Shown here piece by piece: positions 1-24,213 of a DNA stretch of 24,213 nucleotides. The stretch comes from a virus, in IMG/VR virus record IMGVR_UViG_3300009104_001238, positions 1 to 24,213 of that record; one strand, given 5' to 3'. Numbering within the stretch: the first letter of the stretch is position 1; the number at the start of each line of letters is the position of its first letter. The notes beneath the pieces are model-generated. The model worked only from the letters and a program-made list of their open reading frames with translations, was not told where the DNA came from and ran no database searches. A program made the translations under genes and the position numbers.

Positions 1-2
1 AA

Positions 3-269
3 GAGTCGGAGTGGATTGAAGTAGGTGCGTGGGTGTACAAAAACTTTGATATGATTTCTGGAATTTCCTTTTTACCTTATTCAGATCATTCATATAAACA
101 AGCACCTTATCAAGAATGTACAAAAGAAGAATATGAAAAAATGTTAAAGAGTATGCCAGACGATATTGATTGGATTGAATTGTCTAAATACGAACAGGAA
201 GATCATACAAGAGGTTCTCAAGAATATGCTTGTACGGGTGATAAGTGTGAGATTGTGGATGTTCAATAA
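3..269 (+). CDS. nrdJ: Adenosylcobalamin-dependent (class II) ribonucleotide reductase, C-terminal end (partial)
   Basis: The gene enters from the left edge; the frame is open from base 3 and only the last 88 residues are visible. Class II RNR reduces ribonucleotides to deoxyribonucleotides using B12. The segment WVYKNFDMISGISFLPYSDH followed by YKQAPYQE matches the conserved end of the monomeric class II enzyme. The tail ACTGDKCEIVDVQ carries the C-x4-C pair expected for the redox-active cysteines re-reduced by thioredoxin. A GTG at 33 is an internal valine, not a start. The next gene begins on the last base of the stop codon, so translation is probably coupled. A B12-dependent RNR is usual for phages of marine alphaproteobacteria and cyanobacteria. 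Family confident; the symbol is by analogy. Confidence 0.85.
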   Translation, partial: ESEWIEVGAWVYKNFDMISGISFLPYSDHSYKQAPYQECTKEEYEKMLKSMPDDIDWIELSKYEQEDHTRGSQEYACTGDKCEIVDVQ

Positions 270-823
270 TGGTAGAAATAATAGATAATTTTTTAAGTGA
301 AAAAGAATTTACAAATATTCAAGAAGTGATGTTGGGATCATATTTTCCTTGGTATTATAATAGTTCAACATCATATCTTGGTGGTGAATCACACGATTGG
401 ATTGAACCACAACAAGAATTTGATCTTTATGATTTCCAATTTATTCATAATTTTTATTTATTAAATAACTTGTATGGTTATCAGGATATATGTAGTCCTT
501 ATACAGAACTTATTCATCCTATTTTAAAAAAATTAAATAGTTTTAGTTTACTTAGGGCAAAGGCAAATTTAAGAACTATATATAAAGAGAACCAAGATAA
601 TCATCCAATTTATTATCATAGAGATTATGACATTGATTGTACTACTGCTATTTTTTATATTAATACTAATAATGGTTATACGATTTTTAAAGATACGAAA
701 CAAAAAGTAGAATGTGTTGCCAATAGAATGATTAAGTTTGATGGTAAATTAAAACATGCTGGTATAAGTTCTACTGATAAAAAACAACGTATTGTTATTA
801 ACTTTAATTACATAGAGAATTAA
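269..823 (+). CDS. 2-oxoglutarate/Fe(II)-dependent oxygenase family protein
   Basis: A 184-residue protein with the double-stranded beta-helix signature of Fe(II)/2OG oxygenases: H117-x-D119 in YYHRDYD, distal H163 in KLKHAG, and R174 in QRIVINF, which would bind the 2-oxoglutarate carboxylate. These enzymes hydroxylate or demethylate protein, nucleic acid or small-molecule substrates; the substrate here cannot be told. Such proteins are common in marine T4-like phages. The N-terminus (VEIIDNFLSEKEF) is the usual start of the phage type. The start ATG overlaps the RNR stop by one base, and the gene sits between RNR and a nuclease. All metal and co-substrate residues are present, so it is probably active. 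Confidence 0.8.
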   Translation: MVEIIDNFLSEKEFTNIQEVMLGSYFPWYYNSSTSYLGGESHDWIEPQQEFDLYDFQFIHNFYLLNNLYGYQDICSPYTELIHPILKKLNSFSLLRAKANLRTIYKENQDNHPIYYHRDYDIDCTTAIFYINTNNGYTIFKDTKQKVECVANRMIKFDGKLKHAGISSTDKKQRIVINFNYIEN

Positions 824-824
824 T

Positions 825-995
825 ATGGATGAAGTAGAAAAAAGATTTGCATGTGATGAATGTGGACATACGTTTTGTATGGAATGTGAAGAAGATATGG
901 TTCCTAAATTTTGTCCGTTTTGTTCACAACCGGTTTTTGTACATGAAGAAACTCGTATAGAATGGGATGATGATAATTATCCATTTGGAGATTAA
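825..995 (+). CDS. Small zinc-ribbon protein
   Basis: A 56-residue protein beginning MDEVEKRFACDECGHTF. It has three CxxC pairs: CDEC at about residues 10-13, CMEC at 18-21 and CPFC at 34-37. This suggests a zinc ribbon or rubredoxin-like knuckle with acidic flanks (tail EWDDDNYPFGD). The start lies 1 nt after the oxygenase stop, and its TAA overlaps the ATG of the nuclease gene (taATG), so it is embedded in a coupled operon. No specific function can be assigned; a nucleic-acid or protein-binding accessory role is a guess. Confidence 0.75.
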   Translation: MDEVEKRFACDECGHTFCMECEEDMVPKFCPFCSQPVFVHEETRIEWDDDNYPFGD

Positions 996-1543
996 TGACA
1001 AGTAAATCTAAAATAAAAGGTAAAAGTTGGGAACGTGATGTTTGCAATTTTCTGACAGAATTATATAATGATTCATTCATAAGAGTACCGAATAGTGGTG
1101 CTTATGTTGGTGGAAAGAATGAATACAGGCGAGAACATCTTACGGAAGAACAAATAAAGTTATCCAGAGGTGATATAATACCACCTGTTAAGTTTCCATA
1201 TTTTCTTGCTGAGTGTAAAAATTATGCAGACTTTCCTTTCCATCAATTACTAGCAAAAAATTCTATATCACAATTAGATAACTGGATAGAACAAGTTGAA
1301 CATGATGTTACAACTGTTGATGATTTGTGGTTGTTGTTTATTAAGATAACAAGAAAAGGAACATACGTTTTATTTAATACAAATTTATATGATCCTTATG
1401 TTCATAATATTGTATCAGCAAATTTACCATATGGTGCGAAGTACAGAAATTATTGGTTTACTGAAATGAATCATTTCTTTAATATACATAAAGATAAGCT
1501 TGAAGTGAGGTGGAAGAATGGCAGAGAAGCCGAAAAAGTATAA
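995..1543 (+). CDS. PD-(D/E)XK nuclease, Holliday-junction-resolvase-like
   Basis: 182 residues with a PD-(D/E)XK core: GKSWERDVCNFL with E13 in the first helix, D60 in SRGDIIPP, and E73-x-K75 in FLAECKNY. The arrangement resembles Hjc/RecU-like resolvases and phage VRR-type nucleases, which cut branched DNA. The sequence after residue 100 (WIEQVEH, WLLFIKI) is consistent with the rest of the fold. The end overlaps the GAPDH start by 26 nt, unusually long for this genome. It probably acts in phage recombination or host DNA breakdown. The nuclease fold is fairly secure; the substrate is inferred. Confidence 0.7.
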   Translation: MTSKSKIKGKSWERDVCNFLTELYNDSFIRVPNSGAYVGGKNEYRREHLTEEQIKLSRGDIIPPVKFPYFLAECKNYADFPFHQLLAKNSISQLDNWIEQVEHDVTTVDDLWLLFIKITRKGTYVLFNTNLYDPYVHNIVSANLPYGAKYRNYWFTEMNHFFNIHKDKLEVRWKNGREAEKV

Positions 1544-2549
1544 TATAGCATTTAATGGTTTTGGAAGAATTGGTAGAAACTTAGTAAGAAAATTAATTAA
1601 AGACGATAGATATAATATTGTTGCGATTAATGCGAAAACTACTGTTGATGTAAGAGCGCATTTATTTAAATATGATTCGGTTCATGGTAAGTATCAGGGT
1701 GAAGTTAGTTATGAATTAAATGATTTAAAAATTGATGGTCATACAATTCCAAACTTTTCGAGAAAAACACCTTCCAAATTACCTTGGGATGAATTAGAAG
1801 TAGATTTTGTTATTGATTCATCTGGTAAGTTTACAGATTATCATTCATTACATGGACATATAGAAGCTGGTGCAAAGAATGTTATTGTAACATCACCCGC
1901 TAAAGATGTAGATGCTACATTAATTTATGGTGTTAATGAAACAGAGTATAAACCAAAAGATCATAATATTATTTCAGCATCATCTTGTACTACTACCTGT
2001 TTAACACCAATCTTAAAAGTATTACTGAAAAATTATGGTATTAAACACGGTACAATGACAACAGTTCATTCATTTACAATGGGACAAGCATTACTTGATT
2101 CTTCTCATCCTGATCTAAGACGAGCTAGATCAGCAACTATGTCAATTATTCCAACGACAACAGGAGCTGCTAAAAATGTAGGTCTTGTTATTCCAGAATT
2201 AGATGGTAAATTAGATGGACTTGCAATTAGAGTTCCGGTACCAAATGTATCTCTTTTAGATTTATCTATTGAATTGGAAACAGATACAACAAAAGAAGAT
2301 ATTATTGAAGTTTTTGAAAAAGAAAAGAAAATGAATGGGATATTGTGTGTTACATATGAACCATTAGTATCAGTAGACTTTATTGGTGATTCTTGTTCTG
2401 CTATAGTTGATTCTCTTTCTACAAAAATGGTTAATAAGAGATTATTAAAACTCCTCGCTTTTTATGATAATGAGTATGGTTATTGTTGTCGGGTTCTGGA
2501 TTTGCTGCAATATATCTCCAAGAAGATACCACAGTCTAAAGAACAGTAA
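1518..2549 (+). CDS. gap: Glyceraldehyde-3-phosphate dehydrogenase
   Basis: 343 residues, full length for type I GAPDH, which converts glyceraldehyde 3-phosphate, phosphate and NAD(P)+ to 1,3-bisphosphoglycerate in glycolysis/Calvin metabolism. Rossmann motif FNGFGRIGRNLVRKL (residues 12-26), KYDSVHGKY at 51-59, catalytic C157 in SASSCTTTC, general base H184 in TTVHSFT, IPTTTGAAKNVGLVIPEL, KLDGLAIRVPVPNVS, DFIGD and YDNEYGY near 317-322 are all present. Two oddities: the usual Asn after CTT is Thr (CTTTC), and the acidic residue that normally follows AIN and selects NAD over NADP is Ala39 (AINAKT). ATG at 1518 has a GAGG-like Shine-Dalgarno just upstream and overlaps the nuclease gene. Last gene before a regulatory island. 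A phage auxiliary metabolic gene. Confidence 0.93.
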   Translation: MAEKPKKYNIAFNGFGRIGRNLVRKLIKDDRYNIVAINAKTTVDVRAHLFKYDSVHGKYQGEVSYELNDLKIDGHTIPNFSRKTPSKLPWDELEVDFVIDSSGKFTDYHSLHGHIEAGAKNVIVTSPAKDVDATLIYGVNETEYKPKDHNIISASSCTTTCLTPILKVLLKNYGIKHGTMTTVHSFTMGQALLDSSHPDLRRARSATMSIIPTTTGAAKNVGLVIPELDGKLDGLAIRVPVPNVSLLDLSIELETDTTKEDIIEVFEKEKKMNGILCVTYEPLVSVDFIGDSCSAIVDSLSTKMVNKRLLKLLAFYDNEYGYCCRVLDLLQYISKKIPQSKEQ

Positions 2550-2577
2550 ACAAAGGGTTTGTAAGTCCTTTGTTTAC
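2546..2577 (+). terminator. Hairpin spanning the GAPDH stop codon
   Basis: An 11-bp perfect inverted repeat, GTAAACAAAGG (2546-2556) and CCTTTGTTTAC (2567-2577), with a 10-nt loop; the stem includes the gap stop codon. No U-tract follows, so it may be an mRNA 3'-end stabiliser or weak terminator rather than a classic intrinsic terminator. It overlaps the first 27-bp dyad. Confidence 0.4.
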
Positions 2578-2625
2578 AGTAACTTACACCAATATACTAT
2601 AAGTCCTTTAAAAACAACCACTTAC
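2561..2625 (+). promoter_or_regulatory. Two tandem 27-bp dyad elements upstream of a promoter
   Basis: Two copies of RTAAGT-N15-ACTTAC: GTAAGT 2561-2566 with ACTTAC 2582-2587, and ATAAGT 2599-2604 with ACTTAC 2620-2625. The copies agree at 20 of 27 positions, share TAAGTCCTTT at the left, and are 11 nt apart. The second copy ends 15 nt before the -35 hexamer at 2641. A similar pair at the same distance lies before the promoter at 16981. Probably binding sites for a phage- or host-encoded regulator; the protein is unknown. Confidence 0.6.
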
Positions 2626-2640
2626 AGTCTTTTTTTTCCC

Positions 2641-2669
2641 TTGTAATCTATTAGTCAATTTGATATAAT
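2641..2669 (+). promoter_or_regulatory. sigma70-like promoter (TTGTAA-17-TATAAT)
   Basis: -35 TTGTAA at 2641-2646, a 17-nt spacer and a perfect -10 TATAAT at 2664-2669, in a non-coding gap after GAPDH. A TTTTTTTTCCC tract lies just before the -35. Transcription would start near 2676 and read the small-gene operon from 2701. It looks like an early promoter using unmodified host RNA polymerase. Confidence 0.75.
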
Positions 2670-2700
2670 ATTAGTACAATATATAATGAAAAGGAGTTAT

Positions 2701-2907
2701 ATGGCGACTTGTATTTTTTGCGGAAATAATTATAGTATAGAAAGAAAAAAAATTGGTTATAGAAGTTGTTTGTCATGCGGAGATAAGACAGCTGATAAAC
2801 AAATCAAAGAAAAAGCAAGTAGATGTATGCCAGCTTTTAATAAAGGTGGTTATCAATATGTTCAAGATGTTAAAACAATTTTAAACTATAAAGGAAAAAG
2901 AAAATGA
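2701..2907 (+). CDS. Small zinc-finger protein, first gene after an early promoter
   Basis: 68 residues from ATG 2701, chosen because AAAAGGAG lies at proper spacing just before it; the in-frame ATG at 2686 lacks a ribosome-binding site and lies before that element. Two CxxC pairs (CIFC near residues 4-7, CLSC near 26-29) suggest a zinc ribbon, followed by a basic C-terminus ending YKGKRK. The stop overlaps the next start (ATGA). Position directly behind a strong promoter suggests early expression, perhaps in host takeover. Family not recognised. Confidence 0.7.
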   Translation: MATCIFCGNNYSIERKKIGYRSCLSCGDKTADKQIKEKASRCMPAFNKGGYQYVQDVKTILNYKGKRK

Positions 2908-3134
2908 GTATTTGGGAAGATGAATTTGAAGAATATGAAATGGATAAAGCTGATTTTGAAGCATGGTTGGATTCTTTAGAAGGTGAAGGAACTGACGAAG
3001 AAAAGTATAATCGTTATATGAAAGAACAGGAAGATGCTCGTATTGATAAAGAATGGGAAGAAAGACAGAGTGTTGAATATCCAGAATGGATGATTACGAC
3101 ATCAAATTATTCAATGACAATTTCTAATAATTGA
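2904..3134 (+). CDS. Small acidic protein, unknown function
   Basis: 76 residues, very rich in Glu and Asp (WEDEFEEYEMDKADFEAWL at the N-terminus) with predicted helices and a short polar Asn/Ser-rich tail. It starts inside the stop of the zinc-finger gene (ATGA) and is probably translationally coupled. Highly acidic early phage proteins can mimic DNA or bind host proteins, but no motif supports a specific role. Confidence 0.65.
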   Translation: MSIWEDEFEEYEMDKADFEAWLDSLEGEGTDEEKYNRYMKEQEDARIDKEWEERQSVEYPEWMITTSNYSMTISNN

Positions 3135-3142
3135 GGTTTACA

Positions 3143-3403
3143 ATGAAGTGGTTGAAGGAAGATTGGAAATATAATAGATTCCGTTTAGTTTGTGAAACAT
3201 TAGGATCATTATGTTTTATTAGTATTTATATTTTATTAGCATGGTATGGTGATTCAGCAAGTGTATTGACTATTTTTATGATTCAGATTGTAGGGTCTAT
3301 ATTACATATCATTAATGCTTATTTAAGAACTAGTATAAACTTAATTGTTTTAAATTCTATTGTAATAGCAATTGCCATAGTTGGTATAATAAGGATGATA
3401 TAA
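3143..3403 (+). CDS. Small integral membrane protein, about three membrane segments
   Basis: 86 residues from ATG 3143, preferred over the TTG at 3131 because the GAGG Shine-Dalgarno (3133-3136) lies between them. Hydrophobic segments at about residues 17-35 (GSLCFISIYILLAWYG), 39-57 (SVLTIFMIQIVGSILHIINA) and 64-83 (LIVLNSIVIAIAIVGII) suggest three membrane helices, with a charged, Trp-rich N-terminus (MKWLKEDWKYNR). Inner-membrane phage protein of unknown role; it ends 2 nt before the next start. Confidence 0.65.
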   Translation: MKWLKEDWKYNRFRLVCETLGSLCFISIYILLAWYGDSASVLTIFMIQIVGSILHIINAYLRTSINLIVLNSIVIAIAIVGIIRMI

Positions 3404-3405
3404 GA

Positions 3406-4263
3406 ATGAAAAAAGTATATGATTTGATGTTATGTGATGATGGTGTTAGTCGAGCAGTTGAAATTGTTAATGGTGTAAAGGTGGATCCTTCTTTAAATAA
3501 ACCTAAAGAAAAAGAAAAAAAGGAAGAAAAACCTAAACCTGTAATTAATATTCAAGATAGAATACAAGGTAAAGTTGAAGATTATATTTCTGCTATTGAA
3601 GGTAAAGTTGATGATTTTATAGATAGTAATTATAAAGTTAAATATGAACCTTATAATCATCTTTTAGAAATTGGTTGTAAAGCCGTTCATGCACGAAAAA
3701 TGAGACCTTTTTATGTAGATTGTTATAATGAATTAGTAGATGTATATAATAAAGATGATGAATATTATATGGAATCTTGGAGCCATCTTAAACCAAAGTA
3801 TCATAAAGTTATGATGGATTTTTATGCTACTATTGTAGATGATTTAGATAGAATTATTAAAAATTCTACTGCTCAGAGAAAACCTAGAAAGAAGAAAACT
3901 CTTTCTGCAACAAGATTAGTTAATAAATTAAAATATCAAGAAGAATTTACTGATCTTAAATTGGTTAGTATTAATCCAGAGAAAATTGTTGGTGCAAGTG
4001 AACTCTGGATTTATAATACTAGATATAAAACTCTTGGTGTATATTATTCAGTTAATTCTGTTAGAGGTTTATCTGTTAAGGGTTGTACTATCCAACACTT
4101 TGACGAGGATAAATCAATACAAAAAACTGCTAGAAAACCTCAAGAAGTACTTGAGAGTTTAAATAAACGCTCTTTGAAAAAGCAGTTGAAAAATATGAAA
4201 ACTAAAGAGCAATCTTTGACAGGTCGTATTAATGGCCAAACTATATTATTAGGAGTATTCTAA
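3406..4263 (+). CDS. Conserved phage protein, unknown function
   Basis: 285 residues. A short N-terminal domain (MKKVYDLMLCDDGVSRAVEI) is followed by a Lys/Glu/Pro-rich linker (about 32-46), a helical middle with several aromatic residues (YKVKYEPYNHLLEIGCK, FYATIVDDLDRIIKN), a basic stretch RKPRKKKT near 158-165, and a C-terminal beta-rich part (LWIYNTRYKTLGVYY) ending in a Lys-rich tail. The layout recalls hypothetical proteins of T4-like marine phages, but I cannot name a family. The basic linker could bind nucleic acid. Its stop overlaps the following membrane-anchored gene by 1 nt. Confidence 0.7.
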   Translation: MKKVYDLMLCDDGVSRAVEIVNGVKVDPSLNKPKEKEKKEEKPKPVINIQDRIQGKVEDYISAIEGKVDDFIDSNYKVKYEPYNHLLEIGCKAVHARKMRPFYVDCYNELVDVYNKDDEYYMESWSHLKPKYHKVMMDFYATIVDDLDRIIKNSTAQRKPRKKKTLSATRLVNKLKYQEEFTDLKLVSINPEKIVGASELWIYNTRYKTLGVYYSVNSVRGLSVKGCTIQHFDEDKSIQKTARKPQEVLESLNKRSLKKQLKNMKTKEQSLTGRINGQTILLGVF

Positions 4264-4544
4264 TGTTAAAAAATATTATTATTTTGTTTTTAATTTATCT
4301 TTTATGTTCTTTGTTGTTTCAGAATAAAAAGAATGTTGATATTTTAGTAGAAGATTTAGCTACAACAAAAGAAAAAGTAATTGATGGAGCTGATTATGTT
4401 AAAGAAACTTTTGAAGAAAAATTTTCAAAAGAAGAACCTATGATTAAGTTTGAAGGATCTAAGTCTAATCATATTAAGGAGGATACATTTTTAAATGATT
4501 TGAAACAACAGATTCAAGAGGAGACTTTTTTAAATGAAAAGTAA
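4263..4544 (+). CDS. Membrane-anchored helical protein, unknown function
   Basis: 93 residues with one N-terminal hydrophobic helix (IIILFLIYLLCSLLF, about 5-19) and then a charged, helical, probably coiled-coil domain. The sequence DTFLNDLKQQIQEETFLNE holds a short internal repeat of (D/E)TFLN. It may be a membrane anchor or a secreted protein; the helix is followed by QNKKN with no clear signal-peptidase site. It overlaps the dCMP deaminase start by 11 nt, so its end contains that gene's ribosome-binding site. Confidence 0.6.
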   Translation: MLKNIIILFLIYLLCSLLFQNKKNVDILVEDLATTKEKVIDGADYVKETFEEKFSKEEPMIKFEGSKSNHIKEDTFLNDLKQQIQEETFLNEK

Positions 4545-5004
4545 ATTTATCGAAGCTCATTTAAAAGTCGCAAAGGTTTATGGAGAGTTATCGTCTGCTA
4601 CAAGATTGAAAGTTGGTTGTATTATTGTCAAGGATGATAGAATTATTTCTATTGGTTATAATGGTATGCCAAGTGGTGCTTCAAATGTTTGTGAGAAAAA
4701 TGGTGAAACTAAACCAGAAGTTCTCCATGCAGAAGCAAATGCGATAACTAAATTAGCTAAATCGACTGAATCTTGTGATGGTGCATATATGTTTACAACA
4801 TATGCACCTTGTTTAGAATGTGCTAAATTAATTTATCAATCAGGTATTAAAGAACTTCATTATGAATATGGATATAAAAATGAAGATGGAGTTAATTTAT
4901 TAAAAGATCATTGGAGAAAATTTGACGGACAGCATGTTTATAAGCACGGAAATGATTTAGATAAATGGGTTGACGATCAGCAATTATTACCTTTTTCAAC
5001 TTAG
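4534..5004 (+). CDS. cd: dCMP deaminase
   Basis: 156 residues. Zinc-dependent cytidine/deoxycytidylate deaminase fold: H65-A-E67 in VLHAEANAI (zinc ligand and proton shuttle) and C93-x2-C96 in YAPCLECAKL (zinc ligands). NGMPSG near residue 43 is typical of phage and eukaryotic dCMP deaminases. The enzyme converts dCMP to dUMP for thymidylate supply. It sits between a membrane protein and a DUF2693-like gene, in a cluster with RNase H. The GAGGAG ribosome-binding site lies within the preceding gene. It is the T4 cd counterpart by function. Confidence 0.92.
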   Translation: MKSKFIEAHLKVAKVYGELSSATRLKVGCIIVKDDRIISIGYNGMPSGASNVCEKNGETKPEVLHAEANAITKLAKSTESCDGAYMFTTYAPCLECAKLIYQSGIKELHYEYGYKNEDGVNLLKDHWRKFDGQHVYKHGNDLDKWVDDQQLLPFST

Positions 5005-5012
5005 GAGTTATT

Positions 5013-5270
5013 ATGAAAAGAGACACTTTGATTAAAAATTTACAGAAAAAAGTTATGAGAATTACATTTACGAAAGTAAATGGTGATGAAAGAGTAATGG
5101 ATTGTACTTTACAAGAGCATATGCTTCCTGAGACAAAGGAAAGCAATCGAAAACAAAATGAAGCAGTTTTACCTGTTTTTGATATTGATAAAGGAGAATG
5201 GCGATCATTTCGTATGGATTCAATAGTTAAAGTGGAAGCTTTAGAATATGAAGATTATGGGGTACTATGA
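5013..5270 (+). CDS. SH3-fold protein, DUF2693-like
   Basis: 85 residues. The pattern MRITFTKVNGDERVMDCTL, then VLPVFDIDKGEWRSFRMD SI, matches my recollection of the small DUF2693 / SH3 beta-barrel proteins common in T4-like phages, where a basic first strand pair and a W-R-S-F motif recur. Function unknown; nucleic-acid or protein binding is plausible. TTAGGAG precedes the start. It overlaps the RNase H gene by 4 nt (ATGA). Confidence 0.65.
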   Translation: MKRDTLIKNLQKKVMRITFTKVNGDERVMDCTLQEHMLPETKESNRKQNEAVLPVFDIDKGEWRSFRMDSIVKVEALEYEDYGVL

Positions 5271-6106
5271 TTTTATTAGATTTTTCAAATATAATAGTTG
5301 GTAGTATTATGGTATCTTCAAGGGTGCCAAATGAAGAAAGATTTTCAGAGGATTTTATACGTCATTTAGTACTTAATAGTATTAGATCATATCGAAAGAA
5401 ATATCATAAAAAATATGGTGAAATGGTCATTTGTACAGATCATTTATATAGTTGGAGAAAAGAAGTTTTTCCTTTTTATAAAGCTCATAGAAAGGTTCAG
5501 AGAGAAAAACAGGCTCAGAAAGAAGGAGTAGATTGGGGATCATTATTTGAGATTATTGACAAAATTAAACACGAATTAGAAGAATTTTTCCCCTATAAAG
5601 TTATAAAAGTCCCTCATGCCGAGGGAGATGATGTTATTGCTGTACTCGCAAAACACGCAAAAGAACCCTCATTAATCGTTTCTAGCGATAAAGACTTTAA
5701 TCAGTTGTATAAATATAAGGTTATAAGACAATTCTCACCTATTAAACAAAAGATGATGAATGGTATCAATCCTGATACTTATTTGAAAGAGCATATTATC
5801 AGGGGTGATAAAGGTGATGGTATTCCTAATATTTTATCAGATGATAATTGTATAGTTGAGGGTGTTAGACAAAAACCTATTTCAAAAAAGAAAGTAGAAA
5901 CTTGGATTAATGATGATTTGTCCGGATCGTATCATTGGGACAGAAATCAACAATTAATTGATTTTGATTTTATCCCTGTTTCTATTCAGCAAGATATAGT
6001 TTCTGAATATCAAAAAACTATTCCTTCTAATAGAAGAAGTGGTTTATTAAATTATTTTGTAAAGAATAGGTTGAAAATGTTAATTGAACATATAGGAGAT
6101 TTTTAA
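5267..6106 (+). CDS. rnh: RNase H, T4 type 5'-3' exonuclease
   Basis: 279 residues of the FEN/T4 RNase H family, which removes RNA primers from Okazaki fragments. Acidic metal ligands are visible in order: D5 (LLDFSN), D58 (ICTDHL), E119/D121/D122 (HAEGDDVIA), D141 and D143 (SSDKDF), and D181/D184 (RGDKGDGIPN). The conserved arch (WRKEVFPFYKAHR, about 63-75) is also present. Length is close to the 305 residues of T4 Rnh. In T4 the protein works with gp32, also encoded in this window. The gene overlaps both neighbours. Confidence 0.9.
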   Translation: MILLDFSNIIVGSIMVSSRVPNEERFSEDFIRHLVLNSIRSYRKKYHKKYGEMVICTDHLYSWRKEVFPFYKAHRKVQREKQAQKEGVDWGSLFEIIDKIKHELEEFFPYKVIKVPHAEGDDVIAVLAKHAKEPSLIVSSDKDFNQLYKYKVIRQFSPIKQKMMNGINPDTYLKEHIIRGDKGDGIPNILSDDNCIVEGVRQKPISKKKVETWINDDLSGSYHWDRNQQLIDFDFIPVSIQQDIVSEYQKTIPSNRRSGLLNYFVKNRLKMLIEHIGDF

Positions 6107-6546
6107 TGGGTTATACTGAGCAGATAGGTGAAATATTTGAAAAATTAGATCAAGCTAAATCAAGGAAAGATAAAAAAGATATATTAGAAAAAAATAAAGA
6201 TACACCTGTTTTGAGATACTTGTTGCGCGGAATTTTTGATCCGAAGGTACAATATATAATAGATGATACTCCTGATTATACTCCTAGTGATTTACCTTAT
6301 GGAGAAGCAGAAAATACTTTGTTTTTAGAAATTCCAAAATGTTCTATTTTTGTTAAAGGAAATCCTAAAGCAAATAATATTCCTTTATCAAAAGCTAAAC
6401 AAATTTTAATTCAAATTTTAGAAACTTTACATGCTACTGAAGCTTCATTATATATGCAAATGTTAAAAAAGAAAACTAAAATAAAAGGTTTAACATCAAA
6501 ACTTGTATTAGAAGTATTTCCAAATATGTATAAAGAAGGAGGCTAA
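6106..6546 (+). CDS. Conserved T4-like phage protein, DUF6433-like
   Basis: 146 residues, mostly helical. Segments VLRYLLRGIFDPKVQYII and LTSKLVLEVFPNMYKEGG recall a family found beside rnh in marine T4-like phages (DUF6433 from memory). The same signatures, LRxxF(D/N) and a C-terminal V(F/L)P, also recall the N-terminal helical domain of phage ATP-dependent DNA ligases, but no nucleotidyl-transferase KxDG motif is present, so it is not a ligase itself. It starts on the last base of the RNase H stop, consistent with a role in lagging-strand processing. Confidence 0.6.
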   Translation: MGYTEQIGEIFEKLDQAKSRKDKKDILEKNKDTPVLRYLLRGIFDPKVQYIIDDTPDYTPSDLPYGEAENTLFLEIPKCSIFVKGNPKANNIPLSKAKQILIQILETLHATEASLYMQMLKKKTKIKGLTSKLVLEVFPNMYKEGG

Positions 6547-6548
6547 TT

Positions 6549-6896
6549 ATGGTAACCGTATCTGCTAAACAAGATAGTGGTGAATTTCTCAAGACTAATG
6601 TTTCAGTAAAGTCTGGTAGAAAGAAAGCATATGATAATGATGCCTATGTTGTAGAGGCTTTTAAAAATAATTATATTAAAGTGAATTTGGATGATGAGGA
6701 CGATCATTATTTTAAATTAAATTGGAATGGTTCTGCTTATGAAGGAACTTTTTTTGGTACAACAATAACTTCAAGTTATGTTGTGGAAAGAGATTTTAAA
6801 GCAGAATTAACATTTCAAGGTGAAAGAAAGGAAGTTGGAGAAGTAGTAACTGCTTTGAGATCCAAAGGTGGCCGCCCCAATCGCTATCAAGAATAA
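6549..6896 (+). CDS. Beta-rich protein of unknown function
   Basis: 115 residues, rich in alternating hydrophobic/polar strands (YVVEAFKNNYIKVNL, FKLNWNGSAYEGTFFGTTI, FKAELTFQGERKEV) and ending in a short basic tail, SKGGRPNRYQE. No catalytic motif is visible. The tail could be an unstructured nucleic-acid-contacting segment. AAGGAGG precedes the start at proper spacing, inside the end of the preceding gene. Family not recognised. Confidence 0.65.
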   Translation: MVTVSAKQDSGEFLKTNVSVKSGRKKAYDNDAYVVEAFKNNYIKVNLDDEDDHYFKLNWNGSAYEGTFFGTTITSSYVVERDFKAELTFQGERKEVGEVVTALRSKGGRPNRYQE

Positions 6897-6910
6897 AAAG
6901 GAGATCATCT

Positions 6911-7360
6911 ATGTATGTTTCAAAAGAAAATCCTGTTATTAAGGAGATTCGTAATTATGAAACAAATTTAAACTTGGCATACAAAAAGAACAAGATAGGT
7001 GAGAAAAGATATTTGAAAAACTTTTTTCCAACGAAACATTTAATTACTCGTTGGTTTAATATATTTAATGAAGAAATATTTAATAATGAAATTTATCCGT
7101 TTTATGATATAGAGATTAAACAGAAAAAAGGATGTCATGCAGAACATATTCCTTTTGAAGAACATGATGGAAAGGTATATGCTATTCTTTCTATTTCCGA
7201 TCGGTTTATTAATAAGAATGAATTTTTATTTACATTAGCACATGAGATGGTTCATCAATGGCAATGGATGTATTTATATAAATCAGATCATGGTGAATCA
7301 TTTTGGAAATGGAAATCAAGATTATCAAAATTTGAAATTCCTTTAGGAGTAAGTATCTAA
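6911..7360 (+). CDS. SprT-like zinc metallopeptidase
   Basis: 149 residues with the metzincin-like motif H111-E112-M-V-H115-QW and a probable third zinc ligand H127 in SDHGESFW, as in SprT/Spartan and phage SprT-like peptidases. The N-terminal helix pair (RWFNIFNEEIFNNEIYPFYDIEI) is typical of the SprT domain. Cellular Spartan cleaves DNA-protein crosslinks; the phage protein may clear proteins from DNA or attack a host protein. It begins with a GGAG site at 6900-6903 and its stop overlaps the next ATG by 1 nt. Confidence 0.8.
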   Translation: MYVSKENPVIKEIRNYETNLNLAYKKNKIGEKRYLKNFFPTKHLITRWFNIFNEEIFNNEIYPFYDIEIKQKKGCHAEHIPFEEHDGKVYAILSISDRFINKNEFLFTLAHEMVHQWQWMYLYKSDHGESFWKWKSRLSKFEIPLGVSI

Positions 7361-7629
7361 TGCCAGTATATAATTTTGAATGTACTAAATGTGAAAATGT
7401 ATTTGAATCATTTCATACGATTGCGAATATGGATGATCCATTAAAGATGCCTTGTCCATCTTGTTTGAAAAATGGTTATATGATAAGACTAATAGGTACG
7501 CCAAGTTTAGGTGAACCTCAATTTTTAGAATCAACACCGGGTAGACCAAAACCATCTGAAAGTTTTAATGATGTTTTAAGAAATATGAATCATACTATTC
7601 CTGGTGCTAATATTAAGGTAAGAGAATGA
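7360..7629 (+). CDS. FmdB-type zinc-ribbon protein
   Basis: 89 residues. MPVYNFECTKCENVFE with C8/C11 and MPCPSCLKNG with C32/C35 make the FmdB-like putative regulatory zinc ribbon, followed by MIRLIGTPSLG and a low-complexity tail. FmdB-type proteins are widespread, small and poorly characterised; a version occurs in many marine T4-like phages. It starts on the last base of the SprT gene's stop and overlaps the secreted-protein gene by 4 nt. The zinc site is well supported; regulation is only suggested by the family name. Confidence 0.75.
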   Translation: MPVYNFECTKCENVFESFHTIANMDDPLKMPCPSCLKNGYMIRLIGTPSLGEPQFLESTPGRPKPSESFNDVLRNMNHTIPGANIKVRE

Positions 7630-8006
7630 AAAAAATAATTTTTATATGTGTATTATCATTATTTATTATGGGTTCTGGTCCTTTAGCACCTGAATTAGGA
7701 ATTTATGGTAATGGCCAAGGCAAAGAAAAACCAACTCCAGAGAAAACAATTCCATTAGCTGATATTTTAGTGTATTGTAATACACCAGAATTTATCAAAA
7801 AGATGGCAGAAAATGATTATATGTTGGGGGTAGCTGCTAGTGGTACTATCAATGACGATAGACACAAAACATTACTTTCTATGCAGTTACTGATGAATCC
7901 GAATAATAAACAATGGGCTATTATTTTTAATTATAAAAAAGGAAATCTTTCATGCATAATCGGAGGAAATCGGATTAAGTTATATACGCCGGAGGATCAA
8001 ATATGA
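7626..8006 (+). CDS. Secreted protein of unknown function, HtrA neighbour
   Basis: 126 residues with an N-terminal signal sequence (MKKIIFICVLSLFIMGSG, cleavage probably within the following PLA/PEL region). The mature domain holds two Cys (YCNTPEF and LSCIIGG), which could form a disulphide in the periplasm, and a repeated hydrophobic pattern (LLSMQLLMNPNNKQWAIIF). The family is not recognised. It overlaps the HtrA-like lipoprotein gene by 4 nt, so the two exported proteins are probably made together; it may be a substrate, partner or inhibitor of that protease. Confidence 0.6.
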   Translation: MKKIIFICVLSLFIMGSGPLAPELGIYGNGQGKEKPTPEKTIPLADILVYCNTPEFIKKMAENDYMLGVAASGTINDDRHKTLLSMQLLMNPNNKQWAIIFNYKKGNLSCIIGGNRIKLYTPEDQI

Positions 8007-9166
8007 AAAATAAAATTTTTAGTTTGTTAGTAGTTTGTCTAGTTTCACTTACTTTTGGTTGTGTTATGTCTACAACCGCAGCTTTAACTACTGCTGGGGG
8101 TGCGGCTATGACAAAAGTAATTGAACACCGAGCAGGATATGGTATGCGAGATCCGCATACAGTTATAGAAAGAGTAATGCCTTCAGTTGTTACAATTATC
8201 TCTGAACTTCCTAAGATAGAAACAAATAATCCTAGAAACAGATTTATGAAACCAAATGAGCTGAAAGAACAACGACAACAATTACCTAATAGAGAAAATA
8301 ATCAATTTCAATCTGGTACTGGTTTTGTTATCCATGAAGATGGAACAGTTATTACCAATTTTCATGTAGTAGCTAATGTTGTAAATAATAATGGTAAGGG
8401 AAAATTTCAAGTATTTTTTAGTAATGATGCTGTTTATCCTGCAGAAATTTTTAATTATGATAAAACATCTGATATAGCAATTCTAAAAATAAAACATGAT
8501 CCTGAGGTAAAATTTCCAGCACTTAAATGGGGACCTAAACCTAAGTTGGGAGGTCATGCAATTGTTATTGGATCACCAATTGGATTAGATTTTAGTGTTT
8601 CTTTTGGTATTGTTTCTGCTATTGATAGAATTATTCCAAAAGCTAGTCCTCCTTTTGTTCCTTATATTCAAACTGATGCTTCTATGAATAGAGGAAATTC
8701 TGGTGGACCTTTATTTGATGCGAAAGGTAGGGTTATAGGAATTAATACTTTAATATTAACTCCACCAAGCAGACAAGGGGTTGATATTGGAAGTGTCGGT
8801 CTTGGTTTTGCTATTGATGGAACATACGCACAAGATATTATAAATAGGTTACAAGATGGTAATAAAATTATATGGAGTTATTTAGGTATTCATTATCGTT
8901 TATTAAATTATGAAGAAACACAAAATAATAATTTACCATTTGGATCTAATATAGTTGTTGTAAAAGTTACAGATAAAGGTCCAGCAAATGGTTTATTAAA
9001 AGAAAATGATATTATTCAAAAAATGGATGGAAATATAGTTACTCATAAATTATTCGCTTCTATGATTGCACGTTTAAAACCTGGAAGTAAAATTAATTTA
9101 GATATTCTTAGAAATAAACAACCTTTGAATATTGATATAGTTTTAGAAGAAAGACCTGTTGCTTAA
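8003..9166 (+). CDS. HtrA/Deg-like serine protease, predicted lipoprotein, with one PDZ domain
   Basis: 387 residues. A lipoprotein signal with LTFGC puts the lipidated Cys at 20. The trypsin-like domain (about 50-260) carries the catalytic triad H121 (TNFHVV), D157 (KTSDIAIL) and S233 (MNRGNSGGPLFD). One PDZ domain follows at about 290-385 (YLGIHYRLL, GPANGLLKENDII). HtrA proteases degrade or refold misfolded envelope proteins. This one is shorter than two-PDZ DegP and close to DegS/HhoA size, but it is lipid-anchored rather than held by a transmembrane helix. A complete triad suggests activity. It is a rare phage cargo; roles may include envelope control during infection or release. Confidence 0.88.
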   Translation: MKNKIFSLLVVCLVSLTFGCVMSTTAALTTAGGAAMTKVIEHRAGYGMRDPHTVIERVMPSVVTIISELPKIETNNPRNRFMKPNELKEQRQQLPNRENNQFQSGTGFVIHEDGTVITNFHVVANVVNNNGKGKFQVFFSNDAVYPAEIFNYDKTSDIAILKIKHDPEVKFPALKWGPKPKLGGHAIVIGSPIGLDFSVSFGIVSAIDRIIPKASPPFVPYIQTDASMNRGNSGGPLFDAKGRVIGINTLILTPPSRQGVDIGSVGLGFAIDGTYAQDIINRLQDGNKIIWSYLGIHYRLLNYEETQNNNLPFGSNIVVVKVTDKGPANGLLKENDIIQKMDGNIVTHKLFASMIARLKPGSKINLDILRNKQPLNIDIVLEERPVA

Positions 9167-9181
9167 ATAAAAGGAGAAGGT

Positions 9182-10099
9182 ATGAGTAAAGAAAAGATTG
9201 TTTTATGTGAAGATTTAGCAGACATCATGCCTCCAGAATATCAAGAGTTGGTTGAAGAATCTACTTTTGGTAAAGTAGATCGTGGTTGGAAAGATATAGG
9301 TTCTTCAAAAGAATTAATTGAACAACATTCTTTATGTGCTGGTTGTCCAGAGTCTATCGCATTTCGATATATTCTCGCAAGTCTCCCTGCACCAGAGGAT
9401 ACAGTTTTTGTCGGTTCTACGGGTTGTACTAGTTTAGTTTTTCCTCATGTTGCAGTACACAATATTCATTCTTTGTTTGGTAATCAGAATGCTATTGCAT
9501 CTGGTTTAAAAAGAGCCTTGAAGTGTCGTTTTCCAGATAGAGAAAAAGACGTAGTTGTACTTGCTGGTGATGGTGCTACAGTTGATATTGGTTTAGATAT
9601 GACTATGCAATCTTGGTTCAGACAAGAAAACTTTACTACCATTTGTTTTGATAATGAACTTTATGCAAATACGGGTGGGCAAGAGTCTGGTCTTATGCAA
9701 AAAGGATTCGTTGCAAAGATGGCACCGAAGGGTAAGAAGTTTGAAAAAGTAAGACTAGTTGAAATTGCAAAAGAAGCTGGTTGTGCCTATGCAACAATGT
9801 TGACTGTAAGTAAACCAAATAGAGTAGAAGAAGTTATACAGAACGCAGTTCATATTGCAAGAGAAGTCGGTCCTACATTTGTCCAACTTTATACTCCATG
9901 TATTCTTGAGATTGGTAAACAATCAATGGAAGGATTGGATGAAATGAAAGACTCTGAACAAATTGGTGGAAGATTTGTTACTAGAACATATGTAACAGAT
10001 GAAGCACAAGCAGTAATTGATAGATTGAAACAAGAAAAGAAAGAACGTAAGAAAGCTGCTAAGAAACTTAAACCTAAAAAAGAAATGGTGCCTGCATAA
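9182..10099 (+). CDS. 2-oxoacid:ferredoxin oxidoreductase beta-subunit-like protein, copy 1
   Basis: 305 residues of the thiamine-diphosphate-binding beta subunit of pyruvate/2-oxoacid:ferredoxin oxidoreductase, which decarboxylates a 2-oxoacid to acyl-CoA and reduces ferredoxin. Four Cys fit the [4Fe-4S] site: C52 and C55 (LCAGCPES), C82 (STGCTS) and C240 (YTPCIL). The TPP motif runs from GDG at 129-131 to DNELYANTGGQ at 158-168. A Lys-rich tail (about 274-300) is extra. AAAAGGAGAAGG precedes the ATG. It is followed with 1-nt overlap by a homologue. No alpha or gamma subunit is in this window, so the partner may be host-encoded or elsewhere in the phage. The exact 2-oxoacid is unknown. Confidence 0.88.
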   Translation: MSKEKIVLCEDLADIMPPEYQELVEESTFGKVDRGWKDIGSSKELIEQHSLCAGCPESIAFRYILASLPAPEDTVFVGSTGCTSLVFPHVAVHNIHSLFGNQNAIASGLKRALKCRFPDREKDVVVLAGDGATVDIGLDMTMQSWFRQENFTTICFDNELYANTGGQESGLMQKGFVAKMAPKGKKFEKVRLVEIAKEAGCAYATMLTVSKPNRVEEVIQNAVHIAREVGPTFVQLYTPCILEIGKQSMEGLDEMKDSEQIGGRFVTRTYVTDEAQAVIDRLKQEKKERKKAAKKLKPKKEMVPA

Positions 10100-10974
10100 T
10101 GAGTTTAGAAACTTTAAGACCATCTCCCGCTATGAGGGAGTTTTTACCAGTTGAGTATAAAGATTTAGTAGAACACGGTCCTTATACGAATAGAAATGGG
10201 TCTGATACACAGACTGTAAAAGTCAAAGATATGGGTAAGTTCAAAGAAGTTATTGAAGAACATCCCATGTGTGCAGGATGTGCTATGACACTTTTTATTC
10301 GTCTTGCATATATCGGTATGCCTAATCCTGAACATACGATTGTTGTTGGAACAGCTGGTTGTGGAAGGTTAGCCATATCCCAAGCTTCTGTACCTTTTAT
10401 CTATGGTAATTATGGTGATACTAATGCTGTTGCATCTGGATTAAAACGTGGTTTAGAAGTTCGTTATCCGAATCAATATAAAGATGTTGTAGTAATGGCT
10501 GGTGATGGAGGATTAATTGATATTGGTTTTCAAGGATTGATGCACAGTTGGTTTCGTAGAGAAAAGTTTACGACTATCATGCTTGACAATGAAGTGTATG
10601 GTAATACTGGTGGGCAAGAAAGTGGAATGACGAATCAAGGTAAAGTTCTCAAGATGGCACCTCGTGGTAAGTTCGGAGAGAAAGTAGATGCACTTGGATT
10701 AGCAAAAGTTGCTAAAGTAGATTATATTGCACGATTAGCACCAACTAATCCTGCTCGTGTTGCAAGAACTGTTCGCCGTGCTATCATGGTTGCCAGAGAA
10801 GTGGGATCTGCTTATGTTCAAGCATATACATCTTGTAATATTGAATATTCTATTCCTACACCATTAGTTATGCAAGATGCTTTTGACATAGAAAAAGAAA
10901 GATATGGTTTTGAAGAAATTATATCTGATCGTGCAAAAGAGTATTTGCGTGATAAAGGAGAAAAAATAAAATGA
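10099..10974 (+). CDS. 2-oxoacid:ferredoxin oxidoreductase beta-subunit-like protein, copy 2
   Basis: 291 residues, clearly homologous to the preceding gene (shared (M/L)PxEYxxLVE near the start, ASGLKR, AGDG, SWFR, DNE-Y-NTGGQESG) but well diverged, so this is an old duplication or two distinct subunits. Fe-S Cys at C58, C61 (MCAGCAMT), C88 (TAGCGR) and C246 (YTSCNI); TPP motif from GDG at 135-137 to DNEVYGNTGGQ at 163-173. Both copies keep all cofactor residues. Overlaps on both sides (1 nt and 4 nt) imply strict co-expression with copy 1 and the NfuA-like gene. Two beta-type subunits side by side is an unusual arrangement for this enzyme class. Confidence 0.87.
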   Translation: MSLETLRPSPAMREFLPVEYKDLVEHGPYTNRNGSDTQTVKVKDMGKFKEVIEEHPMCAGCAMTLFIRLAYIGMPNPEHTIVVGTAGCGRLAISQASVPFIYGNYGDTNAVASGLKRGLEVRYPNQYKDVVVMAGDGGLIDIGFQGLMHSWFRREKFTTIMLDNEVYGNTGGQESGMTNQGKVLKMAPRGKFGEKVDALGLAKVAKVDYIARLAPTNPARVARTVRRAIMVAREVGSAYVQAYTSCNIEYSIPTPLVMQDAFDIEKERYGFEEIISDRAKEYLRDKGEKIK

Positions 10975-11342
10975 ATGATGTAGAAAAGTATGAAGCAATA
11001 GAAGCATTGTTTGAAGAACATCTCAGACCTGCATTGGCAGCTGATGGAGGATCCGTAGAGGTGGATTTGGTTAGAGGTAATGAAGTTATAATTAGTTTTC
11101 AAGGAGCTTGTGGTTCGTGTCCATCATCTGCTGGAGCAACACTTGCAGGAATAGAACGTACAATACGACAACGCGTTTTTCCTGAAGCTGTTGTTATACC
11201 TACTAATGCCTATGGTATGAACACACAAGATGAAACCGAAGAAATGAATAGTCGTTTTGGTACAGAACATCCGTTTGGTGGCGAAACATATGCTGAACAA
11301 ATTGCAAAGAGAACAAAAAAATCACCATTAACAACAAATTGA
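10971..11342 (+). CDS. NifU C-terminal/NfuA-like Fe-S carrier
   Basis: 123 residues. The NifU-like domain spans about 1-75 and has the cluster-binding C47-x2-C50 motif (GACGSCPSS), after the conserved HLRPALAADGGSVEV. These proteins carry [4Fe-4S] clusters to target enzymes. A 45-residue tail without motifs follows, rich in Glu/Thr/Lys. It overlaps the second POR-beta gene by 4 nt and shares its operon with ferredoxin and an IscA-like protein, so it probably matures the POR and ferredoxin clusters. The N-terminal degenerate A-type domain of E. coli NfuA is absent. Confidence 0.88.
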   Translation: MNDVEKYEAIEALFEEHLRPALAADGGSVEVDLVRGNEVIISFQGACGSCPSSAGATLAGIERTIRQRVFPEAVVIPTNAYGMNTQDETEEMNSRFGTEHPFGGETYAEQIAKRTKKSPLTTN

Positions 11343-11360
11343 AGCGAGGAAAAATAAATA

Positions 11361-11642
11361 ATGATAAAAGTAGATGTGCATGATAACAGAAACAAACTTG
11401 AAGCTAAATCAGAATACGGACAAGTAGAAGAACTTAAAATAGAAATAAGAAAACATCATGTATTACCTGATGTTTTTATTTTAGATTTAGTAATGGATGT
11501 TGATGGTGAAAAAATTATGGTACAGACTCAACATCAAAGTGGTGATGAAGCTTTCCAAAAATTTTCAAGAGATGCTCTTAAATTAGGTAAAACTTTGTCT
11601 AAAGATGTTACATTTCTTGGAAGGCCAAAGAAATATGAATAA
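11361..11642 (+). CDS. Conserved small protein, unknown function
   Basis: 93 residues with mixed alpha/beta pattern (VEELKIEIRKHHVLPDVFIL, EKIMVQTQHQSG) and a short basic end (LGRPKKYE). No Cys and no visible cofactor motif, although it sits inside the Fe-S block. GCGAGG lies about 13 nt before the ATG. Its end overlaps the next gene by 8 nt. Unrecognised; a phage-specific accessory protein is possible. Confidence 0.6.
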   Translation: MIKVDVHDNRNKLEAKSEYGQVEELKIEIRKHHVLPDVFILDLVMDVDGEKIMVQTQHQSGDEAFQKFSRDALKLGKTLSKDVTFLGRPKKYE

Positions 11643-11910
11643 AGAAACTTTAATACCAATAATACTTGGAGTTGCATTGTCTGGCCTTGGAACTTTAATG
11701 TCGTTTGCATATGATTCAATAGATGAATTACATGACGAGGTAGTGAATCATAGAGTGTTACTATCTAAGTTAATATCACCTGACGGAGTGATTATACAAT
11801 CACCAACATCTGCAACTTCAAAATCTGCTTTAAAAGATGAGATTTATCAGTTAAAGAGTAAAATTGCAGTTATTGAAAAACAAATAGAATATCTTGAAAA
11901 GGAGAAATAA
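11635..11910 (+). CDS. Small membrane protein with C-terminal coiled coil
   Basis: 91 residues from ATG 11635. One N-terminal hydrophobic helix (LIPIILGVALSGLGTLMSFAY, about 5-25), then a linker and a predicted coiled coil (LKDEIYQLKSKIAVIEKQI, about 67-86). I chose this start over the TTG at 11605 because ATG 11635 lies in a typical short overlap with the previous stop. The architecture resembles small phage membrane spanin- or holin-accessory-type proteins, but there is no direct evidence for that. It lies next to the ferredoxin gene. Confidence 0.6.
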   Translation: MNKETLIPIILGVALSGLGTLMSFAYDSIDELHDEVVNHRVLLSKLISPDGVIIQSPTSATSKSALKDEIYQLKSKIAVIEKQIEYLEKEK

Positions 11911-11912
11911 TA

Positions 11913-12251
11913 ATGGCAACAATAATTACAGATGAATGTATTAATTGTGCAGTTTGTGAGCCCGAGTGCCCCAATGAAGCAATTGATGATGGTTCAGGAG
12001 AAGGATTAGATTATTATTATATTGACCCTGATCTTTGTACTGAGTGTGTAGGATTTCATGGTGAAGAAGCATGTCAGGAAGTATGTCCTGTTGACTGTTG
12101 TATACCTGATGAAGATATTAGAGAATCAGAGGAAGAACTCTTGGAAAAAGCAAAGAAAATTCATCCAGATCAAGAGTTTCCATTACTAGAAGAATTGACA
12201 AACAAGACTTCTATATTTAGAAACCCCGATAGAAAGAACGCAAATCTATGA
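11913..12251 (+). CDS. 2[4Fe-4S] ferredoxin (YfhL/Fdx-like)
   Basis: 112 residues. Two [4Fe-4S] motifs: C9-x2-C12-x2-C15-x3-C19 (DECINCAVCEPECPNEAI) and C42-x2-C45-x8-C54-x3-C58 (LCTECVG, ACQEVCPVDCC). The longer gap in the second motif is typical of the Alvin/YfhL ferredoxin family, with low reduction potential. A helical C-terminal extension of about 45 residues follows. It is the natural electron acceptor for the POR-like proteins encoded 1 kb upstream. AAAAGGAG lies at good spacing before the ATG. It overlaps the IscA-like gene by 4 nt. Confidence 0.92.
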   Translation: MATIITDECINCAVCEPECPNEAIDDGSGEGLDYYYIDPDLCTECVGFHGEEACQEVCPVDCCIPDEDIRESEEELLEKAKKIHPDQEFPLLEELTNKTSIFRNPDRKNANL

Positions 12252-12580
12252 ACGAAATTGTTACAATTACAGATGCAGCAAAAAAACAAATTTTAAGTTC
12301 TATGGAAGAACCCGGAGATAATTTACGTCTTGCTGTAAAAGGTGGTGGATGTTCTGGTATGTCTTATGAATTGTTTGGTGAAGCACCCGAGGATGTTCAG
12401 GATATAGATACTGTTATACCACATGAAGGATTTAATGTGGTTATAGATCAAAAAAGTATTATATATCTAAAAGGTATTGAGTTAGATTTTGAGGGTGGTC
12501 TGGAAGGAAAGGGATTTACCTTTAAAAATCCACTTGCTACTTCAACTTGTGGTTGTGGTGAAAGTTTTAGTGTAACATGA
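12248..12580 (+). CDS. IscA/HesB-type Fe-S cluster carrier
   Basis: 110 residues, full length for an A-type carrier. Three conserved Cys: C35 in GGGCSGMSY, and C101 and C103 in STCGCGESF. IITDAAKKQI-like N-terminus and the GLEGKGFTFKNP segment before the Cys pair are typical. It receives Fe-S clusters from a scaffold and passes them to apoproteins. It sits downstream of the ferredoxin gene with 4-nt overlap and upstream of the HAD gene with 4-nt overlap. A-type carriers are known in marine T4-like phages. Confidence 0.93.
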   Translation: MNEIVTITDAAKKQILSSMEEPGDNLRLAVKGGGCSGMSYELFGEAPEDVQDIDTVIPHEGFNVVIDQKSIIYLKGIELDFEGGLEGKGFTFKNPLATSTCGCGESFSVT

Positions 12581-13080
12581 AAACACTTAAAGAGTTTATT
12601 GAAAATCCAGAAATATATTGTGATATGGATGGTGTTTTAGTAGATTTATATGGTGGTATTAAAAAACATTTAAGGGTTACTAAATTAAATCAGGGGATAA
12701 TGGACGATTTCTTTAATAGTGATGCTGGTAGAAGTAGTGAATTTTGGGCAAATTGTCCTTGGGAATCTGGTGGAAAACAATTATGGAAAGCTATAAAAGA
12801 TTTTAATACAAATATTCTTTCTGCGTGTCCATCTGTTTGTAATGAAGATAGAAAAGTTATTAAAGGTAAAACTCAATGGTGTCAAAAGAATTTAAAAATA
12901 AATCCTCGTAAAGTTTACATTGTACAACGTAGAGAAAAACAAAATTTTGCAAAAGACAATAAGATTTTAATTGATGATAGAGAAAAGAATATAAGAGAAT
13001 GGGAATCTTCTGGAGGAATAGGGATTCTTCATAAGAATTATAATAATACGGTTAAACAATTAAAAGGCATAATAAAATAA
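12577..13080 (+). CDS. HAD-superfamily phosphatase, nucleotidase-like
   Basis: 167 residues. HAD motif I is D16-M-D18-G-V-L-V-D (nucleophile and acid/base), motif II is probably S82 in ILSACPS, motif III a Lys near 117-126 (RREKQNFAK) and motif IV D133-D134 in ILIDDREKNI. The layout resembles phage and bacterial 5'(3')-deoxyribonucleotidase-like proteins, which dephosphorylate nucleoside monophosphates, although polynucleotide-kinase-like phosphatases share the motifs. It overlaps the IscA gene and is the last gene before a 155-nt structured gap. Confidence 0.8.
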   Translation: MKTLKEFIENPEIYCDMDGVLVDLYGGIKKHLRVTKLNQGIMDDFFNSDAGRSSEFWANCPWESGGKQLWKAIKDFNTNILSACPSVCNEDRKVIKGKTQWCQKNLKINPRKVYIVQRREKQNFAKDNKILIDDREKNIREWESSGGIGILHKNYNNTVKQLKGIIK

Positions 13081-13235
13081 TTATTTAAAAAAACTGGGTA
13101 ACCTGGTGAGTGAAGATTCCCCTAGTCCATCCAGTATTAACAGACTAGCCATCATGTTATTTTTGCTACCTAGTGATGGCTAGTCTGGCCCTAATGTTTG
13201 AAAACTGATAATTAATATAATGGAGTGAATATATT
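13081..13235 (+). other. Structured intergenic region with a long perfect hairpin
   Basis: A 155-nt gap ahead of the cyclic-nucleotide-binding gene. CAGACTAGCCATCA (13141-13154) and TGATGGCTAGTCTG (13174-13187) form a perfect 14-bp stem with a 19-nt loop. Upstream, ACTGG (13093-13097) can pair with CCAGT (13131-13135) to enclose a second hairpin. No U-tract follows the main stem, so it is not a simple intrinsic terminator. No tRNA T-arm is present. Possible roles: leader RNA element, RNase III site or small RNA. A GGAG site before 13236 serves the next gene. No good promoter was found in it. Confidence 0.5.
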
Positions 13236-13589
13236 ATGAAAACAGTATTTAAAAAAGCTGGTGATGTAATTTTAAAAGAAGGTGAAGAATCGACTGATGC
13301 ATATATTATTTTAAAAGGTGAAGTAGATATTATTAAGAATAAAAAAGTAATAGCCACTTTAACAGAAAATTCTCTTTTTGGAGAGATTGGTCTGGTAGAT
13401 CAGAGACCTAGAACTGCTACTTGTGTAGCAAAAACTGGATGTACTCTTGGTACTGTAACGAGAGAAAATTATACGAAACTCCTCGAACACAGACCCAAAG
13501 CCGTACTTCCTATATTGAGATTGGTTGCAGATAGAATGAGAAATCTAATGTCATTTGTCGAAGGATTGACTTATCAGGATAACAAATGA
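13236..13589 (+). CDS. Standalone cyclic-nucleotide-binding domain protein
   Basis: 117 residues comprising one cNMP-binding (CAP_ED) domain. The beta roll begins FKKAGDVILKEGEESTDAYI with ILKGEVDII. The phosphate-binding cassette is LFGEIGLVDQRPRTATCVA, with the key E50, R59 and T60 retained. The C-terminal helix pair (ENYTKLLEHRP, LRLVADRMRNLMSF) matches the rest of the domain. No DNA-binding helix-turn-helix, kinase or channel part is attached; the protein ends right after the domain. It could sense or sequester cAMP, cGMP or defence-related cyclic nucleotides. It lies behind a structured leader and immediately before a nuclease gene (1-nt gap). Confidence 0.85.
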   Translation: MKTVFKKAGDVILKEGEESTDAYIILKGEVDIIKNKKVIATLTENSLFGEIGLVDQRPRTATCVAKTGCTLGTVTRENYTKLLEHRPKAVLPILRLVADRMRNLMSFVEGLTYQDNK

Positions 13590-13590
13590 G

Positions 13591-14289
13591 ATGAAAAAAT
13601 TTGTTCATAGAAATGATATTGGTGATTTTGAAATACCAGAAAGAGTGGAAAAAGACGGCAAGAGATATTATGTAACTCCTGATGGAAACTCATACCCAAG
13701 TATCACATCTATATTAGCTCAACAAGAAAATCTTGGATTAAAAGCATGGAAAGAAAAAGTTGGTGAGGAAGAAGCCAAACGTATTTCTAAAGAATCTGCA
13801 AGAATTGGAACAGCTGTACATCAAATGGCAGAGTTTTATCTATCTAATTATGTAGTTAAGTTGGATAAAGAAGAAAAGAAGATAATAGATACATTTAATC
13901 GTTTACGCTTCTTACTTGGTAATATAAATAATATAGTAGGTTTAGAAGTTCCATTGTTTTCTGATTTATTGCGTGTTGCGGGAACTTGTGATTGTATAGC
14001 TGATTATAATAATCGGTTGTCGATTATAGATTTTAAAACATCACGAAAACCAAAGAAGGAAGAATGGATAGACGATTATTTTATGCAAACATTTGCTTAT
14101 AAGTTGATGTTTGAAGAAATGACGGGAATAGAGATTCAACAAATAGTTATCTTGGTTGCTTGTACTGAAACTTTTGATGTTCAAGTATTCAAGAAACCAG
14201 CAAAAGATGCTGATGAGTGGTTGACAAAATTAATAAACATTATGAAAGTAAATCCACACATAACTGGTATGAAGCATCAACTATTATAA
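13591..14289 (+). CDS. PD-(D/E)XK exonuclease, RecB/Cas4/MGME1-like
   Basis: 232 residues. Motifs in order: RIGTAVHQMAEFYL with H77, E119 in GLEVPLFS, D134 in VAGTCDCIA, D147-x-K149 in IIDFKTSR, and Q166/Y170 in MQTFAYKLMF. This is the RecB-family motif series seen in Cas4, AddB and mitochondrial MGME1. Such enzymes degrade single-stranded DNA ends and are common in marine T4-like phages. No Cys cluster for Fe-S binding is visible, unlike Cas4. The N-terminal VTPDGNSYPSITSILA segment resembles MGME1-type phage proteins. It starts 1 nt after the cyclic-nucleotide-binding gene. Confidence 0.85.
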   Translation: MKKFVHRNDIGDFEIPERVEKDGKRYYVTPDGNSYPSITSILAQQENLGLKAWKEKVGEEEAKRISKESARIGTAVHQMAEFYLSNYVVKLDKEEKKIIDTFNRLRFLLGNINNIVGLEVPLFSDLLRVAGTCDCIADYNNRLSIIDFKTSRKPKKEEWIDDYFMQTFAYKLMFEEMTGIEIQQIVILVACTETFDVQVFKKPAKDADEWLTKLINIMKVNPHITGMKHQLL

Positions 14290-14301
14290 AGGAGAATTAA
14301 A

Positions 14302-14703
14302 ATGGCAGAAGATTTTGATTTATCTAGTGTAGATGATATAGATATGAATTATGATTTTGGTTTTACTACTGTAGATGAAGATGAAGTACAGGAGTTTGAA
14401 ACTGCTGTACAAGAAAAAGTTGCAAAAGCTGTTGGCCATGAATCTGGTGCATTGGAAAGTAAAATTGATGAACTGATTAAGATGCGTAAAGACGATAACA
14501 GTTATCAAGTTTTATTTGAAAAACGTAAGTCAGAATTAGAAGATGTATATAAAGAACAAATGAAAAAACTTGAAAAATTAGTATTACCATTGTTATATAA
14601 TCTTATGAAAAATCCAGAGAATGAATATATTAAGTGGCCGAATAGAACTACGATAGTGCAAAAACAAATTAATAAAATTGTAGCTATTACCCGAGGAGTT
14701 TAA
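14302..14703 (+). CDS. Conserved T4-like marine phage protein, unknown function
   Basis: 133 residues. An acidic N-terminus (DFDLSSVDDIDMNYDFGF) leads to a long helical, coiled-coil region (about 35-95). The conserved end is LLYNLMKNPENEYIKWPN RTTIVQKQI; the NP-x-x-EYI-x-WPNR motif recurs, from memory, in hypothetical proteins of T4-like cyanophages. AAAGGAG precedes the ATG. The coiled coil suggests oligomers or partner binding. It is coupled to the nuclease gene upstream (12-nt gap). I cannot assign a function. Confidence 0.7.
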   Translation: MAEDFDLSSVDDIDMNYDFGFTTVDEDEVQEFETAVQEKVAKAVGHESGALESKIDELIKMRKDDNSYQVLFEKRKSELEDVYKEQMKKLEKLVLPLLYNLMKNPENEYIKWPNRTTIVQKQINKIVAITRGV

Positions 14704-14725
14704 TTTTATAATAAGGAGATTTATT

Positions 14726-14917
14726 ATGTCTGTTATTTTAGGAATTGTTGGAATTGTATATGGTGCATTTATTGTTGAGCCAGATTGGTTTGATGATTCA
14801 CTTCATGTTGCGAAGGCAAAATATGAAACACTAAAAGAATGTGAGTCAGCAAAAAAAGGTCAAGAATTTTGTGTTGGTAGTACACCATCTTTTTTATATG
14901 TAAAAAAAGGAGAGTGA
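14726..14917 (+). CDS. Small protein with N-terminal hydrophobic helix
   Basis: 63 residues. The first 17 (MSVILGIVGIVYGAFIV) form a hydrophobic helix or signal anchor; the rest is soluble with two Cys (LKECESAKKGQEFCVG) spaced to allow a disulphide, so an exported location is plausible. TAAGGAG precedes the ATG. It ends 1 nt before the aldehyde dehydrogenase start and carries that gene's AAAAGGAG site in its last codons. Unrecognised family. Confidence 0.6.
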   Translation: MSVILGIVGIVYGAFIVEPDWFDDSLHVAKAKYETLKECESAKKGQEFCVGSTPSFLYVKKGE

Positions 14918-14918
14918 T

Positions 14919-16400
14919 ATGATTTATAAGAATTTTATGGGTGGTGTGTGGATGGAAACCGCTTCTGAAAAAACTTTCAAGTCCTTCAATCCCGCACATA
15001 CAGGACAAGAAGTTGGAGAATTTCAAGATTCCAATGAACTTGACATTAATCAGGCAGTAGCTTTTGCAAAAGATTCATTTAAGATGTGGAAGAATACACC
15101 AGCACCAAAACGTGCTGAGATTCTTTTCAAAGCGGCACAAATTATGGAACGTGATAAAGAGTGTATTGCAAAAGGTATGACACAAGAGATGGGTAAGATT
15201 ATTGCTGAAACCCGTGGTGATGTTCAAGAAGCAATTGATATGGCATATTATGCGGCTGGTGAGGGCAGACGTATGGCAGGTGAAACAAATCCATCTGAAT
15301 TGAAAGATAAGATGGTAATGACTATTCGACAACCGATTGGTGTTATTGGTGCGATCACACCTTGGAATTTTCCAATAGCAATACCATCATGGAAAGCATT
15401 CCCAGCATTAGTAGCTGGTAACACAATGGTTATGAAACCAGCAGAAGATACTTCTTGGTCTGTTATTAAATTAGCAGAAATTTTTATTGAAGCTGGATTA
15501 CCACCGGGTGTATTTAATGTTGTAACCGGTTTTGGTCCAACTGCGGGTATGCCTTTAGTTCAACATCCAGATGTTAAGATGATTTCGTTTACTGGATCCA
15601 CTGCTACTGGTCAGTTAGTAGCAACAGCTTGTGCTGTAGATAATAAACCGTATTCTCTTGAAATGGGAGGAAAGAATGGTATTATTGTAGATCAAGATGC
15701 AGACCTTGATCTTGCAGTTGAAGGTGTTGCTTTTGGAGCATTTGGTACTACTGGTCAAAGATGTACTGCTTGTTCAAGAGTTTTTATACATGAAGATGTT
15801 AAAGAAGAATTTACAGAAAAATTATTGAAGAAAACACAATCTTTATTTATTGGTGATGGATTAGATGAAACAGTTAATATGGGTCCGTTGATAAATCAAA
15901 AAGCGGTCGATAAAGTAACTAAGTATGTTGAAGAAGCAAAGGCACGTGGTTTATCAATCCTTTGCGGAGGAAAGAAACTTCAAGAACCAACTGATAATAC
16001 TTATGGTTACTTTTTTGAACCAACTATTTTTGATATGGTAGATATTAATGATCCATTAATGCAAGAAGAAATATTTGGACCTGTAGTTGCATTAAATACT
16101 TTTACAAATCAAAATGAAGCAATTTGGCAAATTAATAATACACCATATGGTTTAAGTGCTGCTTTATATAGTAGTGATATTAATTTTGCTATGAGAGCAT
16201 TTCAAGAAATAGAAACGGGTCTTGTATATGTTAATGCTTCCTGTATAGGTGCAGAGGTACATCTTCCTTTCGGAGGATTAAAAGGAACTGGAAATGGTCA
16301 TAGGGATGCAGGACAGACTATGTTGGATAATTGTACTGAATGGAAAGTGTGTTCAGTAGATTTTTCCGGGCGTATACAAAAGGCTCAAATTGATCCCTAA
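14919..16400 (+). CDS. NAD(P)-dependent aldehyde dehydrogenase
   Basis: 493 residues, full length for the ALDH superfamily, which oxidises aldehydes to carboxylic acids. Catalytic residues: N150 (TPWNFP), K173 (VMKPAED), E248 (LEMGGKNG) and C282 (TTGQRCTAC). FTGST at 224-228 contacts the cofactor; EEIFGPVV and LPFGGLKGTG complete the signature set. The sequence resembles semialdehyde-type enzymes (alpha-ketoglutaric or aminoadipic semialdehyde dehydrogenase-like), but the substrate cannot be fixed. All key residues are intact, so it should be active. Stand-alone position between small phage genes argues for a phage auxiliary metabolic gene. Base composition is like its neighbours, so transfer is not recent. 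Confidence 0.93.
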   Translation: MIYKNFMGGVWMETASEKTFKSFNPAHTGQEVGEFQDSNELDINQAVAFAKDSFKMWKNTPAPKRAEILFKAAQIMERDKECIAKGMTQEMGKIIAETRGDVQEAIDMAYYAAGEGRRMAGETNPSELKDKMVMTIRQPIGVIGAITPWNFPIAIPSWKAFPALVAGNTMVMKPAEDTSWSVIKLAEIFIEAGLPPGVFNVVTGFGPTAGMPLVQHPDVKMISFTGSTATGQLVATACAVDNKPYSLEMGGKNGIIVDQDADLDLAVEGVAFGAFGTTGQRCTACSRVFIHEDVKEEFTEKLLKKTQSLFIGDGLDETVNMGPLINQKAVDKVTKYVEEAKARGLSILCGGKKLQEPTDNTYGYFFEPTIFDMVDINDPLMQEEIFGPVVALNTFTNQNEAIWQINNTPYGLSAALYSSDINFAMRAFQEIETGLVYVNASCIGAEVHLPFGGLKGTGNGHRDAGQTMLDNCTEWKVCSVDFSGRIQKAQIDP

Positions 16401-16410
16401 AGGAGGCTAA

Positions 16411-16455
16411 ATGTTTACTAATGACTATATTAAAAGATGCTATCGAGTCTTTTAA
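16411..16455 (+). other. 14-codon overlapping leader frame ahead of the next gene
   Basis: AGGAGG at 16401-16406 lies 4 nt before ATG 16411, which opens MFTNDYIKRCYRVF and then stops at 16453-16455. The main downstream gene begins at ATG 16421 in another frame, 14 nt after the same element, which is long. The short frame may act in translational coupling or be incidental. Confidence 0.3.
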
Positions 16456-16894
16456 AAAATTCGATACATATAAAGAACCATCATCTATACATTGGTTTGT
16501 GTGGTTAATAGAAAATCCTAAATCACCAATTAGTTTAACAGGTGCAATTGATTTATATAACCATGATATTATTCATATCTTATTAGGTAGAGGTATGGAT
16601 GTTAAAGATGAAGCTTTGGTTATAGGATTCACTATGGGGAATAGTGAATATACCAACAGTCTTGTTAAATGGTTATTTTTACTTTGTGCAAGATGTTTAT
16701 ATCCGAAAGGATATAGATTTAGTAGTGTAGAAACCGCGGAATTTAATCGTGGTTATTCTTACGGATTAACAAGACGTAAAAGAAATATTCATCTGGAACA
16801 TTTTGACATTAGGGAAGATGTTTCAGATATTAGAAGAAGGTTTGGTATTAATCACATTGACCTCAGAGATTACCCTAATTTATCTACATTTTAA
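16421..16894 (+). CDS. Conserved phage protein, weakly Coq4-like
   Basis: 157 residues. The segment DLYNHDIIHILLGRGMDVKDEALVIGFTMG recalls the H-D-x-x-H region of Coq4-type proteins and conserved hypothetical proteins of T4-like cyanophages; H and D residues there could bind metal. A basic C-terminal half follows (RGYSYGLTRRKRNIHLEHF, RRRFGINHIDLRDYP). ATG 16421 is the first start available in this frame. It is the last gene before the second regulatory island. Function is not known and the Coq4 resemblance is weak. Confidence 0.6.
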   Translation: MTILKDAIESFKKFDTYKEPSSIHWFVWLIENPKSPISLTGAIDLYNHDIIHILLGRGMDVKDEALVIGFTMGNSEYTNSLVKWLFLLCARCLYPKGYRFSSVETAEFNRGYSYGLTRRKRNIHLEHFDIREDVSDIRRRFGINHIDLRDYPNLSTF

Positions 16895-16899
16895 TGCTT

Positions 16900-16965
16900 A
16901 AAACTCTATATTTTACAATGACTTACCTCTAAATAGTGATAAACCCTTTAAAATCAATAACTTAG
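16900..16965 (+). promoter_or_regulatory. Second pair of 27-bp dyad-like elements
   Basis: Two 27-nt elements: 16900-16926 ending ACTTAC, and 16939-16965 (ATAAAC-N15-ACTTAG), 12 nt apart. The second again ends exactly 15 nt before the -35. Over the 36 nt ending at the -35 boundary, this island and the one at 2605-2640 agree ungapped at 27 positions (shared CCTTTAAAA, CAA, ACTTA, TTTTCCC). The left halves are more degenerate than at the first island. Probably a shared regulator-binding cassette. Confidence 0.6.
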
Positions 16966-16980
16966 AGACAAACTTTTCCC

Positions 16981-17009
16981 TTGTATTGGAGGGATTAGTT
17001 TGTTATAAT
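16981..17009 (+). promoter_or_regulatory. sigma70-like promoter (TTGTAT-17-TATAAT)
   Basis: -35 TTGTAT at 16981-16986, 17-nt spacer, -10 TATAAT at 17004-17009, preceded by TTTTCCC as at the first island. The start of transcription is expected near 17016, exactly on the first plausible ATG of the next gene, which would make a leaderless or nearly leaderless message. Confidence 0.75.
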
Positions 17010-17015
17010 AATAGT

Positions 17016-17462
17016 ATGTTAATTAATAATACACATAGAACAGGAATGAGTTCTTTATATGGTAATACCAGAAAAATTCAACCTGCGACAAAGACTGAAT
17101 TTATGAAAAATAATATTTATTATGATTTTATGTTTTCTAAACCAGAAAAAGATAAAAAATTTGATACTATTCTTTGTTATTGTCCAGCTTGTAAAGAAAG
17201 GATAGAAGTTAAAATTTATTATAATGAAGGTAGTAATGATTGTTTTCAATTAGTTAATATTCCAGAAAGATTATCTGTGAAAATGGATGAAAGAAAATTG
17301 TATTGTGAAAAATGTAAAAATACAATTATATTGGAGAAACAATCTAAAACAATTAATAGTACTTTTTTGTTAAAATTAGATTGTTCTGAGATGCAACCTG
17401 GAATGGAATCATGGTATGAAGATTCTATCCCAAAACATAGAGAAGGGGAGTATGAGTTATGA
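17016..17462 (+). CDS. Zinc-ribbon protein of unknown function
   Basis: 148 residues from ATG 17016. Two CxxC knuckles, CPAC and CEKC (about residues 51-54 and 95-98), would form one zinc site with a long insert of beta character between them. ATG 17016 has no ribosome-binding site and sits at the expected transcription start; an alternative is ATG 17046 (AGGA directly before it), which would give 138 residues. The TTG at 16986 lies inside the promoter and is rejected. The stop overlaps the lipoprotein gene by 4 nt. First gene of the second early operon; unrecognised. Confidence 0.65.
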   Translation: MLINNTHRTGMSSLYGNTRKIQPATKTEFMKNNIYYDFMFSKPEKDKKFDTILCYCPACKERIEVKIYYNEGSNDCFQLVNIPERLSVKMDERKLYCEKCKNTIILEKQSKTINSTFLLKLDCSEMQPGMESWYEDSIPKHREGEYEL

Positions 17463-18079
17463 AAAAATTTATTATGATTATTATGATGATGTTGTTTGGA
17501 GCATGTGCAAGTGTTCCAGAAGTCCCGGAAAAACCTAAAGCATTAGTTAAGTATGATCCACCAAAATGGGTTATTCAAGGTGGTGGAGCTTATACTGATG
17601 ATTATGGCAAAGCATTTTATGGTGTTGGTTCTGCTACTGGAATCAGAAATTATTCTTTGCAGAGGGTTGTTGCTGATGATCGTGCTAGAAATGATTTAGC
17701 AAAAACTTTTGAATTTTTTACAAAATCTTTAGCTAAAGATTATCAGGCTCATACTACTGCAGGCGATTTTTCTGTTTCATCTGAGGAACAGGATACTGAA
17801 GCAGCTATTAAAACTGTAACGGCAAATGTTTTGCGTGGAGTTATTATTGTAGATCATTATGAAATACCTCAAAGGCGTGAACTTTTATCTCTTGCACGTT
17901 TAGATTATGATGCATTTAAACGTAATGTAGATCGTGTTGAAAGTTTTCAACAATTGCCAAAGCAGTTACAAAAAGATATAAAAGAACGTGCTGAAAAACT
18001 CCATCAAGAAATGGAGGTAGAAACAAAAAAGTTAAAAAATGGTCGTAATTTATGGGCTGAAGAAGATCAAGAATATTAA
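17459..18079 (+). CDS. LPP20-family-like lipoprotein
   Basis: 206 residues. A lipoprotein signal MKKFIMIIMMMLFGACAS puts the lipidated Cys at 16. The mature part resembles the LPP20 family: PPKWVIQGGGAYTDDYGKAFYGVGSA, then an RVVADDRARNDLAKTFEFF helix and a beta-strand end with RELLSLARLDYDAF. A Lys/Glu-rich helical tail follows (about 165-206). LPP20-type proteins are outer-membrane lipoproteins of unknown mechanism. AAGGGGAG precedes the start. It is followed 14 nt later by a second protein with the same domain type, so the two probably work together in the envelope. Confidence 0.75.
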   Translation: MKKFIMIIMMMLFGACASVPEVPEKPKALVKYDPPKWVIQGGGAYTDDYGKAFYGVGSATGIRNYSLQRVVADDRARNDLAKTFEFFTKSLAKDYQAHTTAGDFSVSSEEQDTEAAIKTVTANVLRGVIIVDHYEIPQRRELLSLARLDYDAFKRNVDRVESFQQLPKQLQKDIKERAEKLHQEMEVETKKLKNGRNLWAEEDQEY

Positions 18080-18093
18080 AAGGGGAATATATT

Positions 18094-19443
18094 ATGCATA
18101 TCTTTTGGATAGTGTATTTTGTAATGATAGGTTACGCACATGCCAATTCAGCACAAGCTGTTGAATTAAATAATGTGCAAACTGTTGTCCGCTCCCCGAA
18201 ACCACCCAGCTGGGTATTGGGTCAAGAACACAAAAATTTTACTTCTTCCCGATACCTAGTTGGTGTTGGTTTTTCTTCAATGAATCCTGTAATGGCGAGT
18301 GAATCAGCAAGAGCAGAGTTATCTAAAAATATTAGTTTTAAGATTAAATCTGTGATGAAAGATTACATGAGTACAGAAGGTTCATTAGCTGAAAGTTTTA
18401 TTAAAACTGAAACTGATACTCTTTTAGAAGGTGTACAGATAAAAGATGGATGGTATGATCCAGAAAAGAATACTTTTTATTCTTTTGCTGTTGTTAAAAG
18501 AGAAGATGTTTTAAATACAGTTAGAGATCAAATAGAAGAAATAGAACATAATATTTCTTTAACTATGTCTCAAGCTGATTCTTTTTATGAGAAAGAATTA
18601 TTTTTAAAAGCATTGGTTTATTATTATAATGGTTTTAATGAAAGTAATAAATTATTACCTTTAGTTAGAACATATAAAAGTGTTAGTTTATTGCCTGAGG
18701 TTCCACCTCTTTCAACTAATACTCCTGAACCTTCTACTTTTAAAAGAAAACTTCAAAATATTGTTGAACATATTCAGATTAATAAAATAGATAATTTGAA
18801 TGAAATTGTTAGAACAAATAATGATGTTTCCTTTACAGTAAAGTTGACTGTTTTTGATAAAGCAATAAAAGATTTACCTATTATATTTCAAGGTAATGAT
18901 TATAATTTATTTGCTAAAGTAAAAAGTGATGAACATGGAATTTGTCGTATTAAGACAAAAAGTTCTTCTATTATAAAGTTACATCAAGAGTTTGCTTATG
19001 TTAAAGCTAAAATTGATATGTTTACTCTTGCTAAACAATTTAATTATCGTCTTACAAAAAATTTATTTGGTCGCCTAGAAAATTTAAATGTTTCTTTTAA
19101 GAAACCTGTTCAAAGTAATGTAAAAGTTTGGTTGAACAGAACAGAATATAATGTAGGTGATAAGATGATAATTAATGTTGAAACGGATGAACCGGGTTAT
19201 TTAGTATTGTATTCAACTGTACATGGTACTCTTACTAAAATTTTTCCTAATTCAAGAATGAAAGATAATTATATTCACGCTAATAGACTGTATAGTATTG
19301 GAGGTAGTGGATATGATTTTTATTATGAAGCTCGACCACCTTATGGAAAAGGTACTGTTAAGGTTATAATTTATAATAATAAAGAACAAGACCTTGAGAG
19401 AAGTCGAAGTTATTTTGATTATGTTGTTTTGAAAGGAGATTAA
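18094..19443 (+). CDS. Exported LPP20-like plus DUF4384 protein
   Basis: 449 residues. N-terminal signal peptide (MHIFWIVYFVMIGYAHA, cleavage probably after AHA). An LPP20-like domain spans about 35-150 (KPPSWVLG, SRYLVGVGFSS, ASESARAELSKNIS), followed by a helical linker and Ig-like strands (about 240-330). A C-terminal DUF4384-like domain spans about 345-445, with VKVWLNRTEYNVGDKMIINV, ETDEPGYLVLYSTVHG, IFPNSRM and FYYEARPPYGKGTVKVI. DUF4384 occurs in bacterial envelope and stress proteins of unknown function. It ends with GAAAGGAG serving the next miniprotein. Envelope location suggests alteration of the cell surface, perhaps superinfection exclusion. Confidence 0.75.
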   Translation: MHIFWIVYFVMIGYAHANSAQAVELNNVQTVVRSPKPPSWVLGQEHKNFTSSRYLVGVGFSSMNPVMASESARAELSKNISFKIKSVMKDYMSTEGSLAESFIKTETDTLLEGVQIKDGWYDPEKNTFYSFAVVKREDVLNTVRDQIEEIEHNISLTMSQADSFYEKELFLKALVYYYNGFNESNKLLPLVRTYKSVSLLPEVPPLSTNTPEPSTFKRKLQNIVEHIQINKIDNLNEIVRTNNDVSFTVKLTVFDKAIKDLPIIFQGNDYNLFAKVKSDEHGICRIKTKSSSIIKLHQEFAYVKAKIDMFTLAKQFNYRLTKNLFGRLENLNVSFKKPVQSNVKVWLNRTEYNVGDKMIINVETDEPGYLVLYSTVHGTLTKIFPNSRMKDNYIHANRLYSIGGSGYDFYYEARPPYGKGTVKVIIYNNKEQDLERSRSYFDYVVLKGD

Positions 19444-19444
19444 A

Positions 19445-19516
19445 ATGTTAGAATTAATTGGAATAAGTGTTGGTGTTTGGTTATTTGTTGGTTATATTCT
19501 TAACCCATTATTGTAA
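19445..19516 (+). CDS. 23-residue membrane miniprotein
   Basis: MLELIGISVGVWLFVGYILN plus PLL: a single hydrophobic helix. It is preceded by GAAAGGAG at 7-nt spacing and fits neatly between the envelope gene and the next gene (9-nt gap). Very short, but the ribosome-binding site and tight packing support translation. Unknown role. Confidence 0.5.
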   Translation: MLELIGISVGVWLFVGYILNPLL

Positions 19517-19525
19517 GGAATTATA

Positions 19526-19900
19526 ATGTACTTAGAACAATTCGATAAAGATTTAGCTATACAAGAACATTCAGCAAAGAATATTCTTGAAAATACACCT
19601 GAACTTGAAGGTTGGGTATATGAACCAACCTATGAAAGTACCAGAGTCTTGAAAAGATTTTTCCGTTCTGATACTTACATGGGAACTGTTGATATGATAA
19701 GTAAGATCGCTGGTATTTTCAAAGTATCGAAATACTATGGTAAGTTTATTATGCACGAAAATGGACTACTTGAAATTCACTTAGGAGAAGGAAGTATTAT
19801 TACAATGGCAGATTTTAAAATGGCAAAAGAAGTTAATAAGTATATGAAACAATTTACTGCTGATATATTTCCTTTAAAGTCAAAATCTAATACTATTTAG
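19526..19900 (+). CDS. Possible pterin-4a-carbinolamine-dehydratase-like fold protein
   Basis: 124 residues. The pattern EGWVYEPTYESTRVLKRFF, then a helix MGTVDMISKIAGIFKVSKYY, a strand GLLEIHLGEG and ITMADFKMAKEVNKYM parallels the PCD/DCoH fold (W near the start, central helix, beta strand, then DF-x-x-A-x-x-V helix). The HH-P catalytic triad of PCD is not conserved (SKYYG, IMHENG), so catalytic activity is doubtful. PCD-like genes are known cargo of marine T4-like phages. TAAGGA precedes the start. If the fold match fails, it is an unknown conserved protein. Confidence 0.5.
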   Translation: MYLEQFDKDLAIQEHSAKNILENTPELEGWVYEPTYESTRVLKRFFRSDTYMGTVDMISKIAGIFKVSKYYGKFIMHENGLLEIHLGEGSIITMADFKMAKEVNKYMKQFTADIFPLKSKSNTI

Positions 19901-19910
19901 GTATAATATT

Positions 19911-20027
19911 ATGAATGATTTTTTTAGAGTTATCGGTGCAATATTCGTTTTTGGACTTGCTTTTTTCTATACTTTTTTATGTATTTTTATGCCGATTGGT
20001 GTTTGGTATTTAGTTATTAATCTTTAA
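19911..20027 (+). CDS. 38-residue membrane miniprotein
   Basis: MNDFFRVIGAIFVFGLAFFY, then TFLCIFMPIGVWYLVINL: almost entirely hydrophobic, one long or two short membrane helices. No clear ribosome-binding site (upstream TATTTAGGTATAATATT holds only a weak AGG). It fills the 138-nt gap before the kinase gene. Similar in style to the 23-residue protein at 19445. Function unknown. Confidence 0.45.
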   Translation: MNDFFRVIGAIFVFGLAFFYTFLCIFMPIGVWYLVINL

Positions 20028-20038
20028 AAAAGGAGTAA

Positions 20039-20629
20039 GTGGTGGTTTTTCCTATTTTTGGACTGGCTAATAAAGATGGTGAACCTTTAGTTATTGGTTT
20101 TGCTGGAAGTGCAAGAAGTGGTAAAGATACTGCTACAGAATATTTGTGTAAGCGTTATCGTTGTTTACATTATTCTTTTGCTAAACCTATTAAAGAAGCA
20201 TGTAAAATTATGTTTCAATTAACTGATGAGCAAGAAAAGAATAAAGAAGAAATAATAGAACCTTGGGGATATTCTCCAAGAAAAATGTATCAGCATATAG
20301 GAACTGATATTGGTAGGTCTTTGGATCCTAATATTTGGGTAAAAAACGCTGAGATTTTTCGTAAAAAAAATATTGGTCGTACAGTTGTAATTAGTGATGT
20401 ACGTTTTACGAATGAAGCTTTTTGGATTAGAAGTAAAGGTGGTGTAGTTATAAGAATCCATAGACCTAATAAAAAACAAATTAAAGAAAGTAGTCATGCT
20501 TCAGAACATGGCATGAAAGTTGGAGATTATGATTTTACTATTGTTAATGACGGTACTATTCAAGATTTGTATGACAAGTTAGATTTGTTTACAGATAATT
20601 CTATACACGGAATACCTAGTGTTGTATAA
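20039..20629 (+). CDS. Deoxynucleoside monophosphate kinase, T4 gp1-like
   Basis: 196 residues. P-loop G23-SARSGKDT (K29) near the N-terminus, after PLVIGFAG; the Asp after GK is typical of phage dNMP kinases. MYQHIGTDIGRSLDPNIWV and VISDVRFTNEAFWIRSKGG match the substrate-binding and DVR regions of the family. It phosphorylates dNMPs to dNDPs for DNA synthesis. Starts: GTG 20039 (shown) or GTG 20042; the AGGAG at 20031-20035 is better spaced for the second, giving one residue less. The stop codon overlaps the tmRNA promoter. Confidence 0.85.
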   Translation: MVVFPIFGLANKDGEPLVIGFAGSARSGKDTATEYLCKRYRCLHYSFAKPIKEACKIMFQLTDEQEKNKEEIIEPWGYSPRKMYQHIGTDIGRSLDPNIWVKNAEIFRKKNIGRTVVISDVRFTNEAFWIRSKGGVVIRIHRPNKKQIKESSHASEHGMKVGDYDFTIVNDGTIQDLYDKLDLFTDNSIHGIPSVV

Positions 20630-20650
20630 ATATTATAATTGCTGTATAAT
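20622..20650 (+). promoter_or_regulatory. tmRNA promoter (TTGTAT-17-TATAAT) overlapping a late-type element
   Basis: -35 TTGTAT at 20622-20627 (over the kinase stop codon), 17-nt spacer, -10 TATAAT at 20645-20650; start expected near 20657, just at the tmRNA acceptor piece. Within it, TATAAATA at 20625-20632 equals the T4 late-promoter core, with start near 20638. The first is strong by sequence; the second may be chance in AT-rich DNA. Confidence 0.7.
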
Positions 20651-20654
20651 CTTA

Positions 20655-20909
20655 GAGTGAAAGTTTTTTTGGACTCGGGTGCAATTCCCGACACCTCCAC
20701 CAATTCCAATGGCCTACTATGAACGGTTTACCAAATTAAGGGGGGTGAAATAGTTTCGACAGGAGAATGGAAACTATAGGACAGCACGGAGAAGCATGAT
20801 GGCTCCGTTATCAATTATGCATACTTTAAACGCTAACGATTACGAATTAGCGATGGCTGCATAGTCAGTCGGAGTCCGAGGGTACTTGGCAACAGAAACC
20901 CTCATCTTT
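20655..20909 (+). ncRNA. ssrA: Circularly permuted (two-piece) tmRNA
   Basis: tmRNA rescues ribosomes stalled on broken messages. The 3' acceptor piece is encoded first: T stem-loop TCGGG-TGCAATT-CCCGA, then CACCTCC (20692-20698) and encoded ACCA ending at 20702. After a 38-nt spacer, the coding piece starts at 20741 with GGGGGTG, which pairs over 7 bp (one G-U) with CACCTCC to make the acceptor stem, followed by the tmRNA hallmark TAGTTTCGACAGG. The tag frame lies at 20832-20864; a hairpin GAGGGT/ACCCTC (20878-20883, 20898-20903) and a T-rich stretch mark the end. Both outer ends (20655 and 20909) are approximate. Permuted tmRNA is known from alphaproteobacteria, some cyanobacteria and a few others. 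Two mature pieces would arise by removal of the spacer. Confidence 0.93.
20832..20864 (+). other. tmRNA proteolysis tag reading frame, ANDYELAMAA
   Basis: From GCT 20832 to TAG 20862-20864 the frame reads ANDYELAMAA then stop, 10 codons as in E. coli (ANDENYALAA). Resumption at GCT is preferred because A lies 4 nt before it (20828), as in E. coli; starting at AAC 20829 would add one Asn. The tag ends in AA, the Clp recognition signal, but has Met where most tags have Leu or Val. Confidence 0.85.
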
Positions 20910-20913
20910 TTCC

Positions 20914-20942
20914 TTGTATTTGTATTCTCATTATGTTATAAT
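20914..20942 (+). promoter_or_regulatory. sigma70-like promoter (TTGTAT-17-TATAAT)
   Basis: -35 TTGTAT at 20914-20919, 17-nt spacer, -10 TATAAT at 20937-20942, directly after the tmRNA and before the basic protein gene at 21011. Start near 20949, leaving a leader of about 60 nt. No paired dyads lie upstream. Confidence 0.75.
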
Positions 20943-21010
20943 GAGATGTTTGTTATGATGAAATGAGTAAAATTTTCATCATGTATTTTAATCCTATATA
21001 GGAGATGTTT

Positions 21011-21223
21011 ATGAGTACTATGAAGCGTGGTCAGCCTAAAGTTGGCCGAAGAAATGCTCGCAAAATGACTCGTCTTGAGTGTGAGCTAACAGATTTACCC
21101 CGGTGGGTTCAGATTTATACGAGCCCTGCTACTGGTGAAGTTGCGTTTAAGAACGCTGACATTGCTGGTGGTGCGAAGTCTGTTTATGCTATCCGAAAGA
21201 AACTTTCTAAGTTTTGGGGATAA
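21011..21223 (+). CDS. Small basic protein in a one-gene transcription unit
   Basis: 70 residues from ATG 21011, chosen because ATAGGAG (20998-21004) is correctly spaced for it but directly abuts the alternative ATG 21005. Highly basic: MKRGQPKVGRRNARKMTRLE at the N-terminus and AIRKKLSKFWG at the end, with an intervening LPRWVQIYTSPATGEVAFKN beta segment. Probably binds nucleic acid or acidic host protein. Codon choice (CGT, CCT, GCT, CTT, GGT) is richer in GC than in neighbouring genes, suggesting high expression or a different history. Own promoter and intrinsic terminator. Unrecognised. Confidence 0.75.
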   Translation: MSTMKRGQPKVGRRNARKMTRLECELTDLPRWVQIYTSPATGEVAFKNADIAGGAKSVYAIRKKLSKFWG

Positions 21224-21232
21224 GCATTAATT

Positions 21233-21268
21233 AAAAATAGGGACTCTTTATGAGTCCCTATTTTTTTT
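21233..21268 (+). terminator. Rho-independent terminator
   Basis: TAGGGACTC (21238-21246), loop TTTAT, GAGTCCCTA (21252-21260), then eight T. Five A's before the stem could extend pairing. It closes the basic-protein transcription unit and separates it from the lysis-like genes. Confidence 0.92.
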
Positions 21269-21271
21269 CTT

Positions 21272-21279
21272 TATAAATA
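21272..21279 (+). promoter_or_regulatory. T4-type late promoter core TATAAATA
   Basis: A perfect TATAAATA just after a terminator and before the cassette with the SleB-type hydrolase. By T4 geometry transcription would begin at 21285. The position between a terminator and lysis-type genes makes it more credible than other chance matches in this AT-rich DNA. Confidence 0.55.
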
Positions 21280-21311
21280 TTGTTATGAAATATATAAAAC
21301 AAAAATTCAGC

Positions 21312-21343
21312 GAAGGAGGAGACTATGATTCGGAACCTCCTTC
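21312..21343 (+). promoter_or_regulatory. Hairpin hiding a Shine-Dalgarno and start codon
   Basis: GAAGGAGG (21312-21319) is the ribosome-binding site of the 45-residue gene; CCTCCTTC (21336-21343) is its exact complement 16 nt further on. The start ATG (21325) lies in the loop. The 8-bp GC-containing stem would block translation until opened. Confidence 0.6.
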
Positions 21344-21462
21344 AGTATATAAAAAAGAGTAAATACTCAAAGATATTATTTAAAGTGTATATTGTTTGGT
21401 GTGTGATAGCAGATTTAACATTATTGGGTGGTATTGTTTGGGGTTTTATTTATTTTTGGTAG
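21325..21462 (+). CDS. 45-residue membrane protein, possible holin-like
   Basis: Sequence MIRNLLQYIKKSKYSKILFK, then a hydrophobic stretch VYIVWCVIADLTLLGGIVWG and FIYFW. The basic N-terminus and one or two membrane helices suit a small holin or pinholin, and the next gene is a cell-wall hydrolase with a signal sequence. The Shine-Dalgarno AAGGAGG is 5 nt upstream but can be sequestered. A competing 25-codon frame starts at ATG 21285 (MKYIKQKFSEGG...) and overlaps. The holin role is inferred only from size and context. Confidence 0.55.
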   Translation: MIRNLLQYIKKSKYSKILFKVYIVWCVIADLTLLGGIVWGFIYFW

Positions 21463-21468
21463 GTTAAA

Positions 21469-22014
21469 ATGAAAAAATTTTTGATATGTATTTTTGTTAT
21501 TGCAATGACTTTTCCTGTTTCATGTACTGTTAATTCTATTAGTAGTGCATTTGATAATAAAGTGTTTTTTGTACCTAATTTTTATAATTTCAAAAATGAA
21601 GTTAATTGTTTAGCTCAAAATGTTTATTTTGAAGCTAGAGATCAACCTACTAAAGGTCAAATTGCAGTTGCACTTGTTACGATAAATCGTGCAAAGAGTA
21701 AAAGATTTCCAAATACTATTTGTAAAGTTGTTCATCAAGCAAGTCGATATAGTAATGGTAAGTTAATTAAAAACAGGTGTCATTTTTCTTGGTTTTGTGA
21801 TGGGTTATCTGATAAGCCAAAAGATAAGTTAGCTTGGAAAATATCTGTGTTAATTGCTAAAGCAATGTTGAAAAGAAATGATATGATAGAAGATTTTTTA
21901 CATGGTTCTACGCATTATCATAGAAAAGACGTTAATCCCTATTGGAATAGAAAAATGATTCGAGTTACAACTATTGGAGATCATATATTCTGGAAGGATT
22001 ACTTAAACGATTGA
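21469..22014 (+). CDS. SleB/CwlJ-type cell wall hydrolase
   Basis: 181 residues. N-terminal hydrophobic signal MKKFLICIFVIAMTFPVSC: either a lipoprotein signal (weak lipobox, Cys19) or a signal-anchor. The Hydrolase_2 domain begins VNCLAQNVYFEARDQPTKGQ with catalytic E55, then ALVTINRAKSKRFPNTIC KVV, CHFSWFCDG and YHRKDVNPYW. This family are peptidoglycan glycosylases used in spore germination and as phage endolysins. Follows a small membrane protein under a late-type promoter, as in a lysis cassette. The export signal means it could reach the wall without a large-hole holin. Confidence 0.85.
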   Translation: MKKFLICIFVIAMTFPVSCTVNSISSAFDNKVFFVPNFYNFKNEVNCLAQNVYFEARDQPTKGQIAVALVTINRAKSKRFPNTICKVVHQASRYSNGKLIKNRCHFSWFCDGLSDKPKDKLAWKISVLIAKAMLKRNDMIEDFLHGSTHYHRKDVNPYWNRKMIRVTTIGDHIFWKDYLND

Positions 22015-22034
22015 CTACGTTGGAGGTACATAGA

Positions 22035-22595
22035 ATGAGTAAAGATAAGAAACAGGATGTAACGCAGCCGTCAGTCGAAGAATGTGGTATATATCTTCTG
22101 ATGGATGAGATTTCTGATGCTAGTTGTAAAGATGTTATTACTTTTATTATTTCAAAAAATGTTACAAAACCATATCCAAAATATTTACAGATTGTAATTA
22201 ATTCTAGTGGTGGTGATTTACAATCTGCTTTTGCTGTTATAGATACAATGAGAGGTAGTGCAATACCTGTCCGTACAGTTGGATTAGGTTGTGTTGCTTC
22301 AGCTGCTGTAATGATTTTTATAGCTGGTGAACCCGGTCATAGAATATTGACACCAAATACTTCTATACTGTCTCATCAATATTCTTGGGGTACATATGGT
22401 AAAGAACATGAATTATTCAGTACAGTTAAAGAATATGAATTAACTACCGAAAGAATGGTTAATCATTATAAGAAATGTACAGGTTTAAGTGAAAAGAAAG
22501 TGAGAGAACATTTACTACCACCTCAAGATATTTGGTTGAGTGCTAATCAAGCTAAGAAACTTGGTATTTGTGATAGTGTTAGAACTACTTACTAA
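22035..22595 (+). CDS. clpP: ClpP-family serine protease
   Basis: 186 residues from ATG 22035, chosen for GGAGG 8 nt upstream; the TTG at 22011 is before that site. Catalytic triad S89 (LGCVASAAVMIF), H114 (LSHQYSWG) and D165 (PPQDIWLSANQA). INSSGGDLQSAFAVIDTM matches the oxyanion region. ClpP forms a barrel that degrades proteins fed by ClpX or ClpA, including tmRNA-tagged ones. At 186 residues it is slightly shorter than host ClpP and resembles phage and picocyanobacterial ClpP-like forms. It lies 1.1 kb from the phage tmRNA. It might join host Clp complexes or replace the host peptidase. Confidence 0.88.
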   Translation: MSKDKKQDVTQPSVEECGIYLLMDEISDASCKDVITFIISKNVTKPYPKYLQIVINSSGGDLQSAFAVIDTMRGSAIPVRTVGLGCVASAAVMIFIAGEPGHRILTPNTSILSHQYSWGTYGKEHELFSTVKEYELTTERMVNHYKKCTGLSEKKVREHLLPPQDIWLSANQAKKLGICDSVRTTY

Positions 22596-22606
22596 GGAGA
22601 ACTAGA

Positions 22607-22777
22607 ATGAAAATAACAATGAGCGATACTGTAATGAAAGATGGCAAAATTGTTAATATTGTAGGTAAAGAAGAAGAAAGTGAGCCTATAATTATTTCTG
22701 ATGTGATTCCTATGTTTATTAAAGATGAAAATGGTAGGTGGATTAAAAATCCTGAGTATGTTGAATGTGATAATTAA
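22607..22777 (+). CDS. Small protein of unknown function
   Basis: 56 residues: MKITMSDTVMKDGKIVNIVG followed by an acidic patch (KEEESEP), IIISDVIPMFIKDENGRWIK and NPEYVECDN. AAGGAG lies 7 nt before the ATG, and the next gene's ATG directly follows the stop. Beta-rich and unrecognised; a small phage-specific accessory gene ahead of the replication/late-transcription genes. Confidence 0.65.
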   Translation: MKITMSDTVMKDGKIVNIVGKEEESEPIIISDVIPMFIKDENGRWIKNPEYVECDN

Positions 22778-22984
22778 ATGACTATTGATTTAAATTTAAC
22801 AATAGAAGAAATTGTTAAAACAAAAGAAATATCTTATATAGATGCTGTTTTGTTTCATGCTAAATCCATTGAGATTGAACCTGAAGGAATGGCAAAGATG
22901 TTGAATCAATCTATAAAAGATAAAATAGAAGTTGAAGCACAGGAGCTTCATCTGTTGAAAAAGACTGCTAAACTTCCTTTATAA
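22778..22984 (+). CDS. Possible gp33-like late transcription coactivator
   Basis: 68 residues, helical: TIEEIVKTKEISYIDAVLFH, AKSIEIEPEGMAKMLNQS, IKDKIEVEAQELHLLKKTAK, ending LPL. The short length, the pattern (SYxDAV, I-E-E/A-K-M-L/I, LKxKIxxEAxxL) and the position just before gp32 match my recollection of the small gp33 of marine T4-like phages; in T4 genes 33, 59 and 32 are also adjacent. gp33 bridges RNA polymerase to the sliding clamp for late transcription. No separate 59 homologue lies between it and gp32. Its ATG touches the stop of the preceding gene. Assignment is moderately sure. Confidence 0.55.
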   Translation: MTIDLNLTIEEIVKTKEISYIDAVLFHAKSIEIEPEGMAKMLNQSIKDKIEVEAQELHLLKKTAKLPL

Positions 22985-23051
22985 GAATAGTAAGTCTTAT
23001 ATTATGATACAAAGTAATACAAATAATATAACGTAATAAGGAGTAATAAGT

Positions 23052-23897
23052 ATGACAAGTTTTAAAGAAATGAAAAAGAACCGCATGGCTAATTTGGAAT
23101 CTCTTTCCAAACAAGTCGAGAAACTCGCAGAAAAACCTTCCTATGAAGATGAACGGATCTGGAAACTAGAACGGGATAAGACCGGTAATGGTTATGCAGT
23201 AATTCGTTTCCTCCCTGCATCAGAGAATGAAGATGTACCTTGGGTTCGTGTTTGGACTCATGGTTTCAAAGGTCCCGGTGGTTGGTATATCGAAAACTCT
23301 TTGACAACTCTTGGCAAAGATGATCCTGTATCAAAAGCAAATACGGCTTTGTGGAACTCTGGTATTGATTCTGATAAGAATATAGCTAGAGATCGTAGAC
23401 GTAAATTGAATTACTATTCAAACATCTATGTTGTCGAAGATAGTTTAAATTCTGAAAACGAAGGAAAAGTATTTTTGTTTCGTTACGGAAAGAAAATCTT
23501 TGAGAAGATTACTGGTGTTATGAATCCAGAATTTCAAGATGAAACTCCTATCAATCCTTTTGATTTGTGGGAAGGGGCAAACTTTAAATTGAAGATGCGT
23601 CAAGTAGATGGTTTTCCAAACTATGACAAATCTGAATTTACTGATGTTTGTCCTCTTGCAGAAGATGAAAAGAAACTGGAAGAAGTTTGGAAATCACAAT
23701 ATTCTTTAAGTGAAATTGTTGATGAAAAGAATTTCAAAAGTTATGCAGAACTTGAATCAAGATTCAATACTGTAATTGCACATGAAGGGAATGAGTTTGT
23801 TGGTACTATTGAAGAAAGTACTGAGGATCCTGTTGCAACAGGTGAAAAGGCTGATGAGACTTTGGATTACTTCAAGAAGTTAGCTGAGCAAGAGTAG
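23052..23897 (+). CDS. 32: Single-stranded DNA-binding protein gp32
   Basis: 281 residues. The N-terminal LAST-like cooperativity region is KKNRMANLESLSKQ. The OB-fold core carries GNGYAVIRFLPASENEDVPW, THGFKGPGGWYIENSLTTLG, RRRKLNYYSNIYVVED and EGKVFLFRYGKKIFEK, all typical of marine T4-like gp32. The acidic C-terminus (EESTEDPVATGEKADETLDY) recruits replication partners. The Cys residues that hold zinc in T4 gp32 are absent. It binds replication intermediates and coordinates RNase H. TAAGGAG precedes the ATG. Richer in GC and in optimal-looking codons than small neighbours, consistent with high expression. Confidence 0.95.
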   Translation: MTSFKEMKKNRMANLESLSKQVEKLAEKPSYEDERIWKLERDKTGNGYAVIRFLPASENEDVPWVRVWTHGFKGPGGWYIENSLTTLGKDDPVSKANTALWNSGIDSDKNIARDRRRKLNYYSNIYVVEDSLNSENEGKVFLFRYGKKIFEKITGVMNPEFQDETPINPFDLWEGANFKLKMRQVDGFPNYDKSEFTDVCPLAEDEKKLEEVWKSQYSLSEIVDEKNFKSYAELESRFNTVIAHEGNEFVGTIEESTEDPVATGEKADETLDYFKKLAEQE

Positions 23898-23928
23898 TAT
23901 AACTTTAACTTTAGTAAGGAGATTTATT

Positions 23929-24054
23929 ATGAACAAGAAAGAAATGAAACAAGTTGTATATCCATTGACCGCTGAAGAATTTAAAGAAAGTGAGAAAATT
24001 ACTTCTCAGGATGTTTTAGATTTGGTTAATGAAGCGGATATTGAAGTAGAGTAA
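23929..24054 (+). CDS. Small acidic protein after gp32
   Basis: 41 residues: MNKKEMKQVVYPLTAEEFKE, SEKITSQDVLDLVNEADIEV, E. Helical and acidic at the end. Preceded by TAAGGAG at good spacing and followed within 7 nt by the intrinsic terminator that closes the gp32 unit. No family recognised. Confidence 0.65.
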   Translation: MNKKEMKQVVYPLTAEEFKESEKITSQDVLDLVNEADIEVE

Positions 24055-24060
24055 GAGGAG

Positions 24061-24092
24061 AGGGACTTGGTTAATTCCAAGTCCCTTTTTTT
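24061..24092 (+). terminator. Rho-independent terminator after the gp32 operon
   Basis: AGGGACTTGG (24061-24070), loop TTAATT, CCAAGTCCCT (24077-24086) and then a T-run to 24092. The run overlaps the stop codon of the convergent - strand gene. It works for + strand transcripts; no T-run exists on the other side for the opposite direction. Confidence 0.93.
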
Positions 24093-24213
24093 AATGCATT
24101 TCAGCATTATGACCTTGTGGTGATTGACCATTTATATCTGTTTTAATTACTGCAGTAGTATTCCCACCTCTTTGAGAGTTATCTACATTATTGATAACAG
24201 TAGTATTTCCTCC
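24091..24213 (-). CDS. C-terminal end of a Gly/Asn/Thr-rich protein (partial)
   Basis: The only - strand gene seen; it continues beyond the right edge. The last 40 residues read GGNTTVINNVDNSQRGGNTT, AVIKTDINGQSPQGHNAEMH, then stop. A GGNTT motif occurs twice, 16 residues apart. Gly/Asn/Thr-rich repeats are usual in phage structural proteins, but too little is visible for a name. It converges on the gp32 operon terminator, marking a boundary between transcription blocks. Confidence 0.7.
   Translation of the reverse strand, partial: GGNTTVINNVDNSQRGGNTTAVIKTDINGQSPQGHNAEMH

Follow-up and report, generated by a model that had tools for sequence, protein, structure and literature searches.

The window (the whole 24,213-nt stretch analyzed here, IMG/VR record IMGVR_UViG_3300009104_001238) very probably carries a working circularly permuted ssrA gene, in a lytic T4-like marine phage that would use it for trans-translation with host factors. 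That this tmRNA is a further example of an already published type of phage gene is well supported. ARAGORN and two Rfam models together place the gene at approximately 20640–20906: ARAGORN calls a tmRNA* at 20610–20955 with the tag ANDYELAMAA, RF04321 (tmRNA_permuted) matches 20640–20864 at 122.1 bits (E 9e-24; cut-off 47 bits), and RF01849 (alpha_tmRNA) matches 20584–20906 at 111.5 bits (cut-off 50 bits). A sequence-only reading of this DNA had proposed a phage-encoded, circularly permuted tmRNA and suggested a covariance search with permuted models; matches well above both cut-offs, together with the compensated acceptor stem described below, bear the proposal out. The order it gave, with an acceptor piece ending in encoded CCA lying 5' of the coding piece, is confirmed, ACCA being legible in the sequence at 20699–20702. 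Its start for the gene, at 20655, has been corrected: the 5' end of the acceptor piece lies near 20640, and UGCUGU (20640–20645) there forms a long helix with ACAGCA (20781–20786). Coordinates of the individual features are collected in Table 1.

Table 1. Features of the permuted tmRNA gene and of two neighboring genes, in window coordinates.
Feature	Position	Strand	Basis and conservation
Acceptor piece, 5' part of gene, ending in encoded CCA	20640–20702	+	RF04321 model positions 1 onward; 86–100% identical in relatives
T-arm TCGGG / CCCGA, T-loop TGCAATT (20680–20686)	20675–20691	+	Two-sided changes at 2/5 pairs among relatives
Acceptor stem, 3' strand CACCTCC	20692–20698	+	Pairs with 20741–20747; 280/280 acceptor pairs kept in 40 distinct forms
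Discriminator A and encoded CCA	20699–20702	+	Read from sequence; kept in all 40 tabulated forms
Intervening spacer, expected to be excised	20703–20740	+	Diverged and length-variable in more distant relatives
Coding piece, 3' end approximate	20741–20906	+	RF01849 match stops at 20906; 82–98% identical in relatives
Acceptor stem, 5' strand GGGGGTG, with G3 of G3-U70 at 20743	20741–20747	+	Sequence and relatives
TTCGACAGG hallmark	20755–20763	+	Read from sequence; kept in 9/10 clade members, TCGATTGG in L153
Pseudoknot 5' of tag, CGGAG/CTCCG and GCATGAT/ATTATGC	20787–20820	+	Two-sided changes at three pairs of second stem
Tag reading frame, ANDYELAMAA then TAG	20832–20864	+	ARAGORN; codon conservation in clade
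3' hairpin GAGGGT / ACCCTC, loop segment GGCAACAGAA	20878–20903	+	Invariant in ten aligned sequences
ClpP-like protease gene, 3' neighbor of tmRNA	22011–22595	+	Pfam PF00574; Ser97, His122, Asp173 invariant in alignment
gp33-type late-transcription coactivator, recurrent 3' neighbor of phage permuted tmRNAs	22778–22984	+	PF16805; synteny

The 7-bp acceptor stem closes across the segment between the CCA and the coding piece, 20692–20698 pairing with 20741–20747. The 38-nt spacer that the earlier reading put between the pairing strands is exact, as are its strand coordinates; its statement that the strands pair fully stands if G-U wobble is counted, one of the seven pairs being U20696–G20743. 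This G20743-U20696 pair (G3-U70) and the discriminator A20699 (A73) are invariant over 40 distinct acceptor/T-arm forms. G3-U70 is the alanine identity element. Both the tag frame, called by ARAGORN with its stop codon, and the TTCGACAGG hallmark are intact, as had been claimed.

Relatives (L124–L203) were gathered by a gp32 search of viral contigs, and in the close clade the tmRNA occupies the same place as in the window. Covariation was evaluated in the distinct sequences of ten close relatives (alignment A1), over eight helices, including one that forms part of a pseudoknot. Of 470 named pair cells in these ten sequences, 99.8% are paired, a percentage biased upward since the window was itself a source for part of the structure; the weight rests on two-sided changes and slid controls rather than on the percentage paired. 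Six pairs change on both sides, compared with 2.7 in shuffles (six was reached in 0 of 500) and with 0–2 when the partner strand is slid. Two of them belong to the T-stem, one to the acceptor stem, and three to the pseudoknot 5' of the tag. Compensatory change in the acceptor stem among related phages, which the earlier reading had expected of a genuine gene, is present at two pairs, with every pair kept in all of the forms tabulated: at one of them A-U, G-U and G-C alternate within the close clade, and at the other G-C and C-G exchange in the wider set. The 3' hairpin of L136 (GAGAGT / ACTCTC) is a compensated change, and the long helix of L361 is compensated as well (UGUUGU/ACAACA vs. UGCUGU/ACAGCA in the window). 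Co-folding energy of the two pieces gave no significant interaction, 16 of 200 shuffles being equally strong; chance is excluded because of the covariance-model scores and the covariation in relatives, not because of folding energy.

Conservation is distributed unevenly over the gene. In six more distant relatives (L139, L140, L146, L147, L149, and L153), the acceptor piece is 86–95% and the coding piece 82–88% identical to that of the window, while the spacer is 22–39% identical and ranges from 21 to 74 nt in length. Within the clade, 8 of the 11 tag codons, stop included, are invariant or show synonymous change only, with the tag pattern ANDY[E/D/S][L/Y]A[M/L]AA; the tag has a hydrophobic end, AA followed by the stop, and is preceded by the pseudoknot. 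Divergence of the spacer only, together with synonymous change in the tag, is as predicted for a spacer that is excised and a tag that is translated. The lineage thereby provides covariation-level evidence that selection maintains ribosome rescue in phages. Much shorter spacers also occur: 1 nt (CCA-T-GGGGG) in L361 (2545–2575), which is related to the window clade, and 3 nt (CCA-TAT-GGGGG) in the permuted tmRNAs of L170 and L179.

Positions 54 and 58 of the T-loop switch together in viral permuted tmRNAs. Among 119 distinct phage permuted tmRNA genes tabulated, 76 have T54/A58, 42 have G54/G58, and one has another combination; the window T-loop, TGCAATT, is of the T54/A58 type common among them. 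The alphaproteobacterial two-piece tmRNA (RF01849) shares with the window gene its gene order, encoded CCA, G3-U70, pseudoknot, and a 3' segment with GGCAACAGAA, but differs at these T-loop positions, having G54/G58 in 69 of 73 sampled bacterial genes (a sample weighted toward genomes that are small and score high, with some duplicates included). The four exceptions in that sample represent two genes, themselves found by the T54/A58 pattern. The natural variants of the phage lineage (gene missing, spacer of 1–3 nt, switched T-loop) offer easy material for tests of tmRNA maturation and of SmpB recognition.

Judged from its sequence, the gene would most likely provide trans-translation in infected cells, with SmpB, processing enzymes, and alanyl-tRNA synthetase (AlaRS) all drawn from the host; its anatomy supports this, appearing to fit ordinary trans-translation. 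The transcript would fold with 20692–20698 paired to 20741–20747, and host tRNA-processing enzymes would then excise 20703–20740, giving two RNAs, an acceptor of approximately 63 nt and a coding one of approximately 165 nt, that would be joined by the acceptor stem and the long helix. Host AlaRS would charge the acceptor RNA via G3-U70, and the tmRNA, with host SmpB, would enter stalled ribosomes, add A-ANDYELAMAA, and free them, which could be useful to the phage when infection yields many broken mRNAs. A search of eleven phage records, the complete HTVC008M genome included, turned up no SmpB, and therefore the host's SmpB would be used. What is established directly is the structure of the gene, its covariation, the conservation of the tag, the divergence of the spacer, and the phage context; transcription, processing into two RNAs, charging, tagging, and benefit to the phage are what we infer.

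Another possibility is that the phage RNA acts by competing with the host tmRNA, blocking host trans-translation. Such an effect is on record for mycobacteriophage DS6A (PMC11915505), whose tmRNA is reported to block trans-translation in its host. The DS6A RNA, however, has no tag coding sequence, whereas the window tmRNA has a conserved tag, its frame intact and under coding constraint, and the pseudoknot 5' of this tag covaries; a decoy role is accordingly very improbable here. The gene might also be a decaying copy caught by accident from a host and functionless in the phage, as could be suggested by two members of the same clade, L144 and L145, in which the interval from the stop codon of the dNMP kinase gene to the downstream CCTTGTAT holds no tmRNA. 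Their lack of a tmRNA at this site means that the gene is dispensable. Compensatory changes in three helices, a tag under coding constraint, divergence confined to the spacer, and a position conserved across many phages nevertheless make a functionless passenger barely credible. Both of these readings are disfavored by the conservation of tag and stems, leaving trans-translation with host factors as the preferred one. The gene-absent alleles lie at 4470–4700 of L144 and 7490–7620 of L145.

A more elaborate role would couple the tmRNA to the ClpP-like protease encoded downstream: the catalytically intact phage ClpP could associate with host ClpX, forming a hybrid protease that would destroy tagged proteins or recycle amino acids during infection. 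This is somewhat supported by the position of ClpP, 1.0–1.4 kb downstream of the tmRNA in 16 of 16 tmRNA-bearing clade loci, by its retention of the catalytic Ser, His, and Asp, and by the presence of a permuted tmRNA in 17 of 19 records with a ClpP 59–67% identical; a permuted tmRNA is also present in Sinorhizobium phage Phosso and in BUCT-ZZ01, the two isolates whose ClpP is nearest. However, most of these records go back to a single ancestry with a common gene order. L144 and L145 retain ClpP without a tmRNA at its site, and HTVC008M and Mosig have a tmRNA without ClpP. In a wider set of ClpP records the proportion with a tmRNA falls to 7 of 20, compared with 7 of 16 ClpP-less gp32 controls. 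The records are mostly fragments, in which a missing match does not equal absence. With that fall a general association of ClpP and tmRNA was rejected; the link is one of conserved synteny in a single lineage and no general rule, and a tag-and-degrade module is unlikely. The ClpP subfamily of the window has matches in more than 570 stretches of viral contigs.

Does the tmRNA identify the host? The sequence-only reading had taken it to point to the host lineage, and this is not supported. Host inference is weak because the model preference splits (the best model of the tmRNA clan is alpha for the window and beta for its close relative L361), because no close bacterial tmRNA was found by similarity search among the sampled bacterial genes, and because a published OM43 phage, Melnitz, has an alpha-type tmRNA at odds with the lineage of its host (PMC9004378). 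Similarity over the coding piece is 108–161 bits within the clade, 33 bits for the best unrelated phage, and 32 bits for the best sampled bacterium. Assignment of a host by tmRNA similarity was rejected for want of a near bacterial gene, and tmRNA type alone should not be used to name a phage's host.

The genes of the window are T4-like, including gp32, the gp33-type coactivator, dNMP kinase, and T4-type exonucleases. The gp33 gene is approximately 1.8 kb downstream of the tmRNA, with three genes between. Among the matches listed for a DNA pattern alone in viral contigs, many permuted tmRNAs have an exonuclease upstream and gp33 downstream. A late-promoter reading of TATAAATA, at 20625, was dropped: its 7 copies in the window are near the 5.4 expected, and it is absent from this site in the relatives.

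Phage permuted tmRNAs have already been published, and the window adds a separate lineage. A survey of 18,146 phage genomes found 53 two-piece tmRNAs, 50 of them in marine or aquatic phages; that of Melnitz adjoins a transcription coactivator, and a glutamine riboswitch accompanies the tmRNA in some members only and is not defining (PMC9004378). Mosig EXVC030M (a Pelagibacter phage) and Melnitz (a Methylophilales phage) are, like the source of the window, T4-like marine myophages with a two-piece tmRNA near a gp33-type coactivator (PMC9004378), and the Mosig record has an annotated SsrA and the same exonuclease/gp33 order as the viral contigs. Unlike in these two, tmRNA and gp33 are separated in the window clade by orf72, a cell-wall hydrolase, and ClpP, and no glutamine riboswitch was detected beside the window tmRNA (20300–21500, at E up to 1). 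The Mosig tag is GEDNFALAA rather than ANDYELAMAA, and the gp32 of the window is only 53% identical to that of Mosig. Pelagibacter phage HTVC008M has acceptor strands (CACCTCC/GGGGGTG) identical to those of the window, a T-loop of the T54-A58 type, and likewise an exonuclease upstream and gp33 downstream of its tmRNA; it differs in its tag (ANFNEYALAA), in its spacer (49–50 nt vs. 38 nt), and in having no ClpP in its genome. The HTVC008M permuted tmRNA, at 145161–145370 of KC465899.1, is missing from the deposited annotation.

Other genes in the window include two adjacent ones with a TPP-enzyme C-terminal domain (9182–10974 and 10971–12580), followed by NifU-like, 4Fe-4S ferredoxin-like, and Fe-S biosynthesis genes, an auxiliary metabolic set unusual for a phage. 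A trypsin-like protease with a PDZ domain, in a DegP-like layout, is encoded at 8003–9166. There are also genes for glyceraldehyde-3-phosphate dehydrogenase (1518–2549) and aldehyde dehydrogenase (14919–16400), the latter 76–91% identical in clade members.
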